This document shows, in pieces, positions 1-64,000 of a stretch of DNA of 64,000 bases. The notes under the pieces are model-generated. The model did no database searches, had not been told where the DNA came from, and saw nothing but the letters and a program-made list of their open reading frames with translations. Each line of letters begins with the position of its first letter. Position 1 is the first letter of the stretch. Made by a program: the position numbers and the translations under genes. Origin of the DNA: Brevibacterium permense (lineage in GTDB: Bacteria; Actinomycetota; Actinomycetes; Actinomycetales; Brevibacteriaceae); assembly GCF_025506275.1 (NCBI RefSeq), contig NZ_QYCP01000086.1:1-64000 (forward strand), in the 5' to 3' direction.

Positions 1-2
1 CC

Positions 3-350
3 GCGACCTCGCGACCGAACCCTGCCGCCCGGCCCACACCGGCGCCGGCACCCGCGCGCTCAATCGAAGCCAGCGTCACCATCGACGGTCGCACACAGAT
101 GCTGCGCCAGGGCACGAACACCTTCGGCCGATCCTCGTCGAGCTCGGACTTCGTCATCGACGATCCCGGCGTCTCACGACGTCACTTCGAGATCGTCGTC
201 GAAGGCGACCGCGCCGTGGCCAATGACCTCGGGTCGACGAACGGCACGCTTCTGCACGGACGCAAACTGACATCGGCGACCCTGTCCGACGGCGATGTCC
301 TCCTCGCCGGAGAGGCCGAGGTCCACTACAACGAGCGGGATGCCCAGTGA
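3..350 (+). CDS. fhaA: FhaA C-terminal part (FHA domain), 5' truncated by window
   Basis: Open from the window edge to a TGA at 348-350, giving 115 residues. After a Pro/Ala-rich linker it is one FHA (phosphothreonine-binding) domain. The landmark motifs TFGRSSSSSD, SRRHFEI and LGSTNGT are all present. In actinobacteria this domain ends FhaA, whose N-terminal DUF3662 half would lie outside the window. The assignment rests on the FHA domain plus the order fhaA-fhaB-pstP-rodA-pbpA-pknA-pknB that follows. FhaA binds phosphorylated partners such as the MurJ pseudokinase domain at the growing pole and septum (established for mycobacteria). The stop overlaps the GTG start of fhaB by three bases. 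Confidence 0.88.
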   Translation, partial: ATSRPNPAARPTPAPAPARSIEASVTIDGRTQMLRQGTNTFGRSSSSSDFVIDDPGVSRRHFEIVVEGDRAVANDLGSTNGTLLHGRKLTSATLSDGDVLLAGEAEVHYNERDAQ

Positions 351-856
351 GCGAATTCACCGTCACCGTCTTCCGGTTGGCATTCTTCGTCATCCTATGG
401 CTCTTCGTCCTCGGAGTCGCCGGAGTCCTCCGCCGCGACATCTTCGGCCCCCGGAAAGCCCGGGCCGGAAAGAAAGCTCGCCGAGGCGGCTCCAAGTCCG
501 CCCCGCCGCCACCGTCGCGGCCGGCTCCCGCACCTCGCCCGTCGGCTGCCCCGGTCGCCCACGCTCATCCGGGCACCATCCGCATCACCGACGGCCCCTT
601 GGCCGGGCAGACGCTGATGCTCTCGGGAGCGCCCGTGACCTTCGGCCGAGCTCCGGACAATACGATCATCATCAATGACGACTTCGCCTCCAGCCATCAT
701 GCGCGGATCTCGGCGAAGAACGGAGCCTGGATGCTCGAAGACCTCGGGTCGACGAACGGCACCATCGTCGACGGCTCGCGCATGACCGGGCCCATCCAGT
801 TGGCCATCGGCACCCGGATCACCATCGGACATACGACCCTGGAGACCCAATCGTGA
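347..856 (+). CDS. fhaB: FhaB/FipA-like membrane-anchored FHA protein
   Basis: 169 residues. One N-terminal membrane helix (about residues 8-28) is followed by a basic, Pro/Ala-rich linker and a C-terminal FHA domain (about 75-166) with FGRAPDN, SSHHARI and LGSTNGT. The GTG start at 347 overlaps the fhaA stop, so the two are translationally coupled. The mycobacterial orthologue (FipA/FhaB) recruits phosphorylated division proteins to the septum. Its place between fhaA and the phosphatase gene supports a role as a reader of PknA/PknB phosphothreonines. The 3' end overlaps the pstP start by four bases. Confidence 0.92.
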   Translation: MSEFTVTVFRLAFFVILWLFVLGVAGVLRRDIFGPRKARAGKKARRGGSKSAPPPPSRPAPAPRPSAAPVAHAHPGTIRITDGPLAGQTLMLSGAPVTFGRAPDNTIIINDDFASSHHARISAKNGAWMLEDLGSTNGTIVDGSRMTGPIQLAIGTRITIGHTTLETQS

Positions 857-2277
857 CGACCGGCGGTACCATCACTCTCCGTTCGGCAGCCCGGTCTCAT
901 ACCGGGCTGGTTCGTAAAAACAACCAGGACTCCGGCTACGCGGGACCCAATTTCCTGCTCATCGCCGACGGAATGGGCGGTCACGCCGGCGGAGACGTCG
1001 CCTCGGCGATCACCGTGTCCCGCTTGGCCGAACTCGATCACGAGCCCGGAGGCGAGGACGCCCTCGAAATCCTGCGGACCTCGATCCTCGAGGCCAATGA
1101 CCGCATCTGCCGCGGCGTCGGCGAACAGCCCGAACTCGCAGGAATGGGCACCACCGTCACCGCCGTGCTGCGCGCTCCCGGCAACCGCTTCGCTCTCGCC
1201 CATATCGGAGACTCCCGCGGCTATGTGCTCCGCGATGACAGACTCCAGCCGATCACCCACGACCACACGTTCGTGCAGATGCTCGTCGACGAAGGCCGGA
1301 TCACCGCCGAGGAGGCCGAGACACACCCGCAGCGCTCGGTCGTGATGAAGGTCCTCGGCGATGTCGGGGCCTCCCCCGACCTCGACCTGTCCCTGCGTGA
1401 GGCCCAGGTCGGCGACCGTTGGATGCTGTGCTCGGACGGTCTGACCGGATTCGCCGATATCGACGACATCACCCGCGTACTCAAAGAGGTGGCTGACCCC
1501 GACGAGGCCTGCCGTCAGCTCATCGACCTGGCGCTGGCCGGCGGCGGAGCCGACAATGTCACCGTCGTCGTCGGCGACGTTCTCGAAGGCGAGGTCGAGA
1601 CCACCGAAGGCGTGTCCGTCGGCTCCGTCCACCTCAACCCCCGCTACGCCGCGATCGGTGCGAACCCCGACGCCGAGGCGGCCGTGGACACCGAAGCCCA
1701 TGCGACCTTCGCCGAGGACGACGTGTCCGCCGACACCGCACCGATCCAGACCGTGGACGGCGAGGACGTCGGAGCACGGGACGGAACCACTCAGCAGCTG
1801 CGGACGAACACCGCGGCAGACGAGGAGGCCGACCTCGACGATGAGGTCGAGAAAAGGTCCTACCTCGGATGGATAATCACCGCCATCGTGATCGTCGCGC
1901 TGGCCATCGGCGGATTCTTCGCCTACAACTACGTCAGCCACCAGTACTATGTCGCCGATGACGACGGCAAGGTCTCCCTCTATCGCGGTCTTGACACGAC
2001 GCTCGGGCCCATCGAACTCAGCCGCCTCGTCGACACCACGGACATCGAGGTCGGCAGCCTCAACAGCTACTCCCAGGACCGTCTGCGCGGATCGATACCC
2101 GCCGGGTCACGCGATGAGGCCGATCGCATCATCGACAATCTGCGCAAGGAATCCGATCGCTCCTCCGGCATGTCCGGCGATGTCGAAGACTCGACGAGTC
2201 CGAGCGACCCGGCCCCCTCACCTCCGGATTCGAAGTCTGCCGACCCCAGTGACGCCATCACCCGGGAGTCGCAGTGA
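853..2277 (+). CDS. pstP: PP2C-family Ser/Thr phosphatase PstP
   Basis: 474 residues, GTG start overlapping fhaB. The PP2C catalytic domain (about 5-240) carries the metal-binding motifs NQDSG, ADGMGGHAGGD, HIGDSRGYVL and the late GGADNVTVVV. An acidic juxtamembrane region and one membrane helix (about 337-361) follow. The extracytoplasmic tail is Ser/Pro-rich. It is expected to reverse PknA/PknB phosphorylation and shares their operon. Length and layout match mycobacterial PstP. The C-terminal extracellular part is low-complexity and unlikely to be enzymatic. Confidence 0.95.
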   Translation: MTTGGTITLRSAARSHTGLVRKNNQDSGYAGPNFLLIADGMGGHAGGDVASAITVSRLAELDHEPGGEDALEILRTSILEANDRICRGVGEQPELAGMGTTVTAVLRAPGNRFALAHIGDSRGYVLRDDRLQPITHDHTFVQMLVDEGRITAEEAETHPQRSVVMKVLGDVGASPDLDLSLREAQVGDRWMLCSDGLTGFADIDDITRVLKEVADPDEACRQLIDLALAGGGADNVTVVVGDVLEGEVETTEGVSVGSVHLNPRYAAIGANPDAEAAVDTEAHATFAEDDVSADTAPIQTVDGEDVGARDGTTQQLRTNTAADEEADLDDEVEKRSYLGWIITAIVIVALAIGGFFAYNYVSHQYYVADDDGKVSLYRGLDTTLGPIELSRLVDTTDIEVGSLNSYSQDRLRGSIPAGSRDEADRIIDNLRKESDRSSGMSGDVEDSTSPSDPAPSPPDSKSADPSDAITRESQ

Positions 2278-3869
2278 TGAACCAGGCTCCCTCGCAGACC
2301 GCGCGCCCCAGAACCTACCGGTTGGCCGAGCTCGGTCTCCTGATCCTGGCTATTGCCGTCGCCACCACCGCATACGCCCTAGTCGGCCTCGGCGTCGAAG
2401 ACACCATCCCGGCCAATGTCTACGGCTATGCCGCATGGCTGGCGGCCCTCGGCGTCATCCTCCACATCATCGTGTGGATCAAGGCGAAATACGCCGATCC
2501 AGTGCTCGTGCCGATCGCGGTGCTGCTCAACGGCCTCGGCCTGGCCATGATCTACCGCGTCGATCTCGGCCGCGACGAATACCTCGGTTCGGCGATGACC
2601 CAGCTGGTGTGGATGACACTCGGCGTGGGCCTGGCCATCGCCGTGATCTTCGTCGTCCGCGACCACCGCTGGCTGCGCCGCTACACCTATGTCTCGGGCT
2701 TCGCCGCCCTGGTCTTCCTTCTGCTGCCGCTCATCCCCGGCATCGGCAAGACCATCAACGGCGCCCGGATCTGGATCGGCGTCGGCTCTCTGTCCTTCCA
2801 GCCCGGCGAGATCGCGAAGATCCTGCTGGCCATCTTCTTCGCCGGCTACCTCGTCACCTACAAGGACCAGCTCGTCGCCGCCGGGCCGAAGATCCTCGGC
2901 ATCCGGTTCCCCCGTCTGCGCGACTTCGGACCCATCGTCGTCGCCTGGGTCGCCAGCGTGGGCGTGCTCGTCTTCGAACGCGACCTCGGCACCTCGCTGC
3001 TCTTCTTCGGCCTCTTCGTCGCCATGCTCTACGTGGCTACCTCGAAGGTTTCGTGGATCATCCTCGGCCTCGGGTTCTTCTCCGCGGGCGCGGTTGCGGC
3101 GACCTTCCTCTTCTCCCACGTGGGACAGCGTGTGTCCGGTTGGCTCAATGCGCTGACCGCCGAGGAGTACAACAAGACTCCCGGTGGTTCCTACCAGCTC
3201 GTGCAGGGCCTGTTCGGCATGTCCAATGGCGGACTCATCGGCACCGGCTTCGGTGAGGGCCGACCGAATATGGTCCCCTACGCCGAATCCGACTTCATCT
3301 ACGCCAGCTTCGGAGAGGAGATCGGACTGGCCGGACTCTTCGTCATCCTGCTGTGCTACCTCTTCATCTTCCAGCGCGGAATCCGCACCGCTCAGCAGCT
3401 GCGTGACGGCTTCGGCACTCTGCTGGCCACGGGACTGTCGTTCACGATCGCCCTGCAGGTCTTCGTCGTCGTCGGCGGCGTTACGCGCCTCATCCCGCTG
3501 ACGGGTCTGACCACGCCGTTCCTCGCACAGGGCGGTTCCTCGCTCATCGCGAACTGGATGATCATCGGCCTGCTGCTGCGGATCTCGGACAATGCCAGGC
3601 GCCCCGTGGAGGAATTCCACACCGGAGTGCTCAGAATCACCGAGGATTCCGAACCCGTTCCCGCGGTTGCTCGCGCCAACGATACGCCCTCATCGGCGCT
3701 CACCGTCGACGAGGATGCCCCCACGACGAACCTGCCGCCGGCGGACTCCCGCGTGTTCGATGGCGAAGCCCCGACCACGAATCTGCCACCCGCGGGCGCA
3801 CGGCCCCGCGGCCAGGCACCGAACGACACCGATGCCACCGACCAACGACCCACCGGAGGTGAACGATGA
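2274..3869 (+). CDS. rodA: RodA/FtsW-family SEDS glycosyltransferase
   Basis: 531 residues, GTG start at 2274 overlapping the pstP stop (ATG at 2277 is possible). It is a polytopic SEDS protein: many hydrophobic helices, the GIGKTINGARIWI segment and the late EEIGLAGLFVIL motif. SEDS proteins polymerise lipid II with a class B PBP, here the adjacent PbpA. The roughly 100-residue cytoplasmic C-terminal tail after the last helix contains APTTNLPPA twice (near residues 484 and 502). These are candidate phosphothreonine sites for the operon's kinases and FHA proteins (inference). Confidence 0.94.
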   Translation: MMNQAPSQTARPRTYRLAELGLLILAIAVATTAYALVGLGVEDTIPANVYGYAAWLAALGVILHIIVWIKAKYADPVLVPIAVLLNGLGLAMIYRVDLGRDEYLGSAMTQLVWMTLGVGLAIAVIFVVRDHRWLRRYTYVSGFAALVFLLLPLIPGIGKTINGARIWIGVGSLSFQPGEIAKILLAIFFAGYLVTYKDQLVAAGPKILGIRFPRLRDFGPIVVAWVASVGVLVFERDLGTSLLFFGLFVAMLYVATSKVSWIILGLGFFSAGAVAATFLFSHVGQRVSGWLNALTAEEYNKTPGGSYQLVQGLFGMSNGGLIGTGFGEGRPNMVPYAESDFIYASFGEEIGLAGLFVILLCYLFIFQRGIRTAQQLRDGFGTLLATGLSFTIALQVFVVVGGVTRLIPLTGLTTPFLAQGGSSLIANWMIIGLLLRISDNARRPVEEFHTGVLRITEDSEPVPAVARANDTPSSALTVDEDAPTTNLPPADSRVFDGEAPTTNLPPAGARPRGQAPNDTDATDQRPTGGER

Positions 3870-5335
3870 AGAAGCCATTGACGCATATCGCCGTCGTCGG
3901 ATTCGTCATGTTCGCGCTCCTGTTCGGGTCGACGAGCTGGGTGCAGTACGTGACCGCGGATTCGCTGAACAACAATCCGCTGAACAACCGGCGGATCCTC
4001 GACCAGTTGGCTCGTGATCGCGGTCCGATCCTCGTCGACGGCACACCGATCGCCTATTCGGAGCCCGTCGACGACAAGTACAAGTACCAGCGCAAATACG
4101 GTTCGGACAACCTCGATCCGCGCGCCTACGCCTCGCTGACCGGCTACTATTCCGTTGTGTCCGGCGCCTCGGGGATGGAGCGCGCCGCCGGCGATTACCT
4201 CTCCGGCGATTCCGACGCCCTGTTCTATGACAAGGTCGGCAGCTTCTTCACCGGTGAGCAGCCGCGCGGCGCCGCCGTCGAGCTGACGATCGACCCGAAG
4301 GTGCAGCAGGCCGCGTGGGACGGGCTGGGCAACCAGAACGGCGCCGCCGTGGCTCTCGACCCGAAGACCGGGAAGATCCTGGCCATGGCCTCGACCCCGG
4401 GCTGGGACCCCAATGCCCTGGCCAGCCACGACTCGACCGAAGCCAGCCAGGCCTTCAAGAACCTCGAAGCCGCCGACGGAAAGCCCGCCTACAACCGCGC
4501 TATCGGCGGCAACCTGTACCCGCCCGGCTCGACGTTCAAGGTCCTCGTCGCCGCGGCCGCCCTGGAATCAGGCGACTACGAGCCCGATTCCCAGCTCAAC
4601 GGACCCGCCACGCTCGATCTGCCGCAGACGACGGCCACGATCGGCAACTCGCATCCCGGTGCCTGCCGCAACGGGGGCAAGCCGACGCTGGCCGATTCGC
4701 TCGCCGAATCCTGCAACACCTCATTCGCCTCCTTGGGAATGGACCTCGGAGAAGACGCAATCGCGAAGCAGGCCGAGAAGTTCGGCTTCGGCGAGGATCT
4801 CGAGATCCCTCTCAATGTCACCCCGTCCTCGTTCCCGTCCGACCTCAATCCGCCGCAGCTGGCTCAGTCCTCCCTCGGTCAGTACGAGGTCAGGTCGACT
4901 CCGCTGCAGATGGCGATGATGACCGCGGGAATCGCCAACGGCGGCAAGATGATGAAGCCCCAGCTCGTCGACAGGGTGCTCAATGCGAACACCCTCGAGC
5001 CGATCTCCGAGACCCGCCCGAGCCAGATGTCCCGCCCCGTGTCCGGAGATACGGCCGACAAGCTCACCGACATGATGACCGGTGTGGTCGAGAACGGCAC
5101 CGCCTCGGTGGCGAAGATGGGCGATACGAAGGTCGCAGCGAAGACCGGCACCGCCCAGCATGCCAAGGGCGCGGCACCCCATGCCTGGTTCATCTCCTTC
5201 GCCCCCGCCGACGACCCTCAGGTCGCGGTCGCGGTCGTAGTCGAGAACGGTGGAAACGCGGGCAATGAAGCTTATGGTGCGACGGTCGCAGGACCGATCG
5301 CGAAGAACATGATGGAAGCGGTGGTCGAGAAATGA
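3866..5335 (+). CDS. pbpA: Penicillin-binding protein PbpA (class B transpeptidase)
   Basis: 489 residues, ATG overlapping the rodA stop (ATGA). An N-terminal signal-anchor (about 8-26) precedes a short non-catalytic region and a penicillin-binding transpeptidase domain. All three active-site motifs are visible: STFK (Ser about 222), SCN (Ser about 282) and KTGT (Lys about 426). It cross-links peptidoglycan outside the membrane as partner of the neighbouring SEDS protein. The size fits the mycobacterial PbpA type rather than larger PBP2/FtsI proteins. Its stop overlaps pknA by three bases. Confidence 0.95.
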   Translation: MKKPLTHIAVVGFVMFALLFGSTSWVQYVTADSLNNNPLNNRRILDQLARDRGPILVDGTPIAYSEPVDDKYKYQRKYGSDNLDPRAYASLTGYYSVVSGASGMERAAGDYLSGDSDALFYDKVGSFFTGEQPRGAAVELTIDPKVQQAAWDGLGNQNGAAVALDPKTGKILAMASTPGWDPNALASHDSTEASQAFKNLEAADGKPAYNRAIGGNLYPPGSTFKVLVAAAALESGDYEPDSQLNGPATLDLPQTTATIGNSHPGACRNGGKPTLADSLAESCNTSFASLGMDLGEDAIAKQAEKFGFGEDLEIPLNVTPSSFPSDLNPPQLAQSSLGQYEVRSTPLQMAMMTAGIANGGKMMKPQLVDRVLNANTLEPISETRPSQMSRPVSGDTADKLTDMMTGVVENGTASVAKMGDTKVAAKTGTAQHAKGAAPHAWFISFAPADDPQVAVAVVVENGGNAGNEAYGATVAGPIAKNMMEAVVEK

Positions 5336-7149
5336 GACCCGTCGAAGGCACCCTGTTGGGCAACCGTTACAAACTCACCTCCCGCATCGCCGTCGGCGGC
5401 ATGGGCGAGGTCTGGAAGGGTGTGGACTCCGTGCTCGGCCGCGAGGTCGCGGCGAAGATCCTCAAGGACGAGTACCTCTCCGAATCGACCTTCCTCGCCC
5501 GGTTCCGTGCTGAAGCCCAGAACATGGGCCGAGTCTCCGACCCGGGAATCGCCGGCGTCTACGACTACGGTGACGAGCAGGGTTCGCCCTACCTCGTCAT
5601 GGAATACGTGCCCGGTGAAGCTCTGTCGGCCATCATCGAGCGCAGTGCTCCCCTGTCCGAGACCGATACGCTCTCCATCGTCACACAGGCCGCTCAGGCC
5701 CTCGGCGCCGCACACAAGGTGGGCGTCATCCACCGTGACATCAAGCCCGGCAACATCCTCATGACCCCGGACTTCCGGGTCAAGATCACGGACTTCGGCA
5801 TCGCCCGAGTCACCGATCAGGCACCGCTGACGAAGACCGGGCAGGTCATGGGCACCGCCCAGTACCTCGCCCCCGAACAGGCCACCGGAAAGGGTTCGGG
5901 ACCCGGTTCCGACCTCTATGCTCTGGGCATCATCGCCTATGAGGCCCTGGCCGGCCAGCGTCCGTTCACCGGAGACTCACAGGTGGCCATCGCCATCGCC
6001 CAGGTCAATCAGCAGCATCCGCCGCTGCCGGACACGGTCTCCGAACCGCTGCGCCGCTTCGTCGACTGCCTGCTGGAGAAGAAGCCCGAACGCCGTCCCT
6101 CCGATGCCTTCAAGGTCGCCAAGGCCGCCGAGGCGCTCTCGGCCGGGGACATCGCCGGCGCCGAGGAGCTCGTGCCGCAGATGCGGCACGGAGCCGCGGC
6201 GTCCGAAGCTCTGACCCAGGTCTTCAACAACCCGGAACCGGCAGCAACGACGAAGACCCTGCCCGTCACCTCCTCGAACGATGCGACCCAGGTGTACCCG
6301 AACGGTGCCGCCGGAATCGTCGGCGCTGGTGCCGCCGGTGCCGGAGCCGCCTCGGCGAACTCGGGACAGATCGATCCCAACGATCCGCAGAATCAGGATC
6401 TGGAAAAGGACAAGCAGTCGAACAAGGGCCGCGTCCTCATCTGGATCCTTGCGATCATCGCCCTCATCGCGGTCGGTTCCCTGTTGTGGTTCTTCCTCGG
6501 CGGAGGCAATGCCGAACCCGAACCGGAACCGTCGACCTCGGCCCCCACCTCGGAGGCGGCGAAGACGATCGAGATCGATAAGAACGATTACATCGGACTC
6601 ACGGAATCCTCGGCGACGCAGAACCTCGAGAACAAGGGACTCGAGGTCGAGACGACCGACATCAACTCGGATCGGGCGGCCGGAACCGTCGCAGACGTCG
6701 GCGAGGGCGACAACGGTTACACCTTCGAAGAGGGTGACACCGTGACCCTCTACATCTCCGCCGGTCCCGCCGAGCAGCCCGAAGAACCGGCCTCGGACTC
6801 CGGATCCGATTCGGGTCTGGGCAATGACTCGGAGTCGAGCTCGAATTCCGGTTCCTCATCCGATTCGCAGGATCAGGGTTCGAACTCCGGTGACAACGGT
6901 TCGTCCTCCGATCAGGAATCCTCGAGCTCGTCGAGTTCGTCGTCGGACTCCGAGACCTCGAGCGAATCGGACTCCACGTCGTCGACGGACACGTCAGGCG
7001 AGTCGGAAACCTCGGGATCGACCGATTCGGCCGACACCTCCGGCAGCTCCAACCCGAACAGCGGCAACGACGGGGCGGGCAGCAATCCGGGCTCGGCGAG
7101 CAGCTCGGAGGCCGGCGGCAACCAGAACGGAAACAACGGCAATGACTAG
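5332..7149 (+). CDS. pknA: Ser/Thr protein kinase PknA-like, one PASTA domain
   Basis: 605 residues. The Hanks-type kinase domain (about 8-265) has a Gly loop (GGMGEVWKG), catalytic loop HRDIKPGN, DFG and an activation loop with TKTGQVMGT. One membrane helix lies at about 368-391. Outside the membrane comes one PASTA-like repeat (about 415-482) and a tail of over 100 residues that is nearly all Ser, Asp, Gly, Asn and Glu. Mycobacterial PknA has no PASTA domain, so the name rests on operon position. It should phosphorylate division and wall-growth proteins. The Ser-rich tail may be a spacer through the wall (inference). Confidence 0.9.
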   Translation: MRPVEGTLLGNRYKLTSRIAVGGMGEVWKGVDSVLGREVAAKILKDEYLSESTFLARFRAEAQNMGRVSDPGIAGVYDYGDEQGSPYLVMEYVPGEALSAIIERSAPLSETDTLSIVTQAAQALGAAHKVGVIHRDIKPGNILMTPDFRVKITDFGIARVTDQAPLTKTGQVMGTAQYLAPEQATGKGSGPGSDLYALGIIAYEALAGQRPFTGDSQVAIAIAQVNQQHPPLPDTVSEPLRRFVDCLLEKKPERRPSDAFKVAKAAEALSAGDIAGAEELVPQMRHGAAASEALTQVFNNPEPAATTKTLPVTSSNDATQVYPNGAAGIVGAGAAGAGAASANSGQIDPNDPQNQDLEKDKQSNKGRVLIWILAIIALIAVGSLLWFFLGGGNAEPEPEPSTSAPTSEAAKTIEIDKNDYIGLTESSATQNLENKGLEVETTDINSDRAAGTVADVGEGDNGYTFEEGDTVTLYISAGPAEQPEEPASDSGSDSGLGNDSESSSNSGSSSDSQDQGSNSGDNGSSSDQESSSSSSSSSDSETSSESDSTSSTDTSGESETSGSTDSADTSGSSNPNSGNDGAGSNPGSASSSEAGGNQNGNNGND

Positions 7150-7266
7150 ACAGTGATCGATACAGAGCATCGATTAAGAGAAGCGAAGAGTTTGAGATAC
7201 TGAAACTCGACCCGGTTCAGGTGAGAATGAAGCCTGAAGCTCGGGTGAGACAAGCGGAGGACATAC

Positions 7267-9165
7267 ATGAGTGAACCCAAGGTGCTGTCGGGGCGTTACG
7301 AAGTTCGTGCGCTCCTCGGCCGTGGGGGCATGGCAGAAGTGCATGAGGGCGTCGACAATCGCCTCGGCCGTCGCGTGGCCATCAAACTTCTGCGCTCCGA
7401 TCTCGCCCGCGATCCGTCGTTCCACACCCGCCTCAAGCGCGAGGCCCAGTCCGCGGCCGGTCTCAACCATCCCGGGATCGTCTCCGTCTATGACTCCGGC
7501 GAAGAGGAATTCGTCGAATCCGGCGGCTCGTCGGTGTCCGTCCCGTTCATCGTCATGGAATACGTCGAGGGCCAGACCCTGCGCGAAGTCCTCAACGAGC
7601 ACGGCACCCTCACCGTCGACGAGGCGCTCAACGTCATCGCCGGGGTCCTGGCTCCGCTCGAATACTCCCACCGCAACGGCATCGTCCACCGCGACATCAA
7701 ACCCGCGAACGTCATGCTCACCCCTGAGGGCGACATCAAGGTCATGGACTTCGGCATCGCCCGAGCGCTCAAGGACAATTCGGGACTGACGCAGACCCAG
7801 TCGGTGGTGGGCACCGCCCAGTATCTCTCCCCCGAGCAGGCCCGCGGCGAAGTCGTCGACGCCCGTTCCGACCTGTACTCGACCGCCTGCCTGCTCTACG
7901 AGCTGCTGGCCGGTCGTCCCCCTTTCGTCGGCGACTCCCAGCTGGCCGTGGCCTACCAGCACGTGGGAGAGACTCCTCAGCCGCCGAGCTTCTATAACTC
8001 GAACATCCCACCGGCCGTCGACCGGCTCCTCCTCCACGCTCTGCTCAAGGACCGCGACGCCCGCTACCAGGACGCCTACACCTTCCGCGAGGACGTGCTC
8101 GCCGCCCGCGACGGCCGTCCCATGAGCTTCGAGGACGGTGTCGAGGCCACGCAGGCGTATCCGATGATGGCCCCGCCCATGACCGCTCCGCTGGCTCATG
8201 CCAACGAGGCCGAGCCCACTCCCGAAACCGGGCCCGTATCGGCGATCATGACCAATCAGGAGGAACGTCCGCCGCAGAAGCGGTCGCGCGCCTGGGTCTG
8301 GATCGGCAGCATCTTCGTCCTCCTCGCGCTGGCCGCCGTGGCCCTGTGGGTCTATGAGATCAACAAGCCGCCTGAGGTCATCGAGGTCCAAGTCACGGAT
8401 GTGGCGAACATGGACGCCGATGAGGCCGAATCCGCGCTCATCCAACAGGGTCTGCGAGTCGACCGCGACGAGAAATACAGCGCAGAAGTCGATGAGGGCA
8501 AGGCGATCGAGACCGATCCTCCCGGAGGTCAGACCGTGGAGAAGGACAGCGTCGTCAAGCTGATCATCTCCTCGGGCCCCGAGTCAGTGAAGGTCCCCGA
8601 CGTCTCCGGCAAGACCGAGGAGCAGGCGCGGAAGATCATCAACGACGCGAAGCTGCAGGCCGGCACCCATATCTCCCAGAACTCCCCGGACGTGGAGAAG
8701 GGCGTGGTCATCGAGACCAAGCCCGGCGACGGTCAGGAGGTCGATGTCGATTCGAACGTCGATCTCGTCGTCTCCTCGGGCATGGTCGAGGTCCCCGATG
8801 TCACCGGCCAGACCGCCGAGGAGGCCTGCCAGACGCTCGAGGGCGATGAGTACCAGCTCACGTGCAAGACCGAAGAGGTCGAGACCGACGAACACAATGA
8901 GAAGAAGGTCTTCGAACAGTCCGCGACCGGCGGAAGCGAGGTCAAGCAGGGCTCGGAGATCACCGTGAAGGTGGCCAAGAAGCCGCCGGAGCCGTCTCCC
9001 TCGATCCCCTCGATCCCCGGTGGCATCCCGACCGCTCCCGGTGACGACGGCGGCAGTGACAGCGGAGACGACGAGAAAGACAAGAAGGACAAGGATAAGA
9101 AGGACAAGGACTCGATGGGCGGAGGGCTCTTCGACAACTGGTCCGAAGGCATAATCGGCAACTGA
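7267..9165 (+). CDS. pknB: Ser/Thr protein kinase PknB with three PASTA domains
   Basis: 632 residues, ATG after a clear GCGGAGGA ribosome site. The kinase domain (about 8-275) has GRGGMAEVHEG, HRDIKPAN, DFG and an activation loop TQTQSVVGT. One membrane helix lies at about 342-364. Three consecutive PASTA repeats follow (about 375-441, 443-511, 512-579), against four in Mycobacterium tuberculosis PknB. The C-terminus is a Pro-rich then Lys/Asp-rich stretch ending SEGIIGN. PASTA domains sense muropeptides or lipid II (established). A 117-base gap separates it from pknA, so it may have its own promoter. A strong hairpin follows the stop. Confidence 0.96.
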   Translation: MSEPKVLSGRYEVRALLGRGGMAEVHEGVDNRLGRRVAIKLLRSDLARDPSFHTRLKREAQSAAGLNHPGIVSVYDSGEEEFVESGGSSVSVPFIVMEYVEGQTLREVLNEHGTLTVDEALNVIAGVLAPLEYSHRNGIVHRDIKPANVMLTPEGDIKVMDFGIARALKDNSGLTQTQSVVGTAQYLSPEQARGEVVDARSDLYSTACLLYELLAGRPPFVGDSQLAVAYQHVGETPQPPSFYNSNIPPAVDRLLLHALLKDRDARYQDAYTFREDVLAARDGRPMSFEDGVEATQAYPMMAPPMTAPLAHANEAEPTPETGPVSAIMTNQEERPPQKRSRAWVWIGSIFVLLALAAVALWVYEINKPPEVIEVQVTDVANMDADEAESALIQQGLRVDRDEKYSAEVDEGKAIETDPPGGQTVEKDSVVKLIISSGPESVKVPDVSGKTEEQARKIINDAKLQAGTHISQNSPDVEKGVVIETKPGDGQEVDVDSNVDLVVSSGMVEVPDVTGQTAEEACQTLEGDEYQLTCKTEEVETDEHNEKKVFEQSATGGSEVKQGSEITVKVAKKPPEPSPSIPSIPGGIPTAPGDDGGSDSGDDEKDKKDKDKKDKDSMGGGLFDNWSEGIIGN

Positions 9166-9186
9166 GCGCCATGGTCCTCGAACGCA

Positions 9187-9223
9187 CAGCGGTCGGGTCA
9201 GTCTTCGACTGGCCCGGCCGCTG
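9187..9223. terminator. Bidirectional hairpin between pknB and the GyrI-like gene
   Basis: A nearly unbroken 16-17 bp stem, including a few G-T pairs, closes a very short loop around 9203-9207. It lies between two convergent genes. The downstream plus side is only mildly T-rich. Intrinsic terminator by position and structure. Confidence 0.75.
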
Positions 9224-9235
9224 CGTCGGTGTTTC

Positions 9236-9748
9236 TCATTCCAAGGTGAGGAACAGGTCGGTGCGCATATCGGCGGGGTCCTCCTCGGGGCTGGGCTCGG
9301 TGACATAGAGTTCGATGAACGGCAACCCCGGATGGTGACCGGCCGCCATCACGTCCTTGAGCAGCTGCGCCCAGGATTCACCGAGCCCGTCATATCCGCC
9401 GAGATGGCTGCGCACGGCCATGGATCCGCCGGGCAGCTCCGCAGGGATGACGAGTCGACCGCCGGCGATCGGCTGCGCACTCTTCAGCCCCGCCGAGGTG
9501 GGGATACCGACCTGCAGATCCACCGTTTCGCTCGGCTGTCGAGTGTAGAGGGCGAAAGCCGGTCCCGCGGGTTGGAGGCCCGCTTCGGAGAGCACGGGGA
9601 AGAGACCGGAGAACGAGGCGTCGAAGAGTTCCGGCAGGTCTGACATGTGCACTTCACGCGCCTCGACCACCGCCGCCGGAGTGGCAGGGACCTCGATGAC
9701 GGTGAGTTCGGTGAACGGTTCGTCGCGCAGATAGGTCGGCTCTGACAT
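9236..9748 (-). CDS. GyrI-like/AraC effector-binding domain protein
   Basis: 170 residues. The start is set by an ATG at 9748 with an AGGAG ribosome site about ten bases upstream; a longer frame to 9823 has no such support. The whole protein looks like a stand-alone GyrI-like (SoxS/BmrR effector-binding) domain: alternating strands, then EAREVHMSDLPELFDASF and a C-terminal PFIELYVTEPSP segment. Such domains bind small hydrophobic ligands or gyrase. No DNA-binding domain is attached. The partner or ligand cannot be read from context. It converges on pknB and lies downstream of, and codirectional with, the pabA operon. Confidence 0.75.
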   Translation of the reverse strand: MSEPTYLRDEPFTELTVIEVPATPAAVVEAREVHMSDLPELFDASFSGLFPVLSEAGLQPAGPAFALYTRQPSETVDLQVGIPTSAGLKSAQPIAGGRLVIPAELPGGSMAVRSHLGGYDGLGESWAQLLKDVMAAGHHPGLPFIELYVTEPSPEEDPADMRTDLFLTLE

Positions 9749-9907
9749 CGTCGGTGTCTCCTGTTCGTCGGCAGTGCACGGCTCCTGAGGCCATGCACGG
9801 ATCCCGGCGCGGATTCGGATCATCTGAGCACAGGGATCACTGTGCTCACGATCATAACGATGGGCCGCCTCGGCGAGAACCCTGAGAACAGGGATCGGCG
9901 GGAATTC

Positions 9908-10552
9908 TCAGGCGATCGCGGTCGCCAGCGGCGACATGCCCGCCGCCGCCTGGGCGGCGCCTTCGAGACCGCACACCTCAAGCCAGTTGCCGAGCATGAG
10001 GTAGCCGCATTCCGTGAGCACGGATTCGGGGTGGAACTGGACGCCGAACAGGGGCTTCTCCCGATGTTCGATGGCCATGACGATGCCGTCGTCGGTGCGG
10101 GCGGTGACGGCGAACTTCTCGAGGTCGAGGGTCTCGTCGACGATCGCCAGCGAATGGTAGCGGGTGACTGTCAGCGGGCTCGGACAGCCGAAGAAGATGC
10201 CTTCGCCGTCGTGGGTGATGACCGAGGTCTTGCCGTGCATGAGCACGGGAGAGTGGGTGACCTCGGCGCCGAACACCTCGCCGAGTGCCTGATGGCCCAG
10301 GCAGACGCCGAACACGGGCATGCCGGCCGTCTCCGCCCAGGACAGAAGGGGCGGGCAGACCCCGGATTCTGCGGGCACGCCGGGGCCCGGGGACAGGAGC
10401 ACGCCGTCGTAGGCGCTCACGGTCTCAGCGATCGCGGAGGCGGGGATGTCGTCGTTGCGGACGACGTCGACATCCGCGCCGAGCTCACGCAGATAGGACA
10501 CGAGCGTGTAGACGAAGCTGTCGTAGTTGTCGATGACGAGGATCTTTGTCAT
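9908..10552 (-). CDS. pabA: Glutamine amidotransferase, anthranilate/aminodeoxychorismate synthase component II
   Basis: 214 residues. The start is the ATG at 10552, which overlaps the upstream stop (ATGA) and begins MTKILVIDNYDSFVYT. This is a class I GATase domain with the SPGPGVP loop, nucleophile Cys in GVCLGHQ and the His/Glu pair in HPES. It supplies ammonia from glutamine to component I for 4-amino-4-deoxychorismate or anthranilate. TrpG and PabA cannot be told apart by sequence alone. No trp or pab component I gene is in the window. The position next to pknB is the conserved actinobacterial one. Confidence 0.93.
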   Translation of the reverse strand: MTKILVIDNYDSFVYTLVSYLRELGADVDVVRNDDIPASAIAETVSAYDGVLLSPGPGVPAESGVCPPLLSWAETAGMPVFGVCLGHQALGEVFGAEVTHSPVLMHGKTSVITHDGEGIFFGCPSPLTVTRYHSLAIVDETLDLEKFAVTARTDDGIVMAIEHREKPLFGVQFHPESVLTECGYLMLGNWLEVCGLEGAAQAAAGMSPLATAIA

Positions 10553-10716
10553 TGTCCGCCTTCGGTCACTGTGGCGTTGTTGAAGGGCATGTACGGGGCG
10601 ATCACGGGGAAGACGTACTGCATGAGCAGCAGCACGACAGCCGCGATGAGGATGAGGGCGAGGATGAGCTTGACCACCCAATTGCCCGGGAGGATCCGCC
10701 AGATGAATGCGTACAT
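10549..10716 (-). CDS. Small conserved membrane protein (55 aa) between sortase and pabA
   Basis: 55 residues starting MYAFIWRILPGNWVVK. One long hydrophobic helix (about 14-38) is followed by PYMPFNNATVTEGGQ. The ATG at 10716 lies one base after the sortase stop and the stop overlaps the pabA start, so all three genes are coupled. An in-frame ATG at 10749 would add 11 residues inside the sortase gene and is less likely. Small proteins with this MYAxIWR...LPFN pattern recur beside pabA/trpG in actinobacteria (recollection of the family, function unknown). Confidence 0.8.
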   Translation of the reverse strand: MYAFIWRILPGNWVVKLILALILIAAVVLLLMQYVFPVIAPYMPFNNATVTEGGQ

Positions 10717-10717
10717 A

Positions 10718-11896
10718 TCAGGCACCGCCGTTCTTGCTGACCTTGTCATAGGCCTTCGAGTCCTTGATATTGTCCGGCGCTCCGTCGCCGGCCGGCGTCC
10801 AGTCCGTGAGTTCGGCGTAGGCGACGTAGCGCTCCCGGGCGGAGAACATCGGGTTGCAGGCCGTCATCGTCAGGATCCGGTCCTTGCCCTTGAAGTCGGG
10901 AGCGTCGGGCACGGGTGAGAGCACTTCGACGGCATCGGGGAGGATGATGTCGAAGTTGCGGAAGGTGTAGGTGTAGAAGCCGTCCTTCGTCTGGACGATG
11001 ATCTCATCGCCCGGGCGCAGATTCGCGATCTGGTTGAGCGGCTTGCCGTAGGTCACGCGGTGGCCGGCGATGGAGAAGTTCCCGACTTCGCCCGGCATCG
11101 CCGAGTTCGGATAGCGGCCCACACCCATCCGGTTGAGCACGGGTTCGAGGTCGACGCCCTCGGCGACGGTGCGGTAGTAGTCGTCGCCGAAGCGCGGGAT
11201 GTAGAAGATGCCGAAGGCCTCGTTCTTGCCCACAGGGTCGGAGACCACTGGTTCGTCCGGGTCGTCGGGCAGCTCGTTCGGATCCTGGTTCGCCCAGTCC
11301 TGAGTGAGTTCGTCGGCGAGCACTTCGTTGTCGCGGTTCGCCTGGATATCCGTCCACCACAGCTGCCAGACGACGAAGAGGATGAGGACGAGACCGGCCG
11401 TGATGCACAGTTCGCCGAAGGTGCGCACGGTCCCGCGGATCGGGCCCAGCGGTTCCTTCTCCACGGGCTGGCGTCGCCGCTGGCGGCGGGTCTGAGGCCG
11501 GCCCTGAGGTTGGGGTGCGGCCTGCGGTTGGCGTTGATCCTCGCCGACGTGGCCGTGCGTCTGCGGTCCACCGTGACCCTGGGGGACCGCGGGCATGGCC
11601 TGTGTAGCCTGCGCGTGCGTCGGGTGGGGCTGTTCGTAGACGGGTGGGGCGTCGGAGTAGACGGCGGTCGGTTCGCCCTGGGCTGCGGCGGCTTCGGCTT
11701 CCCTACGTCGCAGCTCGCGTCGGCTGGGCAACGGCTGATCGCCGGCGGCACCGGAACCACCTGCAGACTGATCGGCGGAGTGACCGAGCTGCTGGTCACC
11801 GTAGTCAGATGGAGCCTGCCGTCTCTGAGCAGGACGGATAGTGGGTCGCGAGGGCGGATTCACGCCCGGTTCGTTACCCGAGGAGGAACTATTCAC
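10718..11896 (-). CDS. Class E sortase
   Basis: 392 residues from a GTG at 11896 that has GGAG eight bases upstream; an upstream GTG at 11959 would add 21 residues but lacks a ribosome site. The N-terminal third is a disordered, Pro/Gln/Arg-rich cytoplasmic region. One membrane helix follows (ITAGLVLILFVVWQLWW), then the sortase barrel. Catalytic residues are visible: His in SIAGHRVTYG, Cys in TMTACNP and Arg in ARERYV. Class E sortases cleave LAxTG-type signals and attach proteins to the wall. Heads the sortase-small protein-pabA operon. Confidence 0.9.
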   Translation of the reverse strand: MNSSSSGNEPGVNPPSRPTIRPAQRRQAPSDYGDQQLGHSADQSAGGSGAAGDQPLPSRRELRRREAEAAAAQGEPTAVYSDAPPVYEQPHPTHAQATQAMPAVPQGHGGPQTHGHVGEDQRQPQAAPQPQGRPQTRRQRRRQPVEKEPLGPIRGTVRTFGELCITAGLVLILFVVWQLWWTDIQANRDNEVLADELTQDWANQDPNELPDDPDEPVVSDPVGKNEAFGIFYIPRFGDDYYRTVAEGVDLEPVLNRMGVGRYPNSAMPGEVGNFSIAGHRVTYGKPLNQIANLRPGDEIIVQTKDGFYTYTFRNFDIILPDAVEVLSPVPDAPDFKGKDRILTMTACNPMFSARERYVAYAELTDWTPAGDGAPDNIKDSKAYDKVSKNGGA

Positions 11897-12031
11897 CACT
11901 TCTGCTCCGTGACTGTCACTGCATTGTCGGGGGCCGTCGAAGAAGACAGGCGGGGACACCCCTATGCACTTTATCCTATGAGAATCATTGTTCGGGGCGC
12001 GCTCGGGGCGCTTTCAGGGTAGTCGGAGTTT

Positions 12032-12060
12032 TTCACTGTGACCCCCGCCCCGAGTAGACT
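12032..12060 (+). promoter_or_regulatory. Candidate sigma-A-type promoter of crgA
   Basis: TTCACT at 12032-12037, a 17-bp spacer, then TAGACT at 12055-12060. Transcription would start near 12067, about 60 bases before the crgA GTG. The same TAGACT hexamer stands before the genes at 14665 and 23814. Confidence 0.5.
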
Positions 12061-12127
12061 GGTCTGCGATCGTCCCCAACCATTCATTCGGCGACCTCAA
12101 CGACGGTCGGCCGACAAAGGAGTACTT

Positions 12128-12799
12128 GTGGCCAAGTCCAAAGGACGCCCCCAGCGCACTTCTCGCACTTCGTCGGCGGCCAAGGCGAAGCAGGCCGAAA
12201 CCGCAGAAGCGGTCGAAGCGACCGAGGCCGAGGAACTCGAGACCGAATCGCTCGACACCGATGCCGCCGAGGTAGCTGACACCGAGTCGGATGCGACGGA
12301 GTCTGCTGCGGATGATCTGAAGGACGATTCCGCGAAGGACTCAGCGACCGCGGCAGCCGGGAAGAAGGACAAAGCGTCGAAGGAAGAGAAGTCGGCCACG
12401 AAGTCCGACTCGACCAAGAACGAGAAGTCGGCCAAGGATGCCAAGTCGTCGAAGACATCCGACTCGAAGGCCTCTGATTCCAAATCATCGGCCTCCAAGA
12501 CAACCGGCTCGAAGAGTGCGGCCGCCAAGCGCACGTCCCGCTCGGGCAATCCCGCCAAGCGCCCGCAGGGTCGCAAGACCGCGAGCTATACCTCGACCTC
12601 GGGCCAGCAGACCATCAAACCGAACCCGAGCTGGTTCCTGCCGGTCCTCATCGGCCTCCTGCTCATCGGCCTGATCTGGCTCGTCACCTTCTACATCACC
12701 CAGGGCGCTTTCCCCGTCGAAGCGTGGGGCAACTGGAACATCCTCATCGGCTTCGCCTTCTTCGTGGCGGGTCTGATCATGTCCACACGCTGGCGGTAG
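12128..12799 (+). CDS. crgA: CrgA-type cell division protein with long charged N-terminal extension
   Basis: 223 residues from a GTG at 12128 preceded by AAAGGAG. The C-terminal 65 residues are the CrgA core: KPNPSWFLPVLIG, two membrane helices, and GNWNILIGFAFFVAGLIMS before TRWR. CrgA is a septal membrane protein that scaffolds FtsZ, FtsI and CwsA (mycobacteria) or inhibits FtsZ (Streptomyces). Family members are usually about 90 residues. Here about 150 extra residues precede the core: first acidic (Ala/Glu/Asp/Thr), then basic (Lys/Ser/Arg), predicted disordered. An alternative late start would leave the good ribosome site unexplained. Confidence 0.9.
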   Translation: MAKSKGRPQRTSRTSSAAKAKQAETAEAVEATEAEELETESLDTDAAEVADTESDATESAADDLKDDSAKDSATAAAGKKDKASKEEKSATKSDSTKNEKSAKDAKSSKTSDSKASDSKSSASKTTGSKSAAAKRTSRSGNPAKRPQGRKTASYTSTSGQQTIKPNPSWFLPVLIGLLLIGLIWLVTFYITQGAFPVEAWGNWNILIGFAFFVAGLIMSTRWR

Positions 12800-12822
12800 C
12801 CGACCCCGGCCGCAATCGCTCC

Positions 12823-12884
12823 GATTGTCTGGTCGATCCGCGGTGATTCCGAGCTCTGAATCACCGCGGATCGACCAGACAATC
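12823..12884. repeat. 27-bp perfect inverted repeat after crgA
   Basis: Arms 12823-12849 and 12858-12884 are exact reverse complements around an 8-base loop. It lies 23 bases after the crgA stop and probably acts as a terminator hairpin, although no T-run follows. No second copy of this sequence was seen in the window. Confidence 0.85.
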
Positions 12885-12931
12885 TGCATTCACCGGTCCC
12901 CCTCGCTCCGACAGCGGCGCCCCGGTATCAA

Positions 12932-13070
12932 CAATCCACAAGCGACGAGTTATACCCAAGCTGGGTGAGTCGCTTGTGGAAAACTTATTTTGAGCCTCTG
13001 ACCAAGCTAAACACACGAGTGTAAGTTATCCACGTTGTGGATAGAGCTTGTGGACAAAGAATTTTCCACT
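12932..13070. promoter_or_regulatory. DnaA-box cluster remote from oriC
   Basis: Against TTATCCACA/TTGTCCACA the following are seen: 12975-12983 (reverse TTTTCCACA), 13026-13034 (TTATCCACG), 13036-13044 (reverse CTATCCACA), 13049-13057 (reverse TTGTCCACA) and weaker 12932-12940 and 13062-13070 (TTTTCCACT). The first pair is embedded in a 12-bp inverted repeat (12935-12946 with 12969-12980). A small ACCCA/TGGGT palindrome lies between its arms. The site is about 35 kb from dnaA. Binding by DnaA is inferred. Confidence 0.65.
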
Positions 13071-13206
13071 GCAGAGTGCACACAAAACGGCTTTTGTCTG
13101 GTAGAAGCCTGATAGCACCTGTGCGACTCCGCCCAGCAGTCGAAATCGTCGCACTCTGCGACTGAGTCCAGGGGCCTCAGCCGAGTTCGGAATCCGAGCT
13201 CCGAGC

Positions 13207-13911
13207 TCAGGGCAGGGCTGAGAGGCTGGCCAGCTTCCACGCTCCGCCGGCCGCCAGGAGCACCACCAGACCAACCGAGGTCGACGTGAACACGAGCGTC
13301 CGTGAGCGCTGCGGCCCGAGCAGCCCCGCACAGCCGAGCACGAATCCGGTGAGCAGACCGCCGAGGTGGGACTCCCAGGACACGCCCGCGACGAGGAATC
13401 CATAGCCGAAGTTGAGCGCGACGAACACGAGCACTCCGGCGATGTTCCGGTCGAGCCGACGGGTCGGGGCCAAGAGGACACCGACGATCGCGAACACTGC
13501 GCCCGAAGCACCGATATGATGCGTCACCCAAGCGACGCTGAGGGGATCGGCCAGCAGGAGCACCACGGCCGAACCGCCCGCAGTGCCGATGATGTAGACG
13601 GTCAGGAACTTCCAATGCCCCAACGCCCGCTCGACGAAGGATCCGAAGAAGAACAGTCCGATCATGTTCGCCAGCAGGTGAAACGGTGAGGGCTCTTCGT
13701 GAACGAGGGCGACCGTGAGCACCCGCCACGGCTGTTCGAGCGTGAGTGCAGGCACGAAGCTCAGCCGGCGCAGCAGGTCGAGGCCGGGAATGAGCTCCGC
13801 GAGGAACGCCACGATGGTGACGATGAGGAGCGTGCGGGTGATCAGCGGCGGGGATGCAGAGAGGGCCCGGCCGGTTTCCCGTGCCGAGCCCTCCTCAGGT
13901 GTGTCCATCAC
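13207..13911 (-). CDS. Rhomboid-family intramembrane serine protease
   Basis: 234 residues (GTG ATG start at 13911/13908). It is a six-helix rhomboid core with the catalytic Ser in HIGASGAVF (GxSG) and the His in WESHLGG on a later helix. The conserved HLLANM segment (helix 2) is also present. Rhomboids cut substrates within the membrane. Actinobacterial substrates are mostly unknown and none is suggested by the neighbours. It converges with crgA and is followed, on its own strand, by the DnaA-box spacer. Confidence 0.92.
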   Translation of the reverse strand: MMDTPEEGSARETGRALSASPPLITRTLLIVTIVAFLAELIPGLDLLRRLSFVPALTLEQPWRVLTVALVHEEPSPFHLLANMIGLFFFGSFVERALGHWKFLTVYIIGTAGGSAVVLLLADPLSVAWVTHHIGASGAVFAIVGVLLAPTRRLDRNIAGVLVFVALNFGYGFLVAGVSWESHLGGLLTGFVLGCAGLLGPQRSRTLVFTSTSVGLVVLLAAGGAWKLASLSALP

Positions 13912-13946
13912 ACCATGGTACTCAGCGGTCCTCTACGGACAGTGAC

Positions 13947-14489
13947 TCACTTCGCGGTGACGTCGACCTTCTCGATGACGACCGGCTCGACCGGCTTGTC
14001 CATCGCAGCGGTGCGCACACCCTCGATCTCGTCGACGACCCCCTGCGAGGCTTCGTCGGCAACCTCACCGAAGATAGTGTGCTTGCCATTGAGCCAAGGG
14101 GTCTCGGCGGTGGTGATGAAGAACTGCGAGCCGTTGGTGCCGCGTCCCATCTGCTTGCCGGCGTTGGCCATGGCCAGCAGGTACTTGCGGTCGAACTGCA
14201 GTTCGGGGTGGATCTCGTCATCGAAGGTGTAGCCGGGTCCGCCGGTGCCGGTGCCCAGCGGGCAGCCGCCCTGGATCATGAAGTTCGAGATGATGCGGTG
14301 GAAGCCGAGTCCGTCGAAGAACGGGCGCTTGGTCGGCTCGCCGGTCGAGGGATCGGTGAACTCACGCTCACCCTGGGCGAGTTCGACGAAGTTGGCCACG
14401 GTCTTCGGAGCATGATTGCCGAAGAGGTTGATGGTGATGTCACCGTGGTTGGTGTGCAGGACTGCGGTATGTGTCGAAGCTGTAGTCAT
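13947..14489 (-). CDS. ppiA: Cyclophilin-type peptidyl-prolyl isomerase
   Basis: 180 residues, cytoplasmic, no signal peptide. The cyclophilin signature is intact: FHRIISNFMIQGG, the GTGTGGPGYTF loop, NGSQFFITT and HTIFGEV. It catalyses cis-trans isomerisation of Xaa-Pro bonds. The location near the pknB/crgA/rhomboid group matches mycobacterial ppiA. A GCCGAGGCGGC motif stands just upstream (14506-14516). Confidence 0.95.
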   Translation of the reverse strand: MTTASTHTAVLHTNHGDITINLFGNHAPKTVANFVELAQGEREFTDPSTGEPTKRPFFDGLGFHRIISNFMIQGGCPLGTGTGGPGYTFDDEIHPELQFDRKYLLAMANAGKQMGRGTNGSQFFITTAETPWLNGKHTIFGEVADEASQGVVDEIEGVRTAAMDKPVEPVVIEKVDVTAK

Positions 14490-14664
14490 GCCTTCATTCT
14501 TCCACGCCGAGGCGGCGAATGCAGTTTCGCACCAGGTCCATTGCCCAACCTGTCAGGCGATCCGCAGACAATTCGATGACGTCCGCTGTCCACAGGGTTG
14601 CCCCTAGGCCGTAGACTGGTCAATGATCACCTGACCACAGACATCTAAGGATTGGGAACTGTTT

Positions 14665-15405
14665 ATGTCGAAGAAGCCCACTCGAGATCAGCTCACTTCG
14701 AAGCTCGATTCCGCGAAGCAGACGTCGCTCCGAGTCCTGGCAGATGCCAGCGAGAACGCAGCCCCTAAGCTGCGTGAGGCCGCAGACAAGGCTCGCCCCC
14801 AGGTCGAGGCTCTGGCCGGCAAGGCCGAAGAGTTCGCTGAGAAGGCGCGTCCGCAGGTCGAAGCTCTCGCCGACAAGGCCAATCATCGGGTCCACGACTG
14901 GGCCGACAAGCTCGAGTCCTACCGCCCCGAAGCCACCGAACGCGCCGGCAAGTTCGCATCGAACGCCGCGACTTCGCTGTCCGCTGCCGAGACCCCGAAG
15001 CTCATCGATGACCTGGCTGTCCGCCTCACCGGTGACAAGAAGGCCATGAAGAAGGCCCGCAAGGCTCTCGCCAACGCCGGCAAGCGCATCGAGAAGGACA
15101 CCGCTCGCAAGTCCGGTGGCGGAAAGGCCGCACTTGTGTGGACCCTCGTCATCGGTTCGGCCGCCGGAATCGGCTACTACGTGTGGAAGAAGGCCCAGCC
15201 GGTCGAGGATCCCTGGTCGACCCCGCTGCCGAACAACCGTCCCGCCGATGCCCGTCCGGTCGGTTCCACCCCGGCTTCGCGCCAGGCCGCGGCCACCGAG
15301 GTCTCGCAGACCGCTGTGCCCTCGACCAAGGCTGAGGCCGCGGACGAGGTCCCCGCACCGAAGCCGGCCGTCAAGCCTGCCGAAGGCTCCGACGCCAAGC
15401 ACTGA
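14665..15405 (+). CDS. Helical membrane-anchored protein of unknown function
   Basis: 246 residues, ATG after a weak ribosome site; a TAGACT -10 lies at 14612-14617. Residues 1-150 are Ala/Glu/Lys-rich amphipathic helix, with the segment ARPQVEALA occurring twice. One membrane helix follows (about 155-173, LVWTLVIGSAAGIGYYVW), then a Pro/Ala-rich tail of about 70 residues. The layout resembles the YtxH-like or DUF5324-like actinobacterial stress and envelope proteins, but I do not recognise a defined family with certainty. No enzyme motif is visible. Confidence 0.8.
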   Translation: MSKKPTRDQLTSKLDSAKQTSLRVLADASENAAPKLREAADKARPQVEALAGKAEEFAEKARPQVEALADKANHRVHDWADKLESYRPEATERAGKFASNAATSLSAAETPKLIDDLAVRLTGDKKAMKKARKALANAGKRIEKDTARKSGGGKAALVWTLVIGSAAGIGYYVWKKAQPVEDPWSTPLPNNRPADARPVGSTPASRQAAATEVSQTAVPSTKAEAADEVPAPKPAVKPAEGSDAKH

Positions 15406-15472
15406 GTCACTGACGACTGATCAGTCACGCTGGTCAGTCACCAGGCGAATCCACGGATTCGCATCACCGTCG

Positions 15473-15507
15473 CCGAGGCGGCCCACCATTACGGTGGGCC
15501 GCCTCGG
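15473..15507 (+). terminator. Hairpin terminator containing the GCCGAGGCGG motif
   Basis: A 15-bp perfect stem (15473-15487 with 15493-15507) around a 5-base loop, followed by TGTTTCTG. It lies 67 bases after the stop of the gene ending at 15405. Confidence 0.85.
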
Positions 15508-15527
15508 TGTTTCTGTGGGTGTTGCCT

Positions 15528-15599
15528 CCTTCTTGCTACCCGACGGCGGCCCAGCAACCTGGCGCGAGGTTGCTGGGCCGCCGTCGGGTAGCAAGAAGG
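15528..15599. repeat. Family A long inverted repeat, copy 1 (33-bp arms)
   Basis: Arms 15528-15560 and 15567-15599 are exact reverse complements around GGCGCG. It sits ten bases from the stop of the minus-strand transporter gene, between convergent genes. The inner arm GACGGCGGCCCAGCAACCT is shared with the palindrome at 39340-39395. Confidence 0.9.
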
Positions 15600-15609
15600 G
15601 AGGGAGAGC

Positions 15610-16896
15610 CTATTCGGGGTCGAGGACCTCGCGCCCGCCTCGGGGGAAGCCTCCGGCACGGCGAGCGGCCACGAGACCGGTGATCGTGAACGCGAGGGTG
15701 GCGGCGAGGATGAGCAGCAGCGGTGCCGTCCACCCGCCAGTCGCGGTATTGAGCCAACCGGCGAACGGCGGGGCCAAGGTCGCTGCGAGGTACCCGCCGA
15801 ACTGCACGCGCGCCGATGCTGACGCGGTCTGGGCGTCGCTGCCGGCGGTACGGGCGATGATCGAGAAGATCGCCGTGAACCCGCCGCCCTGGGCGATGCC
15901 GCCGGTGGTCGCCCACAGCCAGTACGCGCCGGGGGCCGCCAGCAGACCCACAGGCAGGGACAGCCAGAGCGCGGCGACGATCGCCACGGGCACCCACGGC
16001 TTCGCCTTCACAGCCAGCAGCGGCACTCCGAAGGCGCCGAGGATCGCCGCGATCTGGAACAGAGATGCCGTGCCTCCCGCGGCGGTCGGGGCGAGCCCGA
16101 TCGTGTCGCCGAGGTAGCTCGGCAGCCAGGTCGTCGTCACGTAGTAGGCGGTCGACTGCCCGGAGAACGTGATGATGAGCAGCGCGATGATCACTCGGAA
16201 GGAGCCGGGAGCCTCGGCCCACGACTGCTTCGCGGCGGGGGCGGCCGCCTCGGCGAGTGAAGGGTCAGTCGAATCGACGGCCTCCGCGGCAGCTCGGGCG
16301 GCTTCCCCCTCGCGGCGCACGCGCACGCGGATGAGCACCATCCAGAAACCGAGCCCAGCGAGGGCGAGAACGCTCCATGCGGCCAGCGCCCAGCGCCAAC
16401 CGAAGGCCGCGGCCAGCGGGCCGGTGCCGATGAGGGTGGCCATCGACCCGACGTTCATCATCGCCGAGTACAGGCCGGTGACCATTGACACCTGTTCCCA
16501 CGGGACCTCGCGGCGGATGAGGACGGGCACGACTATATTGCCCAGGGTGATCGCGAGGCCGATGATTCCGGTGCCCACGAGCACGAGCCAGGACGGACCG
16601 ACCGACCTCAGAACTGTGCCCAGCAGGACACCGGACAGACAGGCGAGAACCGTGGCTTCGGCCCCGAGGCGGGTGATGAACTTCCCCGCCAGCGGCGTGG
16701 CCAGGGCGAACAGCAGAACCGGCAGACCGGTGAGGAGACCGAGTCCGGCCGCGCTGAATCCCGTGCCCTCCTGGATGTCGGGCAGGATCGCCGTCGGCGC
16801 GATGATCGGGGTGCGCAGGTTGAGGGCGAGGATGACGATGCCCAGAACGATCCAGGGCAGCATCCTCTTCGCGGAGGGCCGGTGAGGCGAACTCAC
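15610..16896 (-). CDS. MFS transporter, CynX/NimT family
   Basis: 428 residues from a GTG at 16896 that overlaps the argS stop (ATGTGA). Twelve hydrophobic helices are expected. The N-terminal LNLRTPIIAP and RLGAEATVLACLSGVLLGT segments fit the CynX/NimT branch (cyanate and nitroimidazole-type transporters). The substrate cannot be read. Translational coupling to argS is probably incidental to function but should tie its expression to argS. The gene converges with the one ending at 15405, with two hairpins between them. Confidence 0.85.
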   Translation of the reverse strand: MSSPHRPSAKRMLPWIVLGIVILALNLRTPIIAPTAILPDIQEGTGFSAAGLGLLTGLPVLLFALATPLAGKFITRLGAEATVLACLSGVLLGTVLRSVGPSWLVLVGTGIIGLAITLGNIVVPVLIRREVPWEQVSMVTGLYSAMMNVGSMATLIGTGPLAAAFGWRWALAAWSVLALAGLGFWMVLIRVRVRREGEAARAAAEAVDSTDPSLAEAAAPAAKQSWAEAPGSFRVIIALLIITFSGQSTAYYVTTTWLPSYLGDTIGLAPTAAGGTASLFQIAAILGAFGVPLLAVKAKPWVPVAIVAALWLSLPVGLLAAPGAYWLWATTGGIAQGGGFTAIFSIIARTAGSDAQTASASARVQFGGYLAATLAPPFAGWLNTATGGWTAPLLLILAATLAFTITGLVAARRAGGFPRGGREVLDPE

Positions 16897-18632
16897 ATCC
16901 GCTCGGGAACGCGGATGCCGAGCACACCGAGACCGGCCTGGAGGACCTCGAGCACGATCGCCGAGAGCCGCAGCCGGGAGTCGCGCAGCTCTTCGGTCTC
17001 GGCGATGAGCACCGGGCACTGCTCGTAGAACGAGGTGAATGCCTGGGCGAGATCGAACAGGTAGGTGCACAGGCGGTGGGGCGTCGACCCGGCGGCCACC
17101 TCGGTGACCACATCGGCGAAGCCGAGGATCGACAACGCGAGTTCACGTTCGGCAGCCTCACCGAGGCTGATCGCAGCATTCGCGACCTGGGAGGCATCGA
17201 CGCCTTCTGCCTCGGCTTTGCGTCCGATCGAACGGATGCGGGCACCGGCGTACTGGAGGTACGGGGCGGTGTTGCCGATAGGGGCGAGCATCCGGTCGAG
17301 GTCGAAGGTGTACGAAGTGTCGTGAGCCACGGAGAGGTCGGCGTACTTGACCGCACCGATGCCGACGATGCGCGCGACCTCGTCGGCCTCCTCGGGGCCG
17401 AAGTCAACGCTCGACTCTGACAGGGTCGTCTTCGCCCGGGTCACGGCCTCTTCGAGGAGTTCGGCCAGGCGCAGCGGGGCACCGGAACGGGTGCGCAGGA
17501 TCTTGCCGTCGGATCCGAGCACATTGCCGATCTTCACGTGTTCGGGGCTGAAGGTCTCCGGCAGCCAGCCGGCCGCGCGGGCGACGGTGAAGACCATCTC
17601 GAAGTGCATGGCCTGCGGGGTGCCGACGACGTAGAGCGCCCGGTTCACACCGAGGTTGATCGCCCGGTTGCGGACGGCCGCGAGGTCGGTCGTGGCGTAG
17701 CCGTACCCGCCGTCGGACTTGCGGATGATGAGCGGCAGGGGTTCGCCCTCACGGCCGGTGAAGCCTTCGGGGAACACGCACAGCGCTCCATCGGAGATCG
17801 TGGCCAGACCCTTCGCCTCGAGCTCGTCGCAGACCTCGGCGAGCATATCGTTGTAGGTGGACTCTCCGGCGAGGTCGGCGTCGGTGAGGGTGACGTCGAG
17901 GAGGGAGTAGATGCGGTTGAAGTACTCGCGGGAGTAGCCGACGAGCGTCGTCCACAGTCCCAGGGTCTCTTCGTCGCCGCCCTGGAGTTTGACGACGCGG
18001 GAACGGGAGCGGGTGGCGAAGGCTTCGTCGGAGTCGAACTTCGCCCGGGCCGCCTGGTAGAAGGCGTTCGGGTTCTCGGACACTTCGGAGGCCTCGTCGG
18101 AGTCGACTCCCACGTCGATGAGGTGCTCGATGAGCATGCCGAAGGGGGTGCCCCAGTCGCCGATGTGGTTCTGGCGGATGACCGTGTTGCCGAGGAATTC
18201 GTGGGTGCGGGCCAGGGCGTCGCCGACGACGGTGGTCCGCAGGTGCCCGACGTGCATCTCCTTGGCCACGTTCGGGGCCGAGTAGTCGATGGCGATCTTC
18301 TGTGGGGCCTCGTTTGCCGGTGCCGCTGCGGCATCCCCAGTTTCGAGGGTGGAGGCGAGGAAGTCGGGGGTGAAGGTGAGGTTGATGAACCCGGGTCCGG
18401 AGATCTCCGGGGTCTCGCACACGCCCTCGAGGTCGAGATTCTCGACGATCTGTGCGGCGATATCGCGCGGCTTCGACTTCAGCTCCTTGGCCAGCGGCAG
18501 GGCCACATTGGCCTGGAAGTCTGCGAACTGGCTGCTGCGGATGACGGGGTCACGTCCGGCGAAGTCCTCACCGAAAGCCTGGGAGAGGGCGGCGGAGAAA
18601 CGGTCCGTGAGCACAGAAGTCAGAGATGGCAT
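16893..18632 (-). CDS. argS: Arginyl-tRNA synthetase
   Basis: 579 residues, class I synthetase. The N-terminal Add1 domain is followed by the HIGH-type motif in APNVAKEMHVGHLR (near residue 115). The catalytic core includes IRKSDGGYGYATTDLAA. The usual KMSK is replaced by the relaxed ArgRS pattern near GKILRTRSG. The C-terminal DALR anticodon-binding domain ends VLGIRVPERM. It charges tRNA-Arg. It is divergent from the tricorn gene and its last codons overlap the NimT-type gene. Confidence 0.97.
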   Translation of the reverse strand: MPSLTSVLTDRFSAALSQAFGEDFAGRDPVIRSSQFADFQANVALPLAKELKSKPRDIAAQIVENLDLEGVCETPEISGPGFINLTFTPDFLASTLETGDAAAAPANEAPQKIAIDYSAPNVAKEMHVGHLRTTVVGDALARTHEFLGNTVIRQNHIGDWGTPFGMLIEHLIDVGVDSDEASEVSENPNAFYQAARAKFDSDEAFATRSRSRVVKLQGGDEETLGLWTTLVGYSREYFNRIYSLLDVTLTDADLAGESTYNDMLAEVCDELEAKGLATISDGALCVFPEGFTGREGEPLPLIIRKSDGGYGYATTDLAAVRNRAINLGVNRALYVVGTPQAMHFEMVFTVARAAGWLPETFSPEHVKIGNVLGSDGKILRTRSGAPLRLAELLEEAVTRAKTTLSESSVDFGPEEADEVARIVGIGAVKYADLSVAHDTSYTFDLDRMLAPIGNTAPYLQYAGARIRSIGRKAEAEGVDASQVANAAISLGEAAERELALSILGFADVVTEVAAGSTPHRLCTYLFDLAQAFTSFYEQCPVLIAETEELRDSRLRLSAIVLEVLQAGLGVLGIRVPERM

Positions 18633-18704
18633 GTGCCCATTCTATTGCCGGGTGCAAGTTGCCTGGGCATCGGTTCCGGCCCGCGGTCGCCGCACAGTCG
18701 AGCT

Positions 18705-18710
18705 TGTAAT
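18705..18710 (+). promoter_or_regulatory. Candidate -10 box for leaderless tricorn gene
   Basis: TGTAAT ends ten bases before the GTG at 18720. No ribosome site is visible in between, so transcription could begin at or next to the start codon. No convincing -35 was found. Confidence 0.35.
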
Positions 18711-18719
18711 GTGGGTCAC

Positions 18720-21700
18720 GTGACTTATCTTCGCTATCCCCATATCCAGTCCGATCTCATCACCTTCACCGCCGACGACGATGTCTGGCTCGTTCCCTCC
18801 GCCGGCGGTCGCGCCTGGCGCCTGACCTCTGATCATGCGCCGGTCCGGTCACCGAGGATCTCCCCAGATGCAGCGCACGTCGCGTTCGTCTCCTTCCGCA
18901 CCGGCCAGGCAGAGCTCATGGTCGCCGAGGTGGCCACCGGGTCCCTGCGTCGGCTGACCTGGTTGGGGTCGAGCGCGATGACGATGCTCGGGTGGGCCGA
19001 TGCCGCCCGTGTCCTCGTCGGTGCGAATGCCGGGGAGTTCGAGGTCCGCAACCATGTTGTGAAGTCCGTGAGCCTCGACGGTGAGGTCGATCGGCTGTCG
19101 TTCGGTCGTGCCTCGGGTCTGGCCAGGCATCATTCGGGAGTGACAGCTCTGTCGACGCCGTTCTCCCGTCCGCCCGCGCACTGGAAGCGCTACCGGGGTG
19201 GGACTGCGCCGAGGCTGTGGCTCGATCGGGTCGGCAACGTGAACGCTGCCGGCATCGGAGATGGGTCCGGGGCCCGGTGGCAGCGGCTGCTGCGCGAGGA
19301 CGGGGCCTCTCTGACCGATCCGCTGTGGGTCGGCGATTCGCTCGTGTTCACCTCGGACCGGGCAGCGACCTTCCCTCACCATGCCGATGAACAGGCGAAT
19401 CTGTGGATCATCGACGGACTGGCCACCTCGGCGAGTTCGGGTGATGACTCGGTCGAACCACGGCAGCTCACGCACCAGGTCGAGGCCGAGGGCTATGTCC
19501 GTGACGCCACGACCGACGGCACCCGCATCGTCTGGCACTCCCGTGGGGCGATCAAGATCCTCGACAGCCTCGACGCCGAGGTCCGCACCCTCGCAGTGAC
19601 ACTGCCGGGCACCCAGGTGCAGCCGCTCAGCCTCGACCCGAAGACCGGGCTCAACCGCATCAGCCCCGACGCGGAAGGCAATGCCTCGGTGGTGGAATGG
19701 CGGGGCAAGACCTTCTGGCTCGCCCACCGCGAGGGCCCGGCCCGGGCGCTGTGCGCGGATTCGTCGATCCGCACCCGCGAACCCCTCGTCCTCGGGGACA
19801 CCGGGTTTGCCGCGTACATCACGGATGTCGAAGGGGAGGACGCGATCGAGGTCGCGTCCGTGACCGGGGACAAGCCGCCTCGGCGAATCGGGGCCGGAGC
19901 CCTGGGACGGGTCCTGCATCTGCAGGCGGATCCGGCGGGGAAGATGCTCGCCACGATCTCCCACGACGGGTCGATACGGACCGTCGAGGTGGGCAACGGA
20001 CGGACGCGGCTGGTCGGCCATTCGGGTCACGGCGAGGCGCGCGATCCGCGGTTCTCCCCCGATGGGAAGTACCTTGTGTGGTCACAGCCGACGCAGGGCG
20101 AGGAGCTGCTTGCGCAGCTGATGATCGCCGAGGTGAAGTCGGATCGCGAGGCCCGGCCGCTGACGACGGGCAAGTTCAACGACTTCTCACCGACGTTCAC
20201 CCGGGATGGGAAGTTCGTCGCATTCCTCTCCGACCGCACCTTCGATCCCTCGTACAACCAGCATTCCTTCGACCTGTCATTCAACGGCGTCACTCGACCG
20301 TGGCTGCTGCCCTTAGCCTCCGACGAGCCCGCACCGTTCGGACCGAGTGCCGCCGGGTGGGCGATCGGCGAGGTCGCCGAGGATGCGAAGTCCGAGCGTG
20401 GCCGCGGGGACAAGCCGGCCGACACCGTCGAAGTCGAGCTCGAGGGAGCGGAGGAGCGCATCGTCCCGTTCCCCGTCGCCTCGGGGGTCTTCCGGGATCT
20501 CGAATCCGCCGAGGGCGGTCTCGTCTGGCTGCGCACCGGGGATGTCGAAGCCGGTGAGCTCGGCACCGGGCGGGCGGGAGACGCCGGTGACAAGCCCGCC
20601 GAGGTGATCCAGTTCTTCGATTTCGCGAAGCGGAAGGTCACCACCGTCGTCGACAAGGCGGATGAGTATGCGATCTCCGGGAACGGCAAGCTGCTCGTCG
20701 TGCGCAGCGACGATGCGATCAGTGTGGTCCCGGCGAACCGGAAGGTCGAGTCCGACGATGATGAGTTCGTCTCCGTTGACATCTCACGTCTGCGGTTCGA
20801 GCTCGACCGTCGGGCCGAATGGCTGCAGATGTTCGAGGAAAACTCGCGGATCATGCGCGACCACTACTGGCGCGAGGACATGAACGGGGTGGACTGGGAG
20901 TCGGTCACGCTGCGCTGGCGTGCCGTGGCCGCAAAGGCACTGACCCATGACGACCTCGTCGACGTGCTGTGGGAGACCGTGGGCGAGCTCAACACCTCGC
21001 ATGCCTATGTCAGCCCGCCGACCGGTCTGGGAGATGCGTCGAAGAAGCTCGGCTTCCTCGGCGCGGATTTCGAACGCACAGCCGAGGGGTGGACAATCTC
21101 TCGCATCTTGCCTGGTGAGAGCAGTGAACCGGAGGCAAGGTCGCCGCTGCGCCAGGCCGGAGTCGGGGCGCAGCCCGGCGATGTCATCGTGGCTGTCAAT
21201 GGTCAGCCCGTCGACGAGGCGGCCGGTCCCGCCGCTCATCTGCAGGGGGCCGCGGACACGATCGTCGAGCTCACTCTGCGCCGCGGTCGCAAGGACCGCA
21301 CAGTCGCCGTGATTCCGCTGCCCACCGAGGAGAAGCTGCGCTACCAGGATTGGGTGCGCTCCCGCCGGGAGTATGTGGCCGAGAAGTCATCCGGCCGCAT
21401 CGGCTATGTGCATGTCCCGGACATGACCTCCTACGGGTGGGCGCAGATGCACCGGGATCTGCGACAGGCCATGGCCTGCGAGGGCGTCATCGCCGATGTG
21501 CGGTTCAACCGAGGCGGGCACACGAGTGCTCTGGTGGCCGAACGCTTCGCCGACCAGGTGGTTGCCTGGGGTGCGGCTCGCAGCTATGACCAGATGGACC
21601 GGGACCCCGAAGATGCTCCGCGCGGGCCTGTGGTGTTCGTGGCCAATGAGTTCTCCGGCTCCGACGGCGACATCATCAACGCGCGCGTGCAGGCCAGGGG

Positions 21701-22046
21701 CATCGGCCCGGTGATCGGCGTGCGCACGTGGGGCGGAGTCGTCGGCATCGATGGTCGCTACGATCTCGTCGATGGCACCGGAGTGACGCAGCCGCGCTAT
21801 GCCTTCTGGATCGACGGCAAGGGCTGGAGTGTGGAGAACTACGGCGTGGAGCCCGATATCGAGGTCGAGCACGATCCCGGTCAGCTCTTCGCCGCCGACG
21901 ATCCGCAGCTCGACCGCGCCATCGCCGAGGTGTTCGCCGGGCTGGAGGCCCGTCCCGCCGCCCAGGCTCCGGAATTCCCGCCGCCGCGCGTGCAGCCGCT
22001 GAAGAAGGACGGAACCGGGGTCCCCGAAGCCCCCGCCGAAGACTGA
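18720..22046 (+). CDS. Tricorn-type protease (S41 family) with beta-propeller and PDZ domains
   Basis: 1108 residues from the GTG at 18720 (TYLRYPHIQSDLITF). Upstream in-frame sequence lies antisense to argS and is not accepted. N-terminal WD40/TolB-like propeller blades occupy about residues 1-680 (repeats such as RFSPDGKYLVW and TFTRDGKFVAFLSDRTFD). A helical segment, a PDZ domain (LRQAGVGAQPGDVIVAVNGQ) and an S41 catalytic domain follow, with the nucleophile Ser likely in NEFSGSDGD. Tricorn is a large cytoplasmic complex trimming peptides from the proteasome in archaea and actinobacteria. Length and order match the family. The C-terminus is Pro-rich. Confidence 0.92.
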   Translation: MTYLRYPHIQSDLITFTADDDVWLVPSAGGRAWRLTSDHAPVRSPRISPDAAHVAFVSFRTGQAELMVAEVATGSLRRLTWLGSSAMTMLGWADAARVLVGANAGEFEVRNHVVKSVSLDGEVDRLSFGRASGLARHHSGVTALSTPFSRPPAHWKRYRGGTAPRLWLDRVGNVNAAGIGDGSGARWQRLLREDGASLTDPLWVGDSLVFTSDRAATFPHHADEQANLWIIDGLATSASSGDDSVEPRQLTHQVEAEGYVRDATTDGTRIVWHSRGAIKILDSLDAEVRTLAVTLPGTQVQPLSLDPKTGLNRISPDAEGNASVVEWRGKTFWLAHREGPARALCADSSIRTREPLVLGDTGFAAYITDVEGEDAIEVASVTGDKPPRRIGAGALGRVLHLQADPAGKMLATISHDGSIRTVEVGNGRTRLVGHSGHGEARDPRFSPDGKYLVWSQPTQGEELLAQLMIAEVKSDREARPLTTGKFNDFSPTFTRDGKFVAFLSDRTFDPSYNQHSFDLSFNGVTRPWLLPLASDEPAPFGPSAAGWAIGEVAEDAKSERGRGDKPADTVEVELEGAEERIVPFPVASGVFRDLESAEGGLVWLRTGDVEAGELGTGRAGDAGDKPAEVIQFFDFAKRKVTTVVDKADEYAISGNGKLLVVRSDDAISVVPANRKVESDDDEFVSVDISRLRFELDRRAEWLQMFEENSRIMRDHYWREDMNGVDWESVTLRWRAVAAKALTHDDLVDVLWETVGELNTSHAYVSPPTGLGDASKKLGFLGADFERTAEGWTISRILPGESSEPEARSPLRQAGVGAQPGDVIVAVNGQPVDEAAGPAAHLQGAADTIVELTLRRGRKDRTVAVIPLPTEEKLRYQDWVRSRREYVAEKSSGRIGYVHVPDMTSYGWAQMHRDLRQAMACEGVIADVRFNRGGHTSALVAERFADQVVAWGAARSYDQMDRDPEDAPRGPVVFVANEFSGSDGDIINARVQARGIGPVIGVRTWGGVVGIDGRYDLVDGTGVTQPRYAFWIDGKGWSVENYGVEPDIEVEHDPGQLFAADDPQLDRAIAEVFAGLEARPAAQAPEFPPPRVQPLKKDGTGVPEAPAED

Positions 22047-22126
22047 CCTCCCGCCCCGCCGAGTGGCCACGAGCGCACGCGAAGCGACGTGAGCGGCTGC
22101 TTCGGCCCGGCCACGTCGTGGGGAGC

Positions 22127-22184
22127 CATCGGGTTCTGATCCAGTCATCGAGTTTTATTCCGATGACTGGATCAGAACCCGATG
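22127..22184. repeat. Family B inverted repeat, copy 1
   Basis: 24-bp perfect arms (22127-22150, 22161-22184) around the loop AGTTTTATTC, between the convergent tricorn and membrane-protein genes. A related copy lies at 23005-23066. Both are followed by CGAAACTC and then ATG after one variable base. Confidence 0.9.
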
Positions 22185-22217
22185 ACGAACAGAACGAAAC
22201 TCAATGCGTGCCGGGCT

Positions 22218-22826
22218 CTACCGTTTGGTCGGGACCAGGGCCCACATGGCGAAGGCGAGCAGCACGAAGCCCGAGATGACGCCGCTGATGACCGGGATGA
22301 ACGCCGGAGCCGCGGCGAAGAAGGCGATGAATCCGCCGATTCCGCAGAGGGTGACGACGGTGGCGAGCACGTGGAAGCGGTCGAGCCCGAACACGCGGCC
22401 GAGCGCGAAGAAATGAGTGCCGACGACCACGGCCACCCATGCCACTCCGAGCTCCGGATGGCCGAGGCTCGCCAGCAGTCGGGCTCCGGCGAACAGGAGG
22501 ACCGCCTCGATGAGCACGATGATCCAGTAGGCGCGACCGAACGGCGGTTCCCGACGACCACGTGTCCCCGATTCGCCGAGGCGGCCGCCTCTACCACGGT
22601 TCCGCCGCAGTCCGCGAACCGCGAGGACCGCGATGCCGGCGAAGACGATGACGCCGACCGCGATGACAAGCGTGCGCCCGAGGGTCGAGAACTGTCCGGT
22701 GTTGATGATGAGAAACAGCAGCCCGAAGCCGGCGCCGATGAGCGCCCCGATCTCCGCACCGGCAGCTGTCTGCTTGCCCTTCGGTGACATCGAGCCGTTC
22801 GGCCCAGGTTCTACAGCGGTCATCAT
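22218..22826 (-). CDS. Polytopic membrane protein of unknown function
   Basis: 202 residues (ATG ATG at 22826). About six hydrophobic helices in two groups are separated by a basic loop of about 25 residues (RRNRGRGGRLGESGTRGRR). The C-terminal half (ELGVAWVAVVVGTHFFALGR) recalls small Gram-positive membrane proteins without assigned function. No transport or enzyme motif is seen. It is flanked on both sides by family B inverted repeats (22127-22184 at its 3' side, 23005-23066 at its 5' side). Confidence 0.75.
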   Translation of the reverse strand: MMTAVEPGPNGSMSPKGKQTAAGAEIGALIGAGFGLLFLIINTGQFSTLGRTLVIAVGVIVFAGIAVLAVRGLRRNRGRGGRLGESGTRGRREPPFGRAYWIIVLIEAVLLFAGARLLASLGHPELGVAWVAVVVGTHFFALGRVFGLDRFHVLATVVTLCGIGGFIAFFAAAPAFIPVISGVISGFVLLAFAMWALVPTKR

Positions 22827-23232
22827 CGTCCGTTCGTCCGCTCTATCTGCCCCCGGAAGAGTACCGAGGGTCCGGCAAAGCCATTTTCCACCACGAGGTC
22901 TGCGACAACATCCCTTACAGCAGTCTTCCCAGCGAACTCACGTGTTTCCACCCGAGCAACGTGGAGAGTCCATCGAATACGCCGCTTCCACTCCCCGTTA
23001 ATGAGTCATCGGGTTCTGTTCCAGTCATCGGGAGAAAACTCGATGACTGGAACAGAACCCGATGACGAAGTGGCCGAAACTCGATGACGGACACTGTCGA
23101 ACTCCGCGCCCCGGCGGGGCAGAAGCCTGCACACCAGCGGCTCGTCGGTCATTCCGACAACCTCACCACGAGTGAAGGCGACCCGACCGTGAGTGAAGGC
23201 GGCCTCATCACAGGTGCAGGGGGACGCTCGAT
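22827..23232. other. Gene-free spacer with family B repeat and short direct repeats
   Basis: 406 bp between two minus-strand genes. It contains the family B hairpin copy 2 and two copies of GAGTGAAGGCG (23171-23181 and 23190-23200), spaced 19 bases. Short open frames crossing it have no ribosome site or family match. It may be a remnant of the lost 3' part of the DyP gene's neighbourhood. Confidence 0.6.
23005..23066. repeat. Family B inverted repeat, copy 2
   Basis: 26-bp perfect arms (23005-23030, 23041-23066) around GGAGAAAACT. Arms match copy 1 except a T/A pair replaced in both arms together. The loop reads as the reverse complement of copy 1's loop with two differences. Confidence 0.9.
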
Positions 23233-23577
23233 TCATCGGCGAGCGCGGATGTGGAACAGCAGGTCACCCGGGGTGGACGGTGCCGCGTGGACGTCTCCGC
23301 GCTGTTCGATGAACGGGTGGAGACCCCGGGGGCGGGGCGCGGTGAACATGCGGTCCCAGAGGTCGGCGCCGATGCCCGTGACACAGCTGAGGTCGGCTTC
23401 GCGGGAACGGAAGCCGACGGTTCGGGTCAACCCTGCAGTCTCGGACAGGAAGTCCTTGACTCTGCTCTCGAATCCGGGGCGGACCGTGAGGACGAGGAAG
23501 ATCGCAGACGGCGACGGTGGGACCAGCACCCGTTGCGGACTCTTCCCATTGGGGACTGCCTGTTGCCAGACGGTCAC
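23233..23577 (-). pseudogene. Truncated DyP-type peroxidase, N-terminal fragment
   Basis: 114 residues from a GTG at 23577 with GGAGGAGA upstream. The fragment SPSAIFLVLTVRPG...VGFRSREADLSCVTGIG...RPRGLHPF...APSTPGDLLFHIRARR is the start of a dye-decolourising peroxidase. Full-length members run to about 300 residues or more, with the GxxDG motif, proximal His and distal Arg in the missing part. The frame stops at TGA 23235-23233, right after LLFHIRARR. The sequence beyond shows no DyP similarity in any frame, so this is a 3' deletion rather than one frameshift. No haem site remains. Not expected to be active. Confidence 0.75.
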
Positions 23578-23704
23578 TGGATCATCTCCTCCGCTCTCGA
23601 ATCCGGAACGGTGCACCGAGGGACACCAAGGTGACCTACGTCTCGGAGTCTACGCCTCACCGGGCGCGAGTGGCCACGGTGTTCATACCGACAGCCGTCA
23701 AGTG

Positions 23705-23726
23705 CAGCTGTTGTCAGGAACAGCTG
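23705..23726. promoter_or_regulatory. Inverted repeat upstream of DUF488 gene
   Basis: CAGCTGTT, six bases, AACAGCTG, about 90 bases before the start at 23814 and between divergent genes. A second small repeat GCGGCAG/CTGCCGC follows at about 23736-23762. Operator or attenuator is possible. No regulator is adjacent. Confidence 0.35.
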
Positions 23727-23813
23727 TCGACAAGAGCGGCAGAGGCAAGCGGGCACTGCCGCTGTCTTCGCGTCGTAGACTCGAAGGGAAGCGAGCGAAA
23801 GGAGCATCCGCCG

Positions 23814-24293
23814 ATGTCCGAGAAGAAGAGCTCCGCCAAGAGCAGCACACACATGGTCCAGGTCCGCCGCATCTACGACGAAGCGCAGACGTCCGATGGG
23901 GCCCGGATCCTCGTCGACCGAGTCTGGCCGCGCGGGGTCAGCAAGGACAAGGCCGAACTCGACGACTGGGTCAAGGACGTCGCGCCCTCGACCGAACTGC
24001 GCAAATGGTATTCCCACGATCCGGAGAAGTTCGACGAGTTCGCCCGCCGCTTCCGCGAGGAACTGAAGAGCGATGAAGCCGAGCAGGCCCTCGATGAGCT
24101 GCGCGAGCTCGCGCAGAAGGGGACCTTGACCCTGCTCACCGCGGCCAAGCGCGATGACATCAGCCAGGCCACCGTGCTCGCCGAGATCCTCAATGACGGC
24201 AAGAAGACGAGTGGCAAAAGGTCCCGAAAGAACTCAACCGGGACCACCAAATCCGGAAGCAAGAAGTCGAGCTCCAAACAGGACAGCGAATGA
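23814..24293 (+). CDS. DUF488 family protein
   Basis: 159 residues, ATG with AAAGGAG nine bases upstream and TAGACT at 23776-23781 as likely -10. The DUF488 core (about 14-125) has VRRIYDEAQ, GARILVDRVWPRGVSK, the conserved LRKWYSHDPEKFDEFARRF segment and LLTAAKRDDISQA. A Lys/Ser/Thr-rich tail of about 30 residues follows. Biochemical role unknown for the family; Cys or Arg-based chemistry is sometimes proposed. It overlaps the next gene by four bases, so the two form one operon. Confidence 0.88.
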   Translation: MSEKKSSAKSSTHMVQVRRIYDEAQTSDGARILVDRVWPRGVSKDKAELDDWVKDVAPSTELRKWYSHDPEKFDEFARRFREELKSDEAEQALDELRELAQKGTLTLLTAAKRDDISQATVLAEILNDGKKTSGKRSRKNSTGTTKSGSKKSSSKQDSE

Positions 24294-24808
24294 GCGAGAT
24301 CACCCCTGACGCCCGCGACTGGACCGATGTCCTCGCCGCGGGCTGCTCCGAATGCGGCTTCACCGGCACCGAGGACCCGACCGGCGTCCCGACCACCCTC
24401 ACCGAGGCGGCCGCCACCTGGCAGACGGTTCTGACCAGGGATGACGCCACCGAACGGCGCAGTCCGGACCGGTGGTCGGACGTCGAATACGCCGCTCATA
24501 TGCGCGACGTCCTCGACGAATTCCGCCGTCGCACCGAGCGCATGTTGGCCGAGACCGACCCGACCTTGGACAACTTCGACGGCGATGCGGTCGCCGTCGA
24601 ATCCGACTATGCCCACGCCGATCCCGCCGAGGTGGCCCCCGCCCTTTGTGCGGCCGCGGAGTCCTACGCCGGCCTCCTGTCCCAGGTCAGCGGGGAGGAA
24701 TGGGAGCGTCGGGGTTTCCGCTCCGACGGTCACGCCTTCACCGTCGCCTCGCTCACGCTCTACGGACTCCACGAAATCCGGCACCACCTCGGCGACGTCG
24801 GGGCCTGA
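24290..24808 (+). CDS. DinB-like four-helix protein
   Basis: 172 residues, ATG overlapping the DUF488 stop (ATGA). The fold is suggested by the helices around WSDVEYAAHMRDVLDEFRRR and YGLHEIRHHLGDV. His residues are placed as in DinB/YfiT-like metal-binding bundles (AAHM and HEIRHH). Actinobacterial members include thiol-dependent (mycothiol) transferases. The actual substrate is not visible. Two Cys near the N-terminus (AAGCSECGF) are unusual for the family and might bind metal. Confidence 0.75.
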   Translation: MSEITPDARDWTDVLAAGCSECGFTGTEDPTGVPTTLTEAAATWQTVLTRDDATERRSPDRWSDVEYAAHMRDVLDEFRRRTERMLAETDPTLDNFDGDAVAVESDYAHADPAEVAPALCAAAESYAGLLSQVSGEEWERRGFRSDGHAFTVASLTLYGLHEIRHHLGDVGA

Positions 24809-24886
24809 AGGCACGACCGTCGAGACCGGCCAGGAGATACGACCGGCTCGACGAACGAGGCGGATCGACTCCCCCGTGAAATAATA

Positions 24887-24915
24887 TTGGACACTGTTGT
24901 CCAAAATGCTTTAGT
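24887..24915 (+). promoter_or_regulatory. Promoter with overlapping palindromic operator of the TetR-MFS operon
   Basis: -35 TTGGAC (24887-24892), 17-bp spacer, -10 TTTAGT (24910-24915). The palindrome TTGGACA-CTGT-TGTCCAA (24887-24904) covers the -35. It probably binds the TetR encoded nine bases downstream. Transcript start would fall at or next to the ATG at 24924. Confidence 0.65.
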
Positions 24916-24923
24916 CTCGTCAC

Positions 24924-25574
24924 ATGGGCAGGAAGAAGAGCTTCGACGAGCAGTCCGTCATCGATGCCGCCATCGCCGTGTTCAGCGAGCATGGCTATGC
25001 GGGAACCGATGTCGGACTGGTCTGCGAACGCGCGAACATCGGCCGCTCGAGCTTCTACAACACCTTCGACAGCCTTGACGCCGTCTTCCTCCGCGCCCTG
25101 CGTGACTATACGGCCACAGGCATCCCGCTCAGGGAGGAACTCGAGCACAGCCTTGAACCCGCGCCCGTCCTGCTCATGCACCGCCTCGGCGGCGAGCTGA
25201 AGAAGCAGTGCGACGACGAGAACCGGACCGGGTGCCTGTCGGCGAACACAGCTGCCGAGCTCGGCCGCGAAGTCGATGCCGTGTGCTCGATCCTCGACGC
25301 CGACCGCGCCGCGTGGCTCGACACCTACTCAGGCATCATCGAGCGCGGTCAGACCGCGGGCCATATCCTCGCTGACCTCGACCCCCGAATCCATGCCCCA
25401 CTCATCCACAGCGTGCTCGCCGGCCTGCGCATCGCCGCCCGCGTCATGACCACAGAGGACGTCCTCGCCCAGGCCCGAGCCTTCGTCGCAGGACTGTGCA
25501 CTCCGGCAGGCAAGGCCACGCTCGAAACCGGAGGTGCTCCAGGCGCCTCGACGAAAGGCAGCCCCACCCCATGA
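24924..25574 (+). CDS. TetR/AcrR-family transcriptional regulator
   Basis: 216 residues. The N-terminal TetR helix-turn-helix occupies about residues 10-55 (IDAAIAVFSEHGYAGTDVGLVCERANIGRSSFYNTF). The C-terminal ligand and dimer domain contains CLSANTAAELGREVD and a Pro/Ser-rich tail. There is no ribosome site before the ATG and the -10 ends eight bases upstream, which suggests a leaderless transcript. Overlap with the MFS gene (ATGA) and the palindrome on the promoter point to autoregulation and control of that exporter. The inducer is unknown. Confidence 0.9.
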   Translation: MGRKKSFDEQSVIDAAIAVFSEHGYAGTDVGLVCERANIGRSSFYNTFDSLDAVFLRALRDYTATGIPLREELEHSLEPAPVLLMHRLGGELKKQCDDENRTGCLSANTAAELGREVDAVCSILDADRAAWLDTYSGIIERGQTAGHILADLDPRIHAPLIHSVLAGLRIAARVMTTEDVLAQARAFVAGLCTPAGKATLETGGAPGASTKGSPTP

Positions 25575-26860
25575 CCACTTCAACACCGCCTTCCCAGAGG
25601 CCTCGGGTCCCCGGTCAGGTCTATCTGTTGGCCGCCGTGATCTTCTGCCTCGGCACCAGCGAGTTCATGATCGCCGGAATCCTCGAGCCCTTGAGCGCTG
25701 ACTTGAGCGTGACGATCCCGCAGGCGGGCCTGCTCATCACCGGTTTCGCCATCGGCATGATCGTCGGGGCACCGGCCATGACGCTGCTGACGCTGACCCT
25801 GCCCAGGCGGGCGACGATGATCGTCATGATCATCGGCTTCTCCGCCCTCCACATCCTTGCAGCGCTGTCACCGAGCTACGGAGTGCTCATGGTCTCACGG
25901 GTGCTGTCGGCCTTCGCCTGCGGAGGGTTCTGGGCCGTCGCCGCCGTCCACACCTCGGCCATCGCTCCCGCCGCCGTGCAGGGCCGCGCACTCGCCAGCC
26001 TCGTCGGCGGGCTCACCGTGGCCAACCTCGTCGGAGTGCCGATGGGAACATGGATCGGCACCCAGTTCGGGTGGCGATCGACCTTCTGGGCGGTCGCCCT
26101 CGTCACCGCCCTGGCCGCCGTTCTCATCGCCGTGACCACCCGGTCGAGCGCGAAGTCCGCCGACTCAGCGCAGTCCGCCGACTCAGATGAAGCAGAATCG
26201 CCTGCTCCCGCCGAGGAGGCCCCCAGCCTGCGTACGCTGCTGCGTGCCGAGATCGCCGCGTTCAAGGGACCCCGAATCTGGTTGGCCCTGGGCACGACGG
26301 CGCTGTTCCAGGCATCGGTGTTCGCGTCCTTCTCCTACTTCTCCCCGCTGCTCACTCAGGTGGCCGGCCTGCCCGCGGACCTCGTTCCCGCAGTCCTCGC
26401 GGCCTTCGGCGTCGGTGCCTTCATCGGTGTCGTCGTCGGCGGGCGCTTGGCCGACAGGAACATCTTCGGCAATATCGTCGGCAGCCTCGCGGCACTGGCG
26501 CTCAGTCTCGGCGCCCTGTGGCTGGTCGCGGACAATGCGATCCTTGCCGTCATCATGATCGTCCTCGTCGGCGCCAGCGGTTTCTCCATCGCCGGGGCGC
26601 TCAATGCCCGCGTCTTCCAGATCGCGACTCAGGCGCCGACCCTGGCCGCCAGTGTCAACACTTCGGCCTTCAATGTCGGCAATGCGGTGGGACCTGCCGT
26701 CGGCGCCTGGGTCATCGCCGCCGGGTTCGGCTTCACCTCCACGGTCATCGCCGCCATCGTCCTCGCGCTCGCTGCACTCGTCGTGGTGGCCGTGGCGATC
26801 CGCGTCGAACGGACGTGGGTACGGCGATCAGAGCCCATCCTCGCCGAGGCGGCCTGCTAG
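25571..26860 (+). CDS. MFS drug:proton antiporter (DHA1, Cml/AraJ-like)
   Basis: 429 residues, ATG overlapping the tetR stop. Twelve hydrophobic helices. Motifs include FCLGTSEFMIAGILEPLSADL at the first helix, as in Cml/AraJ/YdhP exporters, and RVLSAFACGGFWAV for helix 4. An acidic and Ser-rich central loop (about residues 195-220, with the short repeat SADSAQSADS) divides the two halves. Predicted exporter of a small hydrophobic drug controlled by the upstream TetR. The last codons AEAAC-stop carry the GCCGAGGCGGC motif. Confidence 0.88.
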   Translation: MTTSTPPSQRPRVPGQVYLLAAVIFCLGTSEFMIAGILEPLSADLSVTIPQAGLLITGFAIGMIVGAPAMTLLTLTLPRRATMIVMIIGFSALHILAALSPSYGVLMVSRVLSAFACGGFWAVAAVHTSAIAPAAVQGRALASLVGGLTVANLVGVPMGTWIGTQFGWRSTFWAVALVTALAAVLIAVTTRSSAKSADSAQSADSDEAESPAPAEEAPSLRTLLRAEIAAFKGPRIWLALGTTALFQASVFASFSYFSPLLTQVAGLPADLVPAVLAAFGVGAFIGVVVGGRLADRNIFGNIVGSLAALALSLGALWLVADNAILAVIMIVLVGASGFSIAGALNARVFQIATQAPTLAASVNTSAFNVGNAVGPAVGAWVIAAGFGFTSTVIAAIVLALAALVVVAVAIRVERTWVRRSEPILAEAAC

Positions 26861-26890
26861 TCCCAACAGACCGTACAGTCCGGTCAGGGC

Positions 26891-27385
26891 TCAGCTCAGA
26901 GTCCCGGCCGGCTGCAGCCGTTCGCGCGCGTCCTTCCACGGCTTGACCCAGGTCATCTGTTCGGGAACCAGAGTCTCGCCGCAGGCACTGCACACCTCGC
27001 CCTGAGTCGTCTCCTGCCCGCAGGCTTCGTGGATGAGTCCCATATGGCCTCCGCCGGCAGGCAGTTCGGTGTGCTTCTCTGCCCACAGCGACAGCTGCTG
27101 CAGGATCGGCAGCAGATCGGCCGCGGCCTCGGTGGCCGCGTAGCCCTGCCGGATCCGGGCCCCATCGGCGTAGTCGACCTTTGTCAGCAGCCCGGCCTCG
27201 ATCATCCCGGACAACCGCCGGCTGAGCACGGCCTCGGAGATTCCGAGATTCTCGCGCAGCTGATCGAAACGCCCCCGACCATGGAGGACGTCGCGGACGA
27301 TGAGCAGCACCCACGGATCGCCGAGCACGTCGAGGGACCGTTTCACCGGGCAGAACTCCTGCGACCAATCCGAACGCAAAGCCAT
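26891..27385 (-). CDS. HxlR-family transcriptional regulator
   Basis: 164 residues. The HxlR winged helix (about 10-105) has CPVKRSLDVLGDPWVLLIVRD and the LGISEAVLSRRLSGMIEAGLL recognition helix. A C-terminal extension has CGQETTQGEVCSACGETLV, a Cys pattern that could bind zinc. The N-terminal Cys at about residue 12 is the redox- or electrophile-sensing position in HypR/YodB members (family knowledge). It is divergent from an MFS gene over a 76-bp gap with two matching operator-like palindromes, so it likely represses both. Confidence 0.9.
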   Translation of the reverse strand: MALRSDWSQEFCPVKRSLDVLGDPWVLLIVRDVLHGRGRFDQLRENLGISEAVLSRRLSGMIEAGLLTKVDYADGARIRQGYAATEAAADLLPILQQLSLWAEKHTELPAGGGHMGLIHEACGQETTQGEVCSACGETLVPEQMTWVKPWKDARERLQPAGTLS

Positions 27386-27398
27386 CTCGACTACCTTT

Positions 27399-27445
27399 CT
27401 TCGACGAAGTCTGCTTATACTTCCCCCAGTTTAACTTCTTTGAAG
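27399..27445. promoter_or_regulatory. Two CTTC-N3-GAAG palindromes between hxlR-type and MFS genes
   Basis: Sites 27399-27409 (CTTCGACGAAG) and 27435-27445 (CTTCTTTGAAG), 36 bp centre to centre. A minus-strand TATAAG lies between them. The spacing and identical half-sites fit a regulator bound at two places in the divergent promoter region. Confidence 0.6.
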
Positions 27446-27461
27446 AAAGTCCGAGGGATCG

Positions 27462-28844
27462 ATGTCGACCACTCCACCCGCGCAGCGGCGGCACCGCCGC
27501 ATCCACCCCGCCTGGTGGGTCGCTGCCGTCGCCTTCATCGCCCTGCTCGCCGCCGCCGGATTCCGAGCTGCTCCCGGAGCACTCATGGTCCCGCTCCACG
27601 CGGACTTCGGGTGGTCGATGAGCAGCATGTCCCTGGCGGTGAGCGTGAATCTGCTGCTCTACGGACTCACGGCCCCCTTTGCCGCGGCACTCATGGATCG
27701 CTTCGGCATCCGCCAGGTCGTGGCCGCGGCTCTGGCTCTCGTCGCCCTCGGCGCCGGAGGCAGCGTGCTCATGACCGCGTCGTGGCAGCTGCTCATATTC
27801 TGGGGAGTGCTCATCGGTCTGGGCACTGGTTCGATGGCCCTCGTCTTCGCTGCCACCATTGCCGATCGCTGGTTCGTCGCCCGCCGCGGGCTGGTCATGG
27901 GCATCCTCACGGCCGGGTCGGCCACCGGTCAGCTGATCTTCCTGCCGCCGGTCGCGACGATCGCAGAGTCCACGGGGTGGAAGCCGGCATCCCTGCTCAT
28001 CGGCATCGCGGCGATGGCCGCCGTGCCGCTGGTCTGGTTCATCCTCCGCGATCATCCCACCGACCTGGGCGTCCTGCCCTACGGTGCGGCTGATGCGAAC
28101 ACGGATCTCGCGACCGACCTCGACTTCGAGACAGGTCCTGACGGCGACACCCAACCCACGGCAGGGGCCGCCCCGACCACGCCCGTCGAACGCCGCGGCA
28201 CCGGCGCCACCCGACGCGCCCTCGCAGGCCTCTTCTTCGCCGCCCGTCATCGCTCGTTCTGGGCTCTGGCCATCGCCTTCGCGATCTGCGGCGCGACGAC
28301 GAACGGACTCATCGGCATCCACTTCATCCCCTCGGCCCACGACCACGGGATGCCCGCGTCGACGGCGGCCGGCCTGCTCGCGGTCGTCGGGATCTTCGAC
28401 ATCGTAGGCACCGTGTTCTCCGGTTGGCTGACCGACAAATTCGATCCCCGGATCCTCCTCGTTGCGTACTACACGTTCCGCGGGGTCGGCCTGCTGCTTC
28501 TGCCCTGGCTGCTCTCGGACACGGTCCACCCGAGCATGATCCTCTTCATCGTCGTCTACGGCCTCGACTGGGTCGCGACGGTCCCACCGACGGCCGCTCT
28601 GTGTCGGGAGATCTTCGGTGACAACGGCACCATCGTCTTCGGCTGGGTCTTCGCGGCCCATCAGATCGGGGCCGCCGCCGCTGCTTTCGCCGCCGGAGCC
28701 GTCCGTGACGCCTTCGGTGAGTACACCTACGCCTGGTGGGGCGGCGCGGCCATGTGCGTCATCGCCGCGGTCCTGTCGTTCGCGGTCAGACGCCGTCTGA
28801 TCGATGATCGCAGGCAACCCGCCACCGCCGAGGCGGCCGCGTAG
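27462..28844 (+). CDS. MFS transporter, monocarboxylate/OFA-like
   Basis: 460 residues, ATG with GAGGG six bases upstream. Twelve helices. PGALMVPLHADFGWS in the first periplasmic turn and DRFGIRQVV after helix 2 fit the MCT/OFA-like MFS branch. The cytoplasmic loop between halves (about 200-245) is acidic then basic. Possible uptake or export of an organic anion; the substrate is not readable. Likely under control of the divergent HxlR regulator. Ends AEAAA-stop with the GCCGAGGCGGC motif. Confidence 0.85.
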   Translation: MSTTPPAQRRHRRIHPAWWVAAVAFIALLAAAGFRAAPGALMVPLHADFGWSMSSMSLAVSVNLLLYGLTAPFAAALMDRFGIRQVVAAALALVALGAGGSVLMTASWQLLIFWGVLIGLGTGSMALVFAATIADRWFVARRGLVMGILTAGSATGQLIFLPPVATIAESTGWKPASLLIGIAAMAAVPLVWFILRDHPTDLGVLPYGAADANTDLATDLDFETGPDGDTQPTAGAAPTTPVERRGTGATRRALAGLFFAARHRSFWALAIAFAICGATTNGLIGIHFIPSAHDHGMPASTAAGLLAVVGIFDIVGTVFSGWLTDKFDPRILLVAYYTFRGVGLLLLPWLLSDTVHPSMILFIVVYGLDWVATVPPTAALCREIFGDNGTIVFGWVFAAHQIGAAAAAFAAGAVRDAFGEYTYAWWGGAAMCVIAAVLSFAVRRRLIDDRRQPATAEAAA

Positions 28845-28862
28845 TCCCAGCTCAACCGAGGT

Positions 28863-29240
28863 TCAGCCCTGTTCCTCCGGTTCCCACAGCTCGATCCGAT
28901 TCCCTTCGGGATCGGTGACCCAACCGAACCGGCCGATCCCCTCCATGTCCTCGGTCTCAGGAGCCACCTCGGCGCCGGCTTCGCTCAGCTGCGCGATCAT
29001 CGCGTCGAGGTCGGATACACGGAAGTTCAGCATCGTCTGCTGCCGGTCCTGACCTTCCGGCCGCGTCCCGAAGTAGTCGGCGTCGGCTCCGAACATCGCC
29101 ATCACGGTCGGTCCGGCCGGCTGCTGCCACAGCCCGTGATCACCGAAGTCGACGCCGAGGACGTCGCGGTACCAGGCAGTCATCGACTCGGGGTCGGCCG
29201 CCCGCAGGAAGTATCCGCCGATTCCATTCACTCTCTCCAT
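28863..29240 (-). CDS. VOC-family (glyoxalase-like) protein
   Basis: 125 residues, a single vicinal-oxygen-chelate fold made of two paired modules. FLRAADPESMTAWYRDVLGV begins module one, and LNFRVSDLDAMIAQLSEAGAEV with FGWVTDPEGNRIELWEP forms module two. The terminal Glu in IELWEP is the usual metal ligand. It could be a glyoxalase, a dioxygenase or a drug-binding protein; context does not decide. It converges with the MFS gene and is divergent from the dehydrogenase. Confidence 0.85.
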   Translation of the reverse strand: MERVNGIGGYFLRAADPESMTAWYRDVLGVDFGDHGLWQQPAGPTVMAMFGADADYFGTRPEGQDRQQTMLNFRVSDLDAMIAQLSEAGAEVAPETEDMEGIGRFGWVTDPEGNRIELWEPEEQG

Positions 29241-29341
29241 GGATGAATGGTAGTCCCAGGGATGGACTCAAGTGTCGCGGAATGACGGGAGACTGTAGTT
29301 TGTTACAGGGCACAGATCGTCAACCCGTGAAAGGACGTTCC

Positions 29342-30715
29342 ATGAGCAAGTTCGCTGTCACCAATGCCAACACCGGCGAAGTCGAGGAGGAGTTCGCCTC
29401 GGTTCCCAAAGAGGAGATCCCCGCCTACATCGATCGTGCCCACGAGGCACATCTGGCGTGGAAGGAGACGCCGCTGCATGAGCGCGCGGCGATCCTGCGC
29501 AAGTTCGCCGATCTCGTCGATGAGAATGCCGATGAGATGACCGACATCATCGGCCGTGAGATGGGCAAGATCAAGAAGCAGGGCCTCGGCGAGGTCGACA
29601 AGGTCGCCCGCACCGCCCGCTGGATGGCCGACAACGCCGCCACCCATCTGTCCACGACCCACCTGGCCGCCGCCGGTGCGGCCAGCAGCTATGTCGAGCA
29701 CCAGCCGCTTGGCGTGCTGCTGGGCATCATGCCGTGGAACTTCCCGTACAACCAGATCGCCCGCTTCGTGCTGCCCAACCTCATGGTCGGCAATACGATC
29801 ATCATGAAGCAGGCGTCGATCTGCCCGAAGTCCTCACAGTACTTCGAGGACCTCCTCACCGAGGCGGGTCTGCCGAAGGGCGTGTACCAGAACATCTACC
29901 TCGATTCCTCCCACGCCGAGGAGGTCCTCAAGGACTTCCGCGTCAAGGGCTTCTCACTCACCGGTTCCGAGGGTGCCGGTGCGTCGGTGGCCGCGATCGC
30001 CGCGAAGTACTACAAGCGCGCGGTCCTCGAGCTCGGCGGAAACGACCCTGCCGTCGTCCTCGACTCGAAGGACGTCGCCTCGGTGGCGCAGAAGCTCGTC
30101 GGGATTCGTCTGGCGAACGCCGGCCAGGTCTGCACCTCGCCGAAGCGCATGATCGTCGTCGATGAGCTCTACGACGAATTCGTCGCCGAGGCGGTCAAGG
30201 CCGCCGAAGCCATGAAGATCTCCGACTTCGACGACCCGGAGGTCGGCATGGGACCCGTGTCCTCCGAAGGTGCTCGCGACGAGATCATCGAGATGATCGA
30301 GAAGGCCGTGGCCGATGGTGCGACCCTGCACACCGGCGGTAAGAAGCTCGACCGCCCGGGCTGGTTCATGTCCCCGGCCGTGCTCACGGACATCGACCCG
30401 CACTCGGACCTCGGCTGCAATGAGCTCTTCGGCCCGGCCGTGATGATCTACCGTGCCAAGGACGAAGAGGATGCTCTGCGTCTGGCCAATGATTCCGAGT
30501 ACGGCCTCATGTCTTCGGTGTGGACCGACGACCTGGAGAAGGGCCAGGAGTTCGGCAAGAAGATCAACGCCGGCATGACGCTGATCAACAGCCACATGGA
30601 GTCCGGACCGGAGTATCCCTTCGGCGGCATCAACCGCTCCGGCTACGGCCGCGAGAACGCTCAGTGGGCGTTCCAGGCGTTCACCAACGAACACCTCATC
30701 CGCGTCCACGCCTGA
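29342..30715 (+). CDS. gabD: NAD(P)-dependent succinate-semialdehyde dehydrogenase
   Basis: 457 residues from the ATG at 29342, preceded by GAAAGGAC. It is an aldehyde dehydrogenase: cofactor-binding FSLTGSEGAG, catalytic Glu in LELGGNDP, nucleophile Cys in AGQVCTSPKR, and GPEYPFGGINRSGYGRE near the C-terminus. Length and the IMPWNFPYNQIARFVLPNL segment fit the short SSADH group. It oxidises succinate semialdehyde to succinate (GABA catabolism), but related aldehydes are possible. No GABA transaminase is nearby. A strong terminator follows. Confidence 0.85.
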   Translation: MSKFAVTNANTGEVEEEFASVPKEEIPAYIDRAHEAHLAWKETPLHERAAILRKFADLVDENADEMTDIIGREMGKIKKQGLGEVDKVARTARWMADNAATHLSTTHLAAAGAASSYVEHQPLGVLLGIMPWNFPYNQIARFVLPNLMVGNTIIMKQASICPKSSQYFEDLLTEAGLPKGVYQNIYLDSSHAEEVLKDFRVKGFSLTGSEGAGASVAAIAAKYYKRAVLELGGNDPAVVLDSKDVASVAQKLVGIRLANAGQVCTSPKRMIVVDELYDEFVAEAVKAAEAMKISDFDDPEVGMGPVSSEGARDEIIEMIEKAVADGATLHTGGKKLDRPGWFMSPAVLTDIDPHSDLGCNELFGPAVMIYRAKDEEDALRLANDSEYGLMSSVWTDDLEKGQEFGKKINAGMTLINSHMESGPEYPFGGINRSGYGRENAQWAFQAFTNEHLIRVHA

Positions 30716-30795
30716 TGAGTCGCACCTGGTCTCAGGTGGATCTGATCGGCTGAGTTCTGCGCCCTAGCGCAGGATCACCATCGCCGAGGCGCCCG

Positions 30796-30841
30796 AAAAG
30801 GCCCGATCGACAGCGAATTTCCGCTGTCGATCGGGCCTTTT
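30796..30841 (+). terminator. Intrinsic terminator after the dehydrogenase gene
   Basis: 20-bp perfect stem (30796-30815 with 30822-30841), 6-base loop, T-rich 3' side running into TTTTCCTTT. Confidence 0.93.
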
Positions 30842-30951
30842 CCTTTGGGTCAGCTCTGCCTCTGCGGTCAGAGTGAGTCAACTCGCAGCAAGCACCGAGG
30901 CCAGCGCGGATCTCGAGCGGGAATCGCAGTCGGTCTGAGGCTCTGTCTGCC

Positions 30952-31635
30952 TCAGCCGATGCCGGGTCCGACGCGGATCGCATCGGCGGCGTCGAGGGCG
31001 AGTTCGATGCTCTCGTCGCCGACGCGGACCGCGATCGCAGAGGCGGCCGAGCTGATCGATCTCACCTGCAGCTTCGTGCCGATGACGATTCCACGATCGG
31101 TGAGGTAACGCAGCAGTTCAGGCGAACGGTCGGAGACGCGCACGACCTCGACCTCGACGCCTGGGGTGGTCTCCTGCAGCCGCCGGCTCGGGAAATCGGC
31201 TGTGTGCCCGTCGGCATCGGGGATCGGATCTCCGTGCGGGTCACGCTGCGGGCTTCCCACCGCTGCGTTCATCCGTTCGAGCACGAGATCGGAGACGGCA
31301 TGTTCGAGCCGATCCGCCTCATCATGGACCTGATCCCAGGTCAGGCCCAGAGCCTCGACGAGGTAGGACTCGACGATGCGGTGGCGTCTGACGATCTCGA
31401 CGGCGATCTGCCGGCCCACATCGGTGAGCACGATCTGCCCGTAGGGTTCGTAGTCGATGTAACCGTCGCGAGCGAGCTTCTTGAGGTTCGCCGACACCGT
31501 CGAGGCGGTCACTCCCAGCTGTTCGGCCATCTCGGTGGTGGCGGGGCGACCGCCAGGCCATTCGTAGGCCTTCCAGATGAGGGTGACGTAGTCCTCGACC
31601 ATGCGAGTGACAGCGGGGCGCGGCATGATCGTCAT
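30952..31635 (-). CDS. DtxR/MntR-family metal-dependent regulator
   Basis: 227 residues from an ATG at 31635, one base after the stop of the upstream exchanger gene (ATG at 31626 is also possible). The N-terminal winged helix has VTASTVSANLKKLARDGYI. The dimerisation domain carries metal ligands within RRHRIVESYLVEALG and HDEADRLEHAVSD. A C-terminal SH3-like FeoA domain ends the protein (IVIGTKLQVRSISSAA). MntR and IdeR types differ in ligands that cannot be settled by eye. Coupling to a CaCA-type exchanger favours Mn2+ sensing (inference). Confidence 0.88.
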   Translation of the reverse strand: MTIMPRPAVTRMVEDYVTLIWKAYEWPGGRPATTEMAEQLGVTASTVSANLKKLARDGYIDYEPYGQIVLTDVGRQIAVEIVRRHRIVESYLVEALGLTWDQVHDEADRLEHAVSDLVLERMNAAVGSPQRDPHGDPIPDADGHTADFPSRRLQETTPGVEVEVVRVSDRSPELLRYLTDRGIVIGTKLQVRSISSAASAIAVRVGDESIELALDAADAIRVGPGIG

Positions 31636-31636
31636 T

Positions 31637-32944
31637 CTACGCGCGAGTGCCGGCCGACTTCGGGTCGACGGACATTGCGACTGTCGATTCGTGCTCCGGA
31701 TCGGTCGCCTCGGCGGGGTCTGCACCGTCTTCGCCGCGCTGCGGCCTGCGGAACGGGGCAGCGAGCGTGGGGAGGATGTCGCTGCGGTGGAGGATGAGGA
31801 AGACGATCGCGAGGATCGCCTGGATCGCGGAGAGGACATAGCGGCCGGACGTGTCCGTGACGAAGAACTGCAGCCCGAAGAGCGCGGCGAGTCCCAGCGC
31901 TGGTGCCCAGTGGAAGCGCAGGGCCAGGATGATCGCCACACCGAGGATGGTCTGCGTGGCCGTGAGCGTGAACTCCTCGATCTGCCGCCCGTCCAGGGGC
32001 AGCCCGAGACCGCCCCCACCGGCGAAGTGGGCAATCGGCAGGGAGCCGACGAGCAGGCTCCACTGGTTGACCTTCGAGGCGATGAGCGTGCCGATGGCGG
32101 CACCGCCCAAGCCGCGCAGGGCGAACATCGCGGCGATGATGAACTCGGGGGCCTCCGAGGCCAGCGGAGCCAGCCACTGGACGAGGAAGTAGCTGTCGAT
32201 TCCGAACGCCGAGCCCGAGGCCACGAGCGCCTCCGCGAACGGTTCGGCCGACGTGAGGATGATCGCTGCCGATACGACGAACATCGTCACGACAGTGATC
32301 CGACGGGCTCTCTGCGGCATGGCGACGATGAGAGCCGCGGCGCCGACGAACTCCTCTTCGTCATCGCCGGTCGTCTGCCCGGCCCGCCACAGATAGGCGA
32401 CGAAGATGAGCGCGAGGGCTGAGCCGAACCAGATGGGGATGCTTCCGAGCAGCGGAATGGCGAAGGCGATCACACCGAGGATGACGAGGAAGCCGATGTC
32501 CATCCGGCTGCCCGAGTCGATGCGCAGGGAATGCTGAATAGGGGACTTCGTCCGCTTGGCCATGCGTCGGGCGACGAGCAGGGCGATGATGACGACGAGC
32601 GGCCACCCGAATCCGAGCAGCAGTCGGTTCGATCCGGTCATATTCGCCGCCGCGAAGTGCAGGTAGTCCGGATCCGTTCCAGAGCGGAACGCGTAATAGA
32701 GGTCCACGGCGTACTCAGGAAGGACTGCGATGAGGGCGAGCAGGGCGATCGCGAGAGCGCCTGAGATGTCCTTCTGCGCCGCCTCGGCTGCCCAGGCCAG
32801 GAGGAAGGCGGCCGCGACGATGGCGGCGCCGAACGCGAGCAGCTCGAGAACCGGGGCGAGTTCGACACCGGTGACGCGAAGCACCACGGCGGGTGCGGCG
32901 ATGACGAGGCAGATCGCGATGCGGCGAAGGATTGCGGTGGGCAT
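31637..32944 (-). CDS. CaCA-superfamily cation exchanger (YrbG/CAX-like)
   Basis: 435 residues with about ten helices in two homologous halves. The alpha repeats are recognisable: ALIAVLPEYAVDLYYA with NMTGSN in the first half, and APLASEAPEFIIA with GTLIASKVNQWSL in the second. Their PE acids are the ion-binding residues of Na+/Ca2+ and Ca2+/H+ exchangers. Transported ions may include Ca2+ or Mn2+. It precedes the MntR-like gene by one base and so shares its transcript. The tail is acidic and disordered. Confidence 0.85.
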   Translation of the reverse strand: MPTAILRRIAICLVIAAPAVVLRVTGVELAPVLELLAFGAAIVAAAFLLAWAAEAAQKDISGALAIALLALIAVLPEYAVDLYYAFRSGTDPDYLHFAAANMTGSNRLLLGFGWPLVVIIALLVARRMAKRTKSPIQHSLRIDSGSRMDIGFLVILGVIAFAIPLLGSIPIWFGSALALIFVAYLWRAGQTTGDDEEEFVGAAALIVAMPQRARRITVVTMFVVSAAIILTSAEPFAEALVASGSAFGIDSYFLVQWLAPLASEAPEFIIAAMFALRGLGGAAIGTLIASKVNQWSLLVGSLPIAHFAGGGGLGLPLDGRQIEEFTLTATQTILGVAIILALRFHWAPALGLAALFGLQFFVTDTSGRYVLSAIQAILAIVFLILHRSDILPTLAAPFRRPQRGEDGADPAEATDPEHESTVAMSVDPKSAGTRA

Positions 32945-33084
32945 GTCTCAAGACTTCCCGCCGCGAATCGGGTGTGTCTACGCACAACTGAGACTTAGAC
33001 GTCTCCAACATTTGCGGAAGATGCCGGGATCGTCTAGTTTCCGCGGATCGCGCAGCCCGCTGAAACGGGTACGTGTGCCTCAGA

Positions 33085-35646
33085 TCACCGGAGTTCGGAG
33101 AGCGCCGCGGCGAGGTATTCTGCAGACGGTCCTTGCCCGGCGTCGACGATGTCGGCGGGGGTTCCGGTCGCCACGACCCGGCCGCCGTCGTCACCGGCGC
33201 CGGGGCCGAGTTCGACGACGTGGTCGGCGACGGCCACGACGCGCATATCGAGTTCGACCATGATGACCGTGTTGCCGGCATCGACGAGGGTCTGCAGGTG
33301 TGCGACGAGCCGGTCGGTATCCGCGCAGTGCAGTCCGGAGGTGGGTTCATCGAGGACGTAGAGGGTGTCGCCGCGCTGGGAGCGCTGGAGCTCGCTGGCG
33401 AGTTTGACCCGCTGCGCCTCACCGCCGGAGAGTTCGGTGGCGGGTTGGCCGAGGAGCAGGTAGTCGAGGCCGACGTCGATGAGTGCGGTCAGGGAGCGCA
33501 TGATGTCGAATTCGCCGGTGAAGAAGTTGTGGGCTTCCTCGACGCTCATTCCCAGGATCTCGGCGATATTGCGTCCGCGCCAGAGGATCTCCAGTGTGCT
33601 CGACTGGAAGCGGGTGCCGTGGCAGTCGGGGCACTCGGTGTAGACCGAGGGCAGGAACAGCAGCTCGACCATCACCGATCCCTCACCCTCACAGGTCGGG
33701 CACCGTCCACCGGCGACGTTGAAGGAGAAACGACCAGGCTTGTAACAGCGTTCCCGGGCCTCGGGGGTCTCGGCGAAGCGGCGACGCACATGGTCGAACA
33801 GGCCCGTATAGGTGGCGACGTTGGACCGGGGCGTGCGGCCGATGGGCCTCTGATCGATGCTCACCACCCGTCGGATCCCGGTGAGTTCCCCGGTGACGGT
33901 GCCCTCGAGCTCCTCGGGTTCGTCGGTGAGCAGGAGCTCGTCATCATCGGACGCGGGTTCATCAGCAGTCGTGGAGGTGCCCAGCTGGTCGCCGACGAGG
34001 GCCGGGAGTACCTGGCTGACGAGGCTGGACTTGCCCGATCCCGATACTCCGGTCACGGCGGTCAGTGAGCCCAGCGGCAGGTCGAGGGTGATGTCGTGGA
34101 GGTTGTTGCGGCGGATGTTCGTCAGTTTCATCCAGCCTCGTGGCTGCCGGGGTTCGTGGGGTTCGAGTCTGCGTCCGCCGAAGACATAGCCCCTGGTCAC
34201 GGATTCGTCGATCTCGGCGAGTCCGGACGTAGGTCCGCTGTAGAGGACGTCTCCGCCGCGTTCGCCGGCGCCGGGCCCGATGTCGACGAGCCAGTCGGCA
34301 TGCCGCATGATGTCCACGGAGTGTTCGACGACGAAGAGGCTGTTCCCGCGGTCCTTCAACCCGTCGAGGATGCCCAGCAGAGCATCGACGTCCTGCGGGT
34401 GGAGGCCGGCGGAGGGTTCGTCGAGCACATAGACGACGCCGAAGAGGTCCGAGGTCAGCTGGGTGGCCAATCGCAGCCGCTGCAGCTCACCTCCCGACAG
34501 CGTCGGTGTGGTCCGATCGAGCGAGAGGTACCCGAGACCGAGGTCGACGATCGGTCTGAGCCGATCGATGAGACCCTCGCCGAGGCGGACGAACGCGGCG
34601 AGCTTGTCCGCCGCCGGGTGATCGTCCGTCGCCATGCTCGCCTTCGCCGAGGCGGCCTCATCGCGGAGGACGGACATGAGTTCATGCAGCGGCAGCGCGG
34701 AGAATTCGGCGATGTCGAGACCGGCGATCGTCACCGACAGAGCCTCGGGTCTGAGTTTCTTTCCGTGGCATACGGGGCAGGGACAGGCACTGAGGAATTC
34801 GGCGACGCGCCGCTTCATCGCGGCACTCTTCGTGTTCGCGAACGTGTCGAGCACGTATTTCCGGGCTCCGACGAAGGTTCCCGAATAGGTCGGTTCGGCG
34901 CCTGCTGCGATCGCTTCGCGCGCCTCGTCCAGCGTCAGCCGGGAGTGGACGGGAAGGTGCGGAGTCTCTTCCGTGTAGAGGATCCAATCGCGGTGTTCGC
35001 GCGGCAGGTCCTGCCAGGGGACGTCGACGTCGTAGCCGAGGGCGACGAGCACATCGCGCAGTTGGTGGCCGTGCCAGGCCTTCGGCCAGGAGGCGATGGC
35101 GCGCTCCCGGATCGTCAGCGTCGGATCCGGGACCATCTTGTCCTCGGGCACCTCGTAGACGCGGCCGATTCCGTGGCATTCCGGGCAGGCCCCTTCGACG
35201 GTGTTCGTCGAGAAATCCTCGGCTAACAGCATCGACTGCCCCTCCGGGTACCGTCCCGCCCGTGAGTAGAGCATGCGCACGAGGCTGGACACCGTGGTGA
35301 TGCTGCCGACGCTCGAGCGCGCGCTGCGCCCGCCGCGCTGCTGCTGCAGGGCGACGGCCGGTGGCATTCCGGTGAGCGAATCGACGTCAGGAACGCCTGC
35401 CTGGTCGATGAGCCTGCGGGCATACGGTGCCACGGATTCGAGGTAGCGGCGTTGGGACTCGGCAAAGAGGGTGCCGAAGGCCAGGGAAGATTTGCCCGAT
35501 CCGGACACTCCGGTGAACACGACGAGCGCATCCCGGGGCACAGTGAGATCGACGTTGCGCAGGTTGTGTTCCCTGGCCCCGCGGACCCGCACGTCCGGCT
35601 GGATCTCGGTCGAGGATGTCGGATCCGAGGGCACAGAGGAGGTCAT
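33085..35646 (-). CDS. UvrA-like ABC ATPase (UvrA2 type)
   Basis: 853 residues, shorter than UvrA (about 950). Two ABC modules, each with GVSGSGKSS Walker A motifs (near residues 45 and 515) and signatures LSGGELQRLRL and LSGGEAQRVKL. Zinc modules CPECHG, CPVCHG and CPTCEGEG/CPDCHG are present. The stretch between the first Walker A and the first zinc module is shortened, as in UvrA2 proteins that lack a UvrB-binding domain. UvrA2/DrrC-type proteins give tolerance to DNA-binding drugs. It may protect against intercalators together with the MFS exporter gene upstream (inference). Confidence 0.92.
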   Translation of the reverse strand: MTSSVPSDPTSSTEIQPDVRVRGAREHNLRNVDLTVPRDALVVFTGVSGSGKSSLAFGTLFAESQRRYLESVAPYARRLIDQAGVPDVDSLTGMPPAVALQQQRGGRSARSSVGSITTVSSLVRMLYSRAGRYPEGQSMLLAEDFSTNTVEGACPECHGIGRVYEVPEDKMVPDPTLTIRERAIASWPKAWHGHQLRDVLVALGYDVDVPWQDLPREHRDWILYTEETPHLPVHSRLTLDEAREAIAAGAEPTYSGTFVGARKYVLDTFANTKSAAMKRRVAEFLSACPCPVCHGKKLRPEALSVTIAGLDIAEFSALPLHELMSVLRDEAASAKASMATDDHPAADKLAAFVRLGEGLIDRLRPIVDLGLGYLSLDRTTPTLSGGELQRLRLATQLTSDLFGVVYVLDEPSAGLHPQDVDALLGILDGLKDRGNSLFVVEHSVDIMRHADWLVDIGPGAGERGGDVLYSGPTSGLAEIDESVTRGYVFGGRRLEPHEPRQPRGWMKLTNIRRNNLHDITLDLPLGSLTAVTGVSGSGKSSLVSQVLPALVGDQLGTSTTADEPASDDDELLLTDEPEELEGTVTGELTGIRRVVSIDQRPIGRTPRSNVATYTGLFDHVRRRFAETPEARERCYKPGRFSFNVAGGRCPTCEGEGSVMVELLFLPSVYTECPDCHGTRFQSSTLEILWRGRNIAEILGMSVEEAHNFFTGEFDIMRSLTALIDVGLDYLLLGQPATELSGGEAQRVKLASELQRSQRGDTLYVLDEPTSGLHCADTDRLVAHLQTLVDAGNTVIMVELDMRVVAVADHVVELGPGAGDDGGRVVATGTPADIVDAGQGPSAEYLAAALSELR

Positions 35647-35698
35647 GAGGTCACCGTACCAAGGTCGGGACCTCCGATCACCGAGGTAGCCGACGACA

Positions 35699-35735
35699 GA
35701 ACCCCTCGTTCCGGGAAATTCGGAACGAGGGGTTC
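35699..35735 (-). terminator. Hairpin terminator downstream of DHA2 exporter
   Basis: 14-bp perfect stem (35699-35712 with 35722-35735) with GGGAAATTC loop, lying 3' of the minus-strand exporter and upstream of the uvrA2-type gene. Confidence 0.85.
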
Positions 35736-35791
35736 GACGTGCCTCAGCCGGCCGCTGTCAAGGGTCGACCATCATTCGGCGGGGCTGGCCG

Positions 35792-37306
35792 TCATTCGGC
35801 GGGGCTGGCCTCGGTCGGTTCGACCACCTCGGCGGGGTGGTCGTCCTGGTCCTCGGGCTTGCGGATGAAGAACGCAAGGACGATCGGGACGATCGCGATG
35901 ACCGTCGCCAACAGGAACGCGGCGTGACCGCCGGGGGCACCCGCCTCGGGGACGGACTTGCCCTCCGCCTGACCCGAGTGCAGGGCCGCGGAGTAGATCG
36001 AGATGAGCAGCGCGGTGCCTGCTGCTCCCGCGACCTGCTGCAGGGTGTTGAGCGCCGCCGAACCATGGGAGTACAGGTGGCGCTCCAGCGATCCCAGCGA
36101 GGCGGAGAACAGCGGAGTGAACGATGCGGCCAGGCCCAATGACATGACGATCTGGACGATGATGAGCAGCCAGATCGGCGTTCCCACGCCGGCCGTCGAA
36201 TACGCGAACATCGAGCACGCGATCATGATCGTGCCGGGCACGAGGAGCGTCTTCGGTCCGCGGGCGTCGTAGATCCGACCCATCACCGGACCGAGCAGAC
36301 CCATGATCACCGAACCGGGCAGAAGTACGAGACCGGACTGGGTGGCACCGAGTCCGACGACGCTCTGCAGGTACAGCGGCAGCAGGGAGAATGTGCCGAA
36401 CATGGAGAGGGCCACGACGGCCATGATGATGACAGAGAAGACGTAGTTCCGCGAATTGAACACACGCAGGTCGAGCAGGGCGCGATCGCCCTTCTGCAGG
36501 ACGAGCTGACGCCACACGAAGAGCGCGAGGAAGACGACTCCGCCGCCGATCGTCGCCCAGGCCAGGGTGCTCGTCGATCCGCCGCCTGCCTCACCGCCGT
36601 GGCCTCCGCCGAACTGGCTGAGGCCATAGACGATGCCGCCGAAGGCGAAGACGGACAGGACGATGGAGATGACATCGATCGGGGCGTGCGTCGACTCGCC
36701 GAGGTTGGTCATCCATTTCGCACCGAGACCGAGAGCGATGAGCGCGATGGGCAGGATGATGCCGAAGAGCCAGCGCCAGCCCAGCGAATCGAGGACGATA
36801 CCTGACATCGTCGGTCCGATAGCCGGGGCCAACGAGATGACGAGTCCGACTCGACCCATCATCCGGCCGCGCGAATGTGCCGGGACTACATTCATCATGG
36901 TGGTCATCAGCAGGGGCATCATGATGCCGGTGCCTGCGGCTTGGACGATACGTCCGATGAGGAGCAGGATGAATCCCTGCGAGACGAGGCAGATGAGTGT
37001 GCCCGCAGAGAACAGGACCATCGCGGCCAGGAAGATCTGGCGGGTGGTGAAACGCTGCAGGAGGAAACCGGTCGTCGGAATGACGACGGCCATGGTGAGC
37101 ATGAAAGCGCTGGTCAGCCACTGGCCGAGCTCCGGCGGGATGCCGAGGGCCTTATTGAGCTCGGGGATGGCGATGGCCATCGTCGTCTCATTGAGAATGG
37201 CCACGAAGGCGGCCACCAGCAGCAGCCAGATGACCTTCATACCGGCGGGGTCGATGGTGTCGTGGTGCTGTGTCTGCGCGTGTGCGGGTGAGCTGTCGCT
37301 GGACAA
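35792..37306 (-). CDS. MFS multidrug exporter, DHA2 (EmrB/QacA) family
   Basis: 504 residues from a TTG start at 37306 that has CGGAG nine bases upstream. Fourteen helices are expected. Landmarks: LNETTMAIAIPELNKALGI in helix 1, QWLTSAFMLTMAVVIPTTGFL and RIVQAAGTGIMMPLLMTTM with the GRMMGRVGLVISLAPAIGP antiporter motif. An acidic tail ends EASPAE. Predicted proton-driven export of lipophilic or cationic drugs. The last 20 bases including the stop are duplicated in tandem just downstream. Confidence 0.9.
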   Translation of the reverse strand: MSSDSSPAHAQTQHHDTIDPAGMKVIWLLLVAAFVAILNETTMAIAIPELNKALGIPPELGQWLTSAFMLTMAVVIPTTGFLLQRFTTRQIFLAAMVLFSAGTLICLVSQGFILLLIGRIVQAAGTGIMMPLLMTTMMNVVPAHSRGRMMGRVGLVISLAPAIGPTMSGIVLDSLGWRWLFGIILPIALIALGLGAKWMTNLGESTHAPIDVISIVLSVFAFGGIVYGLSQFGGGHGGEAGGGSTSTLAWATIGGGVVFLALFVWRQLVLQKGDRALLDLRVFNSRNYVFSVIIMAVVALSMFGTFSLLPLYLQSVVGLGATQSGLVLLPGSVIMGLLGPVMGRIYDARGPKTLLVPGTIMIACSMFAYSTAGVGTPIWLLIIVQIVMSLGLAASFTPLFSASLGSLERHLYSHGSAALNTLQQVAGAAGTALLISIYSAALHSGQAEGKSVPEAGAPGGHAAFLLATVIAIVPIVLAFFIRKPEDQDDHPAEVVEPTEASPAE

Positions 37307-37489
37307 AACGGTGCTCCGTTCGGATGTGTCTGTGGGGCCCGGGGTGTGGGCGGAGGTCGCACGCAGATGCCGAATCGACGCGCAGACGAAAGTGTCAACA
37401 GCATCTCAGACTAACGTATTCCCGTTTGCCGCCGACAGTGGGGAGAACCCGAAACTGCGGCGATCTTCGTCACTGCTCGCCCGATCGCC

Positions 37490-38365
37490 TCAACAGGTAT
37501 CGTACCGGTACCCTGGAACGCTGGCTGCGACGAGATCGCGGTCGCGCAGGATCATCAGCGGTGGGCGATCGGGGACGGTACAGGCGTCCGCGAAGTCCAG
37601 CCCCGCCTCGGCGAGGGTGTCGGGATATTCGATGGCGAGGACACGATCGCCGTAGACGGAGGTGAACCGGTCGCATTCGTCGTAGACGGCGCATTCCTCG
37701 GTCACGGCGAAGTCGAAGCCGAGCTGAGAATGAGCGGTTTCGGCGAGTTCGGCCGCGTTCTTCTGCGCGATCGACAGGCCCTTGGCGTGGGCGCGGTCGA
37801 CGTACGCGGCCGCGAGTTCCAGGGCACCGCTTCGGTCGATGTCGGGGAATCGGTCGGCCGTGTCGAGATTGTCGATCTCCACAGCGTCGAATCCGGACTC
37901 GGCGCAGCCGTCGATGACGGGGCCGATGATGTCGAGGATCCGGGATCGTCGGTCTGCGGTCGAGGGATCGAGGATGTGTTCGTCGGGCCAATCGGGGTCG
38001 ACAACCGGGTTACCGGCTGCATCGTGGAGCAGCAGGTCAGCGTGGTCGCGCCAGTCCGCAGCCTCGCCGGGTTGGGTCTGGAAGCCGTTGACGTTGCAGA
38101 CGGAGTAGGCCCCGTTCAGCGGTGCGGCTCCGGCATCTCGGACGACGATATCGATGCGGCCCTGCGGATCCGGCAGAGAGTCATAGGTTCCGCCGAGCTG
38201 GTAGTCGAAGGTTCCTGAAGTCGGCAGCGACGGTGGCTCTGATGACCGTATCGACGGCGACGAAGCGTTCACTGAGCAGCCGCCCATTGCCACGGCGATG
38301 CCGAGAACAGCCGCAGCCGCCATCCACCGCGGTGGGATCGGGCTCAGCGGAGGTCTCATGGACAC
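37490..38365 (-). CDS. GH114 (endo-alpha-1,4-polygalactosaminidase-like) lipoprotein
   Basis: 291 residues (GTG at 38365, ATG at 38359 equally possible). The signal sequence ends in a lipobox, AVAMGGCS, so the protein is a lipoprotein. The domain is a TIM barrel of the GH114 type: YSVCNVNGFQ, DAVEIDNLDT and the FDFAVTEECAVYDECD region. Acidic residues in EIDN and EEC are the likely catalytic pair. Characterised members cleave galactosamine-containing polysaccharides such as Pel. The real substrate here is unknown. A minus-strand TACAGT lies just before the start, which may give a very short leader. Confidence 0.85.
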   Translation of the reverse strand: MSMRPPLSPIPPRWMAAAAVLGIAVAMGGCSVNASSPSIRSSEPPSLPTSGTFDYQLGGTYDSLPDPQGRIDIVVRDAGAAPLNGAYSVCNVNGFQTQPGEAADWRDHADLLLHDAAGNPVVDPDWPDEHILDPSTADRRSRILDIIGPVIDGCAESGFDAVEIDNLDTADRFPDIDRSGALELAAAYVDRAHAKGLSIAQKNAAELAETAHSQLGFDFAVTEECAVYDECDRFTSVYGDRVLAIEYPDTLAEAGLDFADACTVPDRPPLMILRDRDLVAASVPGYRYDTC

Positions 38366-38433
38366 ACTGTAGACGGAGGCGGATCGTCTCCAGACAAGTC
38401 AGTACCAGTCACACAGTCAAGCGGAACGAACGG

Positions 38434-38849
38434 ATGAGAATGACTCTGAAGAACGTCACCACGAAGACCATGACAGCTGCGATGATCGCCGGAGCCGCCG
38501 TGCTCGGCGCCAGTTCGATCGCCTCCGCCGCCCAGCCGGCGGCACCGCCCGCCGCTTCCGCAGGGGTCGCCTCCGCGGCGGCCGAGAACTCGGCTGCGGA
38601 CTCCGGCACCGCCTCGGCGAGCCCGGAGGCGGGGACAGGATGAAGGCGAACGGCTTCACCTGGCACACCGACCAGAAGTCCGAGAGCGGCGACATCCTCG
38701 TCTGGGGCGACGGCGACAACACCACCGCCTGCGGTCACATCGGCATCTACTGCGAAGGCCAGGTGTGGCACCAGAACTTCAACGGCGACCGCAGCCTGCA
38801 CACCTATCACGGCCTCATCGACGGCTACCTAGGCTACTGGCGCGCCTGA
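38434..38849 (+). pseudogene. Broken secreted protein: signal peptide frame plus NlpC/CHAP-like C-terminal frame
   Basis: Frame one (38434-38643, 69 aa) is a Sec signal peptide (MRMTLKNVTTKTM...GASSIASAA) and an Ala/Ser-rich linker that stops in TGA. Frame two (38640-38849, 69 aa) starts in an overlapping ATGA: SGDILVWGDGDNT, then CGHIGIYCEGQVWHQNF and GYLGYWRA. Frame two resembles the C-terminal half of NlpC/P60 or CHAP cell-wall hydrolases, including the HIGIY histidine. No catalytic Cys segment precedes it. A frameshift plus loss of the domain's N-terminal half explains both. Two coupled small genes is the alternative. Confidence 0.6.
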
Positions 38850-38865
38850 TAGGTTTTCGCAACGA

Positions 38866-38900
38866 CGAAGGCTCCGAACCAAGGTGGTTCGGAGCCTTCG
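38866..38900 (+). terminator. Hairpin terminator after the broken secreted gene
   Basis: 15-bp perfect stem (38866-38880 with 38886-38900), loop AAGGT. It also faces the minus-strand tRNA-Ala end. Confidence 0.85.
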
Positions 38901-38931
38901 TGTCACGAGTGCTGTCTCAAAACTACTCGAG

Positions 38932-39004
38932 TGGAGGTAAGGGGACTCGAACCCCTAACCCTCTGCTTGCAAAGCAGATGCGCTACCAATTGCGCCATAC
39001 CCCC
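38932..39004 (-). tRNA. tRNA-Ala (anticodon TGC)
   Basis: 73-nt cloverleaf on the minus strand: acceptor GGGGGTA with TACCTCC plus discriminator A, D arm GCGCAATTGGTAGCGC, anticodon loop CTTTGCAAG, T loop GTTCGAGTC. CCA is not encoded. It follows tRNA-Ile and the small DLW-39-type gene in the usual actinobacterial gyrA-proximal position. Confidence 0.97.
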
Positions 39005-39021
39005 GAAACGGGTTCACACCC

Positions 39022-39138
39022 TCACACCGAATCGGTGTGTTCGGACCATTCGGCTTGGGCACTCTGGTTCTGGTGCCGCCACCCGAAGAACACTCCCAGT
39101 CCCACTAACGTGAGACCGCTGAGAATCCATCTTCTCAT
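39022..39138 (-). CDS. DLW-39-family small membrane protein (38 aa)
   Basis: 38 residues between the two tRNA genes, ATG with a near-ideal GAGGAGGAT ribosome site. It begins MRRWILSGLTLVGLGVFFGW (one short membrane helix) and ends with polar QSAQAEWSEHTDSV. The position between tRNA-Ile and tRNA-Ala, the size and the W-containing acidic end match DLW-39 proteins of actinobacteria, whose function is unknown. The DLW sequence itself reads AEW here. The end of the gene contains a small inverted repeat ACACCGA/TCGGTGT that could stop transcription before tRNA-Ala. Confidence 0.75.
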   Translation of the reverse strand: MRRWILSGLTLVGLGVFFGWRHQNQSAQAEWSEHTDSV

Positions 39139-39175
39139 GATCCTCCTCGAAAGGAAATCCTGTTGTGACAGGACG

Positions 39176-39249
39176 TGGGCCTACCTGGACTTGAACCAGG
39201 GACCTCTTCGTTATCAGCGAAGCGCTCTAACCGCCTGAGCTATAGGCCC
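39176..39249 (-). tRNA. tRNA-Ile (anticodon GAT)
   Basis: 74-nt cloverleaf on the minus strand: acceptor GGGCCTA with TAGGCCC plus discriminator A, D arm TAGCTCAGGCGGTTAGAGC, anticodon loop CTGATAAC, T arm with GGTTCAAGTCC. CCA is not encoded. First of the tRNA-Ile/DLW-39/tRNA-Ala group. Confidence 0.97.
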
Positions 39250-39339
39250 TTATCGGGTGAACCCGAAGTAAAACAATACCCATCGACCGCAGCCAAACAC
39301 AAATCGACGCCCAGTGACCCCTCTCACACCCTCCCAGAA

Positions 39340-39395
39340 CTAACTGACGGCGGCCCAGCAACCTCGCGCGAGGTTGCTGGGCCGCCGTCAGTTAG
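39340..39395. repeat. Family A palindrome, copy 2 (56 bp, no loop)
   Basis: Perfect palindrome 39340-39395, centred at CTCGCGCGAG. It lies four bases from the stop of the minus-strand DUF3566 gene, the likely terminator of the gyrA operon. The inner GACGGCGGCCCAGCAACCT is identical to copy 1 at 15528-15599. Outer bases differ but remain paired. Confidence 0.92.
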
Positions 39396-39398
39396 CAA

Positions 39399-40256
39399 TC
39401 AGTCGTCGGTGAGGGTGAGGCTGAATCCGCCGGCGATGAGGGAGCCGATGTTGTAGATGAAGGCCGCCAGCGTCGACAGCGCCGTCATCAGCACGATGTT
39501 GATGACCGCGATGATGAAGCCGGCCGCGACGACTCGGCCGAAGCCGAAGATGCCGACGATCCGCTCGGCCGACTCTGCGCCGGCGAGCTCACTCATCGTC
39601 GATTCGAGGCCGCTCATCACACCGGTCGCCTGCAGCACGACCCACAGGACGATGAAGGCGACGATCGTGGCGATGCCGATCGCCACGGACATGAGGAACG
39701 ACATCTTCATGACCGACCACGGGTCGACTGCGGAGACGGTGAGGCGGACGGTGCGGGGGCCCTTCTTCTTGCCCTTCCCGCTGTCGACCATGTTCTTCAC
39801 ACCCATCTTCACGCTGCCGGAGCTCGCGCGGACGGTGTTCGCGGCATTTCCCATCACCGAGGTGGCGCCGCGGTTGCCGTCGCCCGATCCCTGGGAACCT
39901 GTTCCCTGTGAACCGGAAGTCGGTGCGCCGGATCCCCGGGACCCGGTCTGAGCACCCGATCCCTGAGATCCGGTGTGTGCCGACGGCGTCGAGCCCGCCG
40001 AGGGTGCCCGATTGGGCTTCGGCGAGGCCTTCGGAGCGGGAGGTGCGACGACGGTGGCGTTCTGGCTGTTCGGTCCCGAAGAGCCGCGACCGGAGCCGGA
40101 TCCCTGTTTCGCGCCGGTTCCCGAACCGGAGTTCGAGCCTGAACCGCTTGCTGCAGCCGACTTGTCATCCGACTTCGACGATCCGGCCGTCAGACGGGTC
40201 GAGCCGCTCGACGTGCGTATGATCTTGCCTGAGCCTGGCTGTTTGCTATCGCTCAC
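39399..40256 (-). CDS. DUF3566 membrane protein downstream of gyrA
   Basis: 285 residues, GTG overlapping the gyrA stop. The first half (about 1-150) is low complexity, Ser/Gly/Ala-rich with [19 protein letters not shown] repeats. The C-terminal DUF3566 domain has [20 protein letters not shown] followed by two membrane helices and [32 protein letters not shown]. Its place right after gyrA is conserved in actinobacteria (Rv0007 type). Function is unknown, with a suggested link to the division or envelope machinery. Confidence 0.9.
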
Positions 40257-42820
40257 TCTTCCACATCCTCGTTGCCGGTCTGAGGCTCCGCGACCTCACC
40301 TTCCGGGACCTCGGCATCGTCTTCGCTTTCGATCTCGTCTTCGACCTCGGCTTCGGGCCCACGGGTCACTGCGATAATACGATCTTTCTTATCCGGTTTC
40401 GCGAACACCACACCCATGGTGTTGCGTCCCTTCGCCGGAACTTCATCGATGCTCGACCGAACGATCTTACCGCGCTCCATGACCACGAGGACCTCCTCAC
40501 CGTCTTCGACGATGAGTCCGCCTACCAAGTCTCCGCGCTGTTCGGTGATCTTCGCAACCCGGATTCCCAGACCTCCGCGCCCCTGCAGACGGTACTCGTC
40601 GACCGGGGTGCGCTTGGCGAACCCGGCTTCCGTGACGACGAAGACGTAGGTGTCCGGCCGAACGACGTCCATCGTGAGCAGCTCGTCGTCGTCCTTGAAC
40701 TTCATACCGGTGACGCCACCGGTGACTCGGCCCAGGGGACGGATCGACTCGTCATCGGCGGCGAAGCGGATCGACATGCCCTTGCGCGAGATCAGCAGCA
40801 GGTGATCCTCGGCACCGACGATGCGGGCCGAGACCAGCTCATCGGGCTGACCCTTGTATTCGCGCAGGTTGATGGCGATGACACCGCCGGTGCGGTTCGA
40901 GTCGTACTCGCTCAGGCGGGTCTTCTTCACCACACCGGAACGGGTGGCGAGGATGAGGAAGTCGGCTACTTCATAGTCCCGGATCGACAGCACCTGTGCG
41001 ATCGTCTCACCCGGTTGGAGGGCGAGCAGGTTCGCCACGTGCTGGCCCTTGGCGTCCCGTGAGCCCTCGGGCAGCTCATAGGCCTTCGCCCGGTACACGC
41101 GACCGGTGTTCGTGAAGAACAGCAGCCAGTTGTGGGTCGAGGTGACGAAGAACTGTTCGACGACGTCGTCGCCGCGCAGTGCCGCGCCCTTGATGCCCTT
41201 GCCGCCACGGTGCTGGGCCCGGTAGAGGTGAGTCTGGGTCCGCTTCGCGTAACCGCCGCGGGTGATTGTGACGACGACCTCTTCCTCGGGGATGAGGTCC
41301 TCCATGGACACATCACCGTCGAATCCGGCGAGGATCTTCGTCCGGCGATCGTCACCGTAGCGCTCGACGATCTCGTCGAGTTCCTCGGACACGATCTCAC
41401 GCTGGCGAGCCGGGGTTGCCAGGATGTGGTTGTACTCGGCGATCTGCTGCTCGATCTTCTCGGCCTCTTCCTGGATCTTTAGTCGCTCCAGTGCGGCCAG
41501 TCGGCGCAGCTGCAGGTCGAGGATCGCATTGGCCTGGAGTTCGTCGACCTCGAGCAGCTCCATCAGTCCGCTCCGCGCCTCGTCCGAGGACGGGGAGCGG
41601 CGGATCAGGGCGATGACCTCGTCGAGGGCGTCGAGGGCCTTGAGGTAGCCGCGCAGGATATGCGCGCGTTCCTCGGCCTTGCGCAGACGGAACTGCGTGC
41701 GACGGACGATCACTTCGATCTGGTGTTTGACCCACAGACGCAGGAAGGAGTCGATGCTCAGTGTGCGCGGCACGCTGTCGACGAGGGCCAACATGTTCGC
41801 GGAGAAGTTCTCCTGCAGCGACGTGTGCTTGTACAGGTTGTTGAGCACGACCTTGGCCACGGCATCGCGCTTGAGCACGATGACCAAGCGCTGACCGGTG
41901 CGGCCCGAGGACTCGTCGCGCAGATCGGCGATGCCGGCGACCTTGCCGTCCTTGACGTAGGAGGCGATCTTCGCGGCCAAGGTGTCCGGGTTGACCATGT
42001 ACGGCAGCTGAGTGACGACGAGGCAGGTCCGGCCCTGGATCTCTTCGACCTCGACGACGGCGCGCTGGGTGATCGATCCGCGACCGGTGCGGTAGGTGTC
42101 CTCGATGCCCTTGCGACCGAGGACCGTCGCGCCCATCGGGAAGTCGGGTCCCTTGACGATGCCGAGGAGGGCTTCGAGCGCCTCTTCCTTGCTCGCCTCC
42201 GGATGGGACAGCAGCCACTGTGCGCCCTGGGCGACCTCACGCAGGTTGTGCGGAGGAATGTTCGTGGCCATACCCACGGCGATGCCGGCCGAGCCGTTGA
42301 CCAGCAGGTTCGGGAACCTGGAGGGCAGGACCATGGGTTCCTGGTTGCGACCGTCGTAGTTGTCCTGGAAGTCGACAGTGCCTTCTTCGATGTCCCGGAC
42401 CATCTCCATGGCCAGGGGCGCCATCTTGCACTCGGTATAACGCGGTGCGGCCGCTCCGTCGTCGCCCGGGGAGCCGAAGTTGCCCTGACCGGCCACGAGC
42501 GGGTAGCGCATCGTCCACGGCTGCACGAGGCGGACCATGGCGTCGTAGATCGCCGTGTCACCGTGCGGGTGGTACTGGCCCATCACATCGCCGACGACGC
42601 GCGAGCACTTGGAGAAGTTGCGGTCGGGGCGGTACCCGCCGTCGAACATCGCGTAGAGCACGCGGCGGTGGACGGGCTTGAGTCCGTCACGGACGTCGGG
42701 CAGGGCACGTCCGACGATCACGCTCATCGCGTAATCGAGGTACGACCTCTGCATCTCGAGGTTGAGATCAACCTGTTCGATCCGGTTGATTTCTGTTCCG
42801 ATATCGTTCTCGTCGGCCAA
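40253..42820 (-). CDS. gyrA: DNA gyrase subunit A
   Basis: 855 residues from a TTG start at 42820 ([18 protein letters not shown]); no ATG fits better. It has the breakage-reunion domain with DGLKPVHRR, quinolone-site [10 protein letters not shown], catalytic Tyr in PRYTECKM, then the six-blade C-terminal DNA-wrapping domain with the GyrA box QRGGKG. The very C-terminus is acidic. With GyrB it introduces negative supercoils. It lies 141 bases after gyrB, with a small hairpin between. Confidence 0.98.
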
Positions 42821-42925
42821 TGTGGGCTCTTCCCTTGTGTTCGAACCGTGTCCGGCTGGATCTCAGCCGTGTGCGGCGGCGATTGGTGCGTGCAAAGAAT
42901 AGGTGCGGTGCATCCGATCTCCCAC

Positions 42926-42953
42926 CCTCACCGAGGCGGCTGCCCCGGTGAGG
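42926..42953 (-). terminator. Small hairpin between gyrB and gyrA
   Basis: 8-bp stem (42926-42933 with 42946-42953) starting eight bases after the gyrB stop. Its loop contains AGGCGGCTGCCC. Could partly terminate or process the gyrB-gyrA transcript. Confidence 0.45.
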
Positions 42954-42961
42954 ACGGATGA

Positions 42962-44998
<2,037 letters not shown>

Positions 44999-45178
44999 CT
45001 ACCGCGCCGCACGCTGAAATGCCCGTAAGCGGCCTGTGAAGGCGTATTTCCCGAATTTTCGTGCCGCAGATGTACCCCCGGACAGGTGAGGGAGCGGCTA
45101 TGGCCGTTTAAGGCCCTCTGTGTTCTTCTCAGAAATGCAGGGATACTTCCCGTAATTTCGCCGAGGCGGCTGCCCACT

Positions 45179-45691
45179 TCACCCGAATGTGTCCCGAGGT
45201 CCGCGGCCTGCCACCGATCGTCGACCGCGTTTGAAGCTGCGTCCCTGTGGCCCCTTGATCTCGATCTCGGTGATCGTCGCCGAGCCCAGCCCTTCCTCGA
45301 GTCTGCGCAGGATCGTCGGTTTGAGCACCCGCAGCTGGGTTGCCCAGGTCGTCGAGTCAGCGGCGATGACGAGCAGGGGAGGAGAGAAGTCGACGGGAGT
45401 CGCGTGCTGGGCCACCTGGGGTCCGACGAGGTCGGGCCACCGGCCGAGCACCTTGCCGATGTCGAGTGAGGACGACCAGCCGCGGTCCGTGATGAGCGAA
45501 CCGAGCACGGATGACACGGTCTTCGGGTCTCGACCGTCTCGACCCGATCCGGAGTAGACGGCTTCGCCGCGCAGGCGGGAGCGGCGACGACTGCGAACGA
45601 ACTTCGCTTCGGTGACCTCCATCCGTCGGACTCGGTCGAGGGCTTCGAGTGCGGCGACGGGAGTGGAGTAGTCCCGGTCGATGCCGCTCAT
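45179..45691 (-). CDS. dciA: DciA-like DUF721 protein
   Basis: 170 residues, ATG overlapping recF stop (ATGA). The N-terminal basic stretch FVRSRRRSRLRG precedes the DUF721 domain: VLGSLITDRGWSSSLDIGKVLGRWPDLVG, HATPVDF, LLVIAADSTTWATQLRVLKP, with a basic tail. DciA loads the replicative helicase in bacteria without DnaC. The position between recF and gyrB is the conserved actinobacterial one. Confidence 0.92.
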   Translation of the reverse strand: MSGIDRDYSTPVAALEALDRVRRMEVTEAKFVRSRRRSRLRGEAVYSGSGRDGRDPKTVSSVLGSLITDRGWSSSLDIGKVLGRWPDLVGPQVAQHATPVDFSPPLLVIAADSTTWATQLRVLKPTILRRLEEGLGSATITEIEIKGPQGRSFKRGRRSVAGRGPRDTFG

Positions 45692-46824
45692 GAGGTGCCG
45701 CTCTGCAGGAGTCGGGACTGGTCGATCCGGATTCCTTCGAGACCATCGGGCAGATCGGAGTCGACGGCCGCGGTGATGAAGACCTGCTCGGCCGATGTCA
45801 CTCTGGACGCCAGACGCTGCCGCCGACCGGTGTCGAGTTCGGCGAAGACGTCATCGAGGACGAGGATCGGCTGTTCGGCGGCGCTTCCGGCATCGGCGGA
45901 GAGCAGGTCCCAACCTGCCAGCTGCATGGCCAACGCCAGCGACCAGGTCTCTCCGTGAGAGGCGTAGCCCTTCGCCGGATGGGTTCCGATCATCAGGGAC
46001 AGATCATCGCGACCGGGTCCGTGCAGGGTCAGTCCGCGCTCGATCTCCGTCGTCCGGCGACGATCGAGGGCCGCCAGCAGCAGCTCCTTGCAGTCGGCAG
46101 CGGATGCTGCCTGCGAGTAATCGATGCGCGAATCGTAGGCGATGTGGGCGCCTTGCCGTTCCAGCCGGGCATCGGCTGCGATATAGGCGAAGTTCGTCTG
46201 CAGCGGTTCGACGATATCGGCGAGGATCCGCTGTCGCCCGAAGACGAGTTCGGCGGCGGAGTCCGCATAGGCCATATTCCAGATGTCGAGTGTCGCCTCG
46301 AGGCCGGGATCGCGGTCCTCACGGAGCCGTTTGAGCAGAGCATTGCGCTGTTTGAGTGCCCGTTCGAAGTCCGTGATGATCGAGGCGAAGCGAGGATTGC
46401 GCGCCACGACGAGCGTGTCGATCCACGACCGGCGTTCGGCCGGTTCACCGCGGACCAGACTGAGATCCTCGGGAGCGAAGACGACACAGGAGACGAGGCC
46501 GAGGATGTCCTTGAGCTTCACCGCATTGCGGTTGACCCGGGCCCGATTGGCGCCCTTGGCCTGAATCGTCACCTCGACGGTGGCATGCCGCTGATCCCGG
46601 TTGACCAGTGCGGACACCGTTGCAGCCGGTCGCCCCTCGTGGACGAGCGGAGCGTCGAAGGCCACCCGATGGGAGCGCTGATGAGCGAGGTACCCGATCG
46701 CCTCGACGATATTGGTCTTCCCGGTCCCATTGTCGGCCACGAACGTGGTGACTCCGGGTGAGAACTCGAGGTCGAGCTCCGGATACGACCGATAGTCACG
46801 CAGGGAGAGTCGGGATATCCACAT
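45688..46824 (-). CDS. recF: DNA replication and repair protein RecF
   Basis: 378 residues, ATG directly abutting the dnaN stop (TGAATG). SMC-like ATPase: N-terminal LSLRDYRSYPELDLEF, Walker A FVADNGTGKTNIVEAI, VVFAPEDLSLVRGEP, and Walker B ILVLDDVFAELD. It loads RecA onto gapped DNA. All parts are present and the length matches the family. Confidence 0.97.
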   Translation of the reverse strand: MWISRLSLRDYRSYPELDLEFSPGVTTFVADNGTGKTNIVEAIGYLAHQRSHRVAFDAPLVHEGRPAATVSALVNRDQRHATVEVTIQAKGANRARVNRNAVKLKDILGLVSCVVFAPEDLSLVRGEPAERRSWIDTLVVARNPRFASIITDFERALKQRNALLKRLREDRDPGLEATLDIWNMAYADSAAELVFGRQRILADIVEPLQTNFAYIAADARLERQGAHIAYDSRIDYSQAASAADCKELLLAALDRRRTTEIERGLTLHGPGRDDLSLMIGTHPAKGYASHGETWSLALAMQLAGWDLLSADAGSAAEQPILVLDDVFAELDTGRRQRLASRVTSAEQVFITAAVDSDLPDGLEGIRIDQSRLLQSGTS

Positions 46825-47964
46825 TCAGATGCGCGTGGGCATGAGCAGATAGCGATAGGACTCGTCGGCAGGACCGTCGAGTTCCTTCTGCCCGGAGATG
46901 ATGACAGGCTTCATCGGCTGCGTGAAGGAGAAGTTCACGTACGGGCTCTCGACAGCGGCGAGACCTTCGGCGATGTAGTGAGGGTTGAAGCCGACTGTGA
47001 TCTCGTCGCCCTGGAGGGTGGCTTCGACGGCTTCGGAGGCCTGAGCGTCGTCACCGGTGCCGGCGTGGAGGGTGAGCATGCCGTCGGTGACCTCGAAGCG
47101 CAGCGGGGTGTTGCGTTCTGCCACGAGTGAGACGCGGCGAACGGCTTCGCGCAGCACGGCGGTCTCGACGATGGCGTGGATCGGAACCGAATCCGGGAAC
47201 AGCGACCGGACCTTCGGGTACTCGCCCTCGATGAGCAGCGAGGTGGTGACTCGACCCGCCGAGGTGAAGGAGATGAGGTCCTTGCCGGCATCGGTGCTGA
47301 GGCCGATCGTGACATCGCCGCCGAGGGACTTCGAGACATCGGAGAGCGTACGTCCGCGCAGCAGAGCCACGGCCGAGACGTCGGGGCGTCCCGGGTTCCA
47401 GGTGAACTCGCGAACGGCCAGACGATAGCGGTCGGTGGCGAGCATCGTGACCTTTTCGCCCTCGATCTCGACTCTCACGCTGGTGAGGATCGGCAGGGTG
47501 TCGTCCTTCGAGGTCGCGATGGTGACCTGTGAGACGGCGTTCTGGAACTCACCGGCCGAAACGGTGCCCGAGTCGTCGGGGATCTGCGGCAGCGCGGGGT
47601 ATTCGGCTACAGGCATCGTCATGAGTGAGAAGCGCGAGGATCCGCAGGTCACGTCGACCTTCGCATCGATCTGTTCGAGGGTGACCTCTTGGTTCGGCAG
47701 AGCCTTGGAGATGTCGGCGAGCAGACGTCCGGAGACGAGGACCGTTCCTGCGGAGGCGACGTCGGCAACGATCTCGACGCGAGATGAGACTTCGTAGTCG
47801 AAGACGGCCAGACGCACTGTGCCGCTGGCTTCGGCGGTGATGAGAATACCGGTGAGGACCGGAGCGGAAGGACGGTTGGGCAGAGTCTTGGTCGCCCAGG
47901 CAACAGCGTCAGCGAGAACGTCGCGATTGACTTTGAACTTCAAGGGGGATGCTTCCGCGTTCAC
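46825..47964 (-). CDS. dnaN: DNA polymerase III beta subunit (sliding clamp)
   Basis: 379 residues from the GTG at 47964, which has AAGGAG five bases upstream. Earlier in-frame codons to 48033 lack a ribosome site. Three clamp domains are visible, e.g. FKVNRDVLADAVAWATKTLPNRP, the central LPILTSVRVEIEGEKVTMLATDRYRLA and C-terminal YRYLLMPTRI. It tethers the replicative polymerase. First gene downstream of the dnaA-dnaN origin spacer. Confidence 0.97.
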   Translation of the reverse strand: MNAEASPLKFKVNRDVLADAVAWATKTLPNRPSAPVLTGILITAEASGTVRLAVFDYEVSSRVEIVADVASAGTVLVSGRLLADISKALPNQEVTLEQIDAKVDVTCGSSRFSLMTMPVAEYPALPQIPDDSGTVSAGEFQNAVSQVTIATSKDDTLPILTSVRVEIEGEKVTMLATDRYRLAVREFTWNPGRPDVSAVALLRGRTLSDVSKSLGGDVTIGLSTDAGKDLISFTSAGRVTTSLLIEGEYPKVRSLFPDSVPIHAIVETAVLREAVRRVSLVAERNTPLRFEVTDGMLTLHAGTGDDAQASEAVEATLQGDEITVGFNPHYIAEGLAAVESPYVNFSFTQPMKPVIISGQKELDGPADESYRYLLMPTRI

Positions 47965-48520
47965 TTTACTCCTTCGGGGTGGCCACCCGACCTGCACTGG
48001 GCATCTGGTACGAGATTCCGGGTTGCGAGTCACAGGCTCGATACTGCTCGGAAAACTTTACACAGCCTATCCGATTTGTGCCCACCTCAGGAGTGCCGAC
48101 CGAAAAGGGATGCAGGGGTGATCAGTGAGCGAATCTCGCATTCGAGAATCAGCCGAGATCCTGTGTTCGAATATTCTGCAGGTCCATGACTCTCTCGACC
48201 TTGAGCTCGTGAGCTCGAAGTTCATCCACCGCAGCAGTCGGTGGCGGTCGCCCTCTTAAGAGTTGAATTCACTTGGTAGAAGTATCAGCACATGTGGAGA
48301 CTGTGGACAAGTGCCGCTTACCCCAGAGTAATCAAGGGTTCTGAGCCACTATGGGCTTGTGGATGCCATGTGCACCGTGACCGAGGCGTCGGTGGGCGCT
48401 TGGGTAAACACAAGCATGTAGTTCACATCTTTCCACCCGTGGCGCAGTTCTGTCCACCGCTCTGTCCCCAAGCTGTGAGCAATTGTCCCCAGGGTTATCC
48501 ACAGATGTGTATGACGTCTT
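47965..48520. other. dnaN-dnaA spacer, probable oriC
   Basis: 556 bp without genes. DnaA boxes by eye: 48302-48310 (reverse TTGTCCACA), 48358-48366 (reverse GCATCCACA), 48495-48503 (TTATCCACA). Degenerate TTTCCACCC, CTGTCCACC and TTGTCCCCA lie near 48430-48490. An AT-richer stretch (about 48258-48300) may be the unwinding element. Placement between dnaA and dnaN is the standard actinobacterial origin. Confidence 0.85.
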
Positions 48521-50212
48521 CTATAGGCGGTGCTGTTGTTTAATGCGGTTTGTGAGTTCGGTGACCTGGGTGTAGACGGCCCGTCGTTCGGCCATCTGAG
48601 TTCGAATCTTCTTGTTCGCGTGCATCACGGTGGTGTGATCGCGTCCACCGAACGCCTGTCCGATCTTCGGGAGGGAGAGGTCGGTGAGCTCGCGGCACAG
48701 ATACATGGCGATCTGCCTGGCCGTCGTCAGCGTCCTGGACCGGGAGGTTCCGCACAGGTCATCGAGAGTGAGGCTGAAGTAGGCAGCGGTCTGGCCCATG
48801 ATGTCCGCGGCCGTGACCGCAGGGGTGTCATCGGGGGTGATGAAGTCCTTGAGCACGGTCTCGGCCAAGGAGACGTCGATCTGCTGATCGTTGAGGTTGG
48901 CGAATGCCGTGACCCGGATGAGGGCGCCTTCGAGTTCGCGGATGTTCGAGGATACACGGGAGGCGATGTATTCGAGGACATCGTCGGGAACATCGAGCTG
49001 CTCGGCTGCGGCCTTGCGGCGCAGAATCGCGAACCGAGTCTCCATGTCCGGCGGCTGCACGTCCGTGAGCAGACCCCATTCGAATCGGGAGCGCAGCCGC
49101 TCTTCGAAGCCCTTGAGCATCTTCGGCGGCTGATCGGAGGTGATCACGACCTGTTTGGCCTCATTGTGCAGGGCGTTGAACGTATGGAAGAACTCTTCGA
49201 CGGTCGCATCCTTGCCCTGCAGGAATTGGATGTCGTCGATCATGAGGATGTCGACCTCACGGTAGCGGCGCTGGAAGGCAGGACGCAGAGCATTCGACGT
49301 CTTCGACGATCCGATCGTATTGATGAAGTCGTTGACGAACTCTTCGCTGGAGACGTACTTCACTCGGATCTCCGGGAACAGCTGAGTCGCGTAGTAGCCG
49401 ATCGCATGGAGCAGATGGGTCTTGCCCAATCCCGAGTCCCCATAGATGAACAGAGGATTGTAGGCCTTGGCCGGTGCCTCGGCGACAGCGAAGGCCGCTG
49501 CATGGGCGAACCTGTTGGAAGCGCCGATGACGAAGGTGTCGAAGGTGTACTTCGGATTGAGCTGAGCGACGCCGGGAGCATCGACGGGCGGGCCCATCGG
49601 GGCGGCGGTCGCCTCGGCGATCTTCATCTCACGGTCGGTCATCCCGGAATCGTCGGGAGCCTGCAGCTGCGAGGCTCGCGTCTGCGTTGCCGGCGGTGCC
49701 GATGCCTGCGCCTGCGGCATCTGGGTGTCCGAGGTCTGCGCGGCCGGCTGGCCCTGGTTCGGCTGGGCGGATTCGGGCGTCGAATGATCGGCGGGGACCG
49801 GTCGGACCGGTTCGGCCGCCTCGGTGGGGATGGGTTCCGGCGATTCCGTCGCCGAGGTGGAGGTGGCCGGATCGATGGGAACCTGAGTTCCCGGTGTCGG
49901 CTCTCCGATGAGTTCTTCGAAGCGGATCGGCACGTCGAGTTCGGGATCGACGACGAAGCCGAACGTCACTTCGAACCCGAGGACCTTGGAGAACTCCCTG
50001 GTCAGGGGGCCGAGCAGTCGAGTCTCGATGGTGCGGCGGGTGTGTTCTTCGCGCACGGCGAGAAGGATGAGGGCATTGTCGACGAGGGCCTTCGGCACGG
50101 CGAGGGAGAGGAAACCCTTCTGGTGCGACGTGAGGTCCGGGTCCCTTTCCAGGTTTGAGACCACCGTGTGCCAGCGGCTGATGAGCTCATTCTTGGAATT
50201 CGACACCGTCAC
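48521..50212 (-). CDS. dnaA: Chromosomal replication initiator DnaA
   Basis: 563 residues, GTG start at 50212 with GAGGAAAT upstream. Domain I occupies about 1-100. Domain II is a long, Pro/Gln/Ala/Ser-rich linker (about 105-215), bigger than in E. coli as is usual in actinobacteria. AAA+ domain III has Walker [12 protein letters not shown] and Walker B LMIDDIQF. Domain IV is the DnaA-box reader with [15 protein letters not shown]. Opens oriC in its ATP form. DnaA boxes on both sides of the gene suggest autoregulation. Confidence 0.98.
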
Positions 50213-50444
50213 ATTTCCTCAGCTTTCAAAAAAATTCGTTCTGGCATGATCCACACCTGTGCATGACTTCCACATAGTTTTCCACAGAATGTGGATCAGT
50301 GCCGACTCAGCCCAGTGAATCTCCACACTCGTGGATAAGCTTGTGGAAAACTACATGGGTGTGACTTGTGGACGAGGGTTGGTGACAGAAGCGCGAATGG
50401 CGATGAATTTCGGGCGAGCGTGACGTGAAACATGCAGGTCCCGT

Positions 50445-50474
50445 TTGACCGGTCCGATTCCGCCTCGCTAAGAT
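50445..50474 (+). promoter_or_regulatory. rpmH promoter
   Basis: TTGACC (50445-50450), 18-bp spacer, TAAGAT (50469-50474). Predicted transcript start near 50481, leaving a leader of about 140 bases before rpmH. Confidence 0.75.
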
Positions 50475-50544
50475 GGAGTGTCCTGTGTACCGGGCTTCAT
50501 CCGATTATCCTGATTATCTTTTGGCTCTTATGCACAGGAGTGCT

Positions 50545-50574
50545 CGGCGGTCGAGACTCGCACCGCCGTTTTTT
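50545..50574 (+). terminator. Terminator-like hairpin in the rpmH leader (candidate attenuator)
   Basis: CGGCGGT (50545-50551) pairs with ACCGCCG (50562-50568) and is followed at once by six T (50569-50574). It lies between the promoter and the GTG at 50623, so it would stop most transcripts unless something interferes. Confidence 0.6.
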
Positions 50575-50622
50575 GTGAGAACGCACCGGCGTTCACCCGC
50601 AACCTAGAAATCGGAGACTGAA

Positions 50623-50760
50623 GTGAGCAAGCGTACATTCCAGCCCAATAACCGTAAGCGCGCCAAGAAGCACGGCTTCCGTCTGCGTATGCGCACCCGC
50701 GCGGGCCGCTCGATCCTGGCTGCACGTCGTCGCAAGGGACGTTCCGACATTTCGGCCTGA
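50623..50760 (+). CDS. rpmH: Ribosomal protein bL34
   Basis: 45 residues, GTG start with GGAG about eight bases upstream. The sequence [20 protein letters not shown] and the C-terminal RKGRSDISA are typical bL34. Component of the 50S subunit. First gene rightward of the origin, only two bases before rnpA, with which it is normally co-transcribed. Confidence 0.98.
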
Positions 50761-50762
50761 GC

Positions 50763-51128
50763 ATGCTTGACGCGGCACATCGGATCCGCAGCGGCGAAGA
50801 CTTCAGACGAATCTTCAGGGCCGGGGTCCGGGTGCGCACAGAGCATCTCATGGCGCACAGCCTGAGAGACACCGATGATACCCACGCTGCACGCGTGGGT
50901 TTCATCGTATCCAAGGCCGTCGGGAATGCCGTGGTGCGCAACCGCACCAAACGTCGGCTGCGCGAGATCATGCGTGCGCGCCTCGGTGAGCTGAGAGCAG
51001 GAGATCTGTTCGTCATCCGGGCACTGCCGCATGCCGGACAGGCCGACTTCGCTGTTCTGTCCGCCGAGGTCGACGAGCTGCTGGTCAAGGCAGAGAAGAA
51101 GCTGGAACGTCGTGGACGCCGAGCATGA
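50763..51128 (+). CDS. rnpA: Ribonuclease P protein component
   Basis: 121 residues. The RNase P protein motif is clear: [26 protein letters not shown]. The N-terminal [23 protein letters not shown] matches the family. It assists the catalytic RNA in maturing tRNA 5' ends. The start lies two bases after rpmH and the end overlaps yidD by 17 bases. Confidence 0.97.
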
Positions 51129-51468
51129 TCTGAAGCATGTCTCCGAGGTGCCCCGTCGGCCGGCAGGTTTCTGGCCGACACTCGGCTGGATCGTCCTGAT
51201 CGGACCGAGGATGCCGTTCGTCTGGTTCATCCGCGCCTATCGGATCGTGATCTCACCTCTCTACGGCCAAGTGTGTCGCTACTATCCCAGCTGCTCCATG
51301 TACGGTCTCGAGGCGTTCGAGATACACGGAGTTCTCAAGGGCGTGGTGTTAACTGGGTGGCGCATACTGCGCTGCAATCCGTGGTCGCACGGCGGTGTCG
51401 ACCATGTGCCGGGTTCCGCTCGGGAGGCCAGGTCGAAGGACATCCACCGCGGTCAGGCACACACCTGA
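51112..51468 (+). CDS. yidD: Membrane protein insertion efficiency factor YidD
   Basis: 118 residues from a GTG at 51112 inside rnpA; no later start keeps the conserved N-terminal helix. The YidD core has [30 protein letters not shown], with the conserved Cys pair, then [19 protein letters not shown]. Assists YidC in inserting membrane proteins. Third gene of rpmH-rnpA-yidD-yidC. Confidence 0.93.
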
Positions 51469-51481
51469 ATATATTGAACTT

Positions 51482-51515
51482 GCAGTCCGCGCACGAGCGT
51501 GGAGAAGCGGACTGC
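51482..51515 (+). terminator. Hairpin between yidD and yidC
   Basis: 9-bp perfect stem (51482-51490 with 51507-51515) with a 16-base loop and no T-run. It could modulate read-through into yidC; low certainty. Confidence 0.35.
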
Positions 51516-51600
51516 CTCGGGGCACACGTCGTGTCGCGCAGACCTGTGAACAATGGCAAAATGAACTTCGCGCAAGAATCGGTGTAACGAGGAGAACTGA

Positions 51601-52554
51601 ATGGACTGGATGGACAAGCTGCTCTACCCGCTGCAGTGGGTAGTTGCTTGGATCCTCGCGATCTTCCACGAGATCTTCACCGCAATCGGTCTCCCGGCCG
51701 ACAGCGGTTGGACCTGGGTGCTCTCGATCGCCGGACTGACCGTGGTCATCCGTGCTCTCCTCATCCCTCTCTTCGTCTACCAGATCAAGTCGCAGCGCAA
51801 GATGCAGCTGCTGCAGCCGGAGATCCAGCGCCTGCAGGCGAAGTACAAGGGCAAGAAGGACCAGTACTCGCGCCAGGCCATGGCCGAAGAGCAGATGGCG
51901 CTGTTCCGCGACAACAAGACGAGCCCGTGGGCATCGTGTCTGCCGCTGCTCGTGCAGATGCCGATCTTCTTCTCGCTCTTCCGCGTCATCCACAACATGC
52001 CGAAGGTCGCCTCCGGTGACATCGGAGCCATCGGCGGTTTCACACAGCAGTTGGCGATCCAGGCTGAGAACTCCTCGATCTTCGGCATCCACCTCTCCGA
52101 GACATTCACAAGCCCGGGATTCGCAGTCAAGCTGCTGACTGGTGTGCTCATCGTCGTCATGGCCGCCACCATGTTCATCACCCAGAAGCAGATGATGGCG
52201 AAGAACATGTCGGAGTCGGCAATGGCCAATCCGATGATGCAGTCGCAGAAGATGCTGCTCTACGTGATGCCTCTCGTCTTCGGCATCGGCGGCATCTACT
52301 TCCCGCTCGGTGTCCTCATCTACTGGTTGGTCTCGAATACTTGGACGATGGCCCAGCAGCACATGGTCATCCGCAATATGCCCGCTCCCGGCTCGAAGGC
52401 CGAGAAGGAGATGCTTGAGCGCAAGGCTCGCAAGGGAAAGACTGTGAAGCAGGGTGAGCTCAAGGGATCGACCGTCACCGAGGAGGCCCCGAAGAAGAGC
52501 GGCCAGCGGCAGCAGCCCGTGAGCAAGAACCGTAAGAAGAACAAGAAGCGCTGA
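51601..52554 (+). CDS. yidC: Membrane protein insertase YidC
   Basis: 317 residues, ATG with GAGGAG upstream. Five helices and no large periplasmic domain (Gram-positive type). Landmarks: RALLIPLFVYQIKSQRKMQ with the conserved groove Arg region, SCLPLLVQMPIFFSLFRVI, and a late helix with LVSNTWTMAQQ. The basic tail KNRKKNKKR can bind ribosomes. No lipobox is evident. Inserts and folds membrane proteins alone or with SecYEG. Confidence 0.97.
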   Translation: MDWMDKLLYPLQWVVAWILAIFHEIFTAIGLPADSGWTWVLSIAGLTVVIRALLIPLFVYQIKSQRKMQLLQPEIQRLQAKYKGKKDQYSRQAMAEEQMALFRDNKTSPWASCLPLLVQMPIFFSLFRVIHNMPKVASGDIGAIGGFTQQLAIQAENSSIFGIHLSETFTSPGFAVKLLTGVLIVVMAATMFITQKQMMAKNMSESAMANPMMQSQKMLLYVMPLVFGIGGIYFPLGVLIYWLVSNTWTMAQQHMVIRNMPAPGSKAEKEMLERKARKGKTVKQGELKGSTVTEEAPKKSGQRQQPVSKNRKKNKKR

Positions 52555-52562
52555 GGACAGAC

Positions 52563-53120
52563 ATGACCGAAGAGAAGATCGACGAGACCTCCGAACAGAC
52601 ACCGGAAAAGACTCCGGAGGAGACCTCGCCGAAGCCGAGCCGTGCCGAACTCCTCGAAGAAGAGGGTGAGATCGCCGCGGACTACCTCGAAGAGCTGATG
52701 GATCTGGCCGACATCGATGGCGACATCGATATCGATGTCGCCGACGGCCGTGCACAGCTGTCTATCGTCTGCGAGGACGACGAGGACTCTAACCTGGGCA
52801 CCCTGGTCGGCCGCGAGGGCCGCACCCTCGGTGCGCTTCAGGAACTCAGCCGTCTGGCGGTGCAGACCCAGACCGGTCAGCGGTCATGGCTGATGCTCGA
52901 TATCGACGGTTTCCGCAACAGCCGTCGCGAAGAGCTGATCAAGAAGGCCAAGCGCGCGATCGCCGAAGTCAAGGACGGCGGCGAGGAGTTCGCTTTCAAG
53001 CCGATGAACAGCTTCGAGCGCAAGATCATCCATGACCAAGCAGCTCGTGCCGGCCTGGTCTCGGAGTCCGAGGGTGAGGGCGACGGTCGTCATGTCGTCA
53101 TCCGGCTCGCCGATGACTGA
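52563..53120 (+). CDS. jag: Jag/KhpB-type KH-R3H RNA-binding protein
   Basis: 185 residues eight bases after yidC. An acidic N-terminal 45 residues precede a KH domain (about 60-115, GTLVGREGRTLGALQELSRLA) and an R3H domain (about 120-185, NSRREELIKKAKRAI then FERKIIHDQA). The Jag_N domain is absent, as in many actinobacteria. It binds RNA and influences cell elongation in Gram-positives. The stop overlaps rsmG by eight bases. Confidence 0.94.
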   Translation: MTEEKIDETSEQTPEKTPEETSPKPSRAELLEEEGEIAADYLEELMDLADIDGDIDIDVADGRAQLSIVCEDDEDSNLGTLVGREGRTLGALQELSRLAVQTQTGQRSWLMLDIDGFRNSRREELIKKAKRAIAEVKDGGEEFAFKPMNSFERKIIHDQAARAGLVSESEGEGDGRHVVIRLADD

Positions 53121-53811
53121 TCAGCCCGAGAACGACCTCGAGCTCTCGACCGAGGCGGAGCTCTCGAACGAGACGACGACAGCGGAGATCGAGTCGCCTC
53201 CGGCTGGCACTGAAGAGTACTTCGGTGCGGCTTATCCTGCCGCGCAGCGGTATGCCGAGCACTTGGCCACGACCGGAATCGAGTGGGGGCTCATCGGTCC
53301 GCGCGAGGTCGATCGGTTGTGGACTCGGCATATTCTCAACTGCGCTGTGGTTGCCGAATACATCAATGATGATGATGTCGTCGGTGATGTCGGCAGCGGT
53401 GCCGGATTGCCGGGTATTCCGATCGCACTGCTGCGCCCCGAGGCGAAGATCGTCCTCATCGAACCGATGGAACGCCGCGTCGAATGGCTGAATATGGTCG
53501 TCGACGATCTGGGCCTGAAGAATGTGCGAATCGTGCGTGCACGCGTCGAGGAACTCGTCGACGAGGAGATGTTCACGGTCGTCACCGCACGAGCGGTCAA
53601 GGCGATGACGACTCTCATCGAATGGACCCGCGAGGTGATCAGCCCCGGGGGCCGGATCCTCGCCCTCAAGGGAGCTTCCGTCGAAGGCGAGCTGGTCAAA
53701 GCGAGGAAACTGATCAAGCGATATCGACTGTCCCAACCTCAGATCCACGTCGTCGATGGCGGCGGCATGCTCGAGGTCCCGAGTCGTGTCGTCGAGATCG
53801 TCAAGAAATAG
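53113..53811 (+). CDS. rsmG: 16S rRNA (guanine-N7)-methyltransferase RsmG
   Basis: 232 residues from the ATG at 53113 overlapping the jag stop. An acidic N-terminal 30 residues are followed by a Rossmann fold with DVGSGAGLPGIPIAL for S-adenosylmethionine and the family's RHILNCAVVAEYI segment. Methylates G527 of 16S rRNA; loss gives low-level streptomycin resistance in other bacteria. Confidence 0.95.
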   Translation: MTDQPENDLELSTEAELSNETTTAEIESPPAGTEEYFGAAYPAAQRYAEHLATTGIEWGLIGPREVDRLWTRHILNCAVVAEYINDDDVVGDVGSGAGLPGIPIALLRPEAKIVLIEPMERRVEWLNMVVDDLGLKNVRIVRARVEELVDEEMFTVVTARAVKAMTTLIEWTREVISPGGRILALKGASVEGELVKARKLIKRYRLSQPQIHVVDGGGMLEVPSRVVEIVKK

Positions 53812-53848
53812 TACGAAGTAGAGTTGGTCTAGGCTGGATGAGAGCCTT

Positions 53849-54775
53849 GTGAAACCGATGGATGATGGAGTGCGCCCTATGCCGATCATGGATGAGTCGT
53901 CTCCCATTGGTGCCGCGATTGCACGGGACAACCGGCGAGCGGATCGACTGTCGCAGTCAACCTTTCCACGGCCGGACTCTACCCGTATCTTCACGATCGC
54001 GAACCAGAAGGGTGGCGTCGGAAAGACCACGACGGCGGTGAACATCGCAGCGGCTCTGGCCAATCAAGGTCTCAATGTGCTGCTCGTCGACATCGATCCG
54101 CAGGGAAACGCGAGCACTGCCCTGGGAATCGACCACTATTCCGAGGTCACGAGCATCTATGACGTCCTCATCGATGACGTTCCCATGCGCGAGGCAGTGG
54201 CGCAGTGTCCGGACTTCGATACTCTCAAATGCGTACCGGCCACCATCGACCTCGCCGGCGCGGAGATCGAACTCGTGTCTCTCGTCGCTCGTGAACAGCG
54301 ACTGCAACGTGCCTTGGGCATCTACCTGAAGGAGGAGGAAGCAGCGGGAGACCGCGTCGACTACATCATCATCGACTGCCCGCCCAGCCTCGGTCTGCTG
54401 ACGGTGAACGCTTTCGTGGCCGCTCGCGAGGTCCTCATCCCGATCCAGTGTGAATATTATGCACTCGAGGGTCTCAGCCAGCTGCTGAAGAACATCCAGC
54501 TCATCCAGAAGCACCTCAATCCCGAATTGGCCATCACGACGATTCTGCTGACGATGTATGACGGACGGACGAACCTCAGTGCTCAGGTCGCTGAGGATGT
54601 GCGCACTCACTTCCCGGAGCAGGTTCTCGGAACTGCCATTCCGCGTTCGGTGAGGATCTCCGAAGCACCGAGCTATGGCCAGACCGTGATCTCATATGAC
54701 CCAAATTCCAGCGGTGCCCTGTCCTATCGGGAAGCCGCCGAAGAAATTGCGAATCGAGGAGTAAGTCGTGGTTGA
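53849..54775 (+). CDS. parA: Chromosome partitioning ATPase ParA
   Basis: 308 residues (GTG at 53849; ATG at 53858 is an alternative with an equally weak ribosome site). Deviant Walker [16 protein letters not shown] at about residue 52, switch [23 protein letters not shown], and the C-terminal [13 protein letters not shown] typical of chromosomal ParA/Soj. Moves ParB-parS complexes over the nucleoid. Overlaps parB by eight bases. Confidence 0.96.
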
Positions 54776-56783
54776 ACGCAAAAAGAGGGGCCTGGGGCGC
54801 GGGCTCGGAGCATTGATTCCCGACGCGAACTCCAATGATCGTCCGGTCGATGTGTTCTTCTCCGGCGGGAACTCGGAAGACGGCAAACGTGAGAGCGAGA
54901 CGAAGTCGTCACGCACTGCGCGTACGGACCCAGCTGCGTCGATGCAGTCGTCCCGACGACGCAAGCCGAAGGCATCCGGGACAAATCGATCGCCGTCGAC
55001 CACTACCGGGGCAGATACCGAGACTGAGGCAGCTGCCTCGAAGACAGAGTCCTCGAAGGTCGGGTCGACGAAGGCCGGGTCGACGAAATCGGGAACGGCC
55101 AAGGCTGCGTCGTCCACGTCGTCCAAGACTCCTGGGTCCAAGCCCGCGGGTTCGAAGTTGACCGCCTCTAAGTCGACCACGTCTCAGTCGACAGGGACGA
55201 AGACGACGGCCTCGAAGACGACGGGAACGAAGGCATCGACGGCGAAGTCGAGCGCAGCGAAGACGAGTTCACCGACGACGAGTGCACCGAAGGCAGCCGG
55301 GAGAGGTTCTTCCAGAACTTCCGCTGCCGCCAAATCGACGTCTACTAAGTCGAAGGCTGGGTCTTCTGCTCAACCGCGGTCCGGTTCCTCCTCTGCCTCC
55401 CCAGTTGAAAGCGCAGAGAAGGTGTCTGCAGCGCCGAAGAGGACGACTCGAAAGTCAGCGTCCCCCGATGCGGTTTCTGACACGGCAGACGGCTCAGCCA
55501 ATGTCTCGACTTCAGTGGCGAGTTCGTCTGTTGAATCCAATTCGGTTCAGGTGGCTGACAATGAGGCTGTTGACGCGAGTTCTGACCTCGTCAATGACAC
55601 TCAGGTCCCAGCGGCCACCTCGGCAGTTGCGTCGGCATCGCCGGCCGATGATGTTGTTCGGGAGACGCATCCCGGCGTATACACGTCGTCTGGGCGAAGC
55701 GATGCTGACAATGAGGCGGATGAAAAGGGCCAGTCTGAACGCCGCGGAGTTGACGAGCATGCCGCCACTACGAATGTAGTTGAACCTGAGTCAGTGGATG
55801 ATGAAGGCGAGAGTCGTCCGGCGGTGACCTCGGAATCAGATGTTTCGACAGCCTCCGAACCAGATATGGGAGAGAGCACTTCAGCTTCAACCGAACAGTC
55901 GGGTGACTCCGACACCGCGAAGTCCGACGATGACGGCGAACTCGACGATTTTGAAGGCGTCGAGTCGATTCCGGATACCGAATTCGGTGAGATTGACGTC
56001 GATCTCATCGATGCGAACCCCAGGCAGCCGCGAACCGTCTTCGATGAAGATCTGCTGGCGGAGTTGGTCCACAGTATTCGTGAGATCGGTGTCCTTCAGC
56101 CTGTCGTCGTCAGGCAGAAGCCGAGCGACCGCTCGCGCTTCGAGCTCATCATGGGCGAGAGGCGTCTTCGTGCGACAAAGGACGCGGGCCTGTCGACGAT
56201 TCCGGCAATCATTCGGTATGTCGAAGATACAGCCCTTCTCCGTGATGCGCTTCTGGAGAACCTGCATCGAGCAGAGCTCAATCCGCTTGAAGAGGCAGCG
56301 GCCTATGGTCAGCTGCTCGAGGACTTCGGCTGTACTCAGGAAGAGCTCTCCGAGCGTATCGGACGATCTCGTCCTCAGATCTCCAATACTCTTCGTCTGC
56401 TGCGCCTTCCTCCTCTGGTGCAGAGGCGGGTCGCTGCCGGCGTCATCTCGGCCGGTCACGCTCGAGCGATTCTTGGCCTGCGTGATCCGGAGCATATGGA
56501 AGTGCTTGCGCAGCGGATCGTTGCAGAGGGACTGTCCGTTAGGGCATCGGAGGAAGCTGTTGTATTGCTCAACCGAGGCGACTCCATCAATGTTTCACGT
56601 GCAACGACGAAGGTGGCCCCGGAGTTTCTGGCGGTAGCTGAACGTTTGGGCGATCGTCTCGACACCAAGGTGAACATCTCCGTTGGCAAACGCAAGGGCA
56701 AGCTGAGTGTGGAGTTCGCGAACCAAGACGACCTCGACCGTATTCTCGGTCTTTTGGGAGTATCGAACGAAGACGGTCTCTGA
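54768..56783 (+). CDS. parB: ParB centromere-binding CTPase with a large disordered insertion
   Basis: 671 residues, GTG with GAGGAG upstream. The N-terminal ParA-activating motif [15 protein letters not shown] is at residues 5-19. The ParB/Srx core starts only at about residue 408 ([14 protein letters not shown]), with the CTP motif GERRLRATK near 462 and the helix-turn-helix [23 protein letters not shown] near 530. Usual length is 320-380. The extra ~385 residues are Ser/Thr/Ala/Lys-rich and basic (to about 225), then acidic (about 240-405). Codon use there is less GC-rich than in parA. A parS-like site lies inside the gene near its 3' end. Confidence 0.96.
56591..56606. promoter_or_regulatory. 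parS-like site 1, within parB
   Basis: TGTTTCACGTGCAACG, one core change from TGTTTCACGTGAAACA. Inside the coding region (residues FHVQ). Confidence 0.7.
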
Positions 56784-56803
56784 ACGCAACACAATAGGTG
56801 CTG

Positions 56804-56835
56804 ATGGGCTTCGGGGTGATCGCCCCGAAGCCCAT
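56804..56835 (+). terminator. Intrinsic terminator of parAB
   Basis: 13-bp perfect stem (56804-56816 with 56823-56835), loop TGATCG, then TTCTTTT. It starts 20 bases after the parB stop. Confidence 0.93.
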
Positions 56836-56949
56836 TTCTTTTGGCGCGGACCTTGGTTGAGACGGTCTGTGAGATTCCATGCGTCTGTTCCCTCATATCA
56901 CTATCGACGATCTCCCGATATGACTTCGCTGATAGGACGGCGGTGCCAG

Positions 56950-56965
56950 CGTTTCACGTGAAACG
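56950..56965. promoter_or_regulatory. parS site 2
   Basis: CGTTTCACGTGAAACG, perfect 14-bp core palindrome. Confidence 0.93.
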
Positions 56966-57238
56966 AGATAGCTGTAGATCAACGTGAGACGTTCGCACCA
57001 GTGATTGAGGTTGTGTGGAGATTCTGGCCCGCTACGGGCAACCAGCTCGAAGTATTCAGATACTAGTTAATATGAACGTGAATAACGATAGGTCGCTTAG
57101 CGGGTAGGAGTGCGTTGGTGAAATGGGGAGTTCCAATGTCTATCCGTGGACTCCAGGGATGGATCTCCTCGTAGATGTGGGCAGAGTGCCTGGAACGCTT
57201 GCGCTGGGCTCGTGTCAGCTGCACATTGCCTGAAGCGC

Positions 57239-57254
57239 TGTTTCACGTGAAACA
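57239..57254. promoter_or_regulatory. parS site 3
   Basis: TGTTTCACGTGAAACA, identical to the 16-bp consensus parS. Confidence 0.95.
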
Positions 57255-57361
57255 GTCAAGTCAGATCGGTTGCTGGAGATTCTCCTGGAGCACCTCGGTT
57301 CTGCTTGAAGACGTGGAGCAGTTCCTGGTGGAGGCTAGACATTCACGAGTGCACTGGTCCT

Positions 57362-57377
57362 TGTTTCACGTGAAAAG
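57362..57377. promoter_or_regulatory. parS-like site 4
   Basis: TGTTTCACGTGAAAAG, last core base changed. Confidence 0.75.
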
Positions 57378-57517
57378 GGGTGCTGCAATTGTTGGGCGAT
57401 AAGGGACGCGCTAATCTGAAGTCACGTCGTGTCATTACTGAAACTGCTTATATCCATACGCGCCTTGTTGATTCTGGTTTGTCGACATCATTCCCCCTGC
57501 TATACGACATGAGTTAC

Positions 57518-57533
57518 TGTTTCACCTGAAACC
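57518..57533. promoter_or_regulatory. parS-like site 5
   Basis: TGTTTCACCTGAAACC, central CACGTG changed to CACCTG, so binding may be weak. Confidence 0.6.
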
Positions 57534-57907
57534 AGGATTGACGGGTGAGCGAGACTCTGGTGACGACGGCAGTGATGTTCGATCTAGAACGCTGCTTGTG
57601 CTCTGATCGCAACGTTCCCCGGACATCGAATTGGGTGGTGATCTGCGGGTTATTAGCTCTCAATTGTCTCTTTTCGAGAGCGGCCCACGCCAGGGTCCAC
57701 TACGGTGCTCACAATGCTCTGCTGCCTTCTCCGTCAGTCTTCCGAACACGGCTGGAACGCTGCTAATCGGCACGGTATGGCCCACCTAGAGAGTGCATCT
57801 GACAATTGACTGATGGCCATCCTCCTGAGTTGGATTCCCATAGACCGGTGGATACTAGCCGATTGCTCTGTCCACCTATATGAAGTAGAACAGAGATGTC
57901 TTCTCGG

Positions 57908-57923
57908 CGTTTCACGTGGAACA
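57908..57923. promoter_or_regulatory. parS-like site 6
   Basis: CGTTTCACGTGGAACA, one core change in the right half. Confidence 0.75.
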
Positions 57924-58230
57924 ATGAGTTTGCCGGTCGTATTCGGAAGCCGGATGCATCGGTGGGGTTGGCTGCTGTTGCAAGAACGTCTGCCACTCAA
58001 GGTTCACGCTTGCCATTTGGTGACGGATCTATTGCTGACATCATGTGGTGATAGCTCTAGAACAGGCTGAAGTGTGTCAGGAGTGCTCTGCCTAGGAGCC
58101 GATTTAGATTCCATTCGCGCGAGTGGAAGGGAGGACGGGCTGAATTGAGGTGATGTGACTCGGAGAGTACGTCCACCGATGTGACGGATCTACCGCCCTT
58201 TGTCATATGATGTACCGATCGTAAGGCGCA

Positions 58231-58246
58231 TGTTTCACGTGCAACC
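58231..58246. promoter_or_regulatory. parS-like site 7
   Basis: TGTTTCACGTGCAACC, same A-to-C change as site 1 in parB. Confidence 0.75.
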
Positions 58247-58552
58247 TCGTTCTAACCGAGCATTTCTGATCGTGGTGCTGGAAGAGGTAGCTTGAGTATA
58301 GGACACGGTACCGACGTCGTACTTAGGGAGCTCAGGTACTCTGTTCTTTACCGTTGTCGGGTCTGGCATAATTCCTTGTACTGTGGTCACGCGTCCGCCG
58401 TACTCAGTCCGTGTCACGTAGCCGGGCTCAGCATAGTTCGGCTTATGCACCTTCTGTCCGATGGCAGATTCTTTGTGGGCTTGTCACTCGGTTCGGCCGG
58501 TGTTCTCCCGACTGGTTTCAGATATAGGGTGCCTGGATTCAGGTAGGAGGTA

Positions 58553-58568
58553 CGTTTCACGTGAAACG
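58553..58568. promoter_or_regulatory. parS site 8
   Basis: CGTTTCACGTGAAACG, perfect core. Confidence 0.93.
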
Positions 58569-58762
58569 AATTCTGGCGCTCATCGTATCGATGCCGGTTA
58601 CAGTCGCCTTTCGCCCCTGGAATGATTGCTCTTCGACAGGGGGCGACATATGTGAACGGTCGAGGTCGCCCAGTGGTTTCGATCTGCTGAACCGAGCTGG
58701 CAACGAGTCTGTGTCTTCCACATTGGCGGCAACTAGCAGTACAGGCGGATTCTGAATCTCGT

Positions 58763-58778
58763 TGTTTCACGTGAAACA
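58763..58778. promoter_or_regulatory. parS site 9
   Basis: TGTTTCACGTGAAACA, identical to consensus. Confidence 0.95.
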
Positions 58779-59133
58779 ACCCGCCCCGTACGCTAGGGTC
58801 GCGGCTAATTCAGCGTTGCCTTGAAGTTGAGAGAACGGCCTCATCGGCTCTCGATCAGTTGGATGTTGATCTGGGACTTCTCAGAGCCCGATGCCCGGCA
58901 ACTCGATGTGCCGAAGGTGAGAACTTGCTGCTACGTCTTTTGGAGGCGTTTGTCAATCAGTCGTTCGCGAAGATGGCGCTCGAGCGGCGATTAGAACCGG
59001 TGTGTCCGACATCGCTTTAGCAGCGAACGGGCGGGATGTTTCGACGCCATAAGAATGCTCTGGTGTCAGCCAGGGCTGGTCGGTAATGTTGGTATAGTCA
59101 CTGGTGTTCTGCCATCGGACGGAGTCTTAAGAT

Positions 59134-59149
59134 GGTTTCACGTGAAACG
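59134..59149. promoter_or_regulatory. parS site 10
   Basis: GGTTTCACGTGAAACG, perfect core. Confidence 0.92.
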
Positions 59150-59343
59150 AAGGAACCGTTCTAGTCCTGTTCTCCATCGGCGGCCGTATGAGATTGAATC
59201 AGCCTGCGTGTATTGCCGGTGCTAGAGCCTACGGGTTGTGTTCAGTAGTTTCAGACAGTAGTTACATGTCAAAGTAGGCTCGTTCTTCAACGGAAACCGC
59301 TGCAAATCCGAGTGACGCGTCGGTTGAATTGTGCACAGCCTGC

Positions 59344-59359
59344 CGTTTCACGTGAAACA
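59344..59359. promoter_or_regulatory. parS site 11
   Basis: CGTTTCACGTGAAACA, perfect core; last site before the CwlM-like gene. Confidence 0.93.
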
Positions 59360-59618
59360 TACCGCGGCCGAGTCCATGCTGCGATTTCTGCTGTGTTCGT
59401 TACGCGCGCTGTGCGGCCGAAGAGCGAATCGACTTATGGCGGTTGTATGCCTTGTTTCGAGGCTGTATCAGCCTGTCATCGGTGTTTGTAGGTGGCGCCT
59501 TGTCTCTGTCTTTAGTCATATGGTGATATGTCCCCTCGGTTTCAAGATCGAGGTGAGAAGAGCGGTGCTCCTGTTCGAGGAACACGGCTCTGGAGGCATC
59601 GAGGTTGAAGCTGGATGA

Positions 59619-60755
59619 CTAGTTCAGAGCCTTGATGGCATCGAGACTGAGAGTACCGGTCTGAGGATCTTTGTCTTCCATAATGTAGAGGCGTTGGAGC
59701 GCAGCGGCTATGCCATCGGCGATCGCGTCTCTCACCTGCGGATCCTGGAGGTTCTCAAGATCGTCTTTGTTGGTGAGGTAACCGCTGACGACATGCACCT
59801 TCGGTGTCTTCAGTCGCTTGAGTGATGACCATGTGCGCGCATGCGTGCGGCAGTCCTGCATTCCGGTCCGTGCGACCAATTCTCCTTGGATGAGCTCCGC
59901 CAGCTTCTGCCCCGTCGGCGAGTTGAGATCCGACTGGCGTTCGTGGCCGAAGTAGAAGGTTGCCAGTCCGTTGGCATCCTTGGATTTGCTGACATCTGCT
60001 GTGACGGTGATGACTGCAGATGCACCGAGTGTATCTGCGCGATTGACCTCGACAGCATCGCCTTCGAGGAGGATTGCCCCAGCACCGATTGCTTCCAAGC
60101 GTCCGACAAGGCGGCTTGCTATGTCCGAAGTGATCTGACGCTCGAGGGCAGCTTGCTCGTCGGTCATCGGCAATGTCTGAAAATCTACAACTGTAGTTGC
60201 CGCCTCAATGACGAAAGTGCGGCCGACTAGGGACGTACCCGAAGCCGCTACGCGTGCACGCTCCTGAAGCGCGAAGAGATTGCCGGTGTCCTGGTTGCGG
60301 TCGATCGCGTTGAGTCCGCGCAGAGTCTGCGGCCCCGTCACACCGTCGACCTTCGTACCCAGACTCATCTGCAGTTCCTTGACCGCTGCCTCGGTCAGAG
60401 ACGCGTACTCGGAATCGATACGACCCGGATAGAAGCCCAAGCCGGCGAGTTTGGTCTGGAGGTCGACGACGTCATCGCCTGTCAGCACTCTGACGGGGTC
60501 GAATCGGAGCACACGGTCGCCCAACTGATAGCGAGCCTGCTCGAGCGCAGAAAACGTCTCAGGGCCCAACACACCGTCGCAGAGGATCCCCCGGTCCTGC
60601 TGGAACTGGCGGACACCCAACTCAAAAGCACGATCGAAGTCCGGGGTCTCGGTATCGCCGACATGGAGCCCCAATCGGGCCATCTGAGCTTTGATATTGG
60701 GCAGCATCTCGGAAGTGTCGCCGCGCGAATAGCGCGGTAAGTTCGTGTTCGTCAA
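59619..60755 (-). CDS. cwlM: CwlM-like protein: two peptidoglycan-binding domains plus degenerate amidase_3 domain
   Basis: 378 residues, no signal peptide. PG_binding_1 repeats lie at about 8-75 (VRQFQQDRGILCDGVLGPETF) and 88-153 (VDGVTGPQTLRGLN). The rest aligns in shape with N-acetylmuramoyl-L-alanine amidase_3, but the zinc motifs look lost. Where DPGHGG is expected it reads VIEAATTV. Where SLHAN is expected it reads ITVTADVS. Mycobacterial CwlM is a cytoplasmic PknB substrate that activates MurA rather than a hydrolase, and the trxAB-cwlM order is the same. A regulatory role is therefore likely. Confidence 0.85.
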   Translation of the reverse strand: MTNTNLPRYSRGDTSEMLPNIKAQMARLGLHVGDTETPDFDRAFELGVRQFQQDRGILCDGVLGPETFSALEQARYQLGDRVLRFDPVRVLTGDDVVDLQTKLAGLGFYPGRIDSEYASLTEAAVKELQMSLGTKVDGVTGPQTLRGLNAIDRNQDTGNLFALQERARVAASGTSLVGRTFVIEAATTVVDFQTLPMTDEQAALERQITSDIASRLVGRLEAIGAGAILLEGDAVEVNRADTLGASAVITVTADVSKSKDANGLATFYFGHERQSDLNSPTGQKLAELIQGELVARTGMQDCRTHARTWSSLKRLKTPKVHVVSGYLTNKDDLENLQDPQVRDAIADGIAAALQRLYIMEDKDPQTGTLSLDAIKALN

Positions 60756-60816
60756 TGCGGTGCCAATCGTCGGTGATGCGTTTCGAGGGTCAGTGTTCAG
60801 GGGCGCTCAGAAATGC

Positions 60817-60852
60817 CTAAGGCGCCCGTTGATACTACAACAGGCGCCTTAG
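60817..60852 (-). terminator. Terminator after trxA
   Basis: 10-bp perfect stem (60817-60826 with 60843-60852), extended by GTT/AAC inside. It lies between the trxA stop and the CwlM-like start on the minus strand and is followed on that strand by GCATTTCT. Confidence 0.8.
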
Positions 60853-60859
60853 AACTCGA

Positions 60860-61177
60860 TCAGATGAAGTCGGAGAGCTCATCCTCGAGGGCGGGCTTCG
60901 GACGTGCGCCGATGATGGTCTTGGCGACTTCGCCGTCCTTGAAGACGTAGAGCGCCGGAATCGAGGTGATTCCATAGGTGCTTGCGGTCTCGAGGTTCTC
61001 GTCAGTGTTGACCTTGACCACGTTGAGCTTGTCTCCGTGCTCTTCGGCGATCTGGTCGACGATGGGGCTGACCATACGGCAGGGGCCGCACCAAGGAGCC
61101 CAGAAATCGACGAGTACGGGCTTGTCGGACTTCAGTACGTTCTCTTCGAACGTGGCATCGGTGACTTCTGTCGACAT
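60860..61177 (-). CDS. trxA: Thioredoxin
   Basis: 105 residues, ATG with AAGGAAGGTTA upstream. Active site WCGPC in VDFWAPWCGPCRMVSP, cis-Pro in ITSIPALYVF, and the closing DELSDFI. General cytoplasmic disulfide reductase, re-reduced by TrxB encoded 124 bases upstream on the same strand. Length is typical. Confidence 0.97.
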   Translation of the reverse strand: MSTEVTDATFEENVLKSDKPVLVDFWAPWCGPCRMVSPIVDQIAEEHGDKLNVVKVNTDENLETASTYGITSIPALYVFKDGEVAKTIIGARPKPALEDELSDFI

Positions 61178-61301
61178 GAGTAACCTTCCTTCACAACGAA
61201 TGTCTCTATCAGAACAGTGGAGCTGGATCTTTCATTCCCGGGCCTATTCGCTCGGCCGGATGGTGCTGTCAAGTGCAGCTTTACAAGCGGGCGGATCGGG
61301 G

Positions 61302-62288
61302 TCAGGAAGCGACTGAGGCCTCGGGCACTGCTGCCTCCGCCATAGCGGGCTTTGAAGCAGCGTCAAGGTCACCGAGGTAGTGTTCGGCGTCGAGCGCGGC
61401 TGAGCAGCCCGAACCGGCTGCAGTGATGGCCTGACGGTAGACCGAGTCGATGACGTCGCCGGCTGCGAAGACGCCCTCGACAGACGTCTTCGAGGTGCGA
61501 CCGTCGACGCTGAGGTACCCGTCGGCGCGCATCTCAAGCTGATCGGCGAACAGGCTTGTGCGCGGGTCGGAACCGATAGCCACGAACATGCCGGTCACAG
61601 GCAGTTCTGAGGTCTCCCCGGTCACCGTGTTGCGGACGGTCAGCCCAGTGAGGGAGTCTTCGCCGTGGACTTCGGCGACCTCGGAGTCGAGGAGGAACTC
61701 GAGCTTCTCATCGGCGTTCGCGCGGTCCTGCATAGCCTGCGAGGCACGCAGTTCCTGCCGGCGGTGGACCAAAGTGACCTTGGACGCGAAACGGGTGAGG
61801 AATGTGGCCTCTTCAAGCGCGGAGTCGCCGCCGCCGATGACAGCGATGTGCTGATCACGGAAGAAGAATCCGTCACAGGTGGCACACCAGCTGACTCCGT
61901 GCCCGGAGAGCTTCTTCTCATTGGGCAGTCCGAGTTCGCGGTATGCCGAGCCGGTCGCCAGGATGACGGCCTTTGCTGTGTAGCGCGACCCCAGAGCGGT
62001 CTCGATCTCGTGAGCACCCGGGTTGAGTTTGAGGGTCTCGACATCGTCGTAGATGACCTCGGCACCGAACTTCTCAGCCTGCTCTCGCATGCTCTCCATG
62101 AGTTCGGGCCCCTGTACACCGGCGGGGAATCCGGGGAAGTTCTCGACGTCTGTGGTGTTCATCAGTTCGCCGCCTGCGGTCACCGATCCTGCGATGACGA
62201 CCGGCGAGAGGTTCGCACGGGCCGCGTAGACGGCTGCGGTGTAGCCGGCCGGCCCCGATCCGATGATCACCAGTTGAGTATCAGTCAT
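61302..62288 (-). CDS. trxB: Thioredoxin reductase (NADPH)
   Basis: 328 residues. FAD site IIGSGPAGYTAAVYAARANL, redox-active CATC in HGVSWCATCDG, NADPH site VIGGGDSALEEATFLT, and C-terminal GVFAAGDVIDSVYRQAITAAGSG. Transfers electrons from NADPH to TrxA. In actinobacteria this supports ribonucleotide reductase and peroxiredoxins. The tail after the FAD domain (DAASKPAMAEAAVPEASVAS) is Ala-rich and dispensable-looking. Confidence 0.97.
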   Translation of the reverse strand: MTDTQLVIIGSGPAGYTAAVYAARANLSPVVIAGSVTAGGELMNTTDVENFPGFPAGVQGPELMESMREQAEKFGAEVIYDDVETLKLNPGAHEIETALGSRYTAKAVILATGSAYRELGLPNEKKLSGHGVSWCATCDGFFFRDQHIAVIGGGDSALEEATFLTRFASKVTLVHRRQELRASQAMQDRANADEKLEFLLDSEVAEVHGEDSLTGLTVRNTVTGETSELPVTGMFVAIGSDPRTSLFADQLEMRADGYLSVDGRTSKTSVEGVFAAGDVIDSVYRQAITAAGSGCSAALDAEHYLGDLDAASKPAMAEAAVPEASVAS

Positions 62289-62437
62289 GTGAAAAGTTCC
62301 CTGCTTCTATCTGCTGTGCTCAGCGCGCCGCGGAGTGCCGCGCGAAATGACGTTCGTATCTACAACGGTACGGTGCCGCGGACTATTCCGCACCCGCATT
62401 CTGTCCGGCATCAGGGTACGAGGAACTGCTGGTCGGT

Positions 62438-64000
62438 TCAGAAGAACTTCACAGAGCTGATTGTGGCCTTATAGCCGCCGTCGGTCTGCGGCAGTTCAGT
62501 GACCCAGAGGATGAGTTTGTCCGTCTTGACCTCTTCATCGAACTCCACGGTGACGGCGCCGTCGGCATCGAAGACGCCTTCGCCGATGACCTTCGCGTCC
62601 TCGGGTTCGTCACCGTCACGGATCTCGAACTTGCCGCCGGAGTTCCCCGACGCCACCTTCACCTTGCTCATGGTGGTCTCGTCCTCGAACTCGAAGAGCA
62701 GACCGACACCGGATTTGAGATTGCCGAAGCTCGCCGAGTTGTACCGGTCCGTGTTCCAGGACCCTTCGGTCTTTGGAATGACGTTCTCGGTTTCACTGTC
62801 GTGTTCCGATCCGTCGCCTTCAGGGTCGAGGGATTCGACCGTCTTGATCTTCGGAGGATCGGCTTTCGGAGTCTCCTTCTCTTCCTTCTTCGTCGGCTTC
62901 TCGCTCGCTGCGGACGTCTCGGAGACTGGAGTGGACTCCTCATCCCCCGAGTTGAAGCCGATGATGACGATGCCCAGCACGATTGCGGCAACGACCGCGA
63001 GGCCGAGAACCAGCCACAGGAAGGGCTTCCGAGTGGCCGCTGGATCACGTTCGTCGGGACCTGCTCCACCCGAACCGCTGCCTGTACCGCCGGAAGCCGC
63101 GCCGCCGACAGCACCACCGGCGCTGGCACCTCCTGCCGTGGCCGAAGCAGCTGCGGGTGCGGAGCTCGAGGCTGATGAACCGGAGGACTTCGCTGCACCG
63201 CCCGCCGCGGCAGCACCGGCAACGGCTGCTGCCGCGGCACCTGCTGTCCCCGCAGCCTCGTTTCGGTTCTTCACAGACCCAGCCTGGGCTGCACCGGTCG
63301 AATCGCTGTGCTGTTGGCGCGGTTTCCCGGCCTTGCGCTCAGCAGGGCGCACAGATTCGGAGCCTTCAGCCGCCTCGGCGCGGGACTCACCACCGGTGTT
63401 CCGGTTGTCGACTGCACTGCGATCGTCAACGGAGTCCGGGGACAGCCGGCGCATCTCCTTCGGCGGTGCGGCAGCATTGGCTTCCTGCTGACGGGCAGTC
63501 GAACTCGCCTCGAAGGCGGCAAGCCGCCTTCGCGCTTCGTCTTCCTTGGCCTTCGCGATGCGCCGTTCGCGTTCATACTCGCGTCGCTGATGCTCGCGTT
63601 GCTGTTCATTGGTTTCGAACATGCCGCCGAGGAACCAGGAACCGTCGTCCTCGTCCTCGCCGTCCATGATCACGCGAGTATCGTTGTCATCACCTTCGTC
63701 GGCGTACTCGGGGACGATCTCAAGTGCCTGAGTGTCAGGGTCCGAATCGTCATCCCGGCTCATGATCGGGGTCGTGAGGTTCTCGTCGTATTCGTGCTCC
63801 GCGTACTCCGAATACTCCGAATACGTCTGCTCCGGCTGCCATTCCTCCCAGTCCTGAGCGGCGCTGTCGAGTTGTTCCTTCGCGATCGGGAAGCTCGAGG
63901 CCTCGCGCATCTGCATCCGATCGGCATACCGGCCCGTGGTGCTTCCGACCACTCCGGCGGCCAGTCCCCGCGTTCCCGGACGAGTGATTCCGATGCGCAC
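62438..64000 (-). CDS. C-terminal part of a membrane protein, possibly MurJ-type (5' beyond window)
   Basis: 520 residues visible, open to the window edge. Layout: acidic cytoplasmic region with SEYSEYAEHEYDEN, a coiled-coil-like basic stretch (QQREHQRREYERERRIAKAKED), a long Ala/Gly/Ser-rich linker, one membrane helix (LWLVLGLAVVAAIVLGIVII) and an extracytoplasmic beta-rich domain of about 130 residues ending ISSVKFF. In mycobacteria the gene upstream of trxB and sigM is MurJ, with a pseudokinase, one late helix and a discoidin-like ectodomain. The ectodomain here is compatible. The identity remains uncertain without the upstream part. Confidence 0.6.
   Translation of the reverse strand: MRIGITRPGTRGLAAGVVGSTTGRYADRMQMREASSFPIAKEQLDSAAQDWEEWQPEQTYSEYSEYAEHEYDENLTTPIMSRDDDSDPDTQALEIVPEYADEGDDNDTRVIMDGEDEDDGSWFLGGMFETNEQQREHQRREYERERRIAKAKEDEARRRLAAFEASSTARQQEANAAAPPKEMRRLSPDSVDDRSAVDNRNTGGESRAEAAEGSESVRPAERKAGKPRQQHSDSTGAAQAGSVKNRNEAAGTAGAAAAAVAGAAAAGGAAKSSGSSASSSAPAAASATAGGASAGGAVGGAASGGTGSGSGGAGPDERDPAATRKPFLWLVLGLAVVAAIVLGIVIIGFNSGDEESTPVSETSAASEKPTKKEEKETPKADPPKIKTVESLDPEGDGSEHDSETENVIPKTEGSWNTDRYNSASFGNLKSGVGLLFEFEDETTMSKVKVASGNSGGKFEIRDGDEPEDAKVIGEGVFDADGAVTVEFDEEVKTDKLILWVTELPQTDGGYKATISSVKFF

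Follow-up and report, generated by a model that had tools for sequence, protein, structure and literature searches.

Behind parB of Brevibacterium permense lies a long gap without a recognisable gene, studded with parS sites, and it raises the question of what such DNA is kept for and how it evolves. We analysed it within a stretch of 64,000 nucleotides, called the window here, and compared it with related genomes.

The parS array and its conservation

Eleven parS or near-parS sites were found in the window between 56592 and 59358 (Table 1), six of them perfect copies of GTTTCACGTGAAAC and five with one mismatch. Ten lie in the 2,835-bp gap that separates parB from a cwlM-like gene in convergent orientation, and one lies in the parB interior, just as a sequence-only reading of this DNA had reported. 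Shuffled sequence gave a mean of 0.13 sites per window, and a search of the 64-kb window allowing two mismatches added zero sites to the eleven. The same reading had described the spacing as irregular; measurement contradicts this, as the coefficient of variation (CV) is 0.34 against 0.86 for random placement (p=0.001), so the sites are spaced more evenly than chance would give. The lower GC of the zone was borne out (0.52-0.56 against mostly 0.56-0.65 in the flanks, 500-bp windows).

The 14/16-bp palindrome of ParABS centromeres, YGTTTCACGTGAAACR, is present in several copies and adjoins a cognate parA-parB pair, with dnaA (Bac_DnaA, 5.3e-71), dnaN and rnpA 6-10 kb upstream (Pfam), which places the locus near oriC. 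When sites with no more than one mismatch are counted across the whole 4.2-Mb genome (99.98% complete, 96 contigs), these eleven make up the total; none lies outside the locus. With 11/11 genome sites inside 2.8 kb, this is a compact dedicated parS array of the Myxococcus xanthus type.

Table 1. Annotated features of the parS locus (positions in the window)
Feature	Position	Strand	Basis
parA, chromosomal ParA ATPase	53849..54775	+	Pfam AAA_31 1.7e-59
parB, 671 aa, N-terminal motif then linker then ParB domains	54768..56783	+	ORF, Pfam
parS-like within parB, GTTTCACGTGCAAC	56592..56605		site scan
Gene-free array zone, 2,835 bp, convergent parB and cwlM-like gene either side	56784..59618		ORFs, no Pfam match above cut-off
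Strong intrinsic terminator of parB	56803..56836	+	terminator scan; fold z=-5.98
parS, perfect	56951..56964		site scan
parS, perfect	57240..57253		site scan
parS-like, change at last base	57363..57376		site scan
parS-like, change at centre (CCTG)	57519..57532		site scan
parS-like, GTTTCAC/GTTCCAC hybrid	57909..57922		site scan and half-site comparison
parS-like, GTTTCACGTGCAAC	58232..58245		site scan
parS, perfect	58554..58567		site scan
parS, perfect	58764..58777		site scan
parS, perfect	59135..59148		site scan
parS, perfect	59345..59358		site scan
Hairpin-forming stretch, partly conserved, after cwlM-like gene	59530..59618	-	fold z=-2.22
cwlM-like gene, convergent with parB	59619..60755	-	two peptidoglycan-binding stretches and Amidase_3 (Pfam)

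The layout is kept across much of the genus. A gap with at least five sites was present in 43 of the 53 measured Brevibacterium loci, and in 42 of these 43 all genome-wide sites fall in the parB locus; the genus also includes species without a gap array and with parS in and around parA-parB (G022, G025), intermediate gaps, and dispersed parS (G023). Site bases are kept better than spacer bases: over 12 species pairs 252/1406 site bases differ against 14188/29247 spacer bases, and in the six pairs whose sites still align the counts are 43/742 and 6976/15653. In the remaining six pairs 209/664 site bases differ, which indicates that sites turn over at larger distances. Even spacing is widespread too: the CV is under the random mean in 39/40 arrays of Brevibacterium (p<0.05 in 26) and in 18/18 arrays of a second genus, g16, the species in each set being related. 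With the tree taken into account, gap length follows site number (r=0.42, p=0.0017). Genus g16 (family f3, same order) has a similar layout, in which a gap empty of genes runs from parB to a convergent gene and contains as many as 15 parS; this neighbour is a D-Ala-D-Ala ligase gene (Dala_Dala_lig_C, 9.2e-40, L215), whereas in Brevibacterium it is cwlM-like.

The sequence-only reading had suggested that the one-base variants could be weaker sites that influence ParB loading. Many of the variants are probably functional, since 83 of the 138 variant gap sites across the genus are altered at the fourth half-site base, 77 of these 83 to GTTCCAC, and GTTCCAC is already known as a parS half-site (PMC3899335). 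Among the five variants of the window only the site at 57909 is of this type. Of 56 Brevibacterium parB genes, 33 contain exactly the variant seen inside parB here, 9 contain another variant and 8 have a perfect site.

Substitution rate around the array

Spacer divergence exceeds that of silent sites by a factor of 4.3-6.4 in the five close pairs that are unsaturated; at p of about 0.54 and above, zone ratios are saturated and were not used as rates. The flanking genes are affected as well. Relative to reference genes, the silent rate over 17 edge-disjoint Brevibacterium array pairs was 2.93x for the parB core (16/17 above 1) and 2.33x for cwlM (17/17 above 1), with parA at 1.08x and rsmG (1.24x) and trxB (1.16x) slightly up; one Brevibacterium pair gave 0.8x for parB. 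Within cwlM, the third most distant from the array was at 1.39x and the two nearer thirds at 2.33x and 2.40x. Rates as high as those of parB and cwlM also occur elsewhere: 6/109 conserved genes reach this level in the pair G016/G017, and 0/44 in G000/G035.

The rise seems to move with the sites. Four species pairs lack the array and have parS ahead of parA, within parB and, at 0-2 copies, in the gap; in these pairs parA was at 1.5-2.8x, and its rate differs between array and non-array pairs (one-sided p=0.002, on rounded values, with G012-G031, whose contig ends in the array, put on the array side and the mixed pair G001-G032 omitted). In genus g16, parB was up in 13/14 pairs, the convergent ligase gene in 13/13, and the spacer was at 2.1-3.2x in 7/8; the exceptions were L232-L234, with a spacer at 1.1x the silent rate, and L225-L238, with parB at 0.8x. 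A Corynebacterium-like genus without parS near these genes had no rise in 12 pairs (parB 0.97x, cwlM 1.03x), and a purely gene-intrinsic cause is thus unsupported; the pairs in both genera were disjoint by species, not by tree branches. At the scattered parS of this Corynebacterium-like genus the silent rate was not consistently raised, the three independent comparisons being mixed (0.101 vs 0.109, 0.115 vs 0.079, about 0.52 vs 0.30). Streptomyces had a modest rise (pairs above 1: rsmG 5/5, parB 5/5, parA 4/5). Apart from the mixed results at scattered parS, these patterns suggest that mutation is raised around the ParB-parS complex.

The likeliest alternative is an ordinary parS cluster in a gap of unconstrained DNA that evolves at the true neutral rate, with selection slowing all silent sites and the intergenic DNA elsewhere. 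No function was found for the spacer letters, the lower GC would suit DNA near mutational balance, and regulatory signals are frequent in other intergenic regions. This would leave unexplained the two- to threefold silent-site rise of parB and cwlM, its absence where parS is not nearby, and the shift of parA and rsmG rates with parS position. Relaxed GC4 or codon bias was rejected as the cause of the flank rise, GC4 and silent rate being unrelated among 48 and 127 other genes, a result that the neutral account does not explain either. We regard the neutral account as possible, although less likely than not.

Recombination was also considered, in which divergent alleles imported around the array would make both zone and flanks look more diverged; imported tracts can look like rate peaks. 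The pair G048/G014 has this appearance, with near-identical upstream genes, a breakpoint near the diverged array and average downstream genes, and gene clusters far from parS in G016/G017 also give import-like peaks. However, divergence is fairly even along the zone, the sites hold orthologous positions among near relatives, and parB and cwlM are raised in nearly all edge-disjoint pairs, which makes a general import hotspot unlikely.

The ParB linker and other content of the gap

The ParB beside the array had been called abnormal, and its length upholds this: ParB_N begins only at residue 405 (405-500, followed by HTH_ParB at 503-598 and ParB_C at 618-663, Pfam), after a low-complexity linker of about 380 aa (387 aa in the linker measurement) that is predicted from its composition to be disordered. 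A link between this length and the array did not hold. Long linker and array might have evolved jointly into a single device, such as a condensate scaffold, and ParB length and gap length do correlate without tree correction (rho 0.53 in Brevibacterium, 0.56 in g16); yet independent contrasts over 52 loci gave r=0.15 (p=0.28), and gaps of 2.2 kb (G008) and 1.7 kb (G032) occur beside ParB proteins of about 381 and 442 aa, respectively. Such co-evolution therefore seems quite doubtful.

The gap had further been read as an uninterrupted non-coding block with no other visible purpose, and no gene, RNA family or shared motif emerged from our searches of it. Its longest ORF (121 aa) was equalled in 142/200 shuffles, none of its ORFs is open in all four closest relatives, and Pfam gave nothing above cut-off for ten gap ORFs (one SWIM match, E 0.049, fell below it). 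Rfam had no match, promoter-like matches were 0 against 1.8 expected, and no further shared motif exceeded shuffles in 41 zones (L083 and L090, with gap GC of 0.62, omitted). Among five species, invariant runs of at least nine bases are parS sites, the parB terminator excepted, whose stem is partly invariant (run 56805-56815). In view of these results, an unrecognised function (such as that of a decayed mobile element, or of small RNAs or proteins) with parS incidental is very improbable, even though 2.8 kb is the longest conserved-length intergenic stretch among those compared and three ORFs of 31-36 aa stay open in two or three of the four relatives. Of the other intergenic stretches in that comparison, one of 24 in G000 and probably one of 89 in G016, the latter counted as convergent, is parB linker that had not been called as a gene.

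The stretch after the cwlM-like gene is a possible terminator without a clear U run; 5/200 shuffles fold as well, its last part has an invariant fraction of 0.54-0.58, and the terminator scan did not detect it. The zone is not a tandem repeat array, since in seven species the flanks of different sites are about as alike as random sequence, with slightly more similarity in two of the seven. No clear surviving tandem-duplicate units were found; deletions of unit length were seen in arrays.

A centromere model and its relation to known systems

We consider it probable that the zone is the single centromere of the chromosome and, as a less certain second part, that the substitution rate is up at the array and within about 1 kb of it. 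The sole locus, the conservation of its sites, the lack of other content, the genus-wide retention and the repetition in a second genus argue well for the dedicated, compact centromere first proposed from the sequence. In the model, ParB dimers would load at about ten close, rather evenly spaced parS, close as CTP clamps and slide into the spacers, so that one compact partition complex would be formed for ParA, probably with SMC loading at it. As the zone is set between two convergent gene ends, transcription would seldom be expected to enter. Selection would retain the sites, the spacer length and the spacing, not the spacer letters, and the simplest account of the rates is that the ParB-parS complex, or its recruits, disturbs local replication or repair.

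Compact parS arrays are already known and the kind itself is not new. M. xanthus likewise packs 22 putative parS into 3 kb close to parAB, at about 35 kb from oriC, but its array lies about 4 kb upstream of parA, is denser, has the consensus TGTTCCACGTGGAACG and is accompanied by mention of three more sites outside; the parS-cluster section of that paper makes no statement on spacer evolution (PMC3899335). Corynebacterium glutamicum, also an actinobacterium, has ten redundant, mostly intergenic parS, one of which is enough for near-normal segregation, but these span 35 kb and lie 73 kb from oriC (PMC7083940). The five strongest parS of Caulobacter crescentus fall inside 5 kb, though within essential genes or genes whose loss is costly, and ParB spreading from one site in Escherichia coli extends up to about 2 kb (PMC5815017), comparable to the distance over which rates are raised here. 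What is new is a spacer faster than silent sites, and silent sites of parB and cwlM at 2-3x reference genes.

The expansion of bacterial centromere regions is a question posed in PMC5815017; since one genus spans layouts from no array to a full array and a second genus repeats the layout, it can be tested comparatively. Among the papers listed by searches of open-licence full text, we found no report of ParB-parS as a source of local mutation bias. Tentatively, and at somewhat less than even confidence, we propose that bacterial centromeres can be mutation hot spots, in which ParB-loaded DNA would evolve several-fold faster, and the array, like eukaryotic centromeres, would preserve its sites, length and spacing through constant rewriting of its sequence and would gain or lose entire inter-parS units. 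Should mutation underlie the rate rise, ParB-parS would bias mutation locally, close to the replication origin.

Layout and content of the parS array

Eleven parS or parS-like sites, none differing from GTTTCACGTGAAAC by more than one base, were recovered within 56592-59358, in agreement with the sequence-only reading, against 0.13 such sites expected in the window from shuffles. No site with two mismatches to GTTTCACGTGAAAC was present in the window, and a whole-genome search (4.2 Mb, 99.98% complete) gave no site besides these eleven. The dnaN, dnaA and rnpA genes are located 6-10 kb upstream. The spacing had been described as irregular; it is in fact more even than random placement, with a mean inter-site distance of 266 bp and a CV of 0.34 vs 0.86 (p = 0.001).

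Features of the parB locus in the window
Feature	Position	Strand	Length	Note
parB	54768-56783			one parS-like site within the gene
Gap between parB and the convergent gene	56784-59618		2,835 bp	ten sites
Convergent cwlM-like gene (peptidoglycan-binding and Amidase_3 domains)	59619-60755	-		far border of the gap

The description of the gap as free of genes was borne out: its ORFs were about as long and as numerous as those of shuffled DNA, none was open in all four nearest relatives, and three of 31-36 aa were open in two or three of them. A Pfam search of ten gap ORFs gave no match above the cut-off, and an Rfam search gave no match in the gap. No further shared motif emerged from 41 zones with parS masked, k-mer counts being equal to those of shuffles. 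A strong hairpin terminator closes parB, and part of its stem is invariant in five species.

The array in Brevibacterium and other genera

Sites were present in all 57 Brevibacterium genomes searched, the window's own included; parB was located and its surroundings fetched in 56, and the gap was measurable in 53 loci. The closest tree neighbour of the window's genome is G035. Gaps with at least five sites occurred in 43 of the 53 (1.7-4.1 kb, 5-12 sites), and all genome-wide sites lay within the parB locus in 42 of these 43 array genomes, and in 36 they were confined to the gap and the final 250 bp of parB. With the eleven sites as the genome's sole parS and this layout in the genus, the best reading of the array is a centromere that is dedicated and the only one of the chromosome, a prediction from sequence in line with the compact centromere proposed earlier. 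Myxococcus xanthus also has a compact parS array and Caulobacter has five sites in 5 kb, likewise compact; Corynebacterium glutamicum has ten sites over 35 kb. PMC5815017 asks how centromere regions come to expand and treats the question as open. Among the matches listed, literature searches on parS in Brevibacterium and on parS tied to mutation or substitution rates returned nothing relevant, most subscription papers being outside their scope.

After tree correction (52 loci), site number was correlated with gap length (r = 0.42, p = 0.0017), and ParB length showed no association with it (r = 0.15, p = 0.28). Of 40 Brevibacterium arrays, 39 had a spacing CV under the random mean, at p < 0.05 in 26, though the species are related. 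In two genomes the gap is short and free of sites, 54 bp in G022 and 55 bp in G025; their parS lie immediately ahead of parA and inside parB, where the linker reads VSRET. Linker-internal parS translated as VSRET was observed in the parB of loci L088, L091, L094 and L095; the centromere sequence thus determines recurring residues in the very protein that binds it. The opposite arrangement to a gap array was seen in G023 (locus L093), with 16 parS-like sites over 13 contigs and none in the gap. The parB frame of G001 (locus L081) contains one in-frame TAG, for which assembly error, a frameshift region or a broken gene are candidate causes.

For genus g16, 49 genomes were searched and 40 loci fetched, and the gap was measured in 39. 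Downstream of parB it ends at a convergent D-Ala-D-Ala ligase gene; its size ranges from 92 bp (one site) up to 4.6 kb (15 sites), and a single locus departs from this with 7.2 kb and nine sites; codon score indicated no gap gene of at least 60 aa in the nine loci checked. Compact site groups were found in other genera of the order among the matches listed; G088, for example, has at least nine perfect sites within 3.2 kb. Genus g29 had 36 parS-like sites in G224 and 21 in G098, where the perfect sites on one contig, among the matches listed, were ~5-10 kb apart and not a compact array.

Turnover of sites and spacer

What is conserved in the array is the site set, the spacing and the length, with the intervening letters free and quick to turn over. 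Site positions are almost all retained in the four nearest relatives (G026 lacks one), with 55-58% identity in the remaining sequence. Over all 12 pairs, 252/1406 bases differed in sites and 14188/29247 in spacer, and in the six pairs with sites still aligned, 43/742 and 6976/15653. Zone indels were mainly single-base, and some deleted entire inter-parS units: compared with G048, G026 has lost 123 bp lying between two sites (L041/L042 gaps), and G005 has lost 210 bp compared with G046 (L058/L062 gaps). Each length difference equals one inter-parS unit, which suggests deletion via recombination between neighbouring sites. A 21-bp insertion created a second site in G017. Sites with exactly two mismatches numbered 39 across 41 zones vs none in one shuffle of each, which is what dying or new sites would give. 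Variants made up 138 of 406 gap sites, 83 of them altered at the fourth half-site base. In G021 (L073) each of nine gap sites has one mismatch, six being GTTTCAC/GTTCCAC hybrids, and perfect parS is absent from the entire genome.

Silent divergence near parS

The zone diverges quickly. Between G016 and G017, 0.255 of its bases differ, compared with 0.043 in other intergenic DNA (pooled over 89 stretches; 258/3182 in 14 convergent ones) and a gene median of 0.067 at fourfold sites; between G000 and G035 the corresponding figures are 0.389 for the zone, 0.132 for other intergenic DNA (24 stretches, of which a few match poorly and one is parB linker) and 0.086 for the gene median. Five edge-disjoint pairs have unsaturated zones (p 0.27-0.47), and in these the zone ran at 4.3-6.4 times the reference silent rate. 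That the gap simply evolves at the true neutral rate remains a rival explanation of these zone values.

The rise extends into flanking genes. Relative to seven reference genes, fourfold divergence in 17 edge-disjoint array pairs was 2.93 in the parB core, 2.33 in cwlM, 1.24 in rsmG, 1.08 in parA and 1.16 in trxB, which is one of those seven. In four array-less pairs, with parS before parA, inside parB and 0-2 in the gap, it was 1.5-2.8 in parA and 1.2-2.9 in rsmG (array vs non-array, p = 0.002 and p = 0.014, one-sided, rounded values). In g16, parB was above 1 in 13/14 pairs, the ligase gene in 13/13, and the spacer stood at 2.1-3.2 in 7/8. No rise was seen in a Corynebacterium-like genus that shares the Brevibacterium gene order and whose compared parB regions hold no parS (parB 0.97, cwlM 1.03, 12 pairs; p = 1e-5 and p = 4e-6 against Brevibacterium). 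One pair of this control set, L253-L256, is an import-like outlier, with yidC, parA, parB and cwlM all at 1.9-2.9 times reference silent divergence. Recombination import remains a rival source of raised divergence. In Streptomyces, with parS scattered around parA-trxB, the rise was modest, in rsmG and parB each in 5/5 pairs. Three results count against a general rule: the scattered parS cluster of the Corynebacterium-like genus shows no rise in one comparison out of three, the zone evolves slowly in the g16 pair L232-L234, and the parB/cwlM rate level is not unique among genes.

Silent divergence rises near parS but not in the same genes when no parS lies close by, and the rise moves as the position of parS does. 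On these comparative data we favour a local mutational effect that the ParB-parS complex would exert, perhaps because replication or repair may be more difficult on DNA occupied by ParB.
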